NCBI GenBank assembly: GCA_007693385.1
Contig: REDR01000123.1
Coordinates: forward strand, 186,001 to 250,000
Length of the DNA: 64,000 nt
Direction: 5' to 3'
DNA from: Anaerolineaceae bacterium
Lineage (GTDB): Bacteria > Chloroflexota > Anaerolineae > Aggregatilineales > Phototrophicaceae
Positions 1 through 64,000 of the stretch are shown piece after piece. Every line of letters begins with the position of its first letter. The first letter of the stretch is position 1. The notes beneath the pieces are model-generated. The model did no database searches and was not told the origin of the DNA. It worked only from the letters and a program-made list of their open reading frames with translations. A program made the translations under genes and the position numbers.

Positions 1-89
1 GCTACAATGTCCCAGCCGAGCGCGATTAGATCGCTGGCGAATTCGACGACGTTGGTCTTGTCATAAACACTAATCAGAGCGCGAGGCAT
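1..89 (-). CDS. purH: PurH (AICAR formyltransferase/IMP cyclohydrolase), N-terminal fragment
   Basis: Reading the minus strand from an ATG at 89 gives 29 codons that run off the left edge of the window. The peptide starts MPRALISVYDKTNVVEFAS and continues with a Leu/Ile-Ala-Leu-Gly-Trp segment. This matches the conserved start of the IMP cyclohydrolase domain of PurH (R-A-L-I-S-V-x-D-K-T-x-I-V-x-F-A). PurH carries out the last two steps of IMP synthesis in the cytoplasm. Only the extreme N-terminus is visible, so the formyltransferase half cannot be checked. The call rests on a short but distinctive match. Confidence 0.75.
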   Translation of the reverse strand, partial: MPRALISVYDKTNVVEFASDLIALGWDIV

Positions 90-166
90 AATAATCCTTT
101 ACTGGTCAATCCATAGTTGTACATTCACGATCATACCGCAGATAACGTTGTCCTTTGTATGGTGGA

Positions 167-943
167 TTATGCTTGCTGACGCCGCCGCCAGCGTTTGAGC
201 AACCACAGGCCATAGAATTGATAAATCCAGTGAATGAATGGAAAGACGCGCCCGACCATGTAAAATATCTGGTAGGGAGATGACGGGCGAACGTGTTTGC
301 GATTATGGCGAATACCATTGACGATGCGTCCAGCGACGAAATCGGCGGTCTGACTGGGGCGCAATTGCGGCGTGGTGGGATTAGCCGCTTGAAAGAAACC
401 GGTGCGCGTGGCGATGGGATACACCAGCATAAGACGCGCCTCTGGCGGTGCTTCAAAGCGATAGCCCCATGTGAAATGATTGAGCGCCGCTTTCGTCGCA
501 CCGTACAGCGCATAGCCGGGGATCGGTAGTTGGGCGATGGCCGACGCGGTAATGACGACCATATGCTCGCGTCCGGGGTTCAGCGCCCGCATCCGTGTGA
601 TGGTGTACAACGGCGAGAACACGTTAACGCGGTGGATCGCTTCGATTTGCTCCCAGCTCGTCGCGTGGAAATCGCCGTAATAGGCGAAACCAGCGTTAGC
701 GATGAAAATATCAACGCCGCCGATCTGCTCGGTAGCATAGGCGATTATCTCGTCAACTGTCTCCGGTTGGGATAAATCCGCTTGATAGGGCAGAATACGG
801 GCGCGACCTGCTTGTGGCACATCGAACGAGTCGCGGTCTACAGCGATGATACGGCAATCGTATGCGGCCAGACGCTTTAGCAATGCCAGCCCGATACCCG
901 ATGCCGCGCCGGTGAGGATGATATTCTGATTATCTATTTGCAT
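167..943 (-). CDS. Short-chain dehydrogenase/reductase (classical SDR)
   Basis: A 258-residue protein with a full classical SDR signature. It has the Rossmann dinucleotide-binding motif TGAASGIG at residues 11-18, the NAG motif at 83-85, and the catalytic Ser134, Tyr147 and Lys151 (YGATK). The length is typical for the family. The substrate cannot be told from sequence; NAD(P)-dependent oxidation or reduction of a small alcohol or ketone is the family role. The C-terminus is aromatic and basic (residues about 225-258), which could be a membrane-proximal helix. The gene lies downstream of the purH start on the opposite side of a short gap and is divergent from the FHA gene. Confidence 0.85.
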   Translation of the reverse strand: MQIDNQNIILTGAASGIGLALLKRLAAYDCRIIAVDRDSFDVPQAGRARILPYQADLSQPETVDEIIAYATEQIGGVDIFIANAGFAYYGDFHATSWEQIEAIHRVNVFSPLYTITRMRALNPGREHMVVITASAIAQLPIPGYALYGATKAALNHFTWGYRFEAPPEARLMLVYPIATRTGFFQAANPTTPQLRPSQTADFVAGRIVNGIRHNRKHVRPSSPYQIFYMVGRVFPFIHWIYQFYGLWLLKRWRRRQQA

Positions 944-1042
944 GTGTGTCAGACTGTTATTTTATGATGCACAAACGATCAAAGTTGGTTATGATGTTAT
1001 CATGTTTCGCGCTAGCTGATAAGCACTGTGGAGAATACTGCA

Positions 1043-1402
1043 ATGGACTACAAAATTAGCGTCTCCATTATGAGCGGGGCAGAAGATGGCAATATGTTGG
1101 AATATAGCCTGATGCGCGGCGATGGTAGAAAGACAGCCACCGGTTGGGTACTTACAATTGGTCGCCATGATGAGAACGACATCTACCTGCGTCATGACCT
1201 TTACACTTCGCGCTACCACGCAGAGATTATCTGCGATAGGGGAGCATGGTACCTACGAGACCTCGACAGTACGAACGGCACATTCTTTGAAAACCCTGAC
1301 GATTACTTCAACGAACGACGGATTTATGGCACACATAGCCTAACGGAAAATCAACTTTTCCGCATCGGGCGCACATGGCTACAGTTCGAATCCATAGAGT
1401 AG
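1043..1402 (+). CDS. FHA-domain phosphothreonine-binding protein
   Basis: A stand-alone FHA domain of 119 residues. Visible motifs are GRHDEND (the conserved Gly-Arg), TSRYHAEI (Ser-Arg-x-His) and LRDLDSTNGTF, the canonical FHA core that reads phospho-Thr peptides. I chose the ATG at 1043 over an in-frame GTG at 1028, because GGAG at 1030-1033 sits correctly for the ATG and overlaps the GTG. It lies 9 bp upstream of the Clp-N/phosphotransferase gene and two genes ahead of a Ser/Thr kinase, so it is a plausible reader of that kinase's products. No catalytic or membrane segment is present. Confidence 0.85.
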   Translation: MDYKISVSIMSGAEDGNMLEYSLMRGDGRKTATGWVLTIGRHDENDIYLRHDLYTSRYHAEIICDRGAWYLRDLDSTNGTFFENPDDYFNERRIYGTHSLTENQLFRIGRTWLQFESIE

Positions 1403-1411
1403 AAAAGACCC

Positions 1412-3343
1412 ATGAATATTACTTTGCGAGATATTTTAATCGGGGCACGACAAGAGTCTTTTCGGATGCGTCATTTCTTCATCGGCGTGGAGCATATTTT
1501 CGTCACGTTGTTGCAGATACACGGTAGCATCGCGGCCAGCGTGATGCAGGAATGCGGGCTGACACCGGAGTATGTCGTCAACGCGGTGCGGCGGAAAATC
1601 AGTAAAGGCGGCAAGGAGCGCACATTCGTTGACCTGCGGCGGACAATACGTGCCGAGACGATACTGGACATCGCCCAAGAAATCGCGCTGGAAGCAGGAC
1701 GCCGCGAAGTCAATGAGCGCGATGTTCTGCTGGCAATCCTCGAAGAAGGGCAAAGCGTCCCGGTGCGTGTACTGGCGGCTTTAGGACTAAACGACACGCA
1801 AAAGTTGATCGACATGGCGCGAAGCTACACGATGAATGTCGATTCGCAACAGCCATATATCCGCGTGATATACGGCGCGGAATTCGACGTTGATGAGCCG
1901 CTAGACCGCCATCAACTGTTACTATTGCGTCGCATGTTCTACGGCTATGATCGGATTCGAATCGAGCGACGTCTGACCGGAGGCTACAGCGATGCGACAC
2001 TGGTCGTCGTCACGCCTATTGATGGCGACAATCGTCAGCACGCCGCCATTGCAGTAAAGATCAACCGTGTAGATCGCATCTACGATGAAGCGAAACGTTA
2101 CGAACAACACGTGAAAAACAAACTCCCGTCGATGACCGCCCGCATTGAAGAGAAGCCTTATGTGTTGGAAGCTAGCGGCATTGCTGGCTTGAAGTATACG
2201 TTAGTCACTGGCAGTGATCGTGTGCCGCGCGATTTACGGATGGTGCTGGCGAAATGGTCGGCTTATGACATTGGCGACTGGTTACAGAAACAGTTGTTCC
2301 CCACGTTCGGCCATACATGGTGGCGGCAAAATCGCCCGTATCGCTTTCAGGCGTGGCAAGAATACGATTGGTTATTGCCGCCGGTGCTGACACTGGAGTA
2401 TATGACGGAGGAGAGAAGCGAAAAAGTAGCGGAAGTGACGCAACTGAAAGCGCCCATCAAGCGCACGCATCTACGTCATATTGCCTGTGATGATGTGGTC
2501 GCGCTGAGCAAGTTTGAAGTACATCGCGTTTTGCCGGAAAGTAACACGATTCAACTGGCGATCTCGCAGGGTGACGGCGCAACACGCGCATATCAGATTG
2601 AGGTACGTGGCGTAGATTTTGAGGGTGTGACCTATTATCGGCGTGAGAAGATCGAACTGATTTATGGGCGGGTATTGCAAACCCGTAACGAGGAATTACT
2701 CAACGCACTCTATGCGCTACAGCCGGATTTTCAAGCTGAGTTTCGTACCATCAGGATCGCGCCTGATCTGGAAATCCCGAATCCGGTGATAGCGTACGAA
2801 AAGCTACTGGACGATTACGTGAACGGATCACTTTGCACAGTTCATGGCGACTTGCATCCGGGCAATATCATGATCGGCCCCAACCGTAGCGCTTTCTTGA
2901 TCGACTTCGCGCATTCCCGCGAAGGGCACACAATCGGCGATTGGGCAATGCTGGAAATCAGCTTGATGAGCGACTACATCGCGCCGCTATTGCCCGATAG
3001 TTCATGGGATGGTTTGCGCGAATTTGTTCAACGTTTGATTGACCTCAATGGTGACGATAGTTTGCTCGATGATTCTCAGCCGTCATTGAGTGCGCTGGGT
3101 GTTGTCGCGCAAATTCGGCAGATCGTCGCGCAATGTCTGGTCGTGCCCGATGTCTGGTCAGAGTATTATGTCGCGTTGACTTTTTGCAGTCTGCGGGCGC
3201 TTAGCTGGCAGAAGACGGTCAGCGTGACGGCGCGGCGATTGCTATTTCTAGTGGCAGGAGTCGCCCTGCACGAATTGAACACGCGCTTTAAGCCGTTGCC
3301 CCCACCGAAGACGCCTTCGCCGGATGACACCGAGATTCCGTAG
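1412..3343 (+). CDS. Clp-N domain fused to a phosphotransferase-like (APH/kinase fold) domain
   Basis: A 643-residue fusion. Residues about 1-145 form a double Clp repeat (Clp-N/ClpR), seen as GVEHIFVTLL and later ERDVLLAILEEG, the substrate- or adaptor-recognition domain of ClpA/ClpC, but no AAA+ ATPase follows. From about 185 there is a kinase-like lobe with GGYSDA (glycine-rich loop), an AVKI lysine, and then HGDLHPGNI starting at residue 478 and LIDFAHS, which match the Brenner motif and the metal-binding Asp of aminoglycoside/choline kinases. So a small-molecule or protein phosphotransferase activity is possible. It may belong to the kinase-like domains described in NTPase-centred conflict systems, but I am unsure. 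It is sandwiched between the FHA gene (9 bp) and the Ser/Thr kinase (71 bp). Confidence 0.7.
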   Translation: MNITLRDILIGARQESFRMRHFFIGVEHIFVTLLQIHGSIAASVMQECGLTPEYVVNAVRRKISKGGKERTFVDLRRTIRAETILDIAQEIALEAGRREVNERDVLLAILEEGQSVPVRVLAALGLNDTQKLIDMARSYTMNVDSQQPYIRVIYGAEFDVDEPLDRHQLLLLRRMFYGYDRIRIERRLTGGYSDATLVVVTPIDGDNRQHAAIAVKINRVDRIYDEAKRYEQHVKNKLPSMTARIEEKPYVLEASGIAGLKYTLVTGSDRVPRDLRMVLAKWSAYDIGDWLQKQLFPTFGHTWWRQNRPYRFQAWQEYDWLLPPVLTLEYMTEERSEKVAEVTQLKAPIKRTHLRHIACDDVVALSKFEVHRVLPESNTIQLAISQGDGATRAYQIEVRGVDFEGVTYYRREKIELIYGRVLQTRNEELLNALYALQPDFQAEFRTIRIAPDLEIPNPVIAYEKLLDDYVNGSLCTVHGDLHPGNIMIGPNRSAFLIDFAHSREGHTIGDWAMLEISLMSDYIAPLLPDSSWDGLREFVQRLIDLNGDDSLLDDSQPSLSALGVVAQIRQIVAQCLVVPDVWSEYYVALTFCSLRALSWQKTVSVTARRLLFLVAGVALHELNTRFKPLPPPKTPSPDDTEIP

Positions 3344-3364
3344 CGATCATGGGTGAATCAGGCA

Positions 3365-3378
3365 ATAAGTGTTATAAT
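3365..3378 (+). promoter_or_regulatory. Extended -10 promoter candidate for the kinase-NTPase-WD40 gene
   Basis: TATAAT at 3373-3378 is preceded by TGT at 3370-3372 (extended -10). No good -35 hexamer is present 16-18 bp upstream. The start codon lies 36 bp downstream, so the large kinase gene may be transcribed on its own as well as with the two genes ahead of it. Confidence 0.4.
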
Positions 3379-3414
3379 GTGCGCTAATTGGCTCAACTGA
3401 GGGTGAGATGATCT

Positions 3415-6400
3415 ATGCAGGACTTAACGGGGCGCGTCATCAAAGCGTACGAACTACAAGAACTCATCGGGGAAGGTGGATTCGGGGCGGTTTATAAAGC
3501 ACGGCAACAATTGATTGAGCGCGAAGTCGCGGTGAAGATTATCCTGCCGCATTATGCCAACCAGCCGGAATTTATCCGCCGCTTCGAGACAGAGGCGCAA
3601 CTGGTCGCCCGTCTGGAACACCCGTATATCGTCCCGTTATATGATTACTGGCGCGAGCCAAGCGGCGCGTATCTGGTCATGCGCTATCTACGCGCTGGCA
3701 ACCTGCAAGAGAAAATTAAAGAGACTGGCGGCATCCCTCTAGCAGAGGCCGGACGCATGATTAACCAGCTTTGCGAAGCGCTGATTGTGGCGCACCGTCA
3801 GAGCGTGATTCACCGTGACCTCAAGCCGGAGAATATCTTGCTGGATGAAGAGGGCAACGCCTATTTGTCCGATTTCGGCATCGCAAAAGAACTGGGCGTC
3901 AAGCAAGAACTCACGCAGAACAACGCGATACTCGGATCACCGGCCTATTTGTCGCCGGAGCAGGTGCGCGGCGAGCCGGTCACGCCGCAATCCGATATAT
4001 ACGCGCTGGGCATCGTGTTATACGAGGTGCTTTCCGGCGAGCGCCCCTTCAAAGATTCGACACCCGCCGCGCAAATGTACAAACATCTCAGCGAACCGAT
4101 CCCCGACATCAGCGCGAATACGCCGGGCATACCGGCCACCGTCAACGCGGTGCTACAGCGTGCTACCGCCAAAGAAGCGAATGACCGCTACCGCGACGCG
4201 ATTGAATTCGCCCGCGCCTTCCGTTCCGCCATCAAGATGGCTGTCTCTGCTGACGAGTGGCCGTCCGTGATGCAGACTTCCGTCGTGGTCGGAGAGAGTT
4301 CCGGTAGTATCCACATCCCCGATCCGGAGAATCCGTATAAGGGCTTGCGTGCCTTTCAGCAATCAGACTCCGAAGAGTTCTTCGGACGGGACAGCCTGAT
4401 TCAAAGCATTCTGGATCGCATGCAAGAATCGGCGGATAATGCCCGTTTTCTGGCCGTCGTCGGGCCTAGCGGAAGCGGTAAGTCGAGCGTCATCAAGGCG
4501 GGCGTCATCCCGAAACTGCGGGCGGGGGGGATGCCGTATTCAGATCGCTGGTTTGTGGTCGAGATGCTCCCCGGCGTCGATCCGATGGAAGAACTGGAAG
4601 CGGCGTTATTGCGCGTCGCCGTGAACCCACCGGAAAGCCTGCTGGAACAGTTGAACGCCGATGAGCGCGGGCTGGTACGTGCGATTAAGCGCGTGCTACC
4701 CGGCGATGATGACAACTCCGAATTATTGATCGTGATTGACCAGCTAGAAGAATTGTTCACGCTGGTTGATGATGAGGCGGTGCGCCGTCATGTGCTGGAT
4801 AGCCTGTATACTGCTGTGATGGACCCGCGCAGTCGTGTGCGCGTCATTGTGACATTGCGGGCGGATTTTTATGACCGTCCGTTGCAGTATCCACGCTTCG
4901 GCCAGTTAATGCGTGCGCGGACAGAGGTTGTCCTGCCGATGAACGCTGAAGAATTGGAGCAGGCGATCACCGGCCCGGCCAAGCGTGCCGGATTGCATCT
5001 GGAGAACGGTCTGGTGACCGCTATCGTCACTGATGTCAACGAACAGCCGGGCGCTTTGCCGTTGCTTCAGTACGCGCTGACCGAGTTATTTGAACGCCGG
5101 AACGGGCCAACACTAACCACAAGCGCGTATTCCGAAATCGGCGGCACGATGGGCGCTCTAGCGCGGCGAGCGGATGAGCTGTACGGCGGGCTTGGCGAAG
5201 AAGCGCAATCTGCCGCCTCTCAGATGTTCCTGCGGTTGGTCACATTGGGCGAGGGTACGGAAGACACGCGCCGCCGCACCATGTTGCCGGAGTTGCTATC
5301 CATCGGCGATGATCCCGACGAGATGAACATGGTTATTGAGGCGTTTGGCCGCTATCGCTTGCTAACCTTCGATCATGATCCGTCTACCCGTTCGGCGACT
5401 GTGGAAGTCGCGCACGAAGCGCTAATCCGCCAGTGGGGGAGGTTGCGCGACTGGTTGAATGAGAGCCGCGACGACCTGCGCACCCAGCGCCGTCTGGCGT
5501 CCATCGCTGAAGATTGGCGCAGTAGCAACTACGACAACAGCTATCTGGTGCGCGGCTCGCGCTTACAGCAGTTTGATTCGTGGCGACAAAAGACCACGCT
5601 AGCCCTGAATGACCTTGAACGCAAGTACCTACAAGCGTGTATCGATCAACGTCAGCGCATCGAAGCGGAAGAAGCGGAGCGTCGCAATCGTGAGATTGAG
5701 TTAGAGCGTCGCTCACGGAATCGCCTGCGGGCGCTGGTGATGGTGATGAGTGTGGCGGCGGTGATCTCGTTTGTGCTGGCGATCTTCGCTTTCTCACAAC
5801 AGCAAGAAGCACAATCCGCACAATCTCGTGCTGAAAGCGCGGCGGAGCAGGAGCTACTCGCCCGTACAGAAGCGGAGCAGAGCGCCTTGCAAGCGCAAAG
5901 CCTGGCAGTTGCGGCTAATGCCCGTAACACACAGATTCAACACGAGACCACGCTGGCCTTGTCTCTGGCATTGGCCGCCAATGAAAAATACACGCCGCCT
6001 TCGCTGGAAGTGTTGCGCGTGCTGGCGACAACTGCGTATAGTCCGGGCGTGAGAGCGCGGTTTGAAGGTCACGAAGGCACAGTCTTATCCGGCGACATCA
6101 CAGCAGACGGAAGCATGATCGCCTCCGCTTCCGCAGATGGCACATTGCGCCTGTGGGATGGCACGGAGCGCGATTTGATCCGCATCATCGAGACTGATGA
6201 AGAAGTGTTGACGACCGCTAAATTCTCCCCTGACGGGCAAACCGTCGCCACAGCCGGCACGAGTGGCGTCATCATGTTATATGATGTGGCGACGGGAGAG
6301 CTTCTGCAGACGCTATCCGGTCACAGTGATGTCGTGACATCGCTCGATTTCGGCGCGGATGGGGCGCGGTTGCTCTCCGGCTCGGTTGACCACACCATGC

Positions 6401-8061
6401 GCTTGTGGGACATCAATACAGGCGAAGCGTTGCAGATATTCGACGACGCGGAGAGCGTCATATTCAAAGTAGCGCTATCAGCCGATGGTGAGATCGCCGC
6501 TTCGAGTCATGGCGATACATTTCTGGTTGAGAACGCGCCGGGCACAGTGATTGACCGCCGCGTGCGCGTGTGGGATGTGGAAAGCGGCGAAGTTCTCCAT
6601 GCCTTCGATCTCGAGGGTGGTTGGGTGCGAGCGGTAGCGATTAGTCCAGATAGTCAAATGATCGCTGGCGCGACATGGAATGCCGCCCGTAATGGCACGG
6701 TGCATCTATGGGATCGTGAAACAGGCGAAGAAGTCCTGCGGATGTTCGGCCATAACGATCTGGTGACCGGCTTGCAGTTCGATGATAGCGGTGAGCATAT
6801 CTACTCGGTATCGTGGGATCGCTCTCTGCGAGTGTGGGACACCGAGAAGGGCATCGAAGTCAATCGTTTTGATGTATTCGGTGATTTAGCGCTGGATGTC
6901 GCGCTGTCGGCAGATGGTGAATACGCGGCGGTATTCACCGGCAATATCGGCGGTAATGAGCTTCTACGAGAGCGTGAGCGAACCGTCGATCCGTCAGTGT
7001 GGATGATTGACCTGCGTACACGCGCCCAAATCCACACTTTAACCGGCTCGCGTGATTGGGTGTGGGGCGTTACCGCCCATCCTGAAGGCGATTATGCTGT
7101 GTCGAGTTCGGGTGTATTGCGCCCACAGCAGACGCCTGATCTTGACAACTTAATCCGCATCTGGAACGTACAGACTGGCGAGTTGGTGCGCGAACTAACG
7201 GACAGTCCGCACACCAGCACCGTCGAGAGCGTGACATTCAGCGCGGATGGCGCGGTCTTCGCATCGGTAGGGTGGGATGGTCTAGCAGTCGCATGGTCGT
7301 TTGATGCGGAGCGTGGTGACGCGACGGTATTATGGCAGGCGTCACTACCTGATGAAGAGGTTATCGCGCTTAACGCTGGATTCTCACCGGATGGGTCACT
7401 GCTGGCAGTTGGCGTAGGTGACGGCTCAATAGCGGTATTTGATGCGACATCCGGCGAACTTCTGCGGCAGTTTGGAGACCATACAGGCGCAGTAGCCGGT
7501 ATCGTGTTCAGTCCAGACGGAGAAACGATCCTCACCGGTTCTTATGATCGCACGGCGGCGCTGTGGGACGCAACAACAGGCGAACGGTTGGTAACATTTG
7601 AAGGACACACAGACCGCGTTAATGATGTCGCTTTTGCGCCGGATGGTAACCGTGTGTTGACCGCTTCATGGGACGTGACCGCGCGTATCTGGGATGCGAC
7701 GACGGGCGAAGAGATACGTCAATTCGCCGGTCATAGTGACCGCTTGCAGGCGATTAAAGTTAGCGCGGATGGTTCGCTAGTATTGACTGGCGGCGCGGAC
7801 ACCACCATGCGTTTATGGGATATCGAGACGGCGCAGGAGGTCTTTCAGTTTGAAGGTCATACCAACTGGGTGAGTCAGGTGGCATTTCTGGCTGATGGTG
7901 TCAGCGCCATTTCTAGCGGACAGGATAACACCTTGCGCGTTTGGCGTCTGCCAATTTCTGCGGATGAAATCGTCGATTGGGCGCAAAGTGAGCGCTACGT
8001 ACGCCCGTTGACCTGCGCTGAACGTGAGCAGTTTCGCGTTGAACCGTTATGCGAATCTTAG
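3415..8061 (+). CDS. Ser/Thr protein kinase - STAND-type NTPase - WD40 repeat protein
   Basis: A 1548-residue signalling giant. Residues 1-270 are an intact Hanks-type kinase: GEGGFGAVYK loop, Lys41 in VAVK, HRDLKPEN from His133 with catalytic Asp135, DFG at 153, and an APE-like SPEQ. Residues about 305-700 are a STAND-type NTPase (nSTAND1-like), with the NPYKGLRAF and FFGRD entry motifs, Walker A GPSGSGKSS (Lys356) and Walker B LLIVIDQLEELF. A hydrophobic helix at about 770-790 would place the kinase inside and the rest outside, or anchor the protein. From about 882 to 1512 I count 14 WD40 blades, i.e. two seven-bladed propellers, several with GH...WD pairs. The tail LTCAEREQF is a recurrent ending in such proteins. 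STAND proteins usually switch on ligand binding to the repeats. Confidence 0.92.
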   Translation: MQDLTGRVIKAYELQELIGEGGFGAVYKARQQLIEREVAVKIILPHYANQPEFIRRFETEAQLVARLEHPYIVPLYDYWREPSGAYLVMRYLRAGNLQEKIKETGGIPLAEAGRMINQLCEALIVAHRQSVIHRDLKPENILLDEEGNAYLSDFGIAKELGVKQELTQNNAILGSPAYLSPEQVRGEPVTPQSDIYALGIVLYEVLSGERPFKDSTPAAQMYKHLSEPIPDISANTPGIPATVNAVLQRATAKEANDRYRDAIEFARAFRSAIKMAVSADEWPSVMQTSVVVGESSGSIHIPDPENPYKGLRAFQQSDSEEFFGRDSLIQSILDRMQESADNARFLAVVGPSGSGKSSVIKAGVIPKLRAGGMPYSDRWFVVEMLPGVDPMEELEAALLRVAVNPPESLLEQLNADERGLVRAIKRVLPGDDDNSELLIVIDQLEELFTLVDDEAVRRHVLDSLYTAVMDPRSRVRVIVTLRADFYDRPLQYPRFGQLMRARTEVVLPMNAEELEQAITGPAKRAGLHLENGLVTAIVTDVNEQPGALPLLQYALTELFERRNGPTLTTSAYSEIGGTMGALARRADELYGGLGEEAQSAASQMFLRLVTLGEGTEDTRRRTMLPELLSIGDDPDEMNMVIEAFGRYRLLTFDHDPSTRSATVEVAHEALIRQWGRLRDWLNESRDDLRTQRRLASIAEDWRSSNYDNSYLVRGSRLQQFDSWRQKTTLALNDLERKYLQACIDQRQRIEAEEAERRNREIELERRSRNRLRALVMVMSVAAVISFVLAIFAFSQQQEAQSAQSRAESAAEQELLARTEAEQSALQAQSLAVAANARNTQIQHETTLALSLALAANEKYTPPSLEVLRVLATTAYSPGVRARFEGHEGTVLSGDITADGSMIASASADGTLRLWDGTERDLIRIIETDEEVLTTAKFSPDGQTVATAGTSGVIMLYDVATGELLQTLSGHSDVVTSLDFGADGARLLSGSVDHTMRLWDINTGEALQIFDDAESVIFKVALSADGEIAASSHGDTFLVENAPGTVIDRRVRVWDVESGEVLHAFDLEGGWVRAVAISPDSQMIAGATWNAARNGTVHLWDRETGEEVLRMFGHNDLVTGLQFDDSGEHIYSVSWDRSLRVWDTEKGIEVNRFDVFGDLALDVALSADGEYAAVFTGNIGGNELLRERERTVDPSVWMIDLRTRAQIHTLTGSRDWVWGVTAHPEGDYAVSSSGVLRPQQTPDLDNLIRIWNVQTGELVRELTDSPHTSTVESVTFSADGAVFASVGWDGLAVAWSFDAERGDATVLWQASLPDEEVIALNAGFSPDGSLLAVGVGDGSIAVFDATSGELLRQFGDHTGAVAGIVFSPDGETILTGSYDRTAALWDATTGERLVTFEGHTDRVNDVAFAPDGNRVLTASWDVTARIWDATTGEEIRQFAGHSDRLQAIKVSADGSLVLTGGADTTMRLWDIETAQEVFQFEGHTNWVSQVAFLADGVSAISSGQDNTLRVWRLPISADEIVDWAQSERYVRPLTCAEREQFRVEPLCES

Positions 8062-8117
8062 AAACAGTTAAAAGAATTCTCATGTCATTCGCAAGTAATC
8101 TACTGAAAACGATGTAA

Positions 8118-8135
8118 AATTGGTATATACCAATT
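8118..8135. promoter_or_regulatory. 18-bp perfect palindrome, probable operator
   Basis: AATTGGTATATACCAATT at 8118-8135 is a perfect dyad with no loop, 39 bp upstream of the STAS start. Its TGGTATATACCA core resembles sites of the GntR/HutC family (NagR/DasR-type). The central TATATA could also overlap a -10 element, so binding would block transcription of the STAS-glgX pair. No GntR gene is in the window. Confidence 0.5.
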
Positions 8136-8174
8136 AAAATCTAATGCACACTGATATCTTATGGAAGCAATTAT

Positions 8175-8555
8175 ATGGTAGCCCTCAATCAAAAAGTAAA
8201 CTACAGGCTGATATTTGAGATGTTAGAAGTCACAATAGAACAAGACCGCGACGTTACAATCCTTGGCCTGCACGGTGAACTGGACTCACAATCCGCGCCA
8301 GAAGTCCGCGAGCAATTGCTGAATGCTGTACACAGCGACAGCAAAATTGTGCTTGATATGAGCAATGTTAGCTATATGTCGAGCGCGGGACTGCGCGTTT
8401 TATTGCTGTTGTATCGTCGCATCCGCGAGAATGTAGGACAGATCGTGGTCACCGGCCTGCATGACGAAGTGCGCGACGTGATGGCGATTACCGGATTCCT
8501 TGATTTCTTCGTGACAGCTAAAAGCCGTCGAGAGGCGATCATGGCGATGAGCTAG
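8175..8555 (+). CDS. STAS-domain anti-anti-sigma factor
   Basis: A 126-residue single STAS domain. The core LDMSNVSYMSSAGLRVLL carries the Ser (in MSSAGL) that RsbW/SpoIIAB-type kinases phosphorylate in partner switching. The ATG at 8175 has GGAAG at 8163-8167. A second ATG at 8220 would start exactly at the STAS fold (MLEVTIEQD, compare the STAS protein at 22276), so 111 residues is a possible alternative. Its stop is separated by one base from the glgX start, implying translational coupling. It is an unusual partner for a glycogen enzyme; the cognate anti-sigma kinase may be the one at 22671. Confidence 0.88.
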   Translation: MVALNQKVNYRLIFEMLEVTIEQDRDVTILGLHGELDSQSAPEVREQLLNAVHSDSKIVLDMSNVSYMSSAGLRVLLLLYRRIRENVGQIVVTGLHDEVRDVMAITGFLDFFVTAKSRREAIMAMS

Positions 8556-8556
8556 T

Positions 8557-10668
8557 ATGCATTCGCGCATTGATAACGAACCGACACATTCTTACGCCGG
8601 TTATCCGCTACGTATCGGCCAACCGTTGCCTTATGGGGCGACGCTGACCAATAACGGCGTAAATTTCTCCATATTTTCACGCCACGCCGATGCTTGCGCG
8701 TTAGTTTTGTATCATGTCGGTGAGGCTCAACCGCTAGTTGAAATCCCGTTCCCCGATGAATTCCGTATTGGTAACGTCTTCACGATGCAGATATTCGGCC
8801 TCGACTACGAGCGTATCGAATACGGATTCCGCTTCGATGGCCCCTATAAACCGCGTCAAGGTCTGCGGTTTGACCACACAAAAGTTCTGTTAGACCCCTA
8901 TGCTAAGTTGATTAGTGGCCGCGATGTGTGGGGAGAGCCGCCACAAGGTTATGACGATTATCCGCATCGCGCCCGCATCGTACCAACCGACTATGATTGG
9001 CGCACAGATCGTCCGCCGCATATTCCCATCGAAGACCTTGTGATCTATGAGATGCACGTCCGCGGCTTCACACAACACCCATCATCCGACACCCGCTATC
9101 CGGGGTCATTCGCCGCCATCCGCGAGAAAATCCCGTATTTCAAAGAACTAGGCATCAATTGCATTGAATTGATGCCGATATTCGAGTTTGACGAATTTGA
9201 ATATTCGGGGCGCTCTAATCCGATCACCGATGAGCCGCTTAAAAATTATTGGGGCTATAGCTCCGTCGGCTTCTTCGCGCCGAAGGCTGGTTTCGCGGCA
9301 ACCGGCGGGCTAGGGATGCAGAGCGACGAGCTAAAGGCGCTGGTGGGCGACCTGCACCGTAACGGCATGGAAATCATCCTGGATGTGGTGTTCAATCACA
9401 CCGCCGAAGGTAACGAGAACGGGAGGACAATCTCGTTTCGCGGCATTGACAACAAGACGTATTATATGCTGACCCCTGATGGCTATTACCTCAATTTTAG
9501 CGGGACGGGCAACACCATGAATTGCAATAATCCGATTGTGCGGGGCATGGTGCTGGATTGCCTGCGGCATTGGGTGGCGGAATATCATATCGACGGTTTT
9601 CGCTTCGATCTCGCATCCATTCTAGGACGCGATCAGAACGGTCATCCGTTGGCTAACCCGCCGCTAATCGAGTTGCTAGCTTATGATCCGGTTCTGGCGA
9701 ATGTCAAGTTAATCGCCGAAGCATGGGACGCGGGCGGACTGTATCAAGTGGGTAGCTTTCCCGATTACGGGCGCTGGGCAGAGTGGAATGGCCGTTACCG
9801 TGACACCATCCGTCAATGGTTGAAAGGTACGCGGGGCATCGTCTGGGATGTGGCACAATGTCTACAGGGTTCGCCGGATTTGTACGCGGGGCGCGGCGCT
9901 TCGGCTTCGATAAACTTCATCACCGCGCATGACGGCTTCACCTTGCGCGACCTGTTCACGTATGACCATAAGCATAATTACGCCAACGGTGAAGACAACC
10001 GCGACGGCACGGACGCCAATTATAGCTGGAATTGCGGCATCGAAGGTCACACGAATGATCCTATCGTCAATGATCTACGGCGGCGGCTCATCAAGAATGC
10101 TATCGCGTTGCTGATGGTCAGCCGTGGCGTGCCGATGATCCTCATGGGCGATGAGATGGGGCGCACGCAGAACGGCAACAATAACACCTATTGCCACGAC
10201 ACCGAATGGAATTGGCTAAACTGGGATTTATTGCAGGAAAACCCCGATATATTCAACTTCTTCAAACAATGTATCGCTTTCCGGCACGCGCATCCGGTAT
10301 TACGTAGCAAAGACCACTTCCTGAACCGTGACGCGGTGGGCAGTGGGTACGCTGATATTACATGGCATGGCACAAGTGCATGGCAGGCCGAATGGGACGA
10401 CCATATCCTGACGTTGGCCTTCATGCTTGATGGCAGTCATGCGCGTGATGGCTCGGACGATATGATCTATGTCGGCATGAATATGCACTGGACGCCACAC
10501 CGCTTTGACCTGCCAGATTTGCCCCGTGACCGGTACTGGCATGTATTCGCCAATACCAGTCCGGATATACAGGTAGAAATCGTGACGCCCGGCGAAGAAC
10601 CGCGCATCATCAACAAAGATCACATCTGGATCGGCGCACGCTCAGTCATCATCCTCGTCGGACGTTGA
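8557..10668 (+). CDS. glgX: Glycogen debranching enzyme GlgX (GH13 isoamylase type)
   Basis: A 703-residue GH13 enzyme that hydrolyses alpha-1,6 branches of glycogen or limit dextrin in the cytoplasm. An N-terminal CBM48/E-set domain (about 20-150, GQPLPYGATLTNNGVNFSIFS) precedes the catalytic barrel. Visible residues are nucleophile Asp351 (DGFRFDLAS), acid/base Glu388 (LIAEAWDAGG) and transition-state Asp459 (FITAHDGFTLRD). Length and order match GlgX (TreX-like). It starts one base after the STAS stop. Its stop codon directly abuts the stop of the convergent gpmI gene. Confidence 0.93.
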   Translation: MHSRIDNEPTHSYAGYPLRIGQPLPYGATLTNNGVNFSIFSRHADACALVLYHVGEAQPLVEIPFPDEFRIGNVFTMQIFGLDYERIEYGFRFDGPYKPRQGLRFDHTKVLLDPYAKLISGRDVWGEPPQGYDDYPHRARIVPTDYDWRTDRPPHIPIEDLVIYEMHVRGFTQHPSSDTRYPGSFAAIREKIPYFKELGINCIELMPIFEFDEFEYSGRSNPITDEPLKNYWGYSSVGFFAPKAGFAATGGLGMQSDELKALVGDLHRNGMEIILDVVFNHTAEGNENGRTISFRGIDNKTYYMLTPDGYYLNFSGTGNTMNCNNPIVRGMVLDCLRHWVAEYHIDGFRFDLASILGRDQNGHPLANPPLIELLAYDPVLANVKLIAEAWDAGGLYQVGSFPDYGRWAEWNGRYRDTIRQWLKGTRGIVWDVAQCLQGSPDLYAGRGASASINFITAHDGFTLRDLFTYDHKHNYANGEDNRDGTDANYSWNCGIEGHTNDPIVNDLRRRLIKNAIALLMVSRGVPMILMGDEMGRTQNGNNNTYCHDTEWNWLNWDLLQENPDIFNFFKQCIAFRHAHPVLRSKDHFLNRDAVGSGYADITWHGTSAWQAEWDDHILTLAFMLDGSHARDGSDDMIYVGMNMHWTPHRFDLPDLPRDRYWHVFANTSPDIQVEIVTPGEEPRIINKDHIWIGARSVIILVGR

Positions 10669-12207
10669 TTAAGCGCCGGTATGGTCAATGAGGCTCTGGC
10701 CGGTCATCTCTTCCGGTTGCGCTAAGCCCAGAAGCTCTAGCACCGTTGGCGCGATGTCGGCCAACTTGCCGCGTGTGACCAACCCGTAATAATCATCAGC
10801 GACGATGAACAGATTGACCGGGCCGACGGTATGATAGGTGTGCGACTCGCCAGTGATTTCGTTAATCATGCGCTCGCAGTTACCATGATCGGCGGTGACG
10901 ATGGCGACGCCGCCTTTCGCCAGCACACCATCCACCAGCCTGCCAACGCATTCATCAACCGTCTCCACCGCTTTGATCGCCGCTGACAACACGCCGGTAT
11001 GCCCGACCATATCAGGATTAGCGAAGTTAATCAGGATGAAGTCGTCGTCGGCTTCTTCCATGCGCTTGAGCGTACTTTCCGTCAATTCGTGGGCGCTCAT
11101 TTCCGGTTGGAGGTCATAAGTTGCCACCGGCGGCGATGGTGTGATATTACGGTCTTCGCCCGGAAATGGTTCTTCGCGGCGGCCATTGAAGAAGAATGTC
11201 ACATGCGGGTATTTTTCAGTCTCGGCACAGTGATATTGCTTCATCCCCGCATCGCTGATGACTTCGGCTAGCGTATTCTTCAGATAATCCGGCGGGAACA
11301 ACACATCAACTGGAAGTCCCTCGATGTACTGTGTGGCGGTGATGATGTGCAGATCGGGCACAAAGTCGATGAGATTCGCGCCCTCAAAATTTTCTAGCGC
11401 AAATGCTTGCGTCAATTGCCGCATCCGGTCAGCGCGGAAGTTGTAGCAGATTACCACGTCTCCGCTTTGAATCTTCAGGCTGTCATCATCGCCGACGATG
11501 GTCGGCTCGATGAACTCATCGGTGACGCCGCGTTCGTAGCTCTGTGCGATGGCTTGCTGGGCGCTCTCCGCTTTGAAGTCAGACTCGCGCTTGACCATCG
11601 CATTGAAGGCGCGTGCGGTACGCTCCCAACGCTTATCACGATCCATCGCATAATAGCGCCCGCTAACGGTGGCGATGCGCCCGTTGCCGGTCTCGTCCAT
11701 TTTGGCTTGCAGGTCTTTGAGGAATTCCGCACCGCTTCGCGTGGCGGTATCGCGCCCGTCGGTGATGACGTGGATCACCGGATTCAGGCCATTATCTTTG
11801 CTGATGTCCATAAAAGCGTGTAGATGATCTTGATGGCTATGCACGCCGCCCGGCCCGAGCAAACCGATTAAGTGAACGTTTTTGCCGTTGGCGGCGGCCT
11901 GTTCTAGCGCGGATTTTAATTTTGCATCGCTTTGCAATTCGCCTTCTTGAATCGCGACGGTAATCTGCATGATATCTTGATAAACGACACGTCCCGCGCC
12001 GAGATTCAGGTGGCCGACTTCGGAGTTTCCCATCTGGCCGGGCGTCAGGCCGACATGCTCGCCGAACGTGTCGATAATTGCTTTCTCTCTGGTCTTGAGC
12101 CAGCGATCATAGTTGGGGGTGTTCGCCATCTGCACGGCGTTGCCGTGTTCCATATCGCGGATTCCCCACCCATCAAGTATGACCAGCATCACAGGCTTTT
12201 TCGCCAT
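10669..12207 (-). CDS. gpmI: 2,3-bisphosphoglycerate-independent phosphoglycerate mutase
   Basis: Interconverts 3- and 2-phosphoglycerate in glycolysis using two Mn ions. The protein has 512 residues, the family's usual length, when started at the ATG at 12207, which has a strong AAGGGAG ribosome site. The longer frame upstream lacks one. Visible metal and catalytic residues are Asp12 in LDGWGIRD, phosphorylated Ser62 in MGNSEVGHLNLGAGR, ITDGRDT, NFANPDMVGHTG and VTADHGNCE. The gene converges on glgX with no intervening base. Placement next to glycogen breakdown is metabolically sensible, but they are on opposite strands. Confidence 0.95.
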   Translation of the reverse strand: MAKKPVMLVILDGWGIRDMEHGNAVQMANTPNYDRWLKTREKAIIDTFGEHVGLTPGQMGNSEVGHLNLGAGRVVYQDIMQITVAIQEGELQSDAKLKSALEQAAANGKNVHLIGLLGPGGVHSHQDHLHAFMDISKDNGLNPVIHVITDGRDTATRSGAEFLKDLQAKMDETGNGRIATVSGRYYAMDRDKRWERTARAFNAMVKRESDFKAESAQQAIAQSYERGVTDEFIEPTIVGDDDSLKIQSGDVVICYNFRADRMRQLTQAFALENFEGANLIDFVPDLHIITATQYIEGLPVDVLFPPDYLKNTLAEVISDAGMKQYHCAETEKYPHVTFFFNGRREEPFPGEDRNITPSPPVATYDLQPEMSAHELTESTLKRMEEADDDFILINFANPDMVGHTGVLSAAIKAVETVDECVGRLVDGVLAKGGVAIVTADHGNCERMINEITGESHTYHTVGPVNLFIVADDYYGLVTRGKLADIAPTVLELLGLAQPEEMTGQSLIDHTGA

Positions 12208-12275
12208 AAAACGCTCCCTTAGTAGTGAATGAATAGATGCTTTATTTGTAGCACACTCCGGCCTATACTTCCACA

Positions 12276-12304
12276 TTGACCGCCCGCCGGTTGTCGACCA
12301 TACT
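12276..12304 (+). promoter_or_regulatory. Promoter candidate for the acetoacetate-decarboxylase-like gene
   Basis: TTGACC (12276-12281), a 17-bp spacer and CATACT (12299-12304) lie 41 bp before the ATG at 12345. The -35 matches five of six consensus bases and the -10 four of six. Confidence 0.35.
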
Positions 12305-12344
12305 CGGTCTATTAGTCCGGCGGATAGCCCTTAAAGGAACGAAT

Positions 12345-13007
12345 ATGAGCTTAACGGATGTCGCCACACGTCCCGCCCCGTGGGAATTGACCGGAAGCGG
12401 CTATATTTTCGTGTTTCGCTTCAATCGTGATTTTGTCATGGGGCAGGGCTTTGTGCCGGATGAACTCAAAGGGGCGTATCGCGGCGGACTAGGCACGGTG
12501 ATGCTGGTCGATTATCACACATCACCCGTCGGCGCGTACCGCGAGATGTTATTCGTGCCCGGACTTTTTGAACAATGCGGTCAGACGCGCTACACGATCA
12601 CCAAGATTTATGTTTCGACGATTGATAGTGTCATCAACGGGCAGGAAAATTGGGGCATCCCCAAAGAATTGGCCGATTTTCAGGTCGAATCGCTGAGCGA
12701 AAAAGTCGAGCGCTTCCGCATGAGCTTAGATGGGCATGTGGTGGCCGATCTGGTGTTGGAGTCTGTGTCGCCGCGTTTGCCGGTCAATACACGATTTTTG
12801 CCGGTGCGTCCGGCGCTAATCCAACAACACGCCCGCCGCCATCTGCTGACCGCACCCTTAGCGCGTGGCCGCGTCGGGCTAGCGAGCATTCACAGCGCCT
12901 ATGTTGACGCGCAATATTTCCCTGATTTCGGCCATAAGCGCCCGTTATTGGCGGTGCGTGCCGCCGATTTCAAGATGACGTTCCCGGTTCCAGAAGTTCT
13001 CGATTAA
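12345..13007 (+). CDS. Acetoacetate decarboxylase family protein
   Basis: A 220-residue protein of the ADC fold. The start is the ATG at 12345, preceded by AAAGGAA. The motif NWGIPKELADFQVE corresponds to the family's active-site segment. ADC proper has two adjacent lysines there, one forming the Schiff base and its neighbour lowering the pKa. Here the second position is Glu, so decarboxylation of acetoacetate is not assured; ADC-like proteins can catalyse other Schiff-base chemistry. The stop overlaps that of the convergent thrC by 4 bp. Confidence 0.7.
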   Translation: MSLTDVATRPAPWELTGSGYIFVFRFNRDFVMGQGFVPDELKGAYRGGLGTVMLVDYHTSPVGAYREMLFVPGLFEQCGQTRYTITKIYVSTIDSVINGQENWGIPKELADFQVESLSEKVERFRMSLDGHVVADLVLESVSPRLPVNTRFLPVRPALIQQHARRHLLTAPLARGRVGLASIHSAYVDAQYFPDFGHKRPLLAVRAADFKMTFPVPEVLD

Positions 13008-14308
13008 TCGGCGTATTCAGCAGAACGGGCGCGATTCAATATGTCGATGATCTGCGCCGCATCACCTTCCGCTTGATGCAAACGATTAGGGTACTGTGCA
13101 CGGATGTTGTTGAGCGAGTCGGTGTGATAACTGATAGTGGCGTCAGGGTCTTTGAGCAGATGACCGGTCAGCACGCCGACCACGCTATCACCACGCCCGA
13201 TGACGCCCTCAGCTACGAGCTTTTTAACACCAGCAAGCGAGCAAGCCGACGCCGGTTCACAACCGATACCGCGTCCGTCGATCTGCGCTTTGGCGTCCAT
13301 GATCTGCTGATCGGTCACTTCGGCGACGACGCCATTTGTCCAGCGCAAAGTCCGCACTGCCTTCTTGTAGTTGACCGGATTACCGATTTTGATGGCGCTG
13401 GCGATGGTCTGCGCTTTGATCGGCTGTAAGTCGTCAAAATCACGCTGGAAACTCTGATAAAGCGGATTAGCGCCCGCCGCCTGAATGATGGCGATGCGCG
13501 GCATTTTGTCGATGAGGCCGAGTTGATAAAATTCGTTTAGCCCCTTGCCAAACGCGGAGGAATTGCCCAGATTGCCGCCGGGCACCACGATCCAATCCGG
13601 CACTTGCCAGCGTAATTGCTGGATCGTCTCGAACATGATCGTTTTCTGCCCCTCCAAGCGGAACGGATTGACCGAATTCAACACATAAATGCCGGTTTCT
13701 TCCGCGACTTCGCGCACTAGCGCCAGATTACGGTCAAAATCAGCGTTGATCTGGACGCATGTCGCACCGTAAGCGATAGCCTGCGACAGCTTACCGAGCG
13801 CGATATTCTTATTCTCGAAGAAGATAATGCCCTGCAATCCGGCCTGCGTCGCGTAGGCCGCCAGCGATGCCGACGTGTTGCCGGTTGATGCACACGCGAC
13901 TCGCGTCATGCCAAGCAGACGCGCATGTGTGACGCCGCCCGTCATGCCACGATCTTTGAATGATCCGGTAGGGTTTTCGCCTTCATGTTTTAAGTAGAGC
14001 GTATCAACGCCACTCCACCTTGCCAACTCCGGCACATGATACAGGTTCGTGTTGCCCTCCGGCTTGCTGACGACCTGCTCATCGGGCACGGTGGGATGAA
14101 CCAGTTCTTTATAGCGCCACACGCCGCTGTTATACGGTGCTGACAAACTACCTAGCCGATCATCAAATAGCGCCCGGCTGACTGTCTTCTTCGCCGCATC
14201 CAGATCGTGTTGCACGTCCAGCAGACCGCCACAGGCGGCGCATGTGTACGTTACGGTGTCAATCGGATATGTTGTTGTGCAATCCATACATTGCAGTCTA
14301 CTGGTCAT
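13004..14308 (-). CDS. thrC: Threonine synthase
   Basis: PLP enzyme converting O-phosphohomoserine to threonine. It has 434 residues from the ATG at 14308, which has GGAAGG in front; the longer frame upstream adds no conserved sequence. The N-terminus has a zinc-ribbon-like set of Cys7, Cys10, Cys23 and Cys26, seen in one threonine synthase subtype. The PLP lysine is Lys118 in NPTGSFKDRG. The phosphate-binding glycine-rich loop is VPGGNLGNSSAFGKG. It diverges from homoserine kinase with 53 bp between starts, so the last two steps of threonine synthesis share a bidirectional promoter region. Confidence 0.93.
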   Translation of the reverse strand: MTSRLQCMDCTTTYPIDTVTYTCAACGGLLDVQHDLDAAKKTVSRALFDDRLGSLSAPYNSGVWRYKELVHPTVPDEQVVSKPEGNTNLYHVPELARWSGVDTLYLKHEGENPTGSFKDRGMTGGVTHARLLGMTRVACASTGNTSASLAAYATQAGLQGIIFFENKNIALGKLSQAIAYGATCVQINADFDRNLALVREVAEETGIYVLNSVNPFRLEGQKTIMFETIQQLRWQVPDWIVVPGGNLGNSSAFGKGLNEFYQLGLIDKMPRIAIIQAAGANPLYQSFQRDFDDLQPIKAQTIASAIKIGNPVNYKKAVRTLRWTNGVVAEVTDQQIMDAKAQIDGRGIGCEPASACSLAGVKKLVAEGVIGRGDSVVGVLTGHLLKDPDATISYHTDSLNNIRAQYPNRLHQAEGDAAQIIDILNRARSAEYAD

Positions 14309-14361
14309 TCGTGTAACCTTCCGCCATATGTTTTGAGGGCATGGGATTAAGGATAGCATTT

Positions 14362-15306
14362 TTGACGAAACTTGCCAGCGTAGAAGCCTATGCACCGGCT
14401 AGCATGGGCAATGTCGGCATCGGGTTTGACATCTTCGGAATGGCCTTTCAAGAACCCGGTGACACGGTGCGCGTCGAATATAGCGATGCGTCCGGCGTAG
14501 AAATTGTTGCGATTACCGGCGACGGAGGGCGGCTACCGCTTGCGCCGGATAAAAATACCGCTTCGGTGGCAGTAGCCCACTACCTGCGAATGATCGACTC
14601 GTTGCAGGGGGTACGCCTATGGGTCAACAAGGGGTTGCCTCTGGCAAGCGGGCTAGGCAGTAGTGCGGCGAGCGCGGTGGCGGGCGTCTTCGCGGTTAAT
14701 GCGCTGTTCGGTGAGCCATTAGAGCGCAAAGCGCTTCTGGCGGCGTGTCTGGAAGGGGAGGCGATTGTCAGCGGCTATCACGCTGATAACGTTGGCCCGA
14801 GCTTACTAGGAGGCATCACGCTAATCACCGGCACGGCCATCAGCGATATACGGCATTTGCCGGTGCCATCTGATCTTCATTGCGTTCTAGTGACGCCGCA
14901 TGTCGCAGTTGAGACGGCGGCGGCGCGGGCGGTATTGCCGCAAAACCTACCGCTTGACCATATTGTGCGGCAGACGGGGCAGGTTGCCCGTTTTGTCGAT
15001 GCGCTATACCGCGATGATCTGGCGGCGGTGGTAAGCGCGATGGAGGCAGACTTGATCGCTGAACCCGCCCGCGCTCATCTCATGCCGCATCTGGACGAAG
15101 CGCGGCGCATCGCTAAGCGTGCAGGGGCGCTCGGTCTGGTGATTAGCGGTGCGGGGCCGACGCTGTGTGCGCTATGTGGCGGGCGGGCGGAGGCTGACGC
15201 GACACGGCACGCGCTCGACGCGCTGTATCAAGAATCAGGCATCGGCGCGACATCACGGGTGACGTGTGTCGATAGGGAAGGCGCCCGGATCATCCGTAGT
15301 TTGTGA
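14362..15306 (+). CDS. thrB: Homoserine kinase (GHMP family)
   Basis: Phosphorylates homoserine to supply threonine synthase next door. GHMP motifs are visible: VEAYAPASMGNVGIGFD at the N-terminus, the ATP loop GLPLASGLGSSAASAVAG, and ISGAGPTLCAL near the C-terminus. I favour TTG at 14362 (314 residues) because TAAGGA at 14348-14353 is well placed. An in-frame ATG at 14341 would add seven residues, but its GAGG is only 2 bp away. The next gene, the aldehyde dehydrogenase, follows after 69 bp. Confidence 0.92.
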   Translation: MTKLASVEAYAPASMGNVGIGFDIFGMAFQEPGDTVRVEYSDASGVEIVAITGDGGRLPLAPDKNTASVAVAHYLRMIDSLQGVRLWVNKGLPLASGLGSSAASAVAGVFAVNALFGEPLERKALLAACLEGEAIVSGYHADNVGPSLLGGITLITGTAISDIRHLPVPSDLHCVLVTPHVAVETAAARAVLPQNLPLDHIVRQTGQVARFVDALYRDDLAAVVSAMEADLIAEPARAHLMPHLDEARRIAKRAGALGLVISGAGPTLCALCGGRAEADATRHALDALYQESGIGATSRVTCVDREGARIIRSL

Positions 15307-15375
15307 TGTATCGCCCCCGTCTGGTATAGTTGGGGTATGCTGTTTTACTGATATGAGATTGAGAGAAAATAGATT

Positions 15376-16851
15376 ATGTCAAAGACAACGCATCATTACA
15401 TCGGCGGCGAATGGCGTCCGTCGATCTCCGGCGGGACGTTCAAGAGCTACAATCCGGCGACGGAAGAATTGGTCGCAATCGCGGCGGAAGGCACGGCGGA
15501 AGATGTCTCTGCGGCAGTGAGCGCCGCAAAAGCCGCTTATAACGACTGGCGTCTTCTGCCTGCGCCGCGTCGTGGCGAGATTTTATATCGTGCGGCGGAG
15601 ATTCTGACCGAACGCAAAGAAGCGATCTCGCGCTTGATGACCAGCGAGATGGGCAAGGTGCTATCGGAAGCGCGTGGCGACGTGCAAGAAGCCATCGACA
15701 TGGCGTACTACATGGGCGGCGAAGGACGCCGGTTGATGGGCTATACCGCGCCGGTTGAGATGCCGAACAAATTCGGGATGGCGCTCCGCGATTCGGTTGG
15801 TCTGGTTGGTCTGGTGACGCCGTGGAATTTTCCCGTGGCTGTGCCCAGCTGGAAAATGCTCCCCGCGCTGGTCGCCGGTAACTGTGTGATCTGGAAGCCG
15901 GGCGAAGATGTACCGGCAACATCCGCCGCTTTCGTGGAAGTGTTCATCGAAGCCGGTATTCCGACAGGCGTGTTGAATCTGGTGACCGGCGCGGGCGTGA
16001 CGGGTGCGGCGCTGGTCAAGCATCCGGACGTGCGTGTGATTTCCTTCACCGGCTCAACGGATACCGGACTCGGCGTTTACACACAGGCCGCCGCACTCGG
16101 CAAAAAAGTAACACTTGAGATGGGCGGCAAGAACGCGATCATCGTGCTAGACGACGCGAACCTGAATCTAGCTGTCGATGCGATCAATTGGAGCGCGTTC
16201 GGTACTACCGGCCAGCGTTGCACCGCCACCAGCCGTTTGATTGTGCAGAAGGGCGTGAAGAAGCAGTTAGTCGAAGCGCTGGTCGAAAAAGCGAAGACGC
16301 TCAAATTGGGTTATGGTCTGGAAGATGGTGTCGAGGTCGGGCCGTTGGTCAACCAGAAAGCGATGGATAAGGTGTCCGGCTATATGGATGTCGCCAGAGA
16401 AGAAGGCGTGCGCGTGCTGATCGGTGGCGCACGGGCTGATCTGGGGAAAGGCTTCTTCTTCCAACCGACGCTATTTGATGGCGTGGAACATGGGATGCGT
16501 GTCGAACAGGAAGAAATCTTCGGCCCGGTGCTGTCTATCGTGGAAGTCGAGACAATGGAAGAAGCGGTGCATGTAAGCAACAACATCCGCTATGGTCTGT
16601 CCAGTAGCATTTTCACAGAGAACGTTAATCAGGCGTTCCGCGCTATCCGTGACCTGACAACCGGCATCGTTTATGTCAATCATGGCACGACGGGCGCGGA
16701 GATTCAGTTCCCGTTCGGCGGCACACGCGGCACTGGAAACGGGATGCGCGAAGCGGGGCAAGCGGCGTTGGATAGCTTTACCGAGTGGAAATCGGTGTAT
16801 GTGGACTATAGCGGACAACTACAACGGGCACAGATTGATAACCGTGAATAG
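15376..16851 (+). CDS. NAD(P)-dependent aldehyde dehydrogenase
   Basis: A 491-residue ALDH-superfamily enzyme. The catalytic pair is Glu248 (LEMGGKN) and Cys282 ([12 protein letters not shown]), spaced as in the family. [19 protein letters not shown] and SFTGSTDTG are the coenzyme-binding and loop motifs. The [15 protein letters not shown] ending is typical of semialdehyde-type members (alpha-ketoglutarate or aminoadipate semialdehyde dehydrogenases). The exact substrate is not determinable here. It follows thrB but has its own 69-bp leader, so co-transcription is uncertain. Confidence 0.88.
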
Positions 16852-16895
16852 CCCAATAGGTCGAAATTTTTACCAAAATAGTGTATCCTTTGAGC

Positions 16896-17117
16896 ATGGG
16901 TAAAAATTCACAAACAACCCCGCTATATTGGGAGTCAACGTATGAGATTGTTCTGGCTTTAATGGAAGTGTACCCGCAGATTGATCTCGATAAAGTGGGG
17001 TTAGGTCAGTTGTGCGATTGGGTGGTGGCATTGCCGGGCTTTGCCGACGATCCGCGTCTCGCAAATGACCACATATTAACGGATATTTTACGGGAATGGT
17101 ATGAGGAGACCCATTAG
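16896..17117 (+). CDS. iscX: IscX-like Fe-S assembly accessory protein
   Basis: A 73-residue acidic protein. It aligns with IscX/YfhJ by pattern: LYWESTYEIVLALMEVYP, then L-x-x-W-V-x-x-L-x-x-F-x-D-D-P and N-x-x-I-L-x-x-I-L-x-x-W-x-E-E at the end. IscX binds the cysteine desulfurase IscS and iron and tunes Fe-S assembly. I start at the ATG at 16896; an in-frame GTG at 16881 has no ribosome site. It ends 3 bp before nuoB, so it is co-transcribed with the Fe-S subunits of complex I, a sensible context. There is no iscS in the window, but sufS (40106) could be its partner. Confidence 0.8.
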   Translation: MGKNSQTTPLYWESTYEIVLALMEVYPQIDLDKVGLGQLCDWVVALPGFADDPRLANDHILTDILREWYEETH

Positions 17118-17120
17118 AAG

Positions 17121-17945
17121 ATGGCAGACCTTAATCTGAACGAATTACATGATACGGAATTCCCGTTGCCGGAGCAGATGCACGGTAACGTCGCAATTAC
17201 CAGTTTGAGCAAGTTGTATAATTGGAGCCGCCGCAGTTCGATGTGGCCGCTGTTGTTTGGTCTGGCTTGCTGTGCGATTGAGATGATCGGCACGGCGGCC
17301 TCGCGCTTCGACTTCTCGCGTTTTGGTATGGAAGTGATGCGGGCGACGCCGCGCCAGTCCGATCTGATGATCGTATCGGGAACGGTGACGAAGAAAATGG
17401 TCGTGCCGATTGTGCGCCTATATAACCAGATGCCAGAGCCTAAATACGTGATGGCGATGGGCGCGTGCGCCAGTGGCGGCGGCCCATTCAAAGAGGGTTA
17501 CAACGTCGTTTCCGGTATCGACAAATATCTGCCGGTTGACGTTTACGTGCCCGGATGCCCGCCGACTCCGCAGGCGCTCTTACACGGGCTGATTACGCTC
17601 CAGAAGAAAATCGACGGCCAATCGCTAGCGAATCTGGATGATGTGCCGTGGTATGGCGTCGGACCTTCCGAGCCGACCCCGATTCCGATTCTCGGCCCGG
17701 ACATCATCGACCCGCGCCAGATGGACACGATCCGGCGGCAGGCGGAACTAGCCGCACTCGGTCAGCCTATCGGTTTGCGGGCATTACCTGATGTGCCGGT
17801 GTATAAACCGAAACCCAAGAAAGCGGTAGCGGCGGCGGCAGTTGTCGAAGAAGTGGTCGTCGATGAAGAAGATGCCGCCCGCGTGATGGAGCTACGTCAG
17901 GCGGCGCTCGCCCGCAAACGTGCCTACGACGCCTCAAAATCATAA
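17121..17945 (+). CDS. nuoB: NADH-quinone oxidoreductase subunit B
   Basis: Complex I Q-module subunit carrying the terminal cluster N2. Cluster ligands are Cys50 and Cys51 (GLACCAIEM), Cys116 (MGACASGGG) and Cys146 (VPGCPPTPQ). The conserved core ends by about residue 185. The remaining ~90 residues (to 274) are an added tail with a Lys/Pro/Ala/Val-Glu-rich linker and a charged C-terminal helix, longer than in common NuoB. It lies 3 bp after iscX and 29 bp before nuoCD. Membrane-associated on the cytoplasmic side. Confidence 0.95.
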
Positions 17946-17974
17946 GCATGAGATCAAGACAGGATTTTTGACGT

Positions 17975-19843
17975 ATGACTGACCAAGTATTACCGGAAAA
18001 GGTAGAAACGACGGACGTTGACTCCGCTATCGCTTACCTCAAAGACAAATTCCCGTCTGCCGTCAGCGATGATACCCGTGACGGCTATAGCGGCGTTATC
18101 GTTGATAAAAATAAGCTGGTGGACGTAGCGCGGGCGATCCGTGATGAACTCGGCTATAACTATCTATCCAGCGCGACAGCAGTGGACTATCACACGCTGG
18201 GCGAGCCGGATAGCGATATGGAGATGGTCTATCACGCTTATCCGATCACCGGCGGCGGCGCATTGGTTTTCAAGGCGCAAACCCCGCGCGATAATCCCGA
18301 AATTCCGTCATTGGTCAACGTTTGGCCGGGCGCAGATTTTCAGGAGCGTGAAGCCTACGATTTGATGGGCATTCGTTTTCCCGGACATCCCAACCTGAAG
18401 CGCATCTTGATGTGGGAAGGCTTCTTAGGCCATCCGTTGCGTAAGGACTGGAAAGAGGCGTATTACGAAGAAGATCACAAGCCGTTCAGTAGCCGCTGGC
18501 CTTCTGGCAACGTTTGGCGTGCTGAGGAGAAAAACGCCTACGGGAAGAACGTGCGCTATCCGGACGACTTCGATCTGTCGCGTTTGAACGATGTCTCCGA
18601 AGAGTCGCTCTACGAAGGTCTGGGACTGGGCGTTGATGTGCAGGCCATCGAAGGCACGATGCACACTGATCGGCTAGTCGTCAACATGGGGCCGCATCAT
18701 CCGTCAACGCACGGCGTTTTTCGCATGGTGATTACGCTGGACGGGGAGACCATCGACACGCTAGAGCCGGTCATGGGCTATCTGCACCGCAACCACGAGA
18801 AAATCGGTGAACGCAACACGTATCTACACAACATGCCGTTCACAGACCGCCTCGATTACCTATCTAGCATGGGCAATAATCTGGGCTATGCGCTGGCCGT
18901 CGAGCAATTGATGGCGCTGGGGCCGCGCTGGAATCCGCCCAGTTACCGCGCTGAAGTCATCCGCGTGTTGATGGCCGAGTTGACGCGCATCGTCAACCAC
19001 CTGTGGTCGATTGGCTTCCTGCTCAACGATCTGGGCGCGTTCTTCACGCCGATGCTTTACGCCAACAACGAACGGGAGAAAATCCTCGACTTCTTTGAAG
19101 GCGTAGCCGGTTCGCGCTTGATGTGTAACTATGTGCGCTTTGGCGGCGTGTTTCAGGACATACCGGAGCGTATCCATAGCGTGCAAAACATGGTCAATGA
19201 CCGCGTGCGCGACTTCGATAGCATGAAATTCCTGACGGAGTTGGTCAGCGAACGCTTGCCGCGCTTCCTCGACGAATACGAGTATTACCTCAGCGAGAAC
19301 GAGATCATCAAAGCACGCTGTATCAATGTCGGCGTGTTGCCGCCCGATGAGGCTGTTGGTTACAGTGCCGCCGGGCCATTGCTACGCGGTAGCGGTATTC
19401 CCTATGACGTGCGCCGCGCTGATCCGTACAGCATTTACCCCGAACTAGATTTCGACATTCCGGTGGGCGAACGGGGCGACATCTATGACCGTTATACCGT
19501 TCGCATCCGCGAAATGCGCGAGAGCTTGCGGATTTTGCGCCAGCTATTGCCGCGTCTGGAAGCGACAAAGGGCGAATCCGTCGCCGGTACTAACGCGCAT
19601 ACCCCGCGCGTGCCCGTCGGCGAATCTTACGGGCGTGTGGAAAACCCGAAGGGCGAGCTAGGGTTCTATGTGGTCAGTGCGGGTGATGCCAAAGGTACGC
19701 AGAACCCGTGGCGCTACCACGTTCGCGCCCCAAGCTTCATCAATCTGACGCCGCTTGGCCGGATGTCTCACAAGCAAAAAGTGGCCGACGTGGTGACAGT
19801 GTTGGGTAGTATCGACATCGTACTGGGTGAAACGGACAGATAG
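17975..19843 (+). CDS. nuoCD: NADH-quinone oxidoreductase, fused subunits C and D
   Basis: A 622-residue fusion. Residues about 15-190 are NuoC (30-kDa subunit), including EREAYDLMGIRFPGHP and RILM. Residues about 233-622 are NuoD (49-kDa subunit) with NMGPHHPSTHGVFR, GYLHRNHEKIGE and TDRLDY, forming the quinone site. The hydrogenase-type CxxC nickel ligands are absent, so this is a complex I subunit and not a group 4 hydrogenase. The NuoC-NuoD fusion occurs in several bacterial groups. It is followed by an intercistronic hairpin and then nuoI. Confidence 0.95.
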   Translation: MTDQVLPEKVETTDVDSAIAYLKDKFPSAVSDDTRDGYSGVIVDKNKLVDVARAIRDELGYNYLSSATAVDYHTLGEPDSDMEMVYHAYPITGGGALVFKAQTPRDNPEIPSLVNVWPGADFQEREAYDLMGIRFPGHPNLKRILMWEGFLGHPLRKDWKEAYYEEDHKPFSSRWPSGNVWRAEEKNAYGKNVRYPDDFDLSRLNDVSEESLYEGLGLGVDVQAIEGTMHTDRLVVNMGPHHPSTHGVFRMVITLDGETIDTLEPVMGYLHRNHEKIGERNTYLHNMPFTDRLDYLSSMGNNLGYALAVEQLMALGPRWNPPSYRAEVIRVLMAELTRIVNHLWSIGFLLNDLGAFFTPMLYANNEREKILDFFEGVAGSRLMCNYVRFGGVFQDIPERIHSVQNMVNDRVRDFDSMKFLTELVSERLPRFLDEYEYYLSENEIIKARCINVGVLPPDEAVGYSAAGPLLRGSGIPYDVRRADPYSIYPELDFDIPVGERGDIYDRYTVRIREMRESLRILRQLLPRLEATKGESVAGTNAHTPRVPVGESYGRVENPKGELGFYVVSAGDAKGTQNPWRYHVRAPSFINLTPLGRMSHKQKVADVVTVLGSIDIVLGETDR

Positions 19844-19859
19844 ATACCTTAGCGTAAGT

Positions 19860-19893
19860 GTGGCGGAGCGGCCTTTCATCACCGTTCCGCCAC
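19860..19893 (+). other. Intercistronic hairpin between nuoCD and nuoI
   Basis: GTGGCGGAGCGG (19860-19871) pairs with CCGTTCCGCCAC (19882-19893) over 12 bp with one G-U pair and a 10-nt loop. No T-run follows, so it is not a terminator. It lies 17 nt before the nuoI ribosome site. A role in mRNA processing or differential stability is plausible. Confidence 0.6.
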
Positions 19894-19920
19894 AGGGAAT
19901 AATGGTGATAAGGAGTGAGC

Positions 19921-20571
19921 ATGTACGGAAAAGGCATTATGAGAGGGCTGAGCGTGACGCTCAAGCACTTTTTCCAGACTTACGTCGATGATCTGCGTTA
20001 CGGCTGGCGCAAATACAGCCCAAAAGAAGACAATTTCGAGATGCGTCAGGGCATGGCGGCACAGGGCGCGTTCACGGTGCAGTATCCCGATGAGAAGTTA
20101 GCTGTGCCGGAGCGCTTCCGCTTCGTGCCGTTTCTGGTCGTTAATGAGGACGATCACCCCGAAGCGCCGGGCAAAGACTGGTGTACTAGTTGCGGCATTT
20201 GTGCGAAAGTCTGCCCGCCGCAATGTATCTGGATCGTGCGTAGCGAAGACCCCAACACCGGACGGCCAATCCCCGAGCCGGAAGCGTTTTTCATTGACAT
20301 CGACATCTGCATGAATTGTGGTTTTTGCGCGGAGTTCTGTCCGTTTGACGCGATCAAGATGGATCATGACTACGAATTGGCGAGCTATGACCGCACCACG
20401 TCGCACATTCACGACAAAGACCATCTGTCCAAGCCGACTAGCTACTGGAATCGCATCGCACCGACACGCGCCGCCGAAGAAGCCGAAGCGCGTGGCGGCT
20501 GGGAACACATCGACGTGATTAAAGAGCGTAAAAAAGCGGAAAAAGCGGCGGCCAAAGCCGCAAAAAAATAG
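19921..20571 (+). CDS. nuoI: NADH-quinone oxidoreductase subunit I (2x 4Fe-4S ferredoxin)
   Basis: A 216-residue protein with two [4Fe-4S] motifs, CTSCGICAKVCP (Cys88, 91, 94, 98) and CMNCGFCAEFCP (Cys130, 133, 136, 140). These are clusters N6a/N6b that pass electrons to NuoB. The start is the ATG at 19921 with AAGGAG 6 bp upstream; the GTG at 19915 abuts that site and is unlikely. The N-terminal helix VTLKHFFQTYVDDL fits NuoI. The C-terminus is an Ala/Lys-rich helix. The downstream gene is mrp, after a strong terminator. Confidence 0.93.
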   Translation: MYGKGIMRGLSVTLKHFFQTYVDDLRYGWRKYSPKEDNFEMRQGMAAQGAFTVQYPDEKLAVPERFRFVPFLVVNEDDHPEAPGKDWCTSCGICAKVCPPQCIWIVRSEDPNTGRPIPEPEAFFIDIDICMNCGFCAEFCPFDAIKMDHDYELASYDRTTSHIHDKDHLSKPTSYWNRIAPTRAAEEAEARGGWEHIDVIKERKKAEKAAAKAAKK

Positions 20572-20584
20572 CACCTTGATCTGC

Positions 20585-20649
20585 CCCTAGCGCGGGACAA
20601 TATCACAGAACCCGATGGATTTCGTATCTGTCGGGTTTTTGCGCTAGGG
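20585..20649 (+). terminator. Nested intrinsic terminator after nuoI
   Basis: The inner stem is AACCCGA (20609-20615) with TCGGGTT (20631-20637), followed by TTT. It is enclosed by a perfect 9-bp outer repeat, CCCTAGCGC (20585-20593) and GCGCTAGGG (20641-20649). The inner hairpin alone works as a terminator; the outer stem would close over it. Confidence 0.75.
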
Positions 20650-20701
20650 AGCTTTGGCTAAAGCCTGATGAGATTACATGCGGAATTTTTATGATCTGCG
20701 T

Positions 20702-20707
20702 TATAAT
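20702..20707 (+). promoter_or_regulatory. -10 element candidate for mrp
   Basis: TATAAT at 20702-20707, 33 bp before the mrp ATG and just after the nuo terminator. No convincing -35 is visible. Confidence 0.35.
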
Positions 20708-20739
20708 TATTCTGAATCGAGCAAACGACAGGAGATAAC

Positions 20740-21792
20740 ATGACTGATATTAAAGATCAGATGATGGCGGCATTAAGTACGGTCATCGAGCCGGAACTGC
20801 ACAAAGACATCGTTAGTTTGAATATGGTGCGCGATCTACAGGTGGAGGGCGGCACGGCTAAATTCACTATCGTGTTGACCACTCCGGCGTGCCCGCTAAA
20901 AAGCGTATTCGTTGAGCGCTGTAACGAGGCGGTCATCGGCAAGGTGCCGGGTGTCGATAAAATCGACATCAACTGGGATTCGCAAGTACCCACCGATCAT
21001 CGCTTTCAAGGACGCCAGAATGTCCCGATGCGTTGCGTTATCGCGGTGGGTAGCGGTAAAGGTGGGGTAGGCAAGAGTACAGTCTCGATTAACATAGCCA
21101 TCGCACTCGCAGAAACTGGGGCGCGGGTTGGTCTGATCGACGCCGACATCCTGAATCCTAATATTCCACAGATGGCGGGGTTAGGCGCGGGACGCCCGAA
21201 AGTGGTCAACAATAAGATGCAACCGATTGAGGCACACGGCATCAAGATCATCAGCACCGGCTTTTTGACCGAGCCGGATAAACCGATGATTATGCGCGGC
21301 CCGATGTTGCAGAGCGCCATCCGGCAATTCTTCGTTGATGTTGAGTGGGGTGAACTGGATTACATGATCGTCGATTTACCACCGGGCACCGGTGACGCGC
21401 CGCTTTCGCTCGCACAGTTATTCCCATTAACCGGCGCGGTCATCGTCACACAACCGCAATCGGTGGCGGTATCGGACGCGATACGTAGCGCGGCGATGTT
21501 CGATCAATTGAACGTGCCGGTACTGGGCATTGTCGAAAACATGTCCGGCGATTTCTTCGGAGAAGGCGGCGGCGAGAAACTCGCGAAACAGCGTGACCTG
21601 CCGTTTCTAGGGCGCGTACCACTGGATAGCGTCGTGCGTGAAGGTGGCGACTATGGGCGTCCGGTGGTCGCCGTCGCGCCGGAGAGCGTATCCGGTCAGG
21701 GCCTTATCTCTATAGCGAAGAATGTGGCCGCCCGCGCTAGTGTGGTCATGCTTCAGAATTCGGACGTGATCCCGCTTAACGTCATCGGCTAG
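20740..21792 (+). CDS. mrp: Mrp/ApbC-family Fe-S cluster carrier ATPase
   Basis: A 350-residue protein with an N-terminal MIP18/DUF59 domain (residues 1-90, including TTPACPLK) and a ParA/NubA-type P-loop ATPase (100-350). The deviant Walker A is GSGKGGVGKST (about 104-114), followed by LIDADILNPNIPQ and DLPPGTGDAPL. The family carries Fe-S clusters to apoproteins; the human relative Ind1 serves complex I. It follows nuoI, which suits that role. The CxxC motif used for cluster binding in the E. coli protein is missing: after VENMSG the chain goes straight to DFFGEGGGEKLA. Confidence 0.9.
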   Translation: MTDIKDQMMAALSTVIEPELHKDIVSLNMVRDLQVEGGTAKFTIVLTTPACPLKSVFVERCNEAVIGKVPGVDKIDINWDSQVPTDHRFQGRQNVPMRCVIAVGSGKGGVGKSTVSINIAIALAETGARVGLIDADILNPNIPQMAGLGAGRPKVVNNKMQPIEAHGIKIISTGFLTEPDKPMIMRGPMLQSAIRQFFVDVEWGELDYMIVDLPPGTGDAPLSLAQLFPLTGAVIVTQPQSVAVSDAIRSAAMFDQLNVPVLGIVENMSGDFFGEGGGEKLAKQRDLPFLGRVPLDSVVREGGDYGRPVVAVAPESVSGQGLISIAKNVAARASVVMLQNSDVIPLNVIG

Positions 21793-21817
21793 GCATGTTA
21801 ACCGGATTTGATTCACG

Positions 21818-21860
21818 CGAAAAGACCGTCCACAGATTTCGACATGCGACGGTCTTTTCG
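21818..21860. terminator. Bidirectional terminator between mrp and the small membrane gene
   Basis: A perfect 13-bp inverted repeat, CGAAAAGACCGTC (21818-21830) and GACGGTCTTTTCG (21848-21860), with a 17-nt loop. T-rich ends in both directions suit termination of mrp (+) and of the convergent gene that ends at 21872 (-). Confidence 0.8.
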
Positions 21861-21871
21861 TATCTGTATGC

Positions 21872-22150
21872 TCAATCATCCATGCCCAGCACTTTGATCT
21901 GTTCACTGCCGCGCACCGGAATATGCCTACCGATGAAAAGCCAGTACAGAAAATTAAGGATGATCGCCACCCACAACGCGGTTAGCGCTTCGGTTTCCAT
22001 CTCACGGTAAAGCGCGAAATTGCGTAGCAAAATCGCCGGAAGGATCAGCAATACGATGACCAGCCGCCGCTTGGATGGCTCGGAGCGTTGTATCAGCAAT
22101 AGCAGGCCGGTGATGATGAAGAGAAATATGACAAAATATTCGGTATCCAT
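21872..22150 (-). CDS. Small integral membrane protein, unknown function
   Basis: 92 residues with about three hydrophobic helices: 4-21, 29-44 and 58-73. The short cytoplasmic C-terminus is polar (GRHIPVRGSEQIKVL). I recognise no family motif. It has its own promoter region and ends at a bidirectional terminator, so it looks like a monocistronic gene. Intact length and clean flanks make it a real gene rather than a chance frame. Confidence 0.65.
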   Translation of the reverse strand: MDTEYFVIFLFIITGLLLLIQRSEPSKRRLVIVLLILPAILLRNFALYREMETEALTALWVAIILNFLYWLFIGRHIPVRGSEQIKVLGMDD

Positions 22151-22275
22151 GCGTTTTGACCACTCTACAGGCGTTTGAGGTCATTATATTGCTATAAGTC
22201 GTGTACAATAAGGGCGATTGCCGTGATTTTCACTAAAAGCTCAGCAATCATCAGTGGCTAGTAGGAGCGCATAAC

Positions 22276-22614
22276 ATGTTAGAGATTGCCGTTTCCGATG
22301 TAGAGAATGTGAAGATTGTAGCCGCGAACGGACGCATTGATAGTATGTCTGCCGGAAAACTCGCGGGGGCGCTCTCCGGTGCAATAACGGGGAGTGGGGC
22401 GAATATCGTACTGGACTTGAGCGCTGTGGATTATATGAGTAGCGCAGGGCTACGGGAGATTGTGGCCGCGTTAAAACAAGCAAAACGTGCATCGGGGGAT
22501 TTGCGCGTTGTGCGGCCATCGCCGCGTGTGATGGAGGTCTTCGAGATGGCTGGATTGGATACGATCATCCGCATCTTCCCAACGCAAAATGAGGCGACCA
22601 GTAGTTACCTGTAA
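22276..22614 (+). CDS. STAS-domain anti-anti-sigma factor (RsbV/SpoIIAA-like)
   Basis: 112 residues, essentially one STAS domain. IVLDLSAVDYMSSAGLREIV contains the phospho-acceptor Ser in SSAGL. In partner switching the unphosphorylated form sequesters an anti-sigma kinase. The kinase candidate is encoded 56 bp downstream (22671), so this is a cognate pair. It is related in sequence to the STAS protein at 8175. No sigma factor gene is adjacent. Confidence 0.9.
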   Translation: MLEIAVSDVENVKIVAANGRIDSMSAGKLAGALSGAITGSGANIVLDLSAVDYMSSAGLREIVAALKQAKRASGDLRVVRPSPRVMEVFEMAGLDTIIRIFPTQNEATSSYL

Positions 22615-22670
22615 TTCATTGTCCGTGTATTGCGGCCAACATCGGCACAACTTCGGGGAAGGGAGGTGTC

Positions 22671-23087
22671 ATGACGGCGGAGCAGAAGTATCTTATATCT
22701 ATTGTCGCCGCGCTGGAAAATATCGAAACAGTGTGCGGATTCGTCGCCAGCATCGCTAACAAAGCGGGCTTGAATGCTGAGCGCGTCCACCATTTCTATC
22801 TATCGACAGAAGAGATATGCACCAATATCATCGAACACGGTTACGTTCATCCCAGTGGCGAGATAAAAGTCATCTGCCGTATTCTGACGGATCGCTTCAT
22901 GGTCACGATTATCGACCAAGCGCCGCCGTTTAATCCACTGCAACATGCCGACCCTGATCCCTTAACGCCACTGAATGAACGACGAAATGGCGGTTGGGGC
23001 ATCTTCTTCGTCAAGCAATATATCGAACAGATCACCTATGGCTATGCAGAAGGAGAAAATCGGTTGACGCTAACCGGATGGCGCTAA
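22671..23087 (+). CDS. Anti-sigma factor Ser/Thr kinase (RsbW-like, HATPase_c)
   Basis: 138 residues with a GHKL ATP-binding domain. The N-box is STEEICTNIIEHGY. The G1 box is VTIIDQAPPFNP, and the G2 box is GGWGIFFVKQYIEQITY. The size and motifs match RsbW/SpoIIAB-type kinases that bind sigma factors and phosphorylate STAS proteins. It follows the STAS gene at 22276. Its TAA overlaps the stop of the convergent serine hydrolase gene by 4 bp. Confidence 0.88.
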   Translation: MTAEQKYLISIVAALENIETVCGFVASIANKAGLNAERVHHFYLSTEEICTNIIEHGYVHPSGEIKVICRILTDRFMVTIIDQAPPFNPLQHADPDPLTPLNERRNGGWGIFFVKQYIEQITYGYAEGENRLTLTGWR

Positions 23088-24709
23088 TCGCGTCGCCATG
23101 CGTTGATGTCATCCAGATTAACCTGTCCATACGGTGGACGATAACCATGCACCACGCAATCGCGCCCCTGTTCAGGTAAATCGCGCCTGTCGATCAAAGC
23201 GGAATCCGGATTGAAGTGATTCCATGTGGCGCGGCTGATGTCTTCTAGTAACGGCCATAAGCGCTCAAAGCCGACTTGCGTCGCATCTTCGCGGTTGCTA
23301 TCCGCCCACAAAAACACAGAAATCACGTAATCGTGCCCATTCGGTGAGAACACGATCCCCGCGTTACTGACGACTGCCTGTGTATTCAGCCAGCCATTTT
23401 TATGTGAGATGGTCACATCTTCGGGAATGCCGCCCTGTAGCAGGCGCTCAAGATCATTGGCGCTCATCAAATTCAGCATACGCTGGCAACTCTGACGGGT
23501 GAATGCGCCATCATCAAATGCAGTCATTAAGCCACTGCCGTACTGGGCGCAATCATAGATCATGCCTAATAATGTGCCTATGTCTTCCGCAGTGGACTGG
23601 TTGAAGCGATCAGGGCGTGTGTTGAATGCCGGATTCGGTGCGGTGGCTGGTACCGCAATTGAGCCGAGTTCACGTCCGGATTCTTCAAACGGGGCGGACA
23701 AGAACGAATTCAAAGCACCGGCGCGTTGCATGGTGCGCGTAACACTGGCGATGCCGTTGAAGATGTTGCCGCCACCGATCACCTCCATCAACACATTCGA
23801 CGAACTATTCTCACTGCACAGCATCGAGTTCGCCAGCAACCACGCATCATCTTGCGTCGGCTCCGATGTGAGATAGCGGAAGTAGTCAATCATGATGGCG
23901 AGTTTTTGTGTACTAGCCGACGAGAAAGCAACATCGCTGAGGATGTGCATTTCTTCGCCGGTGCGTAAATCCATCACGAAGACACCGGCGGTAGTGTCTT
24001 CCCCGTCGTATATGAAGCCCTGCGCGTCCAGATAATCGATGATAAGTTGCCGTAAAGTATCAAGCGAAGGGCGCGTCGAATCCGATGCGCTGATAGGCAG
24101 AACAACAGTCCGTTGATTCGGGGCACGGATGGCGGCGTCGATCATATCCAGTGCGCGGGGGATATCTAATGTCGCACCACGCTCACCGATGAACGTAGTC
24201 AGCGTGCCGACATCGTAGCTAGCGTTGCCGGATGGTTGATCGTAGCGCATGGCGATGTCGTCGAGGAAGTTACGCAACAGATTACGCTGGTAATCACCGG
24301 TCAAGGGGATATTGGCGGTTTGCGGCTGTAATTCCTGTTGCGCTAGATGGTTGAAAAAGCGCACCCAGAAGCTACCACCGGCATCGGTTAACCCAAGCGC
24401 GGCAGTGACCATGACTTCCGCATTAGCGCGAAAACCGACTGATGATGGGTCTAGCACGATGGGGCTATCACCATAATATAACGTGATCGGTTGTGAGAAC
24501 GTGCGCTGTAAGGTGGTGCGAGCCTCTGTGCCGGTCATGCCGCCGATGTTGACACCACCGGCCACCACATAGGATGGCACGCGGTCAGTCTGCTGGCTGA
24601 ACGCCATCAACTCACGCACGAATAGCCCGATAGATGCCACGAAAAAAAGCGCAGAAATGAGCTTTAGATTAGGAATGATGCGTATTCTACGGCGAGTACG
24701 TCTTCTCAT
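23084..24709 (-). CDS. Membrane-anchored class A beta-lactamase-like serine hydrolase with peptidoglycan-binding-4 domain
   Basis: 541 residues. A basic N-terminus and a transmembrane helix at about 15-37 export or anchor it. Residues about 45-140 resemble the PG_binding_4 domain often found before VanW (TLQRTFSQPITLYYG). The C-terminal half is a beta-lactamase-fold hydrolase: SxxK as S266-TQ-K269, an SSN loop in CSENSSSNV, and SHKNGW as the KTG equivalent. This suggests a cell-wall serine peptidase or esterase rather than a resistance enzyme. It overlaps the upstream Nudix gene by 23 bp. Confidence 0.8.
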   Translation of the reverse strand: MRRRTRRRIRIIPNLKLISALFFVASIGLFVRELMAFSQQTDRVPSYVVAGGVNIGGMTGTEARTTLQRTFSQPITLYYGDSPIVLDPSSVGFRANAEVMVTAALGLTDAGGSFWVRFFNHLAQQELQPQTANIPLTGDYQRNLLRNFLDDIAMRYDQPSGNASYDVGTLTTFIGERGATLDIPRALDMIDAAIRAPNQRTVVLPISASDSTRPSLDTLRQLIIDYLDAQGFIYDGEDTTAGVFVMDLRTGEEMHILSDVAFSSASTQKLAIMIDYFRYLTSEPTQDDAWLLANSMLCSENSSSNVLMEVIGGGNIFNGIASVTRTMQRAGALNSFLSAPFEESGRELGSIAVPATAPNPAFNTRPDRFNQSTAEDIGTLLGMIYDCAQYGSGLMTAFDDGAFTRQSCQRMLNLMSANDLERLLQGGIPEDVTISHKNGWLNTQAVVSNAGIVFSPNGHDYVISVFLWADSNREDATQVGFERLWPLLEDISRATWNHFNPDSALIDRRDLPEQGRDCVVHGYRPPYGQVNLDDINAWRRD

Positions 24710-25220
24710 CGGTAGGTTGAACCTTTAATAGTGTTGCGGCGTGCCGGATGGCATCGCGGTGGAACGGCAGTACCGGCGGCATGTCGTCGGGAGCAAACCA
24801 GCCATAGTCGAGTAGCTCATAGCTCAATTGCCCGACGGAGGCATCTTGCGCTTTACAGAGGATGGCAACATCTAAGTGATTTTGATATACAATGCCGATC
24901 ATGATGACCTGTTGCGCGGTCACGTCAATCTGTAGTTCTTCTCTCAGTTCGCGCTCGACAGTTTTTTCGGGGTGTTCGTGCCGGTCTGACCAACCACCGG
25001 GCAAACCCCAGGGTGTGTGCGGATGAAAGGCATGTTCAACCAGCAAAACTTGTCCCTGCGCGTTGAAAAGTACGCCGACTGCGCCCATCGAATATTTGGG
25101 GCGAAAGAAACGATACACCCGATAGGGGACGATCATCAGCCATGGCCGCCGCCGCAAGATTTTTGAGATACGATTAACCAATATGTCCTCAATCCGGCGA
25201 AGTGATTCGACCGATAACAT
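24687..25220 (-). CDS. Nudix hydrolase
   Basis: 177 residues. The Nudix box fits G-x5-E-x7-R-E-U-x-E-E, reading GWSDRHE, HPEKTVE, RELREELQI; only the final Gly before the last aliphatic residue is replaced by Gln. LLVEHAFHPHTPWGLPGGW precedes it. Family members hydrolyse nucleoside-diphosphate-linked compounds. The exact substrate is unknown. It overlaps the serine hydrolase gene by 23 bp, so the two are co-transcribed. The N-terminal ~50 residues (helical, basic) are outside the Nudix fold. Confidence 0.88.
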   Translation of the reverse strand: MLSVESLRRIEDILVNRISKILRRRPWLMIVPYRVYRFFRPKYSMGAVGVLFNAQGQVLLVEHAFHPHTPWGLPGGWSDRHEHPEKTVERELREELQIDVTAQQVIMIGIVYQNHLDVAILCKAQDASVGQLSYELLDYGWFAPDDMPPVLPFHRDAIRHAATLLKVQPTDEKTYSP

Positions 25221-25326
25221 ACCCTTGAGAGTCTATCCGAGAGCATAGAGAGCGTCAACGGTAGGTTATTCAACCCGTCTATAACCGCGTTTTAACCGAG
25301 ATATGTGTTCGGTACGGTTTGATGAA

Positions 25327-25335
25327 TGCTATAAT
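25327..25335 (+). promoter_or_regulatory. Extended -10 promoter for the sensor kinase operon
   Basis: TGC followed by TATAAT at 25330-25335, 36 bp before the TTG start at 25371. There is no clear -35. The same TGn-TATAAT form occurs at 3370 and 43570. Confidence 0.45.
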
Positions 25336-25370
25336 TTTGTTATAGCGCAGAAACGACAGGGAGTTAAACA

Positions 25371-28300
25371 TTGTCGATACCAACCGATTTCATGCAACTA
25401 TTCGTGCAAACACCGGGTCAGACGATTTACTTCGTACTGTTCCTGTTGCTTTGTTGCGGCGCTTTTTTGATGATCGCCACTCACCGCAGTAACCGCGTGA
25501 CGATACGCCGCTATCGTGTGGCGTTGGGTGTCGTCTGTGGTGCATGGCTGATTATTCTCGGCGGAGCGGTGATCGCTACACGTCTCGATTTGCTACTAGA
25601 TGATTTGTTGCCGATGTTAGAAGTGCTGATTACGCTATTGACGCTGATCGTGATTGGCTGGTCTTTTGCGGTTGTACCACCCCGACAAATGATTGCACAC
25701 GCTTTTACGTTAATCGCCGCGTTATTGGTCATCGTCGCGGTGGCTTACGCTGGCGCGGGTTGGTTGAGCGATCCGTCACCGGTATTTGTGGAAAGTCATT
25801 ACGCGCTGTGGTGGTTTGGAGTCGGCTTAAGTTTGAGCGTGGGCTTGCTGGTATGGACAGCTACAACCCTGCGCGATTCGTTCGACATGCCATTAAAAGT
25901 GGTGGCGCTTACGATATTGGCGATAGCGTACGCCGCCGGATTCATCAATGGGATCAGTGGCGTCGTCTCGATCAATAATTTAGGCCTGTTACGTCTGGCT
26001 TATGTTGCTTTCACGATGGTGGTCACGGTTCTGGTCTATCGCAGTATCGTGCGCGATCTCAAAGAAATCGCGACCACCCCGCCACCGGAAAGCCCGCCGT
26101 CGCCTACATCACAGCCCACACAAACACGCGCCGAACCGGTGTTGACAGCTGTTGAGCGCGAGTCCGTGCAGTTGATGCGGGCGCTGGGGATTATGCTGGA
26201 AGGTGCCGAGCCGCGAACGATCCCCAAGCAAATTTTTCAAGCGGTGGTCGATGTATTGCGCGTGGATGTTGTAGTGTTGTTACACACGAAAGATGCGAAT
26301 TACGCCGATGTGCAGGACGGTCATGATCGTTTTATGTCTCGTGATATTGCCGGTATGTCGATTAACTTGAATGACCAGCCACATCTAGCCAGTTGCATCA
26401 CCGGACGCGAACAAGTCGCCCTGAAGCTAGAAGAACATGAAGATGAATTGCAGGATTTATACACGCGATTGGACATTGACGCTATCGGGCCGACCTATCT
26501 TCAGCCAATGTATGATGAGGATGAACTGATCGGCGTGTTGCTGGTCGGCTTACCTTATTCCCAGCGCGAACTGGCACGTAGCGAAGAAGGTCTTCTGCGC
26601 GGCATCGGCGTGATGGCGGCTAATTTGCTACGACTGAGTTATGCGGCACTGGACGCTCAGCAGGTGGCACAGGAACGCGCCGTCCATGCCATGATGAATC
26701 GCGTCTCGTTGAATCAGGTTGATGAATCATCGGTACTACGCACGCGCCACGACTTGCAAGAAAATTTGCGTGCGGCTCGCGGTCAAATCGGTGAATTAGG
26801 TCAGCAAGTACTTGACCTAAAACGGAAACTCGAACAGGAACGGGGGCGAATCGTCAATAGTCTTGGCGGCGCGGAAGAAACGCTCAGCGCGTCACAACAG
26901 ATCACCACGCTTGATGATGAATTGGAGCAATTGCGCTTAGAACGTGACGCGGTGGCCGCGCGATTGCAGGAAGCACAAGCGGCGTTACGCGGTACAGTCA
27001 GCAAAGATGACTTGATTGTTTATCATGAAATGTTAGAAACATTACAGACTGAACGTGACGATCTGCTGATCCAGCGCGACACACTACAAACCGAACTCGA
27101 ATCCCTGCGCGGGCAAAGCGGCGAGTTATCACATCCGGCAGATATTGAGAAGATGTTAGGGCGGATGCAGGCGGAAGCCGAACGGTTGACCGGTAGCAAC
27201 GAGACATTGCGACAAAAGCTAGCGCAAGTCTACCAGAAATTACGCACCGTCGGCTTTGATGCTGAGAAGGACGGACTCAGCAGTTTGATTCAGCATTTAA
27301 GCGATGAACGCGATGATCTGATCGCCGACAACGAAGCGCTACAACGGGCGCTCACACAGCTTGAGGGCGAGCCAGCATCCGCCCCTGATGAGCGCTTGCA
27401 GATGCTACAGATGACGCTACATAATGTTGCGGCAGATCGCGAGGCGGCACTCAAACAACGCGATAGACTGCGCCGCGATATGAACAACATGCGCGAGAAA
27501 TTGCATGTTTTACGTCTGCGCTGGAAAGAACTCGAAGGAGAGTCACGTCAATCGCGGGCGAAGGCCGCCGCACTACAGGAAGAAAAGACTATCTTGCGGG
27601 CGGAAATCCTGCGCTTGAACAACGAGCGCAGTAATCTGGTCAACGTCCGTGACCGCTTGCTGGCCGAACGTCAGGCGTTGGAAACGGAACGCGAGCAATT
27701 GCTGGCGCGAATAGACGGTGATCGTTCGCGGGTGGAATCAATGAGCGAGGCCGGAGTCGGATCGCTGACGCAGATGATCCGTGATTTGAGTGAGCAACGG
27801 GAGGCGCTGGAAGTCGAATTAAACGAAGTGCGGCAAAATCTGGCTAACACACGCGAAGAACTGGAACGCGCCCGCCCACAAGCGCCCCTCACAACGTCGG
27901 AGCGCACATACCCGCCGCAAGATGCCGACTTATTGCTTGGGATCGTGCAAGAGTTCCGCACGCCGATGACCAGCATTGTCGGTTATGTCGATTTGTTGCT
28001 CAGCGAATCAGCCGGTATTCTGGGTGAGATGCAACGGAAATTCCTGCAACGTGTACATACTAACGTACAAAGATTAGAAACGATGCTGGATGACTTCATC
28101 CGCGTGACGGAGATCGATACAGGCACGTTTGATCTGCTTCCCGCGCCGGTCAATGTCACAGCATTAATCGAAGATGCAATCACGCAGAGCGCCAACCGCT
28201 TCCGCGAAAAAGAATTGACCGTGAGCCTGATGATTGAGAATGATTTACCCTCCGTCTATGCCGACAAAGACGCACTGACGCAGGTCATCACACAACTCAT

Positions 28301-28649
28301 CACAAATGCCTATCTGGTATCGCCGCCTGATAGCGAGATTGTGATGCGCGTAGAATATCGCAAAGGCGCGGCATTCGATGGTTACGTCGCTGATGCGCTG
28401 TGTTTCTCCGTTAAAGATCGTGGCGGTGGCATCGCACCGGATGATGAGCCGCGTGTCTTTTCACGCAAGTACCGCGCCGATAACGCGCTGATTCAAGGGC
28501 TGGGCGATACCGGCGTCGGATTATCTGTTGCGCGAGCATTGACACAGGCGCAAGGTGGTCGGCTGTGGTTGGAGACTGAGTTGGGCATCGGCACACAGTT
28601 CAGCTTTATGTTGCCGCTATCGACAGCAGGCGAGAGGCAGGTGATTTAA
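25371..28649 (+). CDS. Multi-TM sensor protein with GAF domain, long coiled coil and His-less histidine kinase module
   Basis: 1092 residues starting at a TTG with CAGGGAG upstream. About seven transmembrane helices (17-225) are followed by a Pro-rich linker, a GAF domain (about 265-420) and a very long coiled coil (about 435-880). A HisKA/HATPase unit closes the protein. The H-box reads IVQEFRTPMTSIVGY: the phospho-accepting His is Gln860 (CAA at 27948). The ATP-binding boxes are kept (ITNAYLVSP, DRGGGI, GDTGVGLSVARAL). So it may bind ATP but cannot autophosphorylate in the usual way. It overlaps the next gene by one base. Confidence 0.85.
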   Translation: MSIPTDFMQLFVQTPGQTIYFVLFLLLCCGAFLMIATHRSNRVTIRRYRVALGVVCGAWLIILGGAVIATRLDLLLDDLLPMLEVLITLLTLIVIGWSFAVVPPRQMIAHAFTLIAALLVIVAVAYAGAGWLSDPSPVFVESHYALWWFGVGLSLSVGLLVWTATTLRDSFDMPLKVVALTILAIAYAAGFINGISGVVSINNLGLLRLAYVAFTMVVTVLVYRSIVRDLKEIATTPPPESPPSPTSQPTQTRAEPVLTAVERESVQLMRALGIMLEGAEPRTIPKQIFQAVVDVLRVDVVVLLHTKDANYADVQDGHDRFMSRDIAGMSINLNDQPHLASCITGREQVALKLEEHEDELQDLYTRLDIDAIGPTYLQPMYDEDELIGVLLVGLPYSQRELARSEEGLLRGIGVMAANLLRLSYAALDAQQVAQERAVHAMMNRVSLNQVDESSVLRTRHDLQENLRAARGQIGELGQQVLDLKRKLEQERGRIVNSLGGAEETLSASQQITTLDDELEQLRLERDAVAARLQEAQAALRGTVSKDDLIVYHEMLETLQTERDDLLIQRDTLQTELESLRGQSGELSHPADIEKMLGRMQAEAERLTGSNETLRQKLAQVYQKLRTVGFDAEKDGLSSLIQHLSDERDDLIADNEALQRALTQLEGEPASAPDERLQMLQMTLHNVAADREAALKQRDRLRRDMNNMREKLHVLRLRWKELEGESRQSRAKAAALQEEKTILRAEILRLNNERSNLVNVRDRLLAERQALETEREQLLARIDGDRSRVESMSEAGVGSLTQMIRDLSEQREALEVELNEVRQNLANTREELERARPQAPLTTSERTYPPQDADLLLGIVQEFRTPMTSIVGYVDLLLSESAGILGEMQRKFLQRVHTNVQRLETMLDDFIRVTEIDTGTFDLLPAPVNVTALIEDAITQSANRFREKELTVSLMIENDLPSVYADKDALTQVITQLITNAYLVSPPDSEIVMRVEYRKGAAFDGYVADALCFSVKDRGGGIAPDDEPRVFSRKYRADNALIQGLGDTGVGLSVARALTQAQGGRLWLETELGIGTQFSFMLPLSTAGERQVI

Positions 28650-29671
28650 TGCGCCGCGATTTTGGGAATGAGATGCTAGCCGCCGGAACAATTATCGTCG
28701 TTTTGATGGCGGCGATGACTTTTGGCGTGCTGTTGTCATCAATGGCTGATGACGGCGAGTCAACTATCACCGCGACTCCGGTACTCGTCGGTGATGCTCC
28801 CACCGCAGAAGCAACGCCAACACCGCACAAAACGGCCACCCATACCGAACACGCGACAACAGCCGATGCACCGACGGTCACACAGACGCCAACGGATGCC
28901 CCGTCCGCCACCATCACGCCAACGCACACACAGGCGGTTCCAACCGTTGCCGCATCGACTACCACACGAACACCGTCGGCTACCGTCACGATACCACCAA
29001 CCAATACGCCACCGCCACCGATACGCACCGTGCGCGGGCCAGCCGTCACCATCCCCCCACGCCCATCGATAACGCCTGCACCACCGCGTTCGACTTCACC
29101 GCCGGATTTCGATCTGGGGATCGTCTCGACGCCTTCGCCAGTATTTACCGCGACACCGACAGCCTGCACACCGCCTGCGGGTTGGTTAGCGTATGAGGTG
29201 GAATCAGGCGTCACGCTGTTCATGATTGCGCTACAAGTCGGGCGTCCGGTTGCTGTTTTACAGGATGCTAACTGCCTGCGTGATGCTGATCGCATCGACG
29301 CGGGACAGGTCATTTACGTGCCGCGTTTACCCGCCGGTTTAGACGTTAGACGCGAAGTGCAAGGTTGCAACAATCCTGACATCACGATCACGTCCCCGCG
29401 CCCGAATCAGCGCTTTAGCCGGTCTTTCGACGTGATCGGCACGGTTGATCCGCCGCTTTTTGGTTATTTTAATCTGGAAATTCGGGCAGATGAAGCCGAC
29501 GGATATAACTTCCTCTCGCGCTCTGATGATGTGGTGCGTGATGGTTTGTTGGGGCGAATTGATGCGTCTCTGTTCACAGATGGCCGCTACTGGGTTCGCG
29601 TGGTGATGGTCGATGCAACTGGCAACGTGCCCGCCAATGCCTCCTGCGCCATACCGATCACACTGGATTAA
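28649..29671 (+). CDS. Membrane-anchored LysM protein with Thr/Pro-rich stalk
   Basis: 340 residues. A TM helix at about 10-30 is followed by a Thr/Pro/Ala-rich stalk (about 35-165). A LysM domain follows (about 175-225, LAYEVESGVTLFMIALQVG to GQVIYVPRLP), which binds peptidoglycan. An Ig-like beta domain (about 240-340) has ITITSPRPNQRFSRSFDVIGT. It is translationally coupled to the sensor kinase by a TAATG overlap. It probably reaches from the membrane to the wall. Confidence 0.82.
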   Translation: MRRDFGNEMLAAGTIIVVLMAAMTFGVLLSSMADDGESTITATPVLVGDAPTAEATPTPHKTATHTEHATTADAPTVTQTPTDAPSATITPTHTQAVPTVAASTTTRTPSATVTIPPTNTPPPPIRTVRGPAVTIPPRPSITPAPPRSTSPPDFDLGIVSTPSPVFTATPTACTPPAGWLAYEVESGVTLFMIALQVGRPVAVLQDANCLRDADRIDAGQVIYVPRLPAGLDVRREVQGCNNPDITITSPRPNQRFSRSFDVIGTVDPPLFGYFNLEIRADEADGYNFLSRSDDVVRDGLLGRIDASLFTDGRYWVRVVMVDATGNVPANASCAIPITLD

Positions 29672-29715
29672 TTAGACCATATTCAAGCTGTATGCAATGC
29701 GCTAGACTTGTCTCC

Positions 29716-29721
29716 TATAAT
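29716..29721 (+). promoter_or_regulatory. -10 element candidate for the LCP gene
   Basis: TATAAT at 29716-29721, 29 bp before the ATG at 29751. The upstream hexamer at the expected distance (TGCAAT) is poor. Confidence 0.3.
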
Positions 29722-29750
29722 CTGACAGTCTGAGAAGTCGTGGAGTGTTT

Positions 29751-31667
29751 ATGCTACGTGCGTCTGCTCGCCTCATTACGGGTGTTTTTCGGCTGGTCAC
29801 ATTGCGGGTAATTCCACTTATGTTGATCGGTGGTATATTGTGGTCTGGCTATCAAGTCGCAGAGGCGGTTGTGCGCCAGCTTGACGAGCGCAACGAATAT
29901 GAATCGCGGCGTCCGATGTTCGTCGGCACCGCTACCACCATCGCCCAACTGATGCCATCAGCCACGCCACCAGCATCAGCGACGCCGACAGTGACCATCA
30001 CGGCATCGCCAACCACCCCGCCGCCGACGGCGACGGCTACCGTTACGCCTTCTGATATACCGCCGAGCGCGACACCAACCGCGAACACTGTCGCGCAGGC
30101 GTCAACCATTCAGCCACCGATCAGCCAGCAAGCTGTTTTCGCTACGAATACGCCGCGTCCGGTCATGTTTTCCACGAATACACCCGTCGGCTTCAGTCCT
30201 ACGGATGAGCCACAACCGGAACCCACCAACACAGCAACCCACACTGCAACCGTCACCGCTACCGCGACGGCTACGCAAACAGCGACAGTTACCGCCACCG
30301 CATCGGTTACACAAACGGCAACCGCTACCGTTACACCATCACCGACGGCTGAGCCAACCGATACCAGTACGCCCGCCGCCGATCCGACGCCGGAGATCGG
30401 CGAACTGTCCCCCTTACCAACGCCGCTTCTACCGCGCAGTGTTGAGCCGGGGACAGTCATTAACGGCATTGAAGTGCCGGAAGCAGTGCCGCTAGTACCG
30501 CGAGACTACAATCTCGTGAACGTCATCCTGCTGGGTGAGGATGCCGAGTTGTATGGAGATGGTTATTCGCTGACCGACACGATGATCGTCGTCTCCGTTA
30601 ACCGCGATACCGGCACGGTGAACATGCTCAGTTTCCCGCGTGATCTGTATGTGTACATCCCGACGACAAACGGCCTGATGGGGCGGTTGAATATCACTTA
30701 CGGATTAGGAGAGGCTATTGGTTGGACGGGCGGCGGATTCGGCTTGTTGCGCCAGACGTTCTTCTACAATTTCGGCATTAACTTGCATTATTATGCCAAG
30801 GTCGATTTCAGTGGCTTCAGCGAAATTGTCGATTTGTTGGGTGGCGTTGATATTGCGGTGGATTGCGCTTATGAAGATTATCGCATCATCGGCGCGGAGT
30901 TGCCGGACGGAGCGCGACGCTCAACCGACGACGGCCTGTATGTAGTCGATGTCGGCTATTATGAAATGAGTGGGGCGCAGGCGCTATGGTATGCGCGGAC
31001 GCGCCGCACCAGTTCTGACTTTGATCGTGGCCGTCGCCAACAGCAATTGCTACGGGCGATGTGGCGAAAAGCACGCGATGTTATCAACCTGACCAACGTC
31101 ACCAATTTCTGGTCGCAGACCAATGATGTACTAGAAACCGACATGGCTTTTAATGACGTGCTGGGTCTGGTGCCGTTGATGCTCAATCTGGATTTCAACC
31201 GCATTGAAAGCTATGTGTTCATTCGCACTTACCACACAACACCGATCACGGTTGACGGCGCGAATGTGCAGGCGATCAATCCGGTAGAAGTGCGACAACT
31301 GATGGAAGACTTCTACCGGCCACCATCAGAGACGCAGTTATCGCAGTTAGATGCAACCGTGCATGTTTATAACGGCACGTCTAACGATTTCTGGGATCGC
31401 GTGGCGGCGGAACGCCTGCAATGGGAAGGCTTCTTCGGTGTCGCATCCGGCCAATATGAAACCGACGACATCACGCAGACCATCATCATCGACAACACCG
31501 GCCAGCAAAAGGGCAGTAGCCTCAATGAACTGGTGCGGTTACTCAACGTCAGGCCGGAAAACGTCCGCATCGAACCGGACGCCGCCCGTGACAGTGATTT
31601 CACCGTAATATTGGGTACGGATTACAATTCGTGTGATGTGGGCGGTGTGCTGGAAGTCAACAGGTAG
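29751..31667 (+). CDS. LytR-CpsA-Psr (LCP) family wall-polymer transferase with LytR_C domain
   Basis: 638 residues from the ATG at 29751; GTGGAG 6 bp ahead decides against the GTG at 29745. A short cytoplasmic part and one TM helix (about 12-36) precede a Thr/Pro/Ala-rich stalk (about 55-215). The LCP catalytic domain (about 250-440) has NVILLGEDAE, SLTDTMIVVSVN, SFPRDLYVYIP and RTRRTSSDFDRGRRQQ with the conserved Arg/Asp residues. A LytR_C domain (about 530-638, ATVHVYNGTS) ends it. LCP enzymes attach anionic glycopolymers to peptidoglycan outside the membrane. Confidence 0.92.
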   Translation: MLRASARLITGVFRLVTLRVIPLMLIGGILWSGYQVAEAVVRQLDERNEYESRRPMFVGTATTIAQLMPSATPPASATPTVTITASPTTPPPTATATVTPSDIPPSATPTANTVAQASTIQPPISQQAVFATNTPRPVMFSTNTPVGFSPTDEPQPEPTNTATHTATVTATATATQTATVTATASVTQTATATVTPSPTAEPTDTSTPAADPTPEIGELSPLPTPLLPRSVEPGTVINGIEVPEAVPLVPRDYNLVNVILLGEDAELYGDGYSLTDTMIVVSVNRDTGTVNMLSFPRDLYVYIPTTNGLMGRLNITYGLGEAIGWTGGGFGLLRQTFFYNFGINLHYYAKVDFSGFSEIVDLLGGVDIAVDCAYEDYRIIGAELPDGARRSTDDGLYVVDVGYYEMSGAQALWYARTRRTSSDFDRGRRQQQLLRAMWRKARDVINLTNVTNFWSQTNDVLETDMAFNDVLGLVPLMLNLDFNRIESYVFIRTYHTTPITVDGANVQAINPVEVRQLMEDFYRPPSETQLSQLDATVHVYNGTSNDFWDRVAAERLQWEGFFGVASGQYETDDITQTIIIDNTGQQKGSSLNELVRLLNVRPENVRIEPDAARDSDFTVILGTDYNSCDVGGVLEVNR

Positions 31668-31675
31668 GGGGCGTG

Positions 31676-32176
31676 ATGCGTCTGCTGATACTGAGCTTCG
31701 TGACGGCGTGTTTCTGGATGGTGGGCTGTGGCGGATCATCACTTGATGATGCTAATTCGCCGCAAGTGACCTATGCGCCACGTCCGGCGCTGGCCGTCGA
31801 TGGCGTCTGTTCCGATACCGCCACTTTAGATCGCTGGCTGGCAATCAATGAGTTTCAGATGACTTATTTCATGGAATATCTGGACTCCGCCGGACGCAGG
31901 AGCCGCGCCGCGCATCGTCAGGACTTGCACCGGCTCAACGAGGTGCATATTCACAGCACATTGCAGGCCGCGCCGGATTGTGCCGCCGTATTACAGGAGC
32001 GCATTGCCGATGCTACCGCGTATACGTTACAGGGGTTGCAAGCATACGCGAACGGCCAACGGGATGACGTGCGCGAGATTGTCAGTGAATCGCGGCGACG
32101 TTTTAACGCGATACAACCTGAGTTCAACGAATTGCTTCAACGTTTGGAGCGTCAATATCGTGAGCGAGGCCGGTAA
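31676..32176 (+). CDS. Predicted lipoprotein, unknown function
   Basis: 166 residues from the ATG at 31676, preceded by TAGGGGG. The signal peptide MRLLILSFVTACFWMVGC ends in a lipobox-like V-G-C, followed by Gly-Gly-Ser-Ser. The mature part is mostly helical and charged, with Cys in VCSDTATL and DCAAVL that could form a disulfide. I recognise no family. It follows the LCP gene by 8 bp and is likely in its operon. Outer-face membrane anchoring is inferred. Confidence 0.65.
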   Translation: MRLLILSFVTACFWMVGCGGSSLDDANSPQVTYAPRPALAVDGVCSDTATLDRWLAINEFQMTYFMEYLDSAGRRSRAAHRQDLHRLNEVHIHSTLQAAPDCAAVLQERIADATAYTLQGLQAYANGQRDDVREIVSESRRRFNAIQPEFNELLQRLERQYRERGR

Positions 32177-32180
32177 ATCA

Positions 32181-32218
32181 AAAAGACCGCGAATGCTTTT
32201 GAAGCTGTTCGCGGCCTT
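32181..32218 (-). terminator. Intrinsic terminator of tRNA-Pro
   Basis: An 11-bp stem, 32183-32193 with 32208-32218, one mismatch. Read on the minus strand it ends in a T-run (TTTTTG). It lies 6 nt beyond the tRNA 3' end. No T-run exists on the plus strand, so it serves the tRNA. Confidence 0.7.
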
Positions 32219-32223
32219 GATTC

Positions 32224-32300
32224 TGGTCGGGGTACTCGGATTCGAACCGAGGACCTCTTGCACCCCATGCAAGCGCGCTACCGGGCTGCGCCATACCCCG
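32224..32300 (-). tRNA. tRNA-Pro (anticodon GGG)
   Basis: Minus-strand tRNA of 77 nt including an encoded CCA (32226-32224). The acceptor stem is CGGGGTA with TACCCCG. The anticodon stem CTTGC/GCAAG encloses the loop ATGGGGT with anticodon GGG. The T-arm is CTCGG-TTCGAAT-CCGAG, and the discriminator is A. All four arms fold. Confidence 0.93.
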
Positions 32301-32313
32301 ACGAAGTGAATAG

Positions 32314-32342
32314 AGTATAATCGACGTGATAGATTCTGGCAA
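32314..32342 (-). promoter_or_regulatory. Promoter of tRNA-Pro
   Basis: On the minus strand, TTGCCA (32342-32337), a 17-bp spacer and TATACT (32319-32314), 13 bp before the tRNA 5' end. Both hexamers match the sigma70-type consensus at five of six positions. Confidence 0.65.
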
Positions 32343-32370
32343 GACTGGAAAGAAGAAGGGAGTTAGCCGA

Positions 32371-33426
32371 ATGGCAAGCGATAGACACGAAGTCCGCTTG
32401 ACGACGTTGGCTACGTGTGCCGGCTGAGCGTCTAAGCTCGATCCGAGCAGTTTGGCGCAAGTTTTGCGCCCGTTAGCAGATACATTTCCACAGGCAAATA
32501 ATCCCGACTTACTGGTTGGGCTAGGCACACCGGATGATGCGGCGGTCTATCGCCTCAACGATTCGCAGGCGATTGTCTCCACTGTTGATTTCTTCCCGCC
32601 GGTAGTTGATGATCCGTATGATTTCGGCGCGATTGCGGCGGCTAATGCGTTGAGTGATGTCTATGCGATGGGCGGCGAGCCATTGATGGCGATCAATCTC
32701 GTCGCATTCCCCGATAATCTACCCACATCCATCCTGACTGCGATCTTACAGGGCGGGGCGGATAAAGTGCGCGAGGCGGGCGCGGTGCTGGCTGGCGGCC
32801 ATACCGTGACCGATAAAGAACCGAAATACGGCCTCGCGGTTACCGGCATCGTCAATCCGCATCATATCTTATATAAAGGCGGTGCGCGTCCGGGTGATCG
32901 CTTGCTATTGACCAAGCCGCTAGGAATTGGCGTGCTGACCACCGCACTCAAGCGCGATATCGCAACCGCAGAACAAATCGACGGGGCGGTGTCAGTAATG
33001 GCGCATCTTAACCGCACCGCATCAGTTATCGCTCGCGAGCACAAGGTGAATGCGATGACCGACATCACCGGCTACGGCCTGCTCGGTCATGCGCATGAAA
33101 TCGCGGCGGCCAGCCGGTGCGACCTTGTGCTATTTGCGGAGGCGATGCAATGGCTCAGTGGGGCAGAAGATCATGCGCTTGAAGATGTTTTCGCGGGCGG
33201 GATGTGGCGCAATCGACAACATTATGAGCAGTGGGTCAGCTTTGCGTCCGGCGTGCCGGAGCATGTGCGCGGTCTGCTGTTTGATCCACAGACCAGCGGC
33301 GGCCTGTTAATGGCGGTCAGCGCGGATGACGCCGATACGCTCTTATCGCGCTTGATAGATGCGGGGGAATCGGCTTTTGTCATTGGCGAAGCTCGTGACG
33401 GCGACGGTGTTTTGCGTGTCGAATAA
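32371..33426 (+). CDS. selD: Selenide, water dikinase SelD, itself a selenoprotein (in-frame UGA = Sec19)
   Basis: Makes selenophosphate, the Se donor for selenocysteine and selenouridine. The ATG at 32371 has AAGGGAG upstream. The reading frame is open except for TGA at 32425-32427. It falls exactly at the catalytic Cys/Sec position of SelD: LTTLATCAG-U-ASKL, with the essential Lys three residues on (Lys22). With readthrough the protein has 351 residues, normal for SelD; a plain ORF starts only at 32452 and lacks the active site. Downstream motifs fit: GTPDDAAVY, STVDFFPP, AAANALSDVYAMGG, DITGYGLLGH, DPQTSGGLL. A SECIS-like hairpin lies at 32454-32470. Confidence 0.93.
32454..32470 (+). promoter_or_regulatory. 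Bacterial SECIS element candidate in selD mRNA
   Basis: GGCGCAA (32454-32460), loop GTT, TTGCGCC (32464-32470): a perfect 7-bp stem with a loop starting in G. The loop begins 33 nt after the UGA at 32425-32427. The described bacterial SECIS model asks for a small apical loop with G in its first two positions, 16-37 nt after the UGA, so this fits. SelB would bind it to insert Sec. Confidence 0.65.
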
Positions 33427-33504
33427 CCTTAACTTTGCCTAAAAACAAGAATCGGTCTAAAGTTAGGAAAAGTAAACTGATTCTAGGTCATCATAGGAGA
33501 GACT

Positions 33505-35658
33505 ATGAGTGCTACATCCGTGCCTAAACCGAGTAATGCCGGAGCGAGACAGGCGGCGATTGCCAACACGCGGTTGAGCTTTGCGAACGTGCGTCGTGGG
33601 CCGGGTACCAACTATCAAGAAGTTGGTATCGTCCGCGATCAAGCGCTGGTGACTTACTACCCTGACAGCAATCAAAGCGGATGGGTGTGGGTCGAACAAT
33701 TGAATGTCGCGGGTTGGATTGCGACATCAGTCGTGACCTTCACGCATGTCGATGTCGAGCCACCGCAGAATTTTCCACCAACGCCTTATGATGGCAAGAT
33801 CGCCGTCTGGCATTGGAAAGGGCAGGCCATCCCAGAGACGACCATCGCGCAATTCATCAACAATATCAAGCGTGACGCGCCCAACGTCAAATCAATCTTC
33901 GTCAAGATTGGCGATGGTAGCGCGTGGCAAGGGCGATTTGATGAAGGCGACATGGCGATCAACGGGCCGCAAGACATCGCACGGTGGGTCGGCGCACTTG
34001 AGCATCATGGCCTTGAATTTCACGGCTGGATCGTCCTCAAGGGGCGCGATATTCAAGGCGAGGCAAACGTCATCACACAGGCGGCCAACGTGCCCGGCGT
34101 GAAGTCGATCATATTGGATGTTGAACCGTATCGCGGCTACTGGGAAGCCGGGCGCGAGCCGATAGCGCCACTCATGCGGATGGTGCGGGCGGGCGTGCCG
34201 CAGGGCTATCATATCGGCTTCTGTGTTGACCCGCGTCGCCTTCACTACAACAGCGTTTTTCCGGAGGAGTGGTTCCCGTTTGTCGATAGCGTGCACCCGA
34301 TGAGCTACTGGCATACATTCCGGCGCACCGTAGAGAGTACGTTGCAGGAGACGTATGAAGTGTGGGGTGGCTTCGGCAAGCCGATTATTCCGGTTCTACA
34401 GGGTGACGGCGCGTCCCTACAAGAACAACGCGAGGCGGTGGCGCTTTCTACCATCAAATATCGCTCACGCGGTGTCAGTTGGTGGCGCTATGGTGTTATT
34501 TCGCAGTGGGATGTGATTAACCTGCCGTTGAATATTGATACTGATGAAGACGACGCCGATAAACCAAGCGATAGTCCGTTACCGCCGAATACCACTATCG
34601 GCCACGAAGCGCTGATATTTGCTGACCGCGAAGGCTTCCGCAACGGGACATATACCGGCAAGCCGGAGTTCATCGACGGGCAGGGCAGTTACGGTTGGGA
34701 CTATCTGTATACGGCCACACAGCCCCGTCAGAGCAAAGTATGGGCGGAATGGTCTACCGCACTACCGGAGGACGGAAACTATCAGATTTCGGTATTCATC
34801 CCCTCACAACACGCGACGACACGACGCGCCCGCTATAAAATACACGGCATACGCGGCACGAATACCGAAGTTGTGGTGGACATCAACCAATCCATCCATC
34901 GCAATGAATGGGTGCCGTTAGGTGTATTCGATCTTGAGAAAAATCAGCCAAACGCTGGCAAGGTCTTTCTCAACGATGTTACGGGGGAAACAGACGCGGA
35001 AATCGCGTTCGATGCAGTGCGCTATCGTCAAATTGTGCGCGTAGATGCACCACCAGACGGCGGCGATAATTTCCCGCCGGGAATATTCGTCGCGGATGGC
35101 TACGACGCGCCGATTGGCACGCAGGCCGAGCGTGATGGCGCAATTCAAACGGCTGGCTGGTCGCGCTGGTTTGGCGACTGGCGAGACGCGACTGGCTTCG
35201 GACGCAACACAGTAGCGGTATACATCACCAGCGCCAACGCTTATCATACCGGCGTCGATCTTAATTGGAGTTGGGGTAACGCCGATTTGGGCAAGCCGGT
35301 CTATTCTCCAGCTAGCGGCATAGTCATCTTCACCGCTAATCTGAATGTGTGGGGTAACGTGACCGTCATCCGCCACGATCCGCTATTCAGGCCAGATGGC
35401 CCGATCTACTACTCGCGTTACGGTCACATGCAGAACGTCCGCGTGCGGGTCGGGGATCGTGTTCAGCGAGGGACACAAATAGGTGAAATCGGCACGGGGA
35501 ACGGGCGCTTTGTAGCGCACCTACACTATGATATCGTGCGGACAAGCATATTGGAAACCAATCCGGGCGACTGGCCGGGCATGAACCTTAGCCGTGTAGA
35601 ACGTGACTACGTTGACCCGAAGCAATTCACGGTAGATCATCGTCCCAAGAGTCGTTAA
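33505..35658 (+). CDS. Multidomain SH3b - TIM-barrel hydrolase-like - beta-sandwich - M23 peptidase protein
   Basis: 717 residues; ATG with AGGAG upstream. Residues about 20-85 are a bacterial SH3 domain (LSFANVRRGPGTNYQEVG). Residues about 96-345 look like a glycosidase-type TIM barrel (GKIAVWHWKG, IILDVEPYRGYW, VHPMSYWHT). Residues about 375-520 form a golvesin-C/carbohydrate-binding-like beta domain. An M23 (LytM) metallopeptidase ends it, with HTGVD near 582 and HLHYD near 671 as zinc ligands. The domains all point to peptidoglycan, yet no signal peptide or TM helix is visible at the N-terminus. Confidence 0.8.
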   Translation: MSATSVPKPSNAGARQAAIANTRLSFANVRRGPGTNYQEVGIVRDQALVTYYPDSNQSGWVWVEQLNVAGWIATSVVTFTHVDVEPPQNFPPTPYDGKIAVWHWKGQAIPETTIAQFINNIKRDAPNVKSIFVKIGDGSAWQGRFDEGDMAINGPQDIARWVGALEHHGLEFHGWIVLKGRDIQGEANVITQAANVPGVKSIILDVEPYRGYWEAGREPIAPLMRMVRAGVPQGYHIGFCVDPRRLHYNSVFPEEWFPFVDSVHPMSYWHTFRRTVESTLQETYEVWGGFGKPIIPVLQGDGASLQEQREAVALSTIKYRSRGVSWWRYGVISQWDVINLPLNIDTDEDDADKPSDSPLPPNTTIGHEALIFADREGFRNGTYTGKPEFIDGQGSYGWDYLYTATQPRQSKVWAEWSTALPEDGNYQISVFIPSQHATTRRARYKIHGIRGTNTEVVVDINQSIHRNEWVPLGVFDLEKNQPNAGKVFLNDVTGETDAEIAFDAVRYRQIVRVDAPPDGGDNFPPGIFVADGYDAPIGTQAERDGAIQTAGWSRWFGDWRDATGFGRNTVAVYITSANAYHTGVDLNWSWGNADLGKPVYSPASGIVIFTANLNVWGNVTVIRHDPLFRPDGPIYYSRYGHMQNVRVRVGDRVQRGTQIGEIGTGNGRFVAHLHYDIVRTSILETNPGDWPGMNLSRVERDYVDPKQFTVDHRPKSR

Positions 35659-35680
35659 ACTGATAGTTTGATGAGATGGT

Positions 35681-35726
35681 AAAAGGCTTTTCTCTGGCGT
35701 AAACGTCTAATGAGAAAAGCCTTTTA
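35681..35726. terminator. Bidirectional terminator between the M23 gene and the sufT-like gene
   Basis: A perfect 14-bp inverted repeat, AAAAGGCTTTTCTC (35681-35694) and GAGAAAAGCCTTTT (35712-35725). It serves the + gene ending at 35658 and the - gene ending at 35756. Confidence 0.82.
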
Positions 35727-35755
35727 TCTTGCGATCGGGGCAGGGCGGCGCTAAC

Positions 35756-36064
35756 TCAGAATAGCCCCCAGTCGTCGGCGGCGCCATCTTCCATCATGCT
35801 CGGGTCCCACATGCCCATACCCATCTCGATAGTGGTCGGGAGGTTGAGGAACTCTTGTGCGGTGCGGCGGGTCTGCTCCAGTAACTGCGGTGCATAAGGG
35901 CAGAATGGCGTCGTCATAATCATGGTGATGTGTGCGTTTTCTTCTTGAATGTCAATGTCGCGCACCAGACCAAGCTCGATAATGTTCATGCCGATTTCTG
36001 GGTCGATGACGGCACGTAATGCTTCACGGACGGCCTCTTCTCTGGTTTGTGCTGGATCACTCAT
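35756..36064 (-). CDS. MIP18/DUF59 family Fe-S assembly factor (SufT/PaaD-like)
   Basis: 102 residues of one DUF59 domain: ALRAVIDPEIGMNIIELGLV and TTPFCPYAPQLLEQ with a conserved Cys. Such proteins assist Fe-S cluster insertion (SufT, PaaD, eukaryotic CIA2). It diverges from sufCBD across a 274-bp promoter region, so it is very likely part of the same regulon. The same domain forms the N-terminus of the Mrp protein at 20740. The C-terminus (MGMWDPSMMED) is Met- and Asp-rich. Confidence 0.85.
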   Translation of the reverse strand: MSDPAQTREEAVREALRAVIDPEIGMNIIELGLVRDIDIQEENAHITMIMTTPFCPYAPQLLEQTRRTAQEFLNLPTTIEMGMGMWDPSMMEDGAADDWGLF

Positions 36065-36103
36065 GTTAATAATCCTCGTTGGCTGATTTACGTTTCAGTG
36101 CGG

Positions 36104-36133
36104 ATATTAGCACATCCTTGATTTAACTGTCAA
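36104..36133 (-). promoter_or_regulatory. Divergent promoter for the sufT-like gene
   Basis: On the minus strand, TTGACA (36133-36128), an 18-bp spacer and TAATAT (36109-36104), about 40 bp before the ATG at 36064. The -35 is a perfect consensus. Confidence 0.5.
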
Positions 36134-36147
36134 TTTTGTTGATCAAT

Positions 36148-36188
36148 ATGAGCGAAATTCCATGAGGCTTTGATGAGCTTTTGCTCAT
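36148..36188. promoter_or_regulatory. ATGAGC repeats upstream of the suf promoter, possible operator
   Basis: ATGAGC occurs directly at 36148-36153 and 36173-36178, and inverted (GCTCAT) at 36183-36188, the last two forming a hairpin with a TTTT loop. They sit between the two divergent promoters. A regulator site is a reasonable inference. The region 36065-36338 is A/T-rich and holds no gene. Confidence 0.4.
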
Positions 36189-36214
36189 ATTTTTTATAAC
36201 GCACATCATAAATA

Positions 36215-36243
36215 TTGACAGTGTTTGGGGGTATTGTTATACT
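36215..36243 (+). promoter_or_regulatory. Promoter of the sufCBD operon
   Basis: TTGACA (36215-36220), exactly 17 bp, TATACT (36238-36243): the best sigma70-type promoter in the window. The predicted transcript has a leader of about 90 nt before sufC. The -35 region ACTGTCAA/TTGACAGT forms an inverted repeat with the divergent -35 at 36126-36133. Confidence 0.75.
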
Positions 36244-36338
36244 GATGCCAGTTAACCTGTGGGTACAAAACAAAGTTAACTTCCATTAAAAAGCGATCTG
36301 TTCACAATCTATAACACAATGAGGAGGATGTTCACCTG

Positions 36339-37121
36339 ATGGGTGTGACACTAGAAATCCAGAACTTACATGCGAAGGTTGACGGCGAGGACATCAGCAT
36401 TCTTCGCGGTGTAAATTTGACCATCAAACAGGGTGAAGTTCATGCAATGATGGGGCCGAACGGTTCCGGCAAAAGCACACTAGCTAACGTGCTGATGGGC
36501 AACCCTGCCTACGAAATCACCGAAGGCGATATTCTGCTAGACGGTGAGAGTATTCTGGAAATGGAGCCGGATGAGCGTAGCCGTGCCGGTCTTTTTCTGG
36601 CATTCCAGTATCCGGTAGCGATTCCCGGAGTCACGGTGGCGAACTTCCTGCGTCACGCGATTAACGCTCGCATGAAGGAACAAGACCCCGAAAGCAAAGG
36701 TATCTCGATTCCAGCATTCCGCAAGATGATGATGGAAAAGATGGGCAAGTTAGAAATGGACTCCAGCTTCGCTGGTCGCTACCTGAATGACGGCTTTAGC
36801 GGTGGCGAGAAGAAACGCGCCGAAATTCTGCAGATGGCGGTACTTGAACCGGCCATCGCTATTCTGGACGAGACGGATAGCGGCCTCGACATTGACGCGC
36901 TCCGTATCGTAGCGGAAGGGGTGGCGATGCTCAAAGGGCCGAATCTCGGCACTCTGGTGATTACACACTATCAGCGCATCCTCAACTACATCAAGCCAGA
37001 CCACGTTCACATCATGTTTGGTGGCCGCGTTGCGGAAAGCGGCGGTGCTGAGCTGGCGTTGCGTCTGGAAGAGCAGGGCTACGATTGGGTGCGTGAGAAA
37101 TATGGTGAACCTGTAAGCTAA
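36339..37121 (+). CDS. sufC: Fe-S assembly ATPase SufC
   Basis: A 260-residue ABC-type ATPase of the SufBCD scaffold, cytoplasmic. Walker A is GPNGSGKST, signature FSGGEKKRAEILQ, Walker B AILDETDSGLD with the SufC-typical insertion after the Q-loop (LFLAFQYPVAIPGV). The AGGAGG-like site just upstream supports the start. It is the first gene of the operon and 33 bp ahead of sufB. Substrate: it drives conformational change in SufB-SufD for cluster assembly. Confidence 0.96.
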   Translation: MGVTLEIQNLHAKVDGEDISILRGVNLTIKQGEVHAMMGPNGSGKSTLANVLMGNPAYEITEGDILLDGESILEMEPDERSRAGLFLAFQYPVAIPGVTVANFLRHAINARMKEQDPESKGISIPAFRKMMMEKMGKLEMDSSFAGRYLNDGFSGGEKKRAEILQMAVLEPAIAILDETDSGLDIDALRIVAEGVAMLKGPNLGTLVITHYQRILNYIKPDHVHIMFGGRVAESGGAELALRLEEQGYDWVREKYGEPVS

Positions 37122-37154
37122 GTCGATTTTATTGAGAGAGGATTACGTAACGTT

Positions 37155-38609
37155 ATGGCCGAGTATATTCCCAGCGATAAGCAGTTAACGGAAGAAGAAA
37201 CCTCATTGCGCGACGTTCGCGCCAATTATGATAACACGTACGGGTTTCATGATGATGACGTGAAATATAGCTTCATCAGCAAGCCCGGCATCAATGCCGA
37301 AATGGTGCGTCAGATCAGCGAGATGAAGGGTGAGCCGGAGTGGATGACTGAGATCCGCTTACGTGCCTATGAGCATTTCGCCGAGCGCCAGACTCCACAA
37401 TGGGGCGGAGGCGGCCTACTCGATGAGATCGACTACGATAGCATTTTCTACTATGTCCGCGCCACCGATAAATCCGAGCGTGACTGGGACGATGTGCCGC
37501 CGGAGATCAAAGACACATTTGATCGTCTCGGTATCCCGGAGGCGGAAGCCAAGTTCTTGCAGGGCGTTTCCGCGCAGTATGACTCCGAGTCGGTATATCA
37601 CAACATTCGTAAAGACCTCGAAGATAAGGGCGTTATCTTCATGGATATGGATAACGCTTTGCGTGAGCATCCGGACATCGTGCGTGAATACTTCGGCACG
37701 ATCATCCCCCACAATGATAATAAGTTCGCCGCGCTGAATACCGCGGTCTGGTCGGGTGGTTCATTCATCTATGTGCCGCCGGGCGTCCATGTGGAGATGC
37801 CGCTACAGGCTTACTTCCGCATCAACACGCAGAACATGGGGCAGTTCGAGCGCACGCTCATCATCGTTGATGAAGACGCTTTCGTCCATTATGTTGAAGG
37901 CTGTACCGCGCCGACGTATAGCTCCGACAGCCTGCATAGCGCTGTGGTGGAGATTATCGTCAGGGAAGGTGGCCGTTGTCGCTATACCACCATCCAGAAC
38001 TGGTCGAACAACGTCTACAATCTGGTGACGAAGCGGGCGGTGGCTGATAAAAACGCCACGATGGAATGGGTGGACGCTAATCTCGGTAGTAAGCTGACCA
38101 TGAAATATCCGGCGGTCATCTTGCGTGGTGAAGGTGCTCATGGTGAGGTGCTGTCTATCGCGTTTGCCGGCAAAGGTCAGCATCAGGACGCTGGCGCCAA
38201 GATCACCCATCTCGCGCCGAACACCACCAGCCAGATCATCAGCAAATCCATCAGCAAGGACGGCGGGCGTTCCAGCTATCGCGGCTTGCTGAAGATCGCG
38301 GAAGACGCGCCACATTGCAAGAGCAATGTCGTGTGTGATGCGCTGTTGCTAGACGATCAGAGCCGCTCCGACACATACCCGTACATCGAAGTTGACTCCA
38401 AAGATGTGACGATGGGACATGAAGCATCGGTCAGCAAGATTGGCGAGGATCAGCTATTTTATCTGATGAGTCGCGGCCTGAGTGAAGACGAGGCGAACGC
38501 GATGGTGGTCAATGGCTTCCTCGAACCGCTAGTCAAAGAATTACCGATGGAATATGCGCTAGAGATGAATCGCTTGCTACAGATTCAGCTCGAAGGCTCA
38601 ATCGGTTAA
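37155..38609 (+). CDS. sufB: Fe-S assembly scaffold SufB
   Basis: A 484-residue scaffold subunit where clusters form. The SufB hallmarks are visible: an N-terminal helical part, then the right-handed beta-helix with [20 protein letters not shown] and YVEGCTAP (a conserved Cys), [21 protein letters not shown] and the C-terminal [20 protein letters not shown]. Length is typical. It lies between sufC and sufD, with an intercistronic hairpin after it. Confidence 0.96.
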
Positions 38610-38628
38610 TATAGAAGAGAAAAATATC

Positions 38629-38650
38629 GGGCGGCGGCCTGCCGTCGCCC
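38629..38650 (+). other. Intercistronic hairpin between sufB and sufD
   Basis: GGGCGGCGG (38629-38637), loop CCTG, CCGTCGCCC (38642-38650): 9 bp with one G-T pair. No T-run follows, so it is more likely an mRNA processing or stability element than a terminator. Confidence 0.6.
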
Positions 38651-38682
38651 ATATCCGATATAACAACAAAGGAGAAATATCT

Positions 38683-40023
38683 GTGGCCGTTGCAATCCGG
38701 CGCCGCAGTTCAGCGCCAACAGCCCCCAGCTATACGCTTGAGGATGTCAGGGCGCTGAGCGAGGCGCACAATGAACCCGACTGGCTCCGCACGGCACGCG
38801 AGTCCGCGTGGGAGCTATATGAAGATCTACCGATGCCGACGTTGCAAGACGAAGAATGGCGTCGTACCGATTACAGCCGCATTCGCTGGGATGAGGCCGA
38901 TAAGCTGGTTCAAGCGAACGGCGCGAAGGCTGATGTCGTACCGGAGGCCAACCGCGAGCCGCTAGTTGGCGAGGCCGAAGGCGGCACGATGATCTTCGTC
39001 GATGGCGGACTGGTTCATTACACGTTCTCGGAAGAACTGAAGTCACAAGGCATCATCTTCACTGATTTGCGGACTGCCGCCATCGAACATCCGGAACTGG
39101 TGCGCGAAAACATGATGATGAAGGCCGTCAAGCCAACCGACGGCAAATTCGCCGCGCTTCATGCCGCTATGTGGACGCACGGTGTTTTCCTGCATGTGCC
39201 GCGCAATCGCGCAATCGAGCAACCCTTCCATGTGGTCATGTACAACACCAGACCAGGCGCGACGATGGGGCATGTGCTGGCGGTGATCGAAGAGAACGCA
39301 CAGGCATTGATGCAGGTTGAGTATGCGTCGGCTTCTGCGGAACAACAATCGGTATATATCGGCGCGACAGAACTGCTGGTCGGTGAAGCCGCTAACTTCC
39401 GCTACGTGGCGATCCAAGACTGGAACCGCAATACATACGAGTTCAGCCACCAACGGGCGCGTGTCGGCAAAAATGCCACGTTAGACTGGATTAACGGCAC
39501 GATGGGTTCGCAATTGACCAAAGCCTATCTTGAGATGGAATTGGACGGGTACGGCTGTAATGCACGTATGAGTGCATTCTTCTTCGCCGACAAGGATCAA
39601 CATTTTGATCTGGATACACAGCAGAATCACAATGCTCCGCTCACCACATCCGATCTGTTGTTCAAGGGTGCGGCAAAAGATGTAGCGCGTACCGTCTGGC
39701 AGGGCATGATTAAGTCACTGCCGCAGATGCAGAAGATCGACGGTTTTCAGGCGTGCCGCAATCTGGTCTTGAGCGAAGATGCACGCATGGACGGCATCCC
39801 GGGTCTGGAGATCGAAGCTGACGATGTGATCTGTTCGCACGCGGCCACGTTCGGCACGCTGGAAGAAGAGCCTATTTTTTACCTGATGAGTCGCGGCATT
39901 TCCCGTCCTGAGGCTGAATTGATGGTGATTGAAGGCTTCTTCGACGAGTTACTAGACCGCATCCCATTTGAGCGCGTCCGCGAACGTCTGATGCAGTCCA
40001 TCGAAGCCAAGATTTTGAGTTAG
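38683..40023 (+). CDS. sufD: Fe-S assembly protein SufD
   Basis: 446 residues, GTG start with GGAG upstream (AAAGGAGAAA). Partner of SufB in the SufBC2D complex, needed for iron entry. The beta-helix core has KFAALHAAMWTHGVFLHVPRN, and HAATFGTLEEEPIFYLMSRG, close to the family's conserved His-containing C-terminal segment. Paralogous in layout to SufB. It ends 31 bp before a strong terminator that separates it from sufS. Confidence 0.94.
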   Translation: MAVAIRRRSSAPTAPSYTLEDVRALSEAHNEPDWLRTARESAWELYEDLPMPTLQDEEWRRTDYSRIRWDEADKLVQANGAKADVVPEANREPLVGEAEGGTMIFVDGGLVHYTFSEELKSQGIIFTDLRTAAIEHPELVRENMMMKAVKPTDGKFAALHAAMWTHGVFLHVPRNRAIEQPFHVVMYNTRPGATMGHVLAVIEENAQALMQVEYASASAEQQSVYIGATELLVGEAANFRYVAIQDWNRNTYEFSHQRARVGKNATLDWINGTMGSQLTKAYLEMELDGYGCNARMSAFFFADKDQHFDLDTQQNHNAPLTTSDLLFKGAAKDVARTVWQGMIKSLPQMQKIDGFQACRNLVLSEDARMDGIPGLEIEADDVICSHAATFGTLEEEPIFYLMSRGISRPEAELMVIEGFFDELLDRIPFERVRERLMQSIEAKILS

Positions 40024-40051
40024 CTTGAAATAGCTGTTAGACTTGAGAAAT

Positions 40052-40086
40052 AGGGCGCGTTGAGGATATGACTAACGCGCCTTTTT
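40052..40086 (+). terminator. Intrinsic terminator (attenuator) between sufD and sufS
   Basis: GGCGCGTT (40054-40061) pairs with AACGCGCC (40074-40081), stem extendable to about 10 bp, 12-nt loop, then TTTTT (40082-40086). It is 31 bp after the sufD stop and 20 bp before the sufS ATG. Transcription into sufS must read through it unless an unseen promoter exists. Confidence 0.8.
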
Positions 40087-40105
40087 GCTACCTGAGGAGG
40101 CTTAA

Positions 40106-41335
40106 ATGTCAAACTATGATGTAGATGCCATCCGCGCCGATTTCCCGATCCTGCATCAGGAACACAGCCCGGGTAAGCCGTTGATTTATCTCGACAACGG
40201 CGCTTCCAGTCAGCGTCCGGAAGCAGTTATCGAGAGCATGAACGACTATTATCGTCGCTATCATGCCAATGTGCATCGCGGCATCCATAAGCTAAGCGCG
40301 GAGGCGACAGACGCTTACGAACGGGTGCGCGGCAAGGTGCAACGCTTCATCAATGCTGAACGTGAACAAGAGATCGTATTTACCAGAGGCACGACAGAAG
40401 CGGTAAACCTCGTCATGCAGACGTGGGGGCGACAGAACATCGGCGCGGGTGATGTCATCATCGCTACCGTGATGGAGCATCACGCCAACATCGTCCCGTG
40501 GCAGATGCTAGCGGCGGAGAAAGGTTGCACCATTCGCTATCTGTCAGTCCTGGATGATGGTTCGCTGAACATGGCGCAGTTGGATGAATGGCTGGCAACC
40601 GAATCCGTGAAGCTGGTGACGGTGATCCATACCTCCAACACGCTAGGCACGATTAATCCGGTCGCGGAGATAACACGTAAAGCGCACGATTCCGGCGCGC
40701 TGATTCTGGTTGACGCCGCGCAGAGTGTTCCCCACATGCCGGTTGATGTGCAGAGCCTAAACATTGATTTTCTGGTATTCAGTGGGCATAAGATGTGCGG
40801 GCCAACGGGTGTTGGGGTTCTATACGCGAAATACGATCTGCTGGAAGCGATGCCGCCTTTCATGGGTGGTGGCGACATGATCGAGCGCGTCACACTGGAA
40901 GGTAGCACATGGAACGAAGTGCCGCATAAATTTGAAGCGGGTACACCGTCTATTGCTGAAGTTATTGGACTAGGCGCGGCGGTTGACTATCTGGAACACA
41001 TCGGCATGACGAGCATCCACGAGCATGAATTACAGATTGTGAATTATGCTTACGGGCAAATCAGCCAGATGGACGGTGTGCAGGTCTATGGCGGCGCGGA
41101 TCGCGGCGGGTTAATCTCGTTTAACATCAATGGTTTGCACGCGCATGACGTGGCGCAAATTCTGGATAGTGAAGGGGTTGCCGTGCGTTCCGGCCATCAC
41201 TGCACCCAGCCCTTGCATGATGCGCTGGGGATTTCTGCGTCGGCGCGGGCGAGCTTTTACCTGTATAATACCCGCGAAGAAGTTGACGTGTGGCTTTCCG
41301 CCGTAGAGAAGGCGCGTCGCGTGTTTGCGAGGTGA
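40106..41335 (+). CDS. sufS: Cysteine desulfurase SufS
   Basis: A 409-residue PLP enzyme that releases sulfur from cysteine as a persulfide. PLP Lys229 is in FSGHKMCGPTG. The active-site Cys366 is in RSGHHCTQPLH, the group II (SufS/CsdA) pattern. The N-terminus has the typical PLIYLDNGASSQRP, and FEAGTPSIAEVIGLGAA fits too. The ATG follows GAGGAGG. It is 5 bp ahead of sufE. It receives desulfurase-stimulating contact from SufE. Confidence 0.96.
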   Translation: MSNYDVDAIRADFPILHQEHSPGKPLIYLDNGASSQRPEAVIESMNDYYRRYHANVHRGIHKLSAEATDAYERVRGKVQRFINAEREQEIVFTRGTTEAVNLVMQTWGRQNIGAGDVIIATVMEHHANIVPWQMLAAEKGCTIRYLSVLDDGSLNMAQLDEWLATESVKLVTVIHTSNTLGTINPVAEITRKAHDSGALILVDAAQSVPHMPVDVQSLNIDFLVFSGHKMCGPTGVGVLYAKYDLLEAMPPFMGGGDMIERVTLEGSTWNEVPHKFEAGTPSIAEVIGLGAAVDYLEHIGMTSIHEHELQIVNYAYGQISQMDGVQVYGGADRGGLISFNINGLHAHDVAQILDSEGVAVRSGHHCTQPLHDALGISASARASFYLYNTREEVDVWLSAVEKARRVFAR

Positions 41336-41340
41336 TAACG

Positions 41341-41808
41341 ATGGACGAACGTTTACAAGAGACAAAATCATTTCTAGACGAGGTGCAGGAATTATTCGCA
41401 TTTCTGGATAACCGCATGGACAAGTTGCAGACGCTATCCGAATATGGCGATGAACTAGCACCAATGGACGATGAATTGCGCCGTCAGGAATATCTGGTGC
41501 CCGGTTGTGCCTCAGCGACGTATGTCATCCTGCAAGTTGATGATGCAGAACGGGCGCACTTCATCACCGACTCCGAGTCGTTGATGTCCAAGGGGTATCT
41601 GTATATTTTGACGCGGGCATTGGATGGTTGTACGGTGGAGCAGATCGCCAAAGACGCCGAACCGATTGTGATGGGCTTCGCGCAGGGTGCGGAAGTCAGC
41701 AGACTGGGCACGACACAATCGCGGGCGAATGCTTTTGTCAACATCTACAACTTCATGCGTCGTCAGGCGATAGCTTATCTAGCGCAATTGAATCAAGAGA
41801 GAGAATAG
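41341..41808 (+). CDS. sufE: Sulfur acceptor protein SufE
   Basis: 155 residues. YLVPGCASATYVIL contains the acceptor Cys56, which takes persulfide from SufS and hands it to SufB. The family-typical LQTLSEYGDELAPMDDELRR precedes it. The start at 41341 is six bases after the sufS stop; longer frames overlap sufS. It is one base before the Rieske gene. SufU-type zinc ligands are absent, so SufE rather than SufU. Confidence 0.92.
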   Translation: MDERLQETKSFLDEVQELFAFLDNRMDKLQTLSEYGDELAPMDDELRRQEYLVPGCASATYVILQVDDAERAHFITDSESLMSKGYLYILTRALDGCTVEQIAKDAEPIVMGFAQGAEVSRLGTTQSRANAFVNIYNFMRRQAIAYLAQLNQERE

Positions 41809-41809
41809 C

Positions 41810-42139
41810 ATGTCGGATTTTATCACCATCGGTACTCTCGATGAACTATCGCCGGGCGGAGAACCTATCGTCGTAGACATTAATCGGCGCTGGGTAGCGG
41901 TCTATAACATAGACGGCAATTACTACGCCATTGAGGATCGCTGTACACACGATGACGGCCCGCTAGCAGAAGGCGAGTTGAATGGTTGCATTGTCACATG
42001 TCCGCGTCATGGGGCGCGGTTCGATGTGACCAGTGGCGAAGCATTATCCGGCCCGGCTGGGACGATTAATGTGCCCACTTACGATGTGCGCGTCGTTGGC
42101 GATGAAATACAGATCAGTACAAAGCGCAAGACATCATGA
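41810..42139 (+). CDS. Rieske-type [2Fe-2S] ferredoxin
   Basis: 109 residues with the two Rieske pairs: RCTHDDGPL (Cys-x-His) and CPRHGARFD (Cys-x-x-His). It resembles the small ferredoxin subunit of non-heme iron oxygenases. It lies one base after sufE and overlaps the phosphodiesterase by 4 bp (ATGA). A role as electron donor to Suf assembly has been suggested for such genes in suf operons by context only; no reductase or oxygenase is nearby. Confidence 0.9.
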   Translation: MSDFITIGTLDELSPGGEPIVVDINRRWVAVYNIDGNYYAIEDRCTHDDGPLAEGELNGCIVTCPRHGARFDVTSGEALSGPAGTINVPTYDVRVVGDEIQISTKRKTS

Positions 42140-42888
42140 GTTTACTTGATACCATCAAAGAGCAAAGAACACTGGTATTCGGCCATCGCGGAGCGAGCGC
42201 CTACGCGCCAATGAACACGATACCGGCATTTGAACGCGCCTATGAGATGGGCGCTGAAGGCATTGAGTTTGACGTGCATCGCTCCAAAGACGGTCATCTG
42301 GTTTGCGTCCATGATTTTACGGTGGATTCGTCTACAGACGGCACGGGGCGCGTTAAAGAGATGACATTAGCCGAGATCAAATCACTGGATGCCGGAAGTT
42401 GGAAAGACGAAGCGTTCGTCGGTGTCCGTGTGCCAACGCTCAGCGAGGTATTCGAAGCAGTGGGTGATAAACTGCTCTTGAATGTCGAAATCAAGTCGGA
42501 GACGATCTTGAGCGATGGCGTCGAGGAACTTATCGCGGATTGCATCCGGCGGCACAATATCGGTCATCGCGTGCTGGTGTCATCATTCAACCCGTTAGCG
42601 ATCCGTCGTTTCCGTCGATACATGTCAGATGTACCCATCGGCTATTTGACGGCGGATGACATGCCCAAGCGCATTAAGCTATTCGCGCTGGGGATGCGCT
42701 ATGATGCTTTCCATCCACACGAGTCCAGCATCACACAGCGCATGATGGATGATATGAATGCACGCGGCATCACGGTCAATACGTGGACAGTCAACGATCC
42801 CGCCCGTGCCCGCGAGTTAGCGGCGATGGGCGTCTCGGTCATCATCACAGATAAGCCCGATGTCATCCGCGATGCGCTGGATAGCTGA
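42136..42888 (+). CDS. Glycerophosphodiester phosphodiesterase (GDPD)
   Basis: 250 residues. The motif VFGHRGASAYAPMNTIPAFERAYEMGAEGIEFDVH contains the catalytic His and metal-binding Glu/Asp of GDPD (UgpQ-type); HDFTVDSSTDGTG continues it. Intracellular, no signal peptide. It hydrolyses glycerophosphodiesters to glycerol-3-phosphate and an alcohol. The 4-bp ATGA overlap with the Rieske gene means it is translated from the suf transcript, an odd pairing with no obvious functional link. Confidence 0.92.
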   Translation: MSLLDTIKEQRTLVFGHRGASAYAPMNTIPAFERAYEMGAEGIEFDVHRSKDGHLVCVHDFTVDSSTDGTGRVKEMTLAEIKSLDAGSWKDEAFVGVRVPTLSEVFEAVGDKLLLNVEIKSETILSDGVEELIADCIRRHNIGHRVLVSSFNPLAIRRFRRYMSDVPIGYLTADDMPKRIKLFALGMRYDAFHPHESSITQRMMDDMNARGITVNTWTVNDPARARELAAMGVSVIITDKPDVIRDALDS

Positions 42889-43564
42889 TGCGTGGTGGCG
42901 TCTGGTACGCTTCGGCTTTCGCTTGCTATACAACGAAATGGCCTTCACCTATGACACGGTGAGCCGGATCGTATCGCGCGGGGCGTGGCGTGATTGGCAA
43001 CGCGCCGTCTTTGAGTTTTTACCGCCGCCGGAATCCAGCGTCAGCGTGCTAGAAATAGCGCACGGCACCGGCGATCTGCAGATTGACCTGCATGAGCGCG
43101 GTTATCACGCTATCGGCTATGACCTATCGCCATACATGGGGCGTATCACGACGCGGAAGCTACGGAAGAAGAGCATCATCCCGCGTCTAGCTCGCGGATT
43201 AGCGCAGGCGTTGCCGTTTCCTGATTCGTGCTTTCCGGCTGTGGTGGTGACGTTTCCGACGCACTTCATATTTGACGGGCGCACATTGCGCGAAGTATGG
43301 CGGGTATTACACCCTGACGGATTGCTCATCGCTGTCTTGAATGGCGAATTGACCGGAAGCGGCTTTGTTGATCGCGCTATCGAAAGACTATACGCCATCA
43401 CCGGCCAGCGGCCACGCGAAGATGATGAGAATCAGCAGGCCGACAGGCAAATAATCGCTTTGCTGGCTGGATACGGTTATGAGGCGAATCTGCACATTAT
43501 ATCGCTCGAGCGAAGCGCGGTGACGGTACTCATAGCGCGGAAAATTCCCCTAGCACGGGATTGA
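42860..43564 (+). CDS. Class I SAM-dependent methyltransferase
   Basis: 234 residues. SAM-binding motif I is VLEIAHGTGDLQIDL (Gly-x-Gly). GYDLSPYMG and LPFPDSCFPAVVVTFP are motifs II/III of the UbiE/Methyltransf_11 type. The substrate is unknown. It overlaps GDPD by 29 bp; an in-frame ATG at 42872 is an alternative start. It is the last gene of the extended suf transcript, ending before the tRNA-His promoter. Confidence 0.85.
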   Translation: MSSAMRWIADAWWRLVRFGFRLLYNEMAFTYDTVSRIVSRGAWRDWQRAVFEFLPPPESSVSVLEIAHGTGDLQIDLHERGYHAIGYDLSPYMGRITTRKLRKKSIIPRLARGLAQALPFPDSCFPAVVVTFPTHFIFDGRTLREVWRVLHPDGLLIAVLNGELTGSGFVDRAIERLYAITGQRPREDDENQQADRQIIALLAGYGYEANLHIISLERSAVTVLIARKIPLARD

Positions 43565-43569
43565 ATCTG

Positions 43570-43578
43570 TGCTATAAT
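43570..43578 (+). promoter_or_regulatory. Extended -10 promoter of tRNA-His
   Basis: TGC TATAAT (43570-43578), 17 bp before the tRNA 5' end. The -35 is weak (CTAGCA region). Confidence 0.5.
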
Positions 43579-43595
43579 CTGGTTACTCAATACAT

Positions 43596-43670
43596 GGTGG
43601 GTGTAGCTCAGTTGGTCAGAGCGCCTGGTTGTGGCCCAGGAGGCCGTGGGTTCAAGTCCCATCACTCACC
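43596..43670 (+). tRNA. tRNA-His (anticodon GTG)
   Basis: Acceptor stem GTGGGTG with CACTCAC (one G-U pair). The anticodon stem CCTGG/CCAGG encloses the loop TTGTGGC with anticodon GTG. The extra G at 43596 (G-1) opposite the C discriminator (43670) is diagnostic for tRNA-His. CCA is not encoded (CTA follows), unlike the tRNA-Pro in this window. Confidence 0.95.
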
Positions 43671-43680
43671 CTATAATGTA

Positions 43681-43714
43681 AAAAGGCTTTTCGTCAAATC
43701 GAAAAGCCTTTTTT
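43681..43714. terminator. Bidirectional terminator after tRNA-His
   Basis: AAAAGGCTTTTCG (43681-43693) with CGAAAAGCCTTTT (43700-43712), 6-nt loop, T-run beyond. It ends tRNA-His and the convergent SRPBCC gene. It shares the AAAAGGCTTTT core with the terminator at 35681. Confidence 0.85.
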
Positions 43715-43729
43715 GTTTGCGATATGTTG

Positions 43730-45103
43730 CTAACGGCGGCGCAACTTTATCAGCCGACGCCGCGCTGATAATCGCCAGCCCGTTGTCGTTTTTTGTCGGC
43801 TCTCCATGTCTGGGGGTGATATTGCCTGTGTTGTAGCCGCTAATGCTTCAGGGCGAGCCGTCCCCGCCTCCGCCGCCTCTATGTCGGCTTCAGTAATGGC
43901 GGCCATCTGTTGCGTTTCACTCGGCTTCGGTAAACCAAAAATCTCAAACACGCTCAAGCTGGCTGTGTCGCGCTTATCAACAGCGCTTAGCGGCGTTTCG
44001 CTTTGCGCCTGCTGTGCGGTGGTTTCAGCGTCTTTTGTATCGGCTATATCGTCTGCATCATCCCCGACTGTCTCCGGTGGCACAGGGATGACGGGCAGTA
44101 TTGTCTCTTCTGGTATTTCCATCGCATCTGAAACATCATCGCCGGTCATTTCCGCTTTTGCTTCGGTGATGATTATACTGCTTTCATCATCCATTCCATC
44201 GTCGATAACTATGTCATCAACCGCCGTTTGATCGTCTTCTGCCACCGGCTCGATTTCTACCCGTTTGATGCTGGGTGGGGTAGGTGGTGCGTCCTGTGAA
44301 GCAGGCGGCATCTGCTCCTCAACTGGTGGCTGGAAAATAGAATGATCTGCCTGATCCGCAGATTGCGGCGCTGTCACAGAAGGCGCGTCAAAGTCGGATA
44401 AGAAATCTGGTTCGCGCAATCCCTCCGCGTTCATCTCAGCATCGGCGATCGCGCCCAGTTCGTTATCATCTGTGACCGATGATGCGGTGGCCGGTCTGGG
44501 ACGTGTATCATCTTCAGCGACAGGCGGTTCGGTTAAGAATTCATCGCTACCGCCTGTTGACGCTTCGTTGATTACCGGCGATGGATGACGCGACTTATAT
44601 TGGGCGCGGCTTTCGGCATCGGGAGCTTCCTGCATTAACGTCTTCGAGACGTACTGTTCACCAGCACGATCTTTTGTGGCGACACGCCACAGGTTACGCA
44701 AACTCTCGATAATATTATTCTCGGTCTGGCGACGGGTGCTCAATGTGTTGCGTAGTCCGCCAAGTATCCCGCCAGCCTCATATTCAAACACCCATTGAAC
44801 GATTGTGCCTTCGGCGATCTCCTGTAAACGGATGCGTCCGCGATTATAGCGAAAGTTGACGCCATCAATTAGTTGATAAGCGTAGCCGACGTTATCGTAC
44901 CACGCGGTAATCTCCGCTACATAATCGCGCCCGGAAGGGTTACTGAAGCGATAGCGCACCCCTTGCCCTTGCCGGTTGGTCGTCAAAAATGATACTTTCG
45001 CGCAATGAACTTGCCATTGTTTGTTATCTTCAATGTTGCTGATAATCCCCCATATCGACTCAGGAGATACCGGAATCAAAATACGTTGGTCAATCGTGTT
45101 CAT
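43730..45103 (-). CDS. SRPBCC-domain protein with long acidic, low-complexity tail
   Basis: 457 residues. The first ~145 form an SRPBCC (START/polyketide-cyclase-like) fold: ILIPVSPESIWGIISNIEDNKQW, then a ligand-pocket pattern. Residues about 155-430 are acidic and probably disordered (many Asp, Glu, Thr, Ser, Pro), with no domain I recognise. The tail ends in a basic patch (RLSARRRLIKLRRR). No signal or TM segment. The basic end could bind nucleic acid or membrane; that is a guess. It ends at the tRNA-His terminator. Confidence 0.7.
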   Translation of the reverse strand: MNTIDQRILIPVSPESIWGIISNIEDNKQWQVHCAKVSFLTTNRQGQGVRYRFSNPSGRDYVAEITAWYDNVGYAYQLIDGVNFRYNRGRIRLQEIAEGTIVQWVFEYEAGGILGGLRNTLSTRRQTENNIIESLRNLWRVATKDRAGEQYVSKTLMQEAPDAESRAQYKSRHPSPVINEASTGGSDEFLTEPPVAEDDTRPRPATASSVTDDNELGAIADAEMNAEGLREPDFLSDFDAPSVTAPQSADQADHSIFQPPVEEQMPPASQDAPPTPPSIKRVEIEPVAEDDQTAVDDIVIDDGMDDESSIIITEAKAEMTGDDVSDAMEIPEETILPVIPVPPETVGDDADDIADTKDAETTAQQAQSETPLSAVDKRDTASLSVFEIFGLPKPSETQQMAAITEADIEAAEAGTARPEALAATTQAISPPDMESRQKTTTGWRLSARRRLIKLRRR

Positions 45104-45185
45104 GGCTTGCCTTTTAGAGCGTGTTCAAACACCCAGTTTGTGCTAAACTTGCGTAGAATTGTACCACAATGTTAGAGGGAAGCGA

Positions 45186-45452
45186 TTGCCCGGTCCGACA
45201 CTGACTTTTGCGTTCATCCTTGCGACGCTTTACGGCGCGGTTTTTCATTTGATACGTGGCGGCGATGTCCGGCGGTTAGCGTTATTCCTGCTGGCCGGAT
45301 GGGTTGGATTCGTGCTGGGGCAGATGACCGGCGTGATGATCGACTTCAGCCTGTTTAATGTCGGCCCTATCCGCATCGTACCGGCGACGATTGGCGCTGT
45401 GGCCGCGCTGGTCTTCATTCAGGTTGTCGCTTTGCGTCCTACAAAATCTTGA
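45186..45452 (+). CDS. Small three-helix membrane protein
   Basis: 88 residues from the TTG at 45186, with AGAGGGA 5-6 bp upstream; a longer frame starts at 45159 without a site. Hydrophobic helices are at about 4-20, 28-46 and 55-80. No family recognised. It is 15 bp ahead of the next membrane gene and likely co-transcribed with the two after it. Confidence 0.6.
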   Translation: MPGPTLTFAFILATLYGAVFHLIRGGDVRRLALFLLAGWVGFVLGQMTGVMIDFSLFNVGPIRIVPATIGAVAALVFIQVVALRPTKS

Positions 45453-45467
45453 AGTATGGGGGTGTAT

Positions 45468-45983
45468 ATGGTGGATCAACCAACACAGCCGGAATTACCG
45501 GAGGGTGATAAGAGCGAAAAAGACGAAGAGAACGACGGCTTTTCACGCTGGATGATGTGGTTTGCAGGCGGTCTGGCCGCTTCGATTTTCGTCGTGCTCA
45601 TCATCGGTTTTTTGTTGTCGCTAACGTCGCCTGCGGAAGCCACCGTGACGCGCATCGGCATCATCCGCGATATATTCATCATCCTGATCGCGTTGGAGTT
45701 CTTGCTGATTATTCTGGCGTTGACCGTGTTGATCTTGCAGATCGCCCGCTTGATTGCTATGTTGCGCGATGAAATCAAACCGATAATTGGCGATACACGC
45801 GACACGGTGGATACTGCAAAAGGGACAGCAAAATTCGTCGGGCAGAATGTTACCCGTCCAGTGATTGGACTGAGCGCATTTATGGCCGGTGTGCTGGCAT
45901 TCACCCGCGAATTAGGCGGCATTCGGCGGGCAATCCGCAAAGAACCGCGTGACGATGACGGAGGTCAGGACGATGCCGCCTAA
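45468..45983 (+). CDS. Two-TM membrane protein with amphipathic C-terminal helix
   Basis: 171 residues from the ATG at 45468; GGGGG 5 bp upstream decides against the ATG at 45456. An acidic N-terminus precedes TM helices at about 32-52 and 66-90 (FIILIALEFLLIILALTVLIL). A helical, amphipathic stretch follows (KPIIGDTRDTVDTAKGTAKFVGQ) resembling apolipoprotein- or DUF948-like repeats. The C-terminus is acidic. It overlaps the next gene by 11 bp. Confidence 0.65.
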   Translation: MVDQPTQPELPEGDKSEKDEENDGFSRWMMWFAGGLAASIFVVLIIGFLLSLTSPAEATVTRIGIIRDIFIILIALEFLLIILALTVLILQIARLIAMLRDEIKPIIGDTRDTVDTAKGTAKFVGQNVTRPVIGLSAFMAGVLAFTRELGGIRRAIRKEPRDDDGGQDDAA

Positions 45984-46227
45984 ATCAAACAAAACCCGCA
46001 AGCGCTCGCGCATCGACGAAAGCGCCGCTTTTTCCGGTTTTGTGCTGGGCTTGCTGGTCGGAGGATTGCTGGCGCTATTTCGCGGCCCGCGCTTTGACTT
46101 GCGTGCATTGCGCCCCCCATCCGGCGAGACACTGCGCTCGGCGGCTGAGGCGCTCAAACCGCGTGACACACTAAAGCAGAGCATCGAAGAGGCGAAACAG
46201 GCCGCCCGACATCGTGCCCGACGTTGA
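45973..46227 (+). CDS. YtxH-like membrane protein
   Basis: 84 residues from the ATG at 45973 with GGAGG 8 bp upstream. A basic N-terminus, one short TM helix with Gly (SGFVLGLLVGGLLALFRGP) and a basic helix fit the YtxH/gas-vesicle-like family pattern. It overlaps the preceding gene by 11 bp, indicating translational coupling. Its end is 6 bp from the stop of the convergent nnr gene. Confidence 0.65.
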   Translation: MPPKSNKTRKRSRIDESAAFSGFVLGLLVGGLLALFRGPRFDLRALRPPSGETLRSAAEALKPRDTLKQSIEEAKQAARHRARR

Positions 46228-46233
46228 TTCGGT

Positions 46234-47859
46234 CTAGGCACGCTCGATGACGCTTAGCGCCTGCGGGATAGCCGCCACGACATCGCCAGCAATTACACCG
46301 CGTTCATTGTCATGCTTTAATGCGGCGAAATGACCGCATGTGCCGTGTATGTAAGCACCCACCAACGCGGCACTTTTCGCCGATACACCGCCCGCCCGCA
46401 ATCCGGCGATGATACCAGCCAAGACGTCGCCGGTACCTGCCGTCGCCAGCGCGGTTGATTTGAACGGCATCACGCCAACCGGCTCATTGTCATCCGATGC
46501 GATGACGGTGTGAGCGCCTTTGAGTACGACGGTAACTCCCCATTCACGCGCTTTCTGCTGAGCAATAGCTATGCGGTCTGCCTGAACGTCCTCGACTCTC
46601 ACACGACACAGACGCGCCATTTCGCCCGGATGTGGTGTCAGGATGCTGTGCGGTGGCAGATGATCCAGCATGTCATCATGTTCGGCGATGATATTCAGGG
46701 CGTCAGCATCAATTACCAGTGGGGGCAATGATTCTTGACGCAACAGTTCACGCAGGAATTGTCGCGTTCCGTCACTCAAGCCGAGACCGGGCCCGATCAA
46801 GAGAGCATCATAATGAGCGATATGCGGCGCTAGATCATCAGTGCCTGTTCGTGAGATATAGCCGGATTCTTCCGCTATCTCAATAAAGATCGGTTCGCGC
46901 TGACTGGCGGCGATGCTATCGACAACAACTGTTATCGACGCGATGGCGACCAACCCCGCGCCAGCACGATAGGCGGCTTCTGCACTGAGGACGGGCGCAC
47001 CACGATACATCCGCGAGCCACCGACAATCAGTACTTTTCCAAATGTCCCTTTGTTGCCATCTGGCGGACGATGGGGCAGGTGTTCTCTGGCATGTAGCGA
47101 TGTGGTTAACGTTGGTGATGGCTGTCTCATAGCTGGTAAATCATCGGGAATGCCCAGCGGAGCAATGACCAGATCGCCAACATGCGCCGCGCCCGGAAAT
47201 AAAACCTGACCGATCTTCGGCGCGATGAACGTAATTGTCACATCAGCGCGAATGGCCTTACGGTCAATCTGTCCGTCGTCACAATCTAGCCCACTCGGAC
47301 AATCAATCGCCAGCACTCCGGGAATGGCACGCGCTGGCTGTATGGATGGCGAAGCGGGATGAAGCGCCATGTTAGGCGGTATGGTCTGTCGGCGTTCGTT
47401 CATACCCTGATGAACCCCCCGCAAGATTTTCTCTGCTGAGCCTTCGATAGGCAAGCGGACACCAATCCCGAATAGCGCATCAATGATGAGATCAGCGCTA
47501 GCGACCATGTGTCGCAGGACGCGCCCATCGTCATCAGCCGCAAAGGCCATGAAGACGTTAGCATTCTGCGCGTCAGCGAACGGCCAGAAATCATCAGATG
47601 GACGAGACAACAGATAACAGCGCACGTCGATATTACCTTGCTCGACTAGATAACGGGCAACCACCAACCCATCACCGCCGTTATTGCCTTTCCCGATGAG
47701 CAGAGTTACCCGTGGTTCCGGGATGCCCTCGATCATCTTGAGCGCCTGTCGTGCCGCCATGATACCCGCCCGAGTCATCATCTCGGCGTAGCTAATCCCA
47801 CTTTTATCAGCCTGCGCTTCGATTTCGCGCATCTGCGAAACTGTGACTAATTTGACCAT
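46234..47859 (-). CDS. nnr: Bifunctional NAD(P)H-hydrate epimerase / ADP-dependent dehydratase
   Basis: 541 residues that repair damaged NAD(P)HX. The N-terminal epimerase half (1-230) has VTVSQMREIEAQADKSG and the YjeF_N motif LLIGKGNNGGDGLVVARYL. The C-terminal ribokinase-like half (270-541) has GTFGKVLIVGGSRMYRGAPVLSA, LTPHPGEMARL and ATAGTGDVLAGIIAGL, the anion-hole Gly/Asp of the dehydratase. The arrangement matches E. coli YjeF (NnrD/NnrE fusion). Monocistronic; a hairpin lies between it and the polyprenyl synthase upstream. Confidence 0.93.
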   Translation of the reverse strand: MVKLVTVSQMREIEAQADKSGISYAEMMTRAGIMAARQALKMIEGIPEPRVTLLIGKGNNGGDGLVVARYLVEQGNIDVRCYLLSRPSDDFWPFADAQNANVFMAFAADDDGRVLRHMVASADLIIDALFGIGVRLPIEGSAEKILRGVHQGMNERRQTIPPNMALHPASPSIQPARAIPGVLAIDCPSGLDCDDGQIDRKAIRADVTITFIAPKIGQVLFPGAAHVGDLVIAPLGIPDDLPAMRQPSPTLTTSLHAREHLPHRPPDGNKGTFGKVLIVGGSRMYRGAPVLSAEAAYRAGAGLVAIASITVVVDSIAASQREPIFIEIAEESGYISRTGTDDLAPHIAHYDALLIGPGLGLSDGTRQFLRELLRQESLPPLVIDADALNIIAEHDDMLDHLPPHSILTPHPGEMARLCRVRVEDVQADRIAIAQQKAREWGVTVVLKGAHTVIASDDNEPVGVMPFKSTALATAGTGDVLAGIIAGLRAGGVSAKSAALVGAYIHGTCGHFAALKHDNERGVIAGDVVAAIPQALSVIERA

Positions 47860-47877
47860 CGCATCATCTCCTGTGAA

Positions 47878-47908
47878 TCAAAATTCCGGTAGCGGGCGAC
47901 TACCGGAA
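47878..47908 (-). terminator. Intrinsic terminator after the polyprenyl synthase gene
   Basis: TTCCGGTAG (47884-47892) with CTACCGGAA (47900-47908), 9 bp, 7-nt loop. Read on the minus strand it is followed by TTTTG. It is 31 bp past the stop at 47939. Confidence 0.55.
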
Positions 47909-47938
47909 TGACGGGTTTTTGTAGCTCAAAATGCGCTC

Positions 47939-48880
47939 TTAAAAGTCGCGCTCTACGACACCATGCGCCAGCCGCACTAACTCATCTTTGTATGGAGAAG
48001 GCGGTATGATGGCGAGTAATTCCACCGCGCTTTCGACGAGCTGATGCGCTTGCAAACGCGCCCGCTCCAGTCGGTTACCTTCCATCAGTTTTTGCTTGAC
48101 GCTGGCAATCGGGTCATCCTGCACTGCGGCAAACCCCTTACCTTGCTGAGCATCCAAGCCGGCAGTCTTGCCTAACTGGGCTTCATCACCGACGACATCC
48201 AGAATATCGTCTATGATCTGGAAGGCCAGCCCGATGTTATAGCCATATTCGCCGAGCGCTTCTACTTCGGCTTCCGTCGCGCCGCTCAAGCGAGCGCCAA
48301 TCGTCGCACCAGACTTGAAAAGCGCCGCCGTCTTGAGTCCTATGATACGGAAGTAAATTTCGCTATTCAGGTTCTTGTTCTTTACCGCGCTGGCCTGTAG
48401 CGTTTCACCCTCAACGAGTGCGGTGGCCGCCTGTGCCAGCAGGATATTCAGGTCTTTATAAGGCGCCATCAACTCATAGACCTTAGTGAACAGAAAATCG
48501 CCAGTCAATAGGGCAAACGTGCGCCCCCATATCGCGTTGACGGATGGCCTGCCACGCCGGACGACGCCATGATCGTTGATGTCGTCATGCACGACGCTGG
48601 CGGTATGCACTAACTCGACGGCGGCGGCGGGTGGCACGGCGGTCATCAAATCCGCGCCGCCAGTCGCGGCGAAGCTCAAAAGAGACACTCGCGGTCTAAA
48701 GCGCTTGCCACCTGCCTCCAGAATATGGCGGCTAGCGTCACGTAAGACTTCAACTTCGCTGTTGACCACATCGTACATGAGGCGTTCAACTGCTTCTAGC
48801 GCTTGCTCGACAATATGAATCTCCGATTGAAAGGCCGCTTTTACTGTACCGTTATCTGTCTGGGTGGTTTGCGTGGTCAT
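47939..48880 (-). CDS. Polyprenyl diphosphate synthase
   Basis: 313 residues of the trans-isoprenyl synthase family, making long prenyl chains for quinones. First aspartate motif: VVHDDINDHGVVRRG. Second: QIIDDILDVVGDEAQLGKTAGLD. GKRFRPRVSLL is the conserved N-terminal segment. The two-subunit (heptaprenyl synthase component II) versus single-chain form cannot be decided from sequence. Monocistronic. Product length is uncertain, as it depends on residues I cannot align by eye. Confidence 0.9.
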   Translation of the reverse strand: MTTQTTQTDNGTVKAAFQSEIHIVEQALEAVERLMYDVVNSEVEVLRDASRHILEAGGKRFRPRVSLLSFAATGGADLMTAVPPAAAVELVHTASVVHDDINDHGVVRRGRPSVNAIWGRTFALLTGDFLFTKVYELMAPYKDLNILLAQAATALVEGETLQASAVKNKNLNSEIYFRIIGLKTAALFKSGATIGARLSGATEAEVEALGEYGYNIGLAFQIIDDILDVVGDEAQLGKTAGLDAQQGKGFAAVQDDPIASVKQKLMEGNRLERARLQAHQLVESAVELLAIIPPSPYKDELVRLAHGVVERDF

Positions 48881-49048
48881 CAGCCTAGCCTTGCTGTTAG
48901 ATCAAATTAGATTTGAAACATTCAGAACAAACTAAATCTTTTAACAATTTTACCCGATATAACGCGGGCGGTCAACGAAACTACCCACAAAATTTATCAT
49001 GTTATCATGCGATTGTCTGTGCTGAATCTGCCTTTAATCAGGCGCAAA

Positions 49049-50101
49049 TCATATGTTAATGGCTTTAAGTGTGAAATAGAAGACGCTTCCGTTATCCGGT
49101 TTGCTACAGACCTGAATGACGCTATCGTGATGTTTCAATATCAAACGTACGATGGTCAGTCCAATACCTGCGCCTTCGTATTTGCGTGTTGAGGATGCAT
49201 CCACCTGAAAGAACATATCGAAGATCGATTCTATGTTGGCCGGATCAATGCCGATACCCTGATCGCTAACCGCGATTCGCACACAATCATCCTGTGACGT
49301 AACGCTGAGCGTCACTTCGCCCTCACTGAACTTGAGCGCATTGTCGATCAGTAATTCGATAACCGTACTCAATCCCTGTTTATCGGCCATTACCGGCGGG
49401 GTATCCTCATCATAACAGGTGACAATCCGCGATAATGCGCCCTGATAACGCCATGCACGATTGATGTTACGCTTGACGTAATCGATCACATCGCGCACGA
49501 TAACCGGGCCGAGATTAGCCTCGAATGTATTGCCGAGTAGGGTGATGTTCTTGACCAGAGCTTCCAAACGCGCCATAGAGTTCTTGGCGTAGGAGATCAA
49601 CTCCGGATTGTCACTATCCTCGGACATCAACGAAACCGCTGACTTGACCTGCAATACCGGCGTGCGTAGTTCGTGTGATACATTGCGGATGATAGCACTT
49701 TTGAGCAACTCAATTTCTACTTGACTGTTATTGAGCGACTGGTGCAGTTTTTCAGTCTCCTGTTGCAATGTCGCACTTTGATCGCGCAAGCGCAGGATGG
49801 CGCGTAATTGACGCCGTACATAATTCAAACTAGGGGGAAAGATAAAGTCGGCGGTTTTGCTGGAGATCGTCTCGTATTGAGACGTGATGAGTACATATAA
49901 CTTGTTCTGACCGAAAGTATGCCTCAGTCGTTGAACGATGGCAGGGTCGCAGGCGATGATAACCTGCGCGTTTTTTATCAACTGGTTATCCATGCGCGTG
50001 TCAGCATCAAAGAAGGCGACGCTATATCCATCATCCCTCAGCGCTTTGAGAAGCGTCCTGATCCATTTGGGTCTCATGCTTGTGTGTGTCACGGTTCTCA
50101 T
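49049..50101 (-). CDS. Cytoplasmic sensor histidine kinase with degenerate receiver-like N-terminus
   Basis: About 350 residues from the ATG at 50101 (a GTG is 6 bp upstream; neither has a strong site). Residues about 12-110 look like a receiver-type fold that lacks clear phospho-Asp residues. A coiled coil follows (110-140). The HisKA H-box is NVSHELRTPVLQVKS with His near 143. The HATPase has ELLIDNALKFSEG, VSDQGIGIDP and YEGAGIGLTIVRLIL. No TM segment. No response regulator is adjacent, so it is an orphan in this window. Confidence 0.85.
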   Translation of the reverse strand: MRTVTHTSMRPKWIRTLLKALRDDGYSVAFFDADTRMDNQLIKNAQVIIACDPAIVQRLRHTFGQNKLYVLITSQYETISSKTADFIFPPSLNYVRRQLRAILRLRDQSATLQQETEKLHQSLNNSQVEIELLKSAIIRNVSHELRTPVLQVKSAVSLMSEDSDNPELISYAKNSMARLEALVKNITLLGNTFEANLGPVIVRDVIDYVKRNINRAWRYQGALSRIVTCYDEDTPPVMADKQGLSTVIELLIDNALKFSEGEVTLSVTSQDDCVRIAVSDQGIGIDPANIESIFDMFFQVDASSTRKYEGAGIGLTIVRLILKHHDSVIQVCSKPDNGSVFYFTLKAINI

Positions 50102-50205
50102 CTTCACTTGAATGTCGTCTCAAATGGTATCTTAGCACACGCTTATATCTACACAAAGTTATGTTGTAAAACTCGAACGAACCCGAAATGATTCGTACAC
50201 GTTGT

Positions 50206-51369
50206 TCATTCACACTTGCCGATAGTCTGGCATAGTTGTTCGATGTGTAAGCGGTCATGCTGGGCGGTGAATTGCGCCATCTCCAGCAGATTCGTCGGTC
50301 CGAATATGCTGTGACGCGCCGGACGCTTCCAGTGTTCGGGCTGTATGGTATTGATAAACGTGATCGTGCGTTCGCGTTCATCTGCCCATTGATGCGCTAA
50401 CTGCTCGCCTTTCTGCGACGCGCAATCGAATTCATGCGGTGGCGGTGGCGGCTGTGGTTGTGCCAGAAAAGGGTTATCCTCGTCGAGTATCTTCTGTAAA
50501 CGCATTCGCTGGACGGTGGTTTCGCTTTCCAGTAGATGGCTGATGATCTGTATCGGCGACCATTCATCAGGCTCCGGTTGTTGATGCCAATAACGCGGTT
50601 TTATCTCGCTGATAATGCCGAATAACGCGCCGATATTGCCGCGATATTGCGGTACAATCATGTGAGATTGTGCCGCAAGAGGCAACATCCCCTCGAATCG
50701 GTGTTCTGACATCTGCCCGATGAAAAGCTCGATTGTGTTATCTCCGGCCAGATGAAAAGCGCCTGCGCCAATGGTGCGTGCTGGCGAGATGTCATTGTCG
50801 ATTCTGTCACCGATGACAATGACTTCATCCGGTTCAACGCCGATGCGGGCGATTACTTCTGCATAGTAGGGCAGATCAGGCTTGGCGTAGTGCATGTTAT
50901 CGGCATGGGTGATGAAATGAAATAATGGCATCATATCGCCCAATCCGCCCCATTCTAACCGGTTAATGACGGCTTCTAACGGGTAGATAGGGTTGGTGGC
51001 GATAACCAGTGTATAACCGGCATCTGATAATGATTCAATTAGATACGCCGCGTCATCTCTTGGCGTGACAAGTGACTTCAGTTGCGGATATTCTTCAGCG
51101 TAGAATATCGCTAATCCGGCAGTGATGGCATCTATAGTGTACTGAGTTTTCTGAGCGATATTATCGCATAAGCGTCTCATGTTGGACTGCCTGCCGCATG
51201 AATGCGCCCGCATCTTCCTGAGTGCATCACGGTATATCAAGCTGAAAGCTTCGATCTGGAAATATCGCTTGCCGAAAGAATCCATGCGTTGTAAGAACGC
51301 ATGGGTGGCAACCCTGTCATCGTTGAATATGAGGGTATTGTCGAGATCAAGCAGGACGGCTTTAATCAT
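50206..51369 (-). CDS. HAD-family hydrolase fused to a DinB-like domain
   Basis: 387 residues. Residues 1-230 are a HAD phosphatase: motif I LLDLDNTL (Asp8, Asp10), motif II ATNP, motif III Lys in AKPD, motif IV GDRIDNDI. Residues about 235-387 are a DinB/YfiT-like four-helix domain with His in IISHLLESE and TAQHDRLHIEQL as probable metal ligands. The start is the ATG at 51369; the longer frame overlaps the neighbour. It overlaps the upstream Cys-rich gene by 8 bp. Function unknown; phosphatase activity on a small molecule is likely. Confidence 0.8.
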   Translation of the reverse strand: MIKAVLLDLDNTLIFNDDRVATHAFLQRMDSFGKRYFQIEAFSLIYRDALRKMRAHSCGRQSNMRRLCDNIAQKTQYTIDAITAGLAIFYAEEYPQLKSLVTPRDDAAYLIESLSDAGYTLVIATNPIYPLEAVINRLEWGGLGDMMPLFHFITHADNMHYAKPDLPYYAEVIARIGVEPDEVIVIGDRIDNDISPARTIGAGAFHLAGDNTIELFIGQMSEHRFEGMLPLAAQSHMIVPQYRGNIGALFGIISEIKPRYWHQQPEPDEWSPIQIISHLLESETTVQRMRLQKILDEDNPFLAQPQPPPPPHEFDCASQKGEQLAHQWADERERTITFINTIQPEHWKRPARHSIFGPTNLLEMAQFTAQHDRLHIEQLCQTIGKCE

Positions 51370-51733
51370 TGTCGGTGTCTGGCTTATCGTTTTCCAGAGC
51401 TTGACGAAACAGATCAAGCCCTGGCCGTTCCTCGATGTCTTTGGGGCATCCTACATACGGGTCTTCGATAGGAATGTTGTGCTTTATGCAGTGAGCGCTA
51501 ACTTCTAATTTGCGTCCGAAGCCCATGAATCGCGTTGTGATGGTCAGCTTGAGGCGCATATACGGGCTGGCATTGGCATTGAGGATGTCGGGAACGGGGC
51601 ATTTGGCGCAATCTTCGGGACGCCAGCGAAATGAATCTGGATTGCCTTTGACGAGCCGACACTCTTGTATGTTGCGCCCTCTATGATAATCCTCAAAATA
51701 ATGTTTGCACTCTCTACCATCTGGTGTACGCAT
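51362..51733 (-). CDS. Conserved-looking cysteine-rich protein, unknown function
   Basis: 123 residues with six Cys: RECKHYF, QECRLVKGN, EDCAKCPVPD, AHCIKHN and VGCPKDIEE. The CxxC-like spacing suggests metal or cluster binding, possibly zinc. No family recognised. It overlaps the HAD-DinB gene by 8 bp, so they are translated together. It sits 25 bp after the DinG gene stop region on the same strand. Not a fragment: it has clear start and stop and no internal break. Confidence 0.65.
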   Translation of the reverse strand: MRTPDGRECKHYFEDYHRGRNIQECRLVKGNPDSFRWRPEDCAKCPVPDILNANASPYMRLKLTITTRFMGFGRKLEVSAHCIKHNIPIEDPYVGCPKDIEERPGLDLFRQALENDKPDTDND

Positions 51734-51758
51734 AGAAAAATCCTGTATCCACGTTTGT

Positions 51759-54530
51759 TTAGTCGTCTTGCGTTCTGTTGATCCAGTGCGATGCGATTTC
51801 GCCTAGTTTTGACAATTCAGCATCCTCAATGGTGCAATCTGGTAAAGCATCTATGAAAGACGCGCCGTACCGCTTTGTACGAATACGTCCATCCATTACC
51901 ACGATCACCCCACGATCAGTCTGTCGTCGTATCAATCGGCCAAAACCTTGACGAAACATCAGCACCGCATCGGGGAGGTTGTACTCGTCAAACGGATTGC
52001 TGTACGTCTCAGCACGGGCGGAGAAAATCGGGTCAGTCGGCACGGAGAAGGGTAGGCGTGTGATGATGAGAGCGCTCAGGTCATCGCCCGGGATATCCAC
52101 ACCTTCCCAGAAACTTTTTGTTCCCAGCAGGACAGCGCGTTCATCCGCTTTGAAGCCTTCCAGAAGCGCATGGCGGCTCGTACCGTCCGACTGATTATAT
52201 ACGGTAATATCACCCAGAGTCAGGCGTGGCGTGATAGCCTGTGCGGTTTGCCGTAACTGGCTATAGCTGGTGAACAACACCATCACGCGCCCATTGAGCG
52301 CCGCCGCCAATTCGATGATACTTTTCTCGACTGCTTGCTGGTATTTGTTGCGATCAGTCGGCTCCGGTACATCACGGGGGATAAAAATCAGCGTAGATTG
52401 CTGATAGTCGAATGGTGAGCCAACGTCGAGAGTCGGCACGGCCTCCGCTTCCAACCGCGACTGGATAAACTGAAAATCGTCGTGTGTCTTGAGCGTGGCA
52501 CTGGTCAAGATGACCGATGATTTCTCATCCCAGATGTATTCACGCATTAATTTCCCGACGTGTAGCGGCGCACAATGCGCCGTCGGCGACTCCGCGCCTT
52601 GCGGGAAGCTCATCCAGTAAATCTCGTTAGCTTGCGGGTCTTGTATCAGGTGATCGAGCAGATCGACGCTCTTCTTCAATCTTTCCACGCTCATATTGAT
52701 GTCTGAGATATGCGCAGTAACCGCCGCAGAACCCGTCATCTTGTTCAAGAATTTACGCAGGCGTTCCAGTGCGCTAATCAACACAGTGAAATATTCCGAC
52801 AGGTTACGCCATGTCACCTGAATTGTACCAAACGCTGGTTTGTTGCGATAAGATTGGTCAATACGAACCAGCATGACGAATTCATTACGATCCCCACGCA
52901 TACTTTTCAGGAATTTGCCGATCTGCCGGAACAGCGCGTGAATATGCGCCGCCATATCGCCAACCGCCTCGCTGATGCTTTGCACAAATGCTTCGAGCTT
53001 GATCGCCTCTTTGTGATCTGCTTCCGCCCGCACGGTATTCAGTACATCACGTAACAGACCGCGTGACGTGTCGCCGAGAAACGTAAGCTGATGGTTGAGT
53101 TCGTTAGCGTCGATGCGTCCACTCAAACCGTAGGTGATTGCGCTTTCTAGCTGATGCGCCTCGTCGATGATTAGATACTGATAAGGTGGCAATACTTTAT
53201 TCTGTGAGCGAGCATCGGCGATCAAAAGCGCGTGATTGACAATGAGGATATTGGCGTTTTCCGCCGCACGCCGCGCACGGCAAAATGGTGTATCGAAATC
53301 ACCGCCATCACAGGCGGAATCGCTTGATCCATCATCAGCGCTAACCATTGCCCACACGCCATGCTCACTGCCGCGTAGATTAACTTCGCCTTTATCGCCG
53401 CTATTGGGTTGTAACTGCCACACGAGCAGTTTTGCCAGCGTGCGGGCTTCCAAGATACTGGTGCCACGCCGTCGCAAAGCCATTTGCAGGCGCTTGGGCG
53501 ATATGTAGTTGCCGCGCCCCTTCATAACCCGCGCCGTAAACGGAATACCCAGCGCGTCACGTAGTTGCGGAATGGTGTCGTTGATGAGTTGTTCTTGCAA
53601 ATTGATGGTGTTGGTCGAGATGACCACACGTTCGCCAGTTTCAACAGCCCATAAGATGGCCGGCAACAGATAGCCTATAGATTTGCCGGTGCCTGTGCCG
53701 GCCTCTACGATTAAATGTTGATTGTGCGCCAGAGCGCTAGTTATCGCCTGCGCCATCACTAACTGTTGACCGCGATGCTGAAATCCGGTGATACGCTCGT
53801 GAAATATCCCGTTCTCGCCGATGTAATGCGACACATCCGACAGATCGAGCACGCCAACCGACGGAGCGATGTTCTGGTCTATCTCATCCTGTGCGTATTC
53901 ATGAATCCCTGACGGCTTCGCGGCCTGCCGCGTTATCGCCTGATCTTCCTGCGCCGCCTTAAATGTGATGGCTGTTCCCCAACTCAGGCCATCAGATAGC
54001 GCAATGATCTGATCTAATACCGTCGCCGGAAGCGTGGTTAGCTCTTTCCACAGCGCCCAATAGAGTAGGGCGGTGGCACGAGCGTCATCTAACGCTCGGT
54101 GAGCATGTTCTAGATCAATGTCAAAATGGCTGGTCAAACTATTGAGATTGTAGCGCGGCGCTGTAGGCAACAAGATAGCGGCTAAATCATACGTGTCGAT
54201 GGAGACATTGTTCCGCAGGATGCCGTGACGTTGTTGCAGAAAGCCCATGTCAAAGGCGACATTATGCGCGATAACCGGCGCATCACCAACAAAAGCGGCA
54301 ATCTGTGGTAGGGCGGAGTCAATGCTTGGTGCACCGTTGATGTCCTCCTGCCGGATTCCGGTCAGGTGAGTGACTTTGCTGGGTATGGACACACCCGGGT
54401 TAATCATCGTGCTGAATTCAGCGATTATTTCGCCATCTTTTATGCGGACTGCGCCCACTTCTATGATGTGGTCGTTTTTAACGTCCAGTCCGGTTGTCTC
54501 TAGGTCTAGGGCGACGAGTTCGCCGCGCAT
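51759..54530 (-). CDS. DinG-family helicase with N-terminal DnaQ-like 3'-5' exonuclease
   Basis: 923 residues from the ATG at 54530 with GGAG 6 bp upstream; a TTG at 54566 is weaker. Residues about 1-180 are a DEDDh exonuclease: ALDLETTGL, HNVAFDMGF and HRALDDARAT. Residues about 260-923 are an XPD/DinG-type superfamily 2 helicase with Walker A EAGTGTGKSIGYL and DEAH box IIDEAHQLES. Only two Cys fall in the Fe-S region, so no [4Fe-4S] cluster is expected. DNA repair or R-loop removal is the family role. Resembles the B. subtilis DinG layout. Confidence 0.88.
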   Translation of the reverse strand: MRGELVALDLETTGLDVKNDHIIEVGAVRIKDGEIIAEFSTMINPGVSIPSKVTHLTGIRQEDINGAPSIDSALPQIAAFVGDAPVIAHNVAFDMGFLQQRHGILRNNVSIDTYDLAAILLPTAPRYNLNSLTSHFDIDLEHAHRALDDARATALLYWALWKELTTLPATVLDQIIALSDGLSWGTAITFKAAQEDQAITRQAAKPSGIHEYAQDEIDQNIAPSVGVLDLSDVSHYIGENGIFHERITGFQHRGQQLVMAQAITSALAHNQHLIVEAGTGTGKSIGYLLPAILWAVETGERVVISTNTINLQEQLINDTIPQLRDALGIPFTARVMKGRGNYISPKRLQMALRRRGTSILEARTLAKLLVWQLQPNSGDKGEVNLRGSEHGVWAMVSADDGSSDSACDGGDFDTPFCRARRAAENANILIVNHALLIADARSQNKVLPPYQYLIIDEAHQLESAITYGLSGRIDANELNHQLTFLGDTSRGLLRDVLNTVRAEADHKEAIKLEAFVQSISEAVGDMAAHIHALFRQIGKFLKSMRGDRNEFVMLVRIDQSYRNKPAFGTIQVTWRNLSEYFTVLISALERLRKFLNKMTGSAAVTAHISDINMSVERLKKSVDLLDHLIQDPQANEIYWMSFPQGAESPTAHCAPLHVGKLMREYIWDEKSSVILTSATLKTHDDFQFIQSRLEAEAVPTLDVGSPFDYQQSTLIFIPRDVPEPTDRNKYQQAVEKSIIELAAALNGRVMVLFTSYSQLRQTAQAITPRLTLGDITVYNQSDGTSRHALLEGFKADERAVLLGTKSFWEGVDIPGDDLSALIITRLPFSVPTDPIFSARAETYSNPFDEYNLPDAVLMFRQGFGRLIRRQTDRGVIVVMDGRIRTKRYGASFIDALPDCTIEDAELSKLGEIASHWINRTQDD

Positions 54531-54611
54531 GGGCTTCTCCGATCTCGTTGGGTTAGTGTCAGGCAAGTATACGTGATTGCACGGCGTGGTACAAGTAAAT
54601 GCGGTTGATTT

Positions 54612-54643
54612 ATAAAAGCCCCCGCGCTTTGGGCGGGGGGCTT
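54612..54643 (-). terminator. Intrinsic terminator of the PstS-like gene
   Basis: AAGCCCCCGC (54616-54625) pairs with GCGGGGGGCTT (54633-54643), one bulge. On the minus strand a T-rich tail follows (TTTTATAAAT). It is 29 bp after the stop at 54672. Confidence 0.75.
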
Positions 54644-54671
54644 AAGTGTTGATCTTGGTGTGCGTGCGAGT

Positions 54672-56639
54672 TTACTCGTTGTCCGTCAGCAGATCGAACG
54701 GAAGCGATGGCGCAAAGTCACGCGGCGGCAAAGAGTCTACAGTGGGCGGCGGTGTCGGCGCGGCTTCCGCTTCTACGAACGCGACTTCGAGACGTTCACG
54801 AATGACGGATAAATCACCAAAATTGAGTCCGGTCAAACCGCCGGACGCGAACAGTGAGTAGCTGGAGTCTTGAAACAAATACCAGACGAAGCTCTGTACT
54901 TCAGGGCGCGTTAACGCTGACTGATTAATGATCAGATTGCCGCGCAAGGTATACGGATATGAGCCGTCCCCGATTGTCTCGATGCTCGGCGTCACACATT
55001 CGCCATCAGCCCGAATGCTGATTAACCGGATATTATCCGGACGCACTTCTTCGATGTTCTCGTAGTCGATCCAACTCATGTAAGTCAGACCGCCGCGAAC
55101 GTTACCGACTGCCGCCGCACGATAAGCGGGATCATTGCGGCGCTCGGCCACATCCAGCCGTTCCGGTAGCGATAAACCATCATCGGTAGTTAGCAGGATG
55201 TCCGTGTAATCCACACTGCCCAGATTCGGCGCGACCAGTATCAAGTCGGCGGCGGGGAAGTCGGGATCAACGTCAACCCAGCTAGTCGGCACATCGCTAG
55301 AGCTACCCCAGATCATCTGGACTTGTTCACGTGTCAGGCAATCGGGGAAGTCATCCAATGCGAAGTCATCATCAGCCTCTTCGTCGGGCGTCGCGTTACC
55401 AACCAGAATGGCCGCCTGTGCGCCAATGTCGAACGTCAACGGCGAGACAGCGTTATTCTGACATATTGTGATCTCTTCTTCGGTCAAATCACGGTTGATA
55501 GCGACAATATCCAATTCGCCATTGCAGAAACGCCGAATAGCGGCAGTCTGACCGTCAATCGCCAACTCTGCGGAGATCGTCGGGTATTCAGCATTGAATG
55601 TCGCTGTTGTACTCTGCGCGTATGTCGCCAACGAAGCCGCGCCGCCCATCGTGAATACGCCGAATACATCGTCCGGAATCTGGAAAGCGACCAGATCGCG
55701 GCTGAATTGGCGTCCGTCTTCGGCCTCACCGCGCAATATAGCCGCGTTGAGCGCATACGTGTCTTCCGATGGCGGCGTATAACCGGCATCGACCAGCGCG
55801 GGCACGGCTTCCTCACTGACGATTAAGCTCAGCAGTTCATTGCCCTCGGCGACCTCTGCCGTATTGACATAGAGCAGAAGCGGATTGAAGAAAGCGTATT
55901 CGCCGGTTTCGGCGGTGGCTGTCTCCGGCGTGATGCAACGGTTGAGATCAGGATTGCGAATTTGTACGACCTGCACGCCGTCATCAGTGCTGACATCGGT
56001 GCCAGATACCACGCCAATCGCACCCTCTGTACTGGCGACAGCGGCGATCACGGCGGCATTATCTGCTTCAGTCTGCACGTCGCCGCGCAAGCCAAAGCCC
56101 TCTAGTTGTGCATCCAGCAGACCATAAACAACACTGTTTTCATCCGGCGTGATGAGGGTTAACGGCACATTGGTTAGTGTTTCGAGGCCAATTTGCGCCC
56201 AGTCATCAATTCTATCTTGCGAGCTGGGGGCGAATAGCGTATTGATCTGATTCGGCGTCAGGCACGACGCGAACGTTAGATCAGGATGTATGACGAAGGT
56301 CAGCACGTTATAACCGATGAGATATTCGGCATAGCTGATGCCGTTATTCTGACAGAGCAATTCTTCTTCAACAGAAATCGGGCGGATCGCGCCGGCGACA
56401 GGTGCTTGAGCATCACATAGCGCATTAAATCCGCTACTAGTTCCGACGATGTTAGCGGCGGGCGATGCGAAATCATTGGCTTCGGCGATAGCTTCAACCG
56501 CAGAGATCACAATACGCGATCCGCTTATTGCCAGTTCATCACTAGACGAATCATCATCTTGCTGGGCAAAAACGATCATAGTACCAAAAAAAAGCGATAG
56601 GAGTAGCAAAGAACGTACTCCTCGCACAATCATTTTCAT
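54672..56639 (-). CDS. Secreted tandem-duplicated PstS-like substrate-binding protein
   Basis: 655 residues. A signal peptide (1-25, LLLLSLFFGTMIVFA) exports it; AAGGGAG precedes the ATG. Two periplasmic-binding (PBP2/PstS) modules follow, about 35-310 and 320-625. Both halves repeat the same landmarks: EEELLCQNN versus EEITICQNN, and CLTPNQ versus CLTREQ, about 20-50 residues later. The C-terminus is a Pro-rich acidic tail (TPPPTVDSLPP). No ABC permease or ATPase is nearby, so it may be a binding or scavenging protein. Confidence 0.8.
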   Translation of the reverse strand: MKMIVRGVRSLLLLSLFFGTMIVFAQQDDDSSSDELAISGSRIVISAVEAIAEANDFASPAANIVGTSSGFNALCDAQAPVAGAIRPISVEEELLCQNNGISYAEYLIGYNVLTFVIHPDLTFASCLTPNQINTLFAPSSQDRIDDWAQIGLETLTNVPLTLITPDENSVVYGLLDAQLEGFGLRGDVQTEADNAAVIAAVASTEGAIGVVSGTDVSTDDGVQVVQIRNPDLNRCITPETATAETGEYAFFNPLLLYVNTAEVAEGNELLSLIVSEEAVPALVDAGYTPPSEDTYALNAAILRGEAEDGRQFSRDLVAFQIPDDVFGVFTMGGAASLATYAQSTTATFNAEYPTISAELAIDGQTAAIRRFCNGELDIVAINRDLTEEEITICQNNAVSPLTFDIGAQAAILVGNATPDEEADDDFALDDFPDCLTREQVQMIWGSSSDVPTSWVDVDPDFPAADLILVAPNLGSVDYTDILLTTDDGLSLPERLDVAERRNDPAYRAAAVGNVRGGLTYMSWIDYENIEEVRPDNIRLISIRADGECVTPSIETIGDGSYPYTLRGNLIINQSALTRPEVQSFVWYLFQDSSYSLFASGGLTGLNFGDLSVIRERLEVAFVEAEAAPTPPPTVDSLPPRDFAPSLPFDLLTDNE

Positions 56640-56742
56640 CAGGCTCTCCCTTACCAGTGCGAGACACGTTATAATAGAAGTCGAAAAAAAGATTGTACAT
56701 GGGCTTGTTTAATTGTCCAGTCGAAATCGTTAGGGGTGGCTT

Positions 56743-57138
56743 ATGTCGGGCGAAGAAAAGACCATTTTTGAGCAAGTTGGCGGAGCGCAGACTTTCCAAC
56801 ATCTGGTTGATGTATTCTATGCGAAAGTAGAAGCGGATGCGGCGTTACGCGCTATTTTCCCCGCCGACCTTGAACCGGGCAAACGCTGGCAATTCTTATT
56901 CCTACAGCAATTCTTCGGCGGCCCCTCCGACTATCTAGCAGAACGCGGGCATCCGCGCCTACGTATGCGCCACATGCCATATCCGATTGATGAAACAGCA
57001 CGGGATCGCTGGTTACAATATATGCTAGAAGCGATTGACGAAGTAGGCATCGCAGAACCAGCACGCTCGGTCATGCGCGAATACTTTGATCGCGGTTCAT
57101 CTTTCATGATTAACCGATATGCGCCGGATGAGTCCTGA
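56743..57138 (+). CDS. Truncated hemoglobin, group II
   Basis: 131 residues of the 2-on-2 globin fold. The proximal His77 is in RMRHMPYPI; Tyr26 (B10), Phe39 (CD1) and Trp93 (G8 in ARDRWLQYM) fit group II. It binds oxygen or NO in the cytoplasm. It overlaps the following membrane gene by one base (TGATG). Possible roles in NO detoxification or redox are inferred from the family. Confidence 0.92.
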   Translation: MSGEEKTIFEQVGGAQTFQHLVDVFYAKVEADAALRAIFPADLEPGKRWQFLFLQQFFGGPSDYLAERGHPRLRMRHMPYPIDETARDRWLQYMLEAIDEVGIAEPARSVMREYFDRGSSFMINRYAPDES

Positions 57139-57506
57139 TGCCGAAAAATAAAAAACAGCCGGATGAGAGCCAATCGTTTCTTGACTCGTTGCTCGCATTC
57201 CCACGTACGACGCGGATCATCATAGCCGCAGTATTCGCGCTCGCCCTCACACTGGCGATTAGTCCGGTGATTGATCGCATCTATCTGGGATATTTCTTCA
57301 CGGAGGACACGCGATCACTTCCAGCTTTGATCTCCGGCGGGGCAGGGCTTTTGATGTATGGCGCGGGTTGGTTATTATTGGTGGGGATGGTTGGAGAACA
57401 ACCGACGGGCAAACGTTTGCTCCGGATTTATTTACTGGTCGGTATACTCTCGTTGCTGATTATACTGGCGTGGGCGGTTCGTTTGGTGATACTAGGTGGC
57501 TTGTAG
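57138..57506 (+). CDS. Small three-TM membrane protein
   Basis: 122 residues. A basic N-terminus precedes TM helices at about 27-48, 63-84 and 96-118. No recognised family. It is translationally coupled to the globin and 18 bp from the lipoprotein, so the three probably share a transcript. Confidence 0.65.
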   Translation: MPKNKKQPDESQSFLDSLLAFPRTTRIIIAAVFALALTLAISPVIDRIYLGYFFTEDTRSLPALISGGAGLLMYGAGWLLLVGMVGEQPTGKRLLRIYLLVGILSLLIILAWAVRLVILGGL

Positions 57507-57524
57507 GTTATGGAGAATATCCCG

Positions 57525-58133
57525 ATGCGTTATGTGATGATGATAGCAGTAATATTGCTGATGAGCGCTTGTCAGACAGAATCAAACGATGAGATTGAAC
57601 CAGAAATGCCGGATCAAGTCGAAGTTATCACGGAAACGCCGGAAGCTCCCCCCGACGAACCATCGCAACCGACAGCCACCCCACAGGTGATCGAGCGTCA
57701 GCCACTGCCGCCAACATGGACGCCAACACCACGTCCGGGCGAAGACGGAGAGATCGACGATGAATCCGCGCAGACGACAGGTGCGTTACTCTCGCGTCCG
57801 ACGGGCGAATGGACGCCGGTTTTCATCCCGACACGCTCCCCAGCTTGCGGTGATTTTCGCGCACAGATTCCCGAACAGCGTCTCGTGTTGATGGATGATG
57901 TCGCATCAGCATCATGGAATCCGATGGCGGGCGCGATGCTGTACCGTTACGTGATATTCGACGATGATGAAGAGATCATCTACGAGCGCTTGATCGAAGA
58001 ATCGCAACACACGGTCAGCGCAAGCATATTTCCCTTTGAAGGCGTTTTTGGATGGTTCGTCGAACCACTTGATCCGATTGGCTTCGTAATGTGTGCGCCG
58101 CAGGGCGATCTTTTCTTCGTTGAAGCACCGTAG
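57525..58133 (+). CDS. Predicted lipoprotein
   Basis: 202 residues from the ATG at 57525; GGAG 9 bp upstream. The signal MRYVMMIAVILLMSAC ends in a lipobox (L-M-S-A-C). The next ~75 residues are acidic and Pro/Thr-rich (a stalk). The C-terminal ~100 residues form a compact beta-like domain (PACGDFRAQIPEQRLVLMDDV) with two Cys. No family recognised. It is the last gene before the convergent thyX cluster. Confidence 0.65.
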   Translation: MRYVMMIAVILLMSACQTESNDEIEPEMPDQVEVITETPEAPPDEPSQPTATPQVIERQPLPPTWTPTPRPGEDGEIDDESAQTTGALLSRPTGEWTPVFIPTRSPACGDFRAQIPEQRLVLMDDVASASWNPMAGAMLYRYVIFDDDEEIIYERLIEESQHTVSASIFPFEGVFGWFVEPLDPIGFVMCAPQGDLFFVEAP

Positions 58134-58148
58134 CAGGCGGTTTATGCT

Positions 58149-58862
58149 TTACACGGCCAATATGAACTGCTCAAAGGCTTCCGCCGTCCACGGTAGCGCT
58201 GGTTTGAAGAAATGCTTATAAATCGCCTCCGCATAAACACGGATTTCGTACTGGGCGTCCGATGCCATGCGTAGTTTCAAGAAGTGCATCAGATTATGCG
58301 CATCTACTTTGACGACCCATGTATAGTACACGCTGAAACCGGGCAGGAATAATCGCGCCTGTTCGCGTGATACGCCGCTATCGAGCGCCCTTTGATATAG
58401 CGTAAAGCTATTCTCGTAATGCTCAATCAGCGCATCGGTCAATACACGATTCTCGGCATCTGTGACCGTTCCTTCGCTGGCCTGCTTATTATCTTTAGCC
58501 TGCCTGCGCCATACGTCCGGCACGTAGAAGTCGTTCTCCTCAAACGGGGTATACCTTCCGGACTGGGCATTAAAATTCCAGACTCGATGTCGCGCCCATT
58601 GCCACCATGTCACAAGCGGCGCACGGACGCGAAATTTGAATTCGACCATCTCGAAGGGCGATGTATGACGATGTTTCATCAGATAGAACAGCAATTTTTT
58701 GTCGCGCTCTTCGCCTTTGCTCTCACCTAGAAAGCTGACCCGCGCCGCATTGACAATCGCCATATCACCGCTTACACTATTAGCCGGATGAGGCATCATG
58801 TCAACCAGTTCTATCCACCCTTTATCGAGCAGGTCAACCCGCTTGCCAATTATTTCTTCCAT
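58149..58862 (-). CDS. thyX: Flavin-dependent thymidylate synthase ThyX
   Basis: 237 residues. The ThyX signature RHR-x7-S is RHR at 91-93 and Ser101 (RHRVWNFNAQSGRY). It makes dTMP from dUMP using FAD and NADPH. It replaces thymidylate synthase ThyA. Position: last of the yebC-ruvC-ruvA-thyX run, 12 bp after ruvA, so DNA repair and dTMP supply are linked. Confidence 0.96.
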   Translation of the reverse strand: MEEIIGKRVDLLDKGWIELVDMMPHPANSVSGDMAIVNAARVSFLGESKGEERDKKLLFYLMKHRHTSPFEMVEFKFRVRAPLVTWWQWARHRVWNFNAQSGRYTPFEENDFYVPDVWRRQAKDNKQASEGTVTDAENRVLTDALIEHYENSFTLYQRALDSGVSREQARLFLPGFSVYYTWVVKVDAHNLMHFLKLRMASDAQYEIRVYAEAIYKHFFKPALPWTAEAFEQFILAV

Positions 58863-58874
58863 GACGACCTCCGT

Positions 58875-59447
58875 TTAGCCGAAAAATTGCAATGCCATCC
58901 GCAGACGTTCCTCGATGTCATCGGGCGCATCAAGCGGCAACGACTGGATAGCGGATTGTGCTTCTACGACGCTATACCCGAGCGCGATTAAACTGTCGAA
59001 TACATCGCTATTGACATCATCAAACGCGGCGATGGGTACTTCATCTAATCCGACTTTGAGCTTATCTTTCAGTTCAAACAGAATTTTCTGCGCGGTCTTT
59101 TTGCCAATACCCGGCACTCGCGTCAATAACTCGGCTCGTTCGCTGGCTACTGCGTTACGCAGATTATCGCCGCCAAGCGTACCAAGAATCGATAGCGCGA
59201 CTTTCGGCCCGATACCGGAAACGGTGAGTAGTGTCTCGAATAGGCGGCGCTCCTGTGGCGTCTTGAAACCATAAAGCGTTAGCGAGTCCTCGCGCACGAC
59301 CAGATGAGTGTGCAAGAAGATTTCGCTTCCTGAACTGATCGCCTGTACCGAGTCCGGCACGAACACTTTATAGCCGATGTCGTTGAGAACGACAACTAGA
59401 AAATCATCACTATTGGATGCCACAATCCCGCGAATACTTGCGATCAT
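58875..59447 (-). CDS. ruvA: Holliday junction helicase subunit RuvA
   Basis: 190 residues, standard length. It binds Holliday junctions and loads RuvB. The N-terminal OB domain has MIASIRGIV and YGFKTPQERRLFETLL; the helix-hairpin-helix segments include VSGIGPKVALSIL and VPGIGKKTAQKILFEL. The C-terminal three-helix domain that contacts RuvB starts near residue 145. It follows ruvC by 10 bp; ruvB is not in the window. Confidence 0.95.
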   Translation of the reverse strand: MIASIRGIVASNSDDFLVVVLNDIGYKVFVPDSVQAISSGSEIFLHTHLVVREDSLTLYGFKTPQERRLFETLLTVSGIGPKVALSILGTLGGDNLRNAVASERAELLTRVPGIGKKTAQKILFELKDKLKVGLDEVPIAAFDDVNSDVFDSLIALGYSVVEAQSAIQSLPLDAPDDIEERLRMALQFFG

Positions 59448-59457
59448 GATATGATCC

Positions 59458-59946
59458 CTATTCCAAACTCGAATAACGCATACTGTGTAGGTCGGTAATG
59501 GCGACAGCTAAGGCGTCGGCGGCATCATCCGGTTTTGGTATTTCCGACTCGCCCAACAAAACGCGAACCATCTCCTGAATCTGCGCTTTTTTAGCGCCAC
59601 CATAACCAGTAATAGCCTGTTTGATCTCATTAGGTTTGTACTCAGCAATCGGTAAATCAGCCTGTGCCAGCGCCAGCAGAATCACACCACGACCCTGCGC
59701 GACAGTGATAGCAGTCGTCACATTCTTGGCGAAGAACAACTCTTCAACAGCGGCACGTTCCGGCTGATATTGCTTGATAATCGCGCTTAAATCATCGTAA
59801 ATAATCTGTAGGCGTTCCCACATCGGCTGTCTCGGCGTGGTCGTGACAACACCGTAAGCAACCGTATGCAACGCCCCATCAGTCGCTTCTCGAACCAGAC
59901 CATAACCTACCGTTGCTGTACCGGGATCAATGCCAAGCGATAGCAT
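59458..59946 (-). CDS. ruvC: Holliday junction resolvase RuvC
   Basis: 162 residues. The catalytic acids are Asp7 (LGIDPGT), Glu68 (AAVEELFF) and the Asp pair in KPDDAADALAVAI (141 and 144). It cuts Holliday junctions. It sits between yebC (3 bp upstream) and ruvA (10 bp downstream), the common bacterial arrangement. Confidence 0.96.
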   Translation of the reverse strand: MLSLGIDPGTATVGYGLVREATDGALHTVAYGVVTTTPRQPMWERLQIIYDDLSAIIKQYQPERAAVEELFFAKNVTTAITVAQGRGVILLALAQADLPIAEYKPNEIKQAITGYGGAKKAQIQEMVRVLLGESEIPKPDDAADALAVAITDLHSMRYSSLE

Positions 59947-59949
59947 CGC

Positions 59950-60702
59950 TTAGACAGCCTCGAATGCGCTAGCGATCTCGTCGGTAATCATCAGATTGGA
60001 TGATACGCTCTGCACATCGTCTAGCTCTTCCAGCTTTTCGATAATTCGCATATTTTTCAGCGCACTATCGACGGAAACTTGTGTCTCATTCTGTGGTTCC
60101 CAGCGCAATTCACTCTCTTCGACATTGTAGCCGCCTTCTTCCATGCTCTGCACCACTGCGCCGTACTGCTCACGCGGGGTATAGACGACGATGCGATCTT
60201 CTTCCTGTGTCACATCTTCCGCACCGGCTTCTGCCGCTACCATAAACACTTCTTCAAAATCAAGCCCATCGTCTTTCAACACGATATAGCCCTTCATGTC
60301 GAATTGCCATGATACCGCACCGTTAGACGCCAGATTGCCGCCATGCTTGTTCAAGATGTGCTTAGTGTCGGCCAGCGCACGATTTTTGTTGTCAGTCAGG
60401 ATTTCAATGATGAACGCAACCCCATCAATCCCGTAAGCCTCATAGGTCAGCTCATCGAGTTGACCGCCGTCTAATTCGCCTGTACCTTTTTTAATGGCAC
60501 GTTCGATGTTGTCTTTCGGCATGTTGGCCTGTTTCGCCTTGCCAATGGCGAGTTTAAGCCGTGAATTTGTTGCTTCATCGCCGCCACCTTCGCGTGCGGC
60601 AACCATGATATCACGCGCTAAACGGGTAAAAATCTTACCTCGCTTGGCGTCCTCCGCGCCTTTCTTGCGTTTGATCGTCGACCATTTGCTATGCCCTGAC
60701 AT
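59950..60702 (-). CDS. yebC: YebC/PmpR-family transcriptional/translation factor
   Basis: 250 residues. The signature start MSGHSKWSTIKRKKGAEDAKRGKIFTRL is unmistakable, with KAKQANMPKDNIERAIKKG further on. YebC-family proteins regulate transcription or help ribosomes at proline stretches. It leads the operon yebC-ruvC-ruvA-thyX. It diverges from the gene at 60790. Confidence 0.95.
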   Translation of the reverse strand: MSGHSKWSTIKRKKGAEDAKRGKIFTRLARDIMVAAREGGGDEATNSRLKLAIGKAKQANMPKDNIERAIKKGTGELDGGQLDELTYEAYGIDGVAFIIEILTDNKNRALADTKHILNKHGGNLASNGAVSWQFDMKGYIVLKDDGLDFEEVFMVAAEAGAEDVTQEEDRIVVYTPREQYGAVVQSMEEGGYNVEESELRWEPQNETQVSVDSALKNMRIIEKLEELDDVQSVSSNLMITDEIASAFEAV

Positions 60703-60789
60703 AGGAATTCCCTCTCCACAATGGCTTTGTTTTCTGCATAATGAAATCTATTATACTGAACTCAAATCCGCTAGTCGAGGTGACAGCCG

Positions 60790-62202
60790 ATGGCTGATGG
60801 TGCGGTTGCAGACATAGAGCGAGAATATTTAGCCCAAATGCGAATTGCGCCGGAGCGTCTGGCATGGAGTGTTTTATTGCTTTCTTTTGCCACGTTCTGC
60901 GTTATATGCGCGGCCAGCACGTTGTTCGCGCACTTCTTTTTGTTCCAGTCATCGCTCTCGCTGGAAACAACCTTGCAGGTTGGACGCGGCACGGTGGGCA
61001 TCACTGAGAGCGCTACTGCACCACAGGCCGAGACACAATCACGTCAATTATCACGCGATACGGCTATCCGCACCGACTCGCAGGATCAATGGTCACAAGC
61101 TGTCCTCTCTTTCCGCGATCCCGAAACCGGACAAGAATCCATTGTTACAGCTGTCCTGAAAAATGACACCTCTGTTTTTCTGCGTCGCGCCAATCGACCA
61201 CGTTTTAGTTGGTCATCGACAATTTACGAAATATCTTTGCAAGGGCTAGATGGTGAGATCGACATCCGCGTAGCTAACGATCTACCACGCCCGATAGAGT
61301 TATCAATCACGACAGTTACCGGCGATGAAGTGTTGATTAATCGGGGCGGCAATTACTTGATTGATGGCTCTTCGGAAGGCTTGAGCGTCGTAACCCGTAC
61401 CGGTGAAGCCATCATCATCTCCGCGGATCGCGCTCTGGCTTATGCTATACCAGGCGGCCAGCAGGCCACATTCAACAGCGCATCGCAAGAACTAACGCGC
61501 ACGCCTTACATGCAGAATTTATTGGTCAACAATCAATTACAATTCTCACGCGAAGCTCGTGAACAGACCGTTGATCCAACTGGCGCGTATCTGCCGCCTT
61601 TTGGCTGGAGTTGTACCAATGGTCCGGTCAGTAATCTACCCGTTGGCAACTACTTTGAAGACACCGCACCCGATGGTCGGCGCAGTTTCCGTCTGGTACG
61701 CGGTAGCGGTGCGGATACGAACGGCTATACGCGCTGTGACCAGAGCTTTGGAGATGGTTTAGACGTATCGACCTATGATTCGCTATATCTGCGCTCGATG
61801 TTCTACGTCGATTCGCAATCTTTGAATGGTTGTGGGCAGGAGGGCAGTGAATGTCCGATGATGTTCCGCATCCGTTACAAGTTTTCGCCTGATGGTGACA
61901 GATCACAGTTGATTGAGACGGAATGGGTACACGGACTGTATACTGTGCCATTATCGCCCGCGCAGGAAACAGCCGGGTGGAAGCGACAATGCGGCACCTG
62001 CTTACAGCCACACATCCGAATACTGGGACAGACGTGGTATGTATACGAAAGCGGAAATCTCTTTGATGTAATACCCGATGAGCGTCGGCCTGTCGTTATC
62101 ACGCAGGTTGAATTTTTCGCAGAGGGGCATCAATACGATGTTTTCGTTGATGACGTGTCTCTATTGGCATGGCAACGCGACGGAGCAACATCACATGAAT
62201 GA
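60790..62202 (+). CDS. Membrane-anchored extracellular protein with FecR-like segment
   Basis: 470 residues. A cytoplasmic N-terminus is followed by a TM helix at about 24-50. The extracellular part has a FecR-like beta segment (about 170-215, NRGGNYLIDGSS, VVTRTGEAIII), with several Gly, and a second large domain (about 260-470) rich in Cys (CSTNG-like, RCDQS, CGQEGSECP, QCGTCL), probably a disulfide-bonded jelly-roll. No family assigned. Its stop overlaps the start of the glycosyltransferase by 8 bp, so they are coupled. Confidence 0.7.
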   Translation: MADGAVADIEREYLAQMRIAPERLAWSVLLLSFATFCVICAASTLFAHFFLFQSSLSLETTLQVGRGTVGITESATAPQAETQSRQLSRDTAIRTDSQDQWSQAVLSFRDPETGQESIVTAVLKNDTSVFLRRANRPRFSWSSTIYEISLQGLDGEIDIRVANDLPRPIELSITTVTGDEVLINRGGNYLIDGSSEGLSVVTRTGEAIIISADRALAYAIPGGQQATFNSASQELTRTPYMQNLLVNNQLQFSREAREQTVDPTGAYLPPFGWSCTNGPVSNLPVGNYFEDTAPDGRRSFRLVRGSGADTNGYTRCDQSFGDGLDVSTYDSLYLRSMFYVDSQSLNGCGQEGSECPMMFRIRYKFSPDGDRSQLIETEWVHGLYTVPLSPAQETAGWKRQCGTCLQPHIRILGQTWYVYESGNLFDVIPDERRPVVITQVEFFAEGHQYDVFVDDVSLLAWQRDGATSHE

Positions 62203-64000
62203 TCGCTCCCGTTTGCCGGAGATCGCATCTTTCGTTTTTATTTTAGGGCTAGCATTGGTTCTGCGTGTAGGCTGGCCGGAGATAACCGAGTTCAAGCGCG
62301 ATGAAGCTAACCTATCGATTTTGGCGTTAGATTTCGCTAACGGCAGGGTTTTCCCGTTGCTCGGTATTGCATCATCGGTAGGTTTCCCCAACGCTCCGTT
62401 TAATGTTTATTTGCTAGGCATACCGTATTTTTTCAGCAGTAGTCCGGTCTTGGCGACGCAATTCATCGGCTTATTGAACGTTTTAGCTGTCGTCTTAACA
62501 TACATCTTCCTGCGGCGTCACGTTAATGTGTGGGTGGCGTTGGGTGTCATGTTACTGTTCGCCGTCTCACCCTGGTCATTGATCTTTTCGCGTAAAATTT
62601 GGGCACAGAACATGCTCCCGCTTTTTGTCGTGGCGACGATCTTAACCGGTATATGGGCTTTCGTCGATAAAAAGCGTTCATCCCACGTAGCGCATCCCGC
62701 ATTACTGGTTATTACCGGCCAGATTCATTATGGCGCGTTCGTCATCATCCCGGCCTGTGCCGCGTTATGGTGGTATGGTCGGCGGACAATTTCGCGTTAT
62801 ACAGCTTTCGGCGTATTACTGGCGTTGATTTTACTCTTGCCTTACATAGTTGGTCTGGCGCAATCCGGTGCGTTATCATTCGATGGAAGATTGGAGCGCA
62901 TTAGCGGCGATGCGGAGACATCCGCGATGCTGACTTCTGCGCCTGTGCGTGAGATGCTGGTATTGATCGCCGGCACGGAAATTCATGCATTGGCCGGTGA
63001 AGAAGCCTTCAGAGACTATCTAGCACAAGTGCCTGCTGTTTATCCGTTGTTGAATTTTCTGGGCTACCTGCTAATCGCCTCAGTCGTCTGGCTGGTATTC
63101 AAGGCGGTAACGCGGCGCTATGATCGACGCATTGTAGACATCGTTGCTTTATTATGGTTAATATTCCCGATAGCTATCTATGCCACCGGATTGATCACGT
63201 TTTACATCCACTATCTGATCCCGACGATACCGGCGGGATTTATTATCATTGGATTCACTCTGGATGATATACGGCGCAGTCTTTCGGATAAGCCTCAATT
63301 GCTCAATGGCGCAAAACTGGCCGGTGGCATAGGACTGGCGATATTCTCAGCGTTGCACTTGCTATTGTTCGTCAATCTGCTCAACTTCTTATACTATAAT
63401 GCGACACCGAACGCATTTGGGGAGCCGCTTGGTTATCTCATACAAGTACGCGACGCTGTGCTGGAAGAAAATCCGCAGTATGTAGTAGGGCGATTCGATG
63501 GGTTAGCGCTTGAATTCGATGAGCAACCAACGGTCTTTTATGCGCTGTTGTATGATGTGCCGCATGTGCGATTTGAAGATCGTGATAGACTGGTATATCG
63601 AGACGAACCGACACTGGTTATCACAACGGACTATCAGACGGATTGTATCTCGACCCGTACTGACAATCCGTGCTATCGCATTTATTGGCGTGATGGACGT
63701 AGCATACCGGATGATCTGGTCACGTCGTTTGAAAATGGCGTGGATATAATGAGCTACCACTGGCGCAATGACGATTATTGCGTGGATATTCGCTGGCGTA
63801 TCAATGTCTCAGCAGATCGTGAATATAACTTTGCAGTGCATGGTTTTGATGCTCAGGACGAACGTATCGCTATCGCGGATAGTCTATCATGGCCCGCCCG
63901 TTACTGGCGGGGCGGCGATGTCGTTAGCCAAACATTTTGCTTAGGCGTGCCTGTTGATTATATTATGCTGGGAATGTACCACATTAGGCCAGATAATACG
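62195..64000 (+). CDS. GT39/ArnT-like integral membrane glycosyltransferase, C-terminus missing
   Basis: 602 codons open to the right edge with no stop, so the 3' end lies outside. The ATG is at 62195. The first loop has FKRDEANLSILALDFANGR, the Asp-Glu motif of GT-C enzymes (ArnT, PMT, GT39). About nine or ten hydrophobic helices follow to residue ~430. A soluble C-terminal domain (430-602) is rich in aromatic and Asp residues, as in PMT-like proteins. It likely transfers sugars from a lipid donor. Coupled to the gene at 60790. Confidence 0.82.
   Translation, partial: MNDRSRLPEIASFVFILGLALVLRVGWPEITEFKRDEANLSILALDFANGRVFPLLGIASSVGFPNAPFNVYLLGIPYFFSSSPVLATQFIGLLNVLAVVLTYIFLRRHVNVWVALGVMLLFAVSPWSLIFSRKIWAQNMLPLFVVATILTGIWAFVDKKRSSHVAHPALLVITGQIHYGAFVIIPACAALWWYGRRTISRYTAFGVLLALILLLPYIVGLAQSGALSFDGRLERISGDAETSAMLTSAPVREMLVLIAGTEIHALAGEEAFRDYLAQVPAVYPLLNFLGYLLIASVVWLVFKAVTRRYDRRIVDIVALLWLIFPIAIYATGLITFYIHYLIPTIPAGFIIIGFTLDDIRRSLSDKPQLLNGAKLAGGIGLAIFSALHLLLFVNLLNFLYYNATPNAFGEPLGYLIQVRDAVLEENPQYVVGRFDGLALEFDEQPTVFYALLYDVPHVRFEDRDRLVYRDEPTLVITTDYQTDCISTRTDNPCYRIYWRDGRSIPDDLVTSFENGVDIMSYHWRNDDYCVDIRWRINVSADREYNFAVHGFDAQDERIAIADSLSWPARYWRGGDVVSQTFCLGVPVDYIMLGMYHIRPDNT

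Follow-up and report, generated by a model that had tools for sequence, protein, structure and literature searches.

Cys17 and Lys20 of E. coli SelD are required for activity, as is established for the SelD family. Cys is not the only residue encoded at the catalytic position, since a survey of prokaryotes found Sec there in 19% of SelD genes (PMC4561486), and Sec-SelD is a known bacterial selenoprotein (PMC1794560, PMC4561486, PMC13188914). Catalogues have included it since 2006 or earlier, and among prokaryotic selenoproteins only one is more widespread. Sec-SelD, or SPS2 (TIGR00476), is described by a Sec in an N-terminal loop, a Lys that follows it, AIRS and AIRS_C domains and an in-frame SECIS. 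Gene callers are known to clip selenoprotein genes, a recognised difficulty in annotation (PMC4561486).

Here we describe a selD gene in a 64-kb stretch of DNA (the window, C101:186001-250000) from the draft genome of a Chloroflexota bacterium, 3.59 Mb in size and 97% complete. The gene shares all the traits of Sec-SelD listed above and departs from them in details only, namely a CxxU motif and a Ser at the position of E. coli Cys19. Its product belongs to the same enzyme family as the Cys-SelD of E. coli (PDB 3u0o), with which it aligns almost end to end (249 bits), but it has Sec where the E. coli protein has Cys17. We conclude that selD almost certainly encodes a SelD whose catalytic Sec is specified by UGA, the function being assigned from the family and the Sec reading resting on the frame, the SECIS, the decoding machinery, conservation and covariation. 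The features of the locus are as follows.

32356..32362 (+), ribosome-binding site AAGGGAG, 8 nt 5' of the ATG, read directly in the sequence
32371..33426 (+), selD coding sequence translated with TGA as U, 351 residues, Sec at 19, TAA stop included
32425..32427 (+), in-frame UGA, the Sec codon of the catalytic site CAG-U-ASK, which in the alignment falls on Cys17 of the E. coli protein
32434..32436 (+), codon of the catalytic Lys22 (E. coli Lys20), from translation and alignment to E. coli SelD
32452..33426 (+), fragment from a TTG start without Sec19 and Lys22, output of the stop-aware ORF finder
32454..32470 (+), bacterial SECIS hairpin within the coding frame, 7 bp with loop GUU (or 6 bp with loop AGUUU), from fold, covariation and genome-specific rarity

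The selD reading frame and its in-frame UGA

The original prediction, made from the letters alone, had placed an in-frame TGA at the catalytic Cys/Sec position of SelD, 54 nt after an ATG with a good ribosome site, and this is what we found. Codon 19 of selD is TGA, and the protein reads MASDRHEVRLTTLATCAG-UGA-ASKLDPSSLAQVLRPL... from the ATG at 32371 to a TAA that ends at 33426; 5' of the ATG the reading frame is closed by a stop. Residue 19 aligns with Cys17 and Lys22 with Lys20 of the E. coli protein, so that a Sec at the catalytic position (U19) is followed by a Lys three residues on (K22). Read with TGA as Sec, the 351-residue protein matches Pfam AIRS/AIRS_C and scores 384 bits against NCBIfam TIGR00476 (cut-off 125), from profile position 1. 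The prediction had also stated that without readthrough the frame would start at 32452 and lose the catalytic residue and Lys22. Indeed a 324-aa fragment from that TTG is all that a stop-aware ORF finder gives for selD, and its match to TIGR00476 (357 bits) begins only at profile position 22.

The active site at 32416-32427 reads C-A-G-U (C16-A-G-U19), a CxxU motif in which C16 and U19 are a possible selenylsulfide pair. CxxU occurs in about 5.6% of single-domain Sec-SelDs of the GOS ocean survey (PMC2398784). It is present in 41 of the 65 UGA selD genes of our genome_contigs set and, being so common there, is a feature of the host lineage.

Immediately 5' of selD lies a divergent tRNA-Pro (GGG) gene on the minus strand (32224-32300), and a search for terminators around selD gave none. 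Shortly 3', at 36339-42139 of the window, is a SUF-type iron-sulfur assembly cluster, whose products we take from their translations to be SufC-, SufB-, SufD-, SufS- and SufU-like proteins and a Rieske-type ferredoxin. SufS-type cysteine desulfurases are among the proposed selenium donors of SelD.

A SECIS hairpin downstream of the UGA

The hairpin GGCGCAA-GUU-UUGCGCC, with arms at 32454-32460 and 32464-32470, has its first base at +27 from the UGA. Published rules for bacterial SECIS elements give a loop of 3-9 nt, a stem of 4-16 bp and a spacing of 16-37 nt, together with a G in the first two loop positions and an MFE of <= -7.5 kcal/mol (PMC13188914, Fig. 2). The selD hairpin passes all of them, with a 3-nt loop GUU, 7 bp, 33 nt from UGA to loop and a core energy of -9.6 kcal/mol, bearing out the geometry that had been predicted for it. 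To see how rare such a structure is in this genome we took about 121 kb of it, both strands included, and scanned its 4585 TGAs for hairpins with an AGUU loop, at least 5 bp and a spacing of 16-37 nt. Four of the 4585 were followed by one in range, and the selD hairpin was the only one of these in an open frame.

Pairing in the hairpin has been kept by compensatory change. We aligned 77 distinct UGA-containing selD segments without gaps. Of the hairpin cells 85.7% are paired, and all seven pairs show two-sided changes; these occur in 45 cells, whereas shuffling gives a mean of 12 and 0 of 500 shuffles came as high. More cells are paired in the true register than in any slid one; sliding lowers all measures except the number of pair types, which is tied at -2 and +2. 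At the last pair, Gln CAA occurs with Leu TTG (A-U) in 21 sequences and CAG with CTG (G-C) in 36, so the synonymous choices of the Gln and Leu codons are made together. We also resampled synonymous codons from each gene's own usage. The UGA genes have 6.09 pairs per gene versus 4.51 after resampling (0 of 2000 as high), whereas the 7 distinct Cys genes have 4.14 versus 3.52, which is not clearly above expectation (113 of 2000 as high). The hairpin is thus under selection in UGA genes and not detectably so in Cys genes. RNAalifold gave no consensus structure on the selD alignment, although the counts for this named hairpin are strong, and the region folded as a single sequence is only mildly unusual (z = -1.5 versus shuffles).

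A second small hairpin, GCUCG-AUC-CGAGC, lies between the UGA and the SECIS (window 32436-32448) and possibly belongs to an extended SECIS. In many relatives this interval holds another hairpin (GGNCC...GGNCC).

Sec and Cys at the catalytic codon of relatives

An alignment of SelDs having Sec with those having Cys had been proposed as a check. Among 79 aligned selD loci of the genome_contigs set, UGA stands where homologues have Sec or Cys: 72 have TGA at the codon, 6 have TGC or TGT, and one (L067) was off by one codon, a misregistration that on inspection is also TGA. In the GTDB same-family set the SelD N-terminus could be read in 70 genomes, the window's own included; the codon is TGA in 67 and Cys in 3. 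TGA is found at this codon in other phyla too. SelB accompanies the UGA, being encoded in 66 of the 67 TGA genomes and 1 of the 3 Cys genomes (Fisher p ~0.004, by hand from the final table of 70 genomes; the scripted value on the first 56 genomes was p = 0.006). The one UGA-SelD genome with no selB match (G046) is 85% complete, and an incomplete assembly can explain the absence. The Cys genome with selB (G050, locus L111) has retained the decoding system after its SelD went to Cys.

Six changes are needed to account for the seven Cys rows on a protein tree, and well-supported branches force every one of them; this fits repeated Sec-to-Cys conversion. Such conversion of SelD has been reported before (PMC1794560).

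These comparisons bear on two other readings of the TGA. The first is that it truly terminates and that the functional protein is a shortened SelD starting at TTG 32452, which would still score as a SelD in the profile search. That protein would have neither the catalytic residue nor Lys22, RLTTLATCAG before the TGA and ASK after it are conserved in its frame among relatives, and a covarying hairpin would be left without purpose, so we give this reading almost no credence. The second is that a Cys codon was misread as TGA in sequencing or assembly, or that a nonsense mutation arose recently in a decaying pseudogene. Cys codons in close relatives combined with a sequencing error had been named as evidence against the original prediction, and a few relatives do carry TGC or TGT. 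They are, however, a scattered minority, TGA being the rule across the family and present beyond its phylum; the 324 residues 3' of the TGA are intact, and the selection on the hairpin in UGA genes also speaks against error or decay. We consider error or decay extremely improbable.

Selenium use in the host genome

The prediction that the organism should encode selA, selB and tRNA-Sec outside the window was borne out for all three. A profile search of the genome found selA on C41 (542 bits) and selB at C101:151314-153140 (354.6 bits, cut-off 242), about 33 kb before the window. The best match for tRNA-Sec is on C6 (70.7 bits), where ARAGORN calls a tRNA-Sec with anticodon TCA (UCA). None of selA, selB and selC lies within the 64-kb window, and an Rfam search of the selB locus found nothing. 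It could still be argued that UGA is read genome-wide as Trp or another residue, or that readthrough is plainly leaky, as an open frame alone does not tell which residue is inserted. Yet TGA terminates 8 of the 42 long ORFs of the window, the aligned codon in the relatives examined is only ever TGA, TGC or TGT, and dedicated Sec machinery and a SECIS are present, leaving this reading with next to no probability. Overall, we regard an error in sequencing, a pseudogene and a reassignment of TGA as excluded or very unlikely.

Formate dehydrogenase alpha (FdhA; 95.4 bits versus 666) and selenouridine synthase (SelU; 22.6 bits versus 219.75) are both below their cut-offs in the host genome. According to an earlier rule every Sec user without FdhA has a Sec-SelD (PMC1794560), which the host genome fits. 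Most such Sec users had selenouridine (PMC1794560); the host, unlike them, appears to be without it, and the absence of selenouridine in Chloroflexi has been remarked upon (PMC1794560).

With neither SelU nor FdhA, a SelD that was the sole selenoprotein would form a loop without output. This possibility is ruled out by at least two further UGA genes, found outside the window in family searches that read through stops.

C101:119255-119797 (minus), SelL-related peroxiredoxin, HFG-U-PFC (L138)
C112:24092-24313 (minus), SelW-like protein, YCGP-U (L141)

These are redox proteins (NCBIfam NF040769 and TIGR02174) with no part in selenium activation, whereas SelD activates selenium. Their hairpins are UUGCUC-AGUUG-GAGCAA, 25 nt after the UGA of the SelL-like gene, and CCGUC-AGUUU-GGCGG, 21 nt after that of the SelW-like gene. 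Drawn with a 5-nt loop the selD hairpin is GGCGCA-AGUUU-UGCGCC, so that an AGUU apex is common to all three. Since such hairpins follow so few TGAs of this genome, the three UGA genes share one SelB-type signal. Relatives of the SelL-like gene have an internal TGA in 14 genomes, 13 with selB and one without; in the 4 genomes where the gene has no stop selB was not found. A search for CMD/AhpD found nothing, and a UGSC family search gave no match, nor did its controls.

From what is known of these protein families we infer the following course. SelB carrying Sec-tRNA-Sec would bind the in-frame hairpin, whose loop lies 33 nt 3' of the UGA, and deliver Sec there, competing with release factor 2. 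The full-length SelD would convert selenide and ATP to selenophosphate, with which SelA would turn Ser-tRNA-Sec into Sec-tRNA-Sec. Selenophosphate would in this way feed back on the synthesis of SelD itself and of the other UGA-encoded redox proteins, at least two in number. One may speculate further, though we think it rather unlikely, that the lineage, having neither formate dehydrogenase nor selenouridine, retains Sec decoding solely for small redox selenoproteins, that C-x-x-Sec acts as a selenylsulfide switch, and that SelD activity and its UGA-dependent synthesis form a positive feedback loop gated by selenium and redox state.

Our work is mainly a matter of annotation: it corrects that of selD and leaves the known picture of selenium biology unchanged. 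The host uses Sec in three or more UGA-encoded proteins, and its SelL-like and SelW-like genes would suffer the same clipping as selD. The related genomes, 67 with Sec and 3 with Cys and with repeated switches on the tree, constitute a set for studying the exchange of Sec for Cys on loss of decoding.
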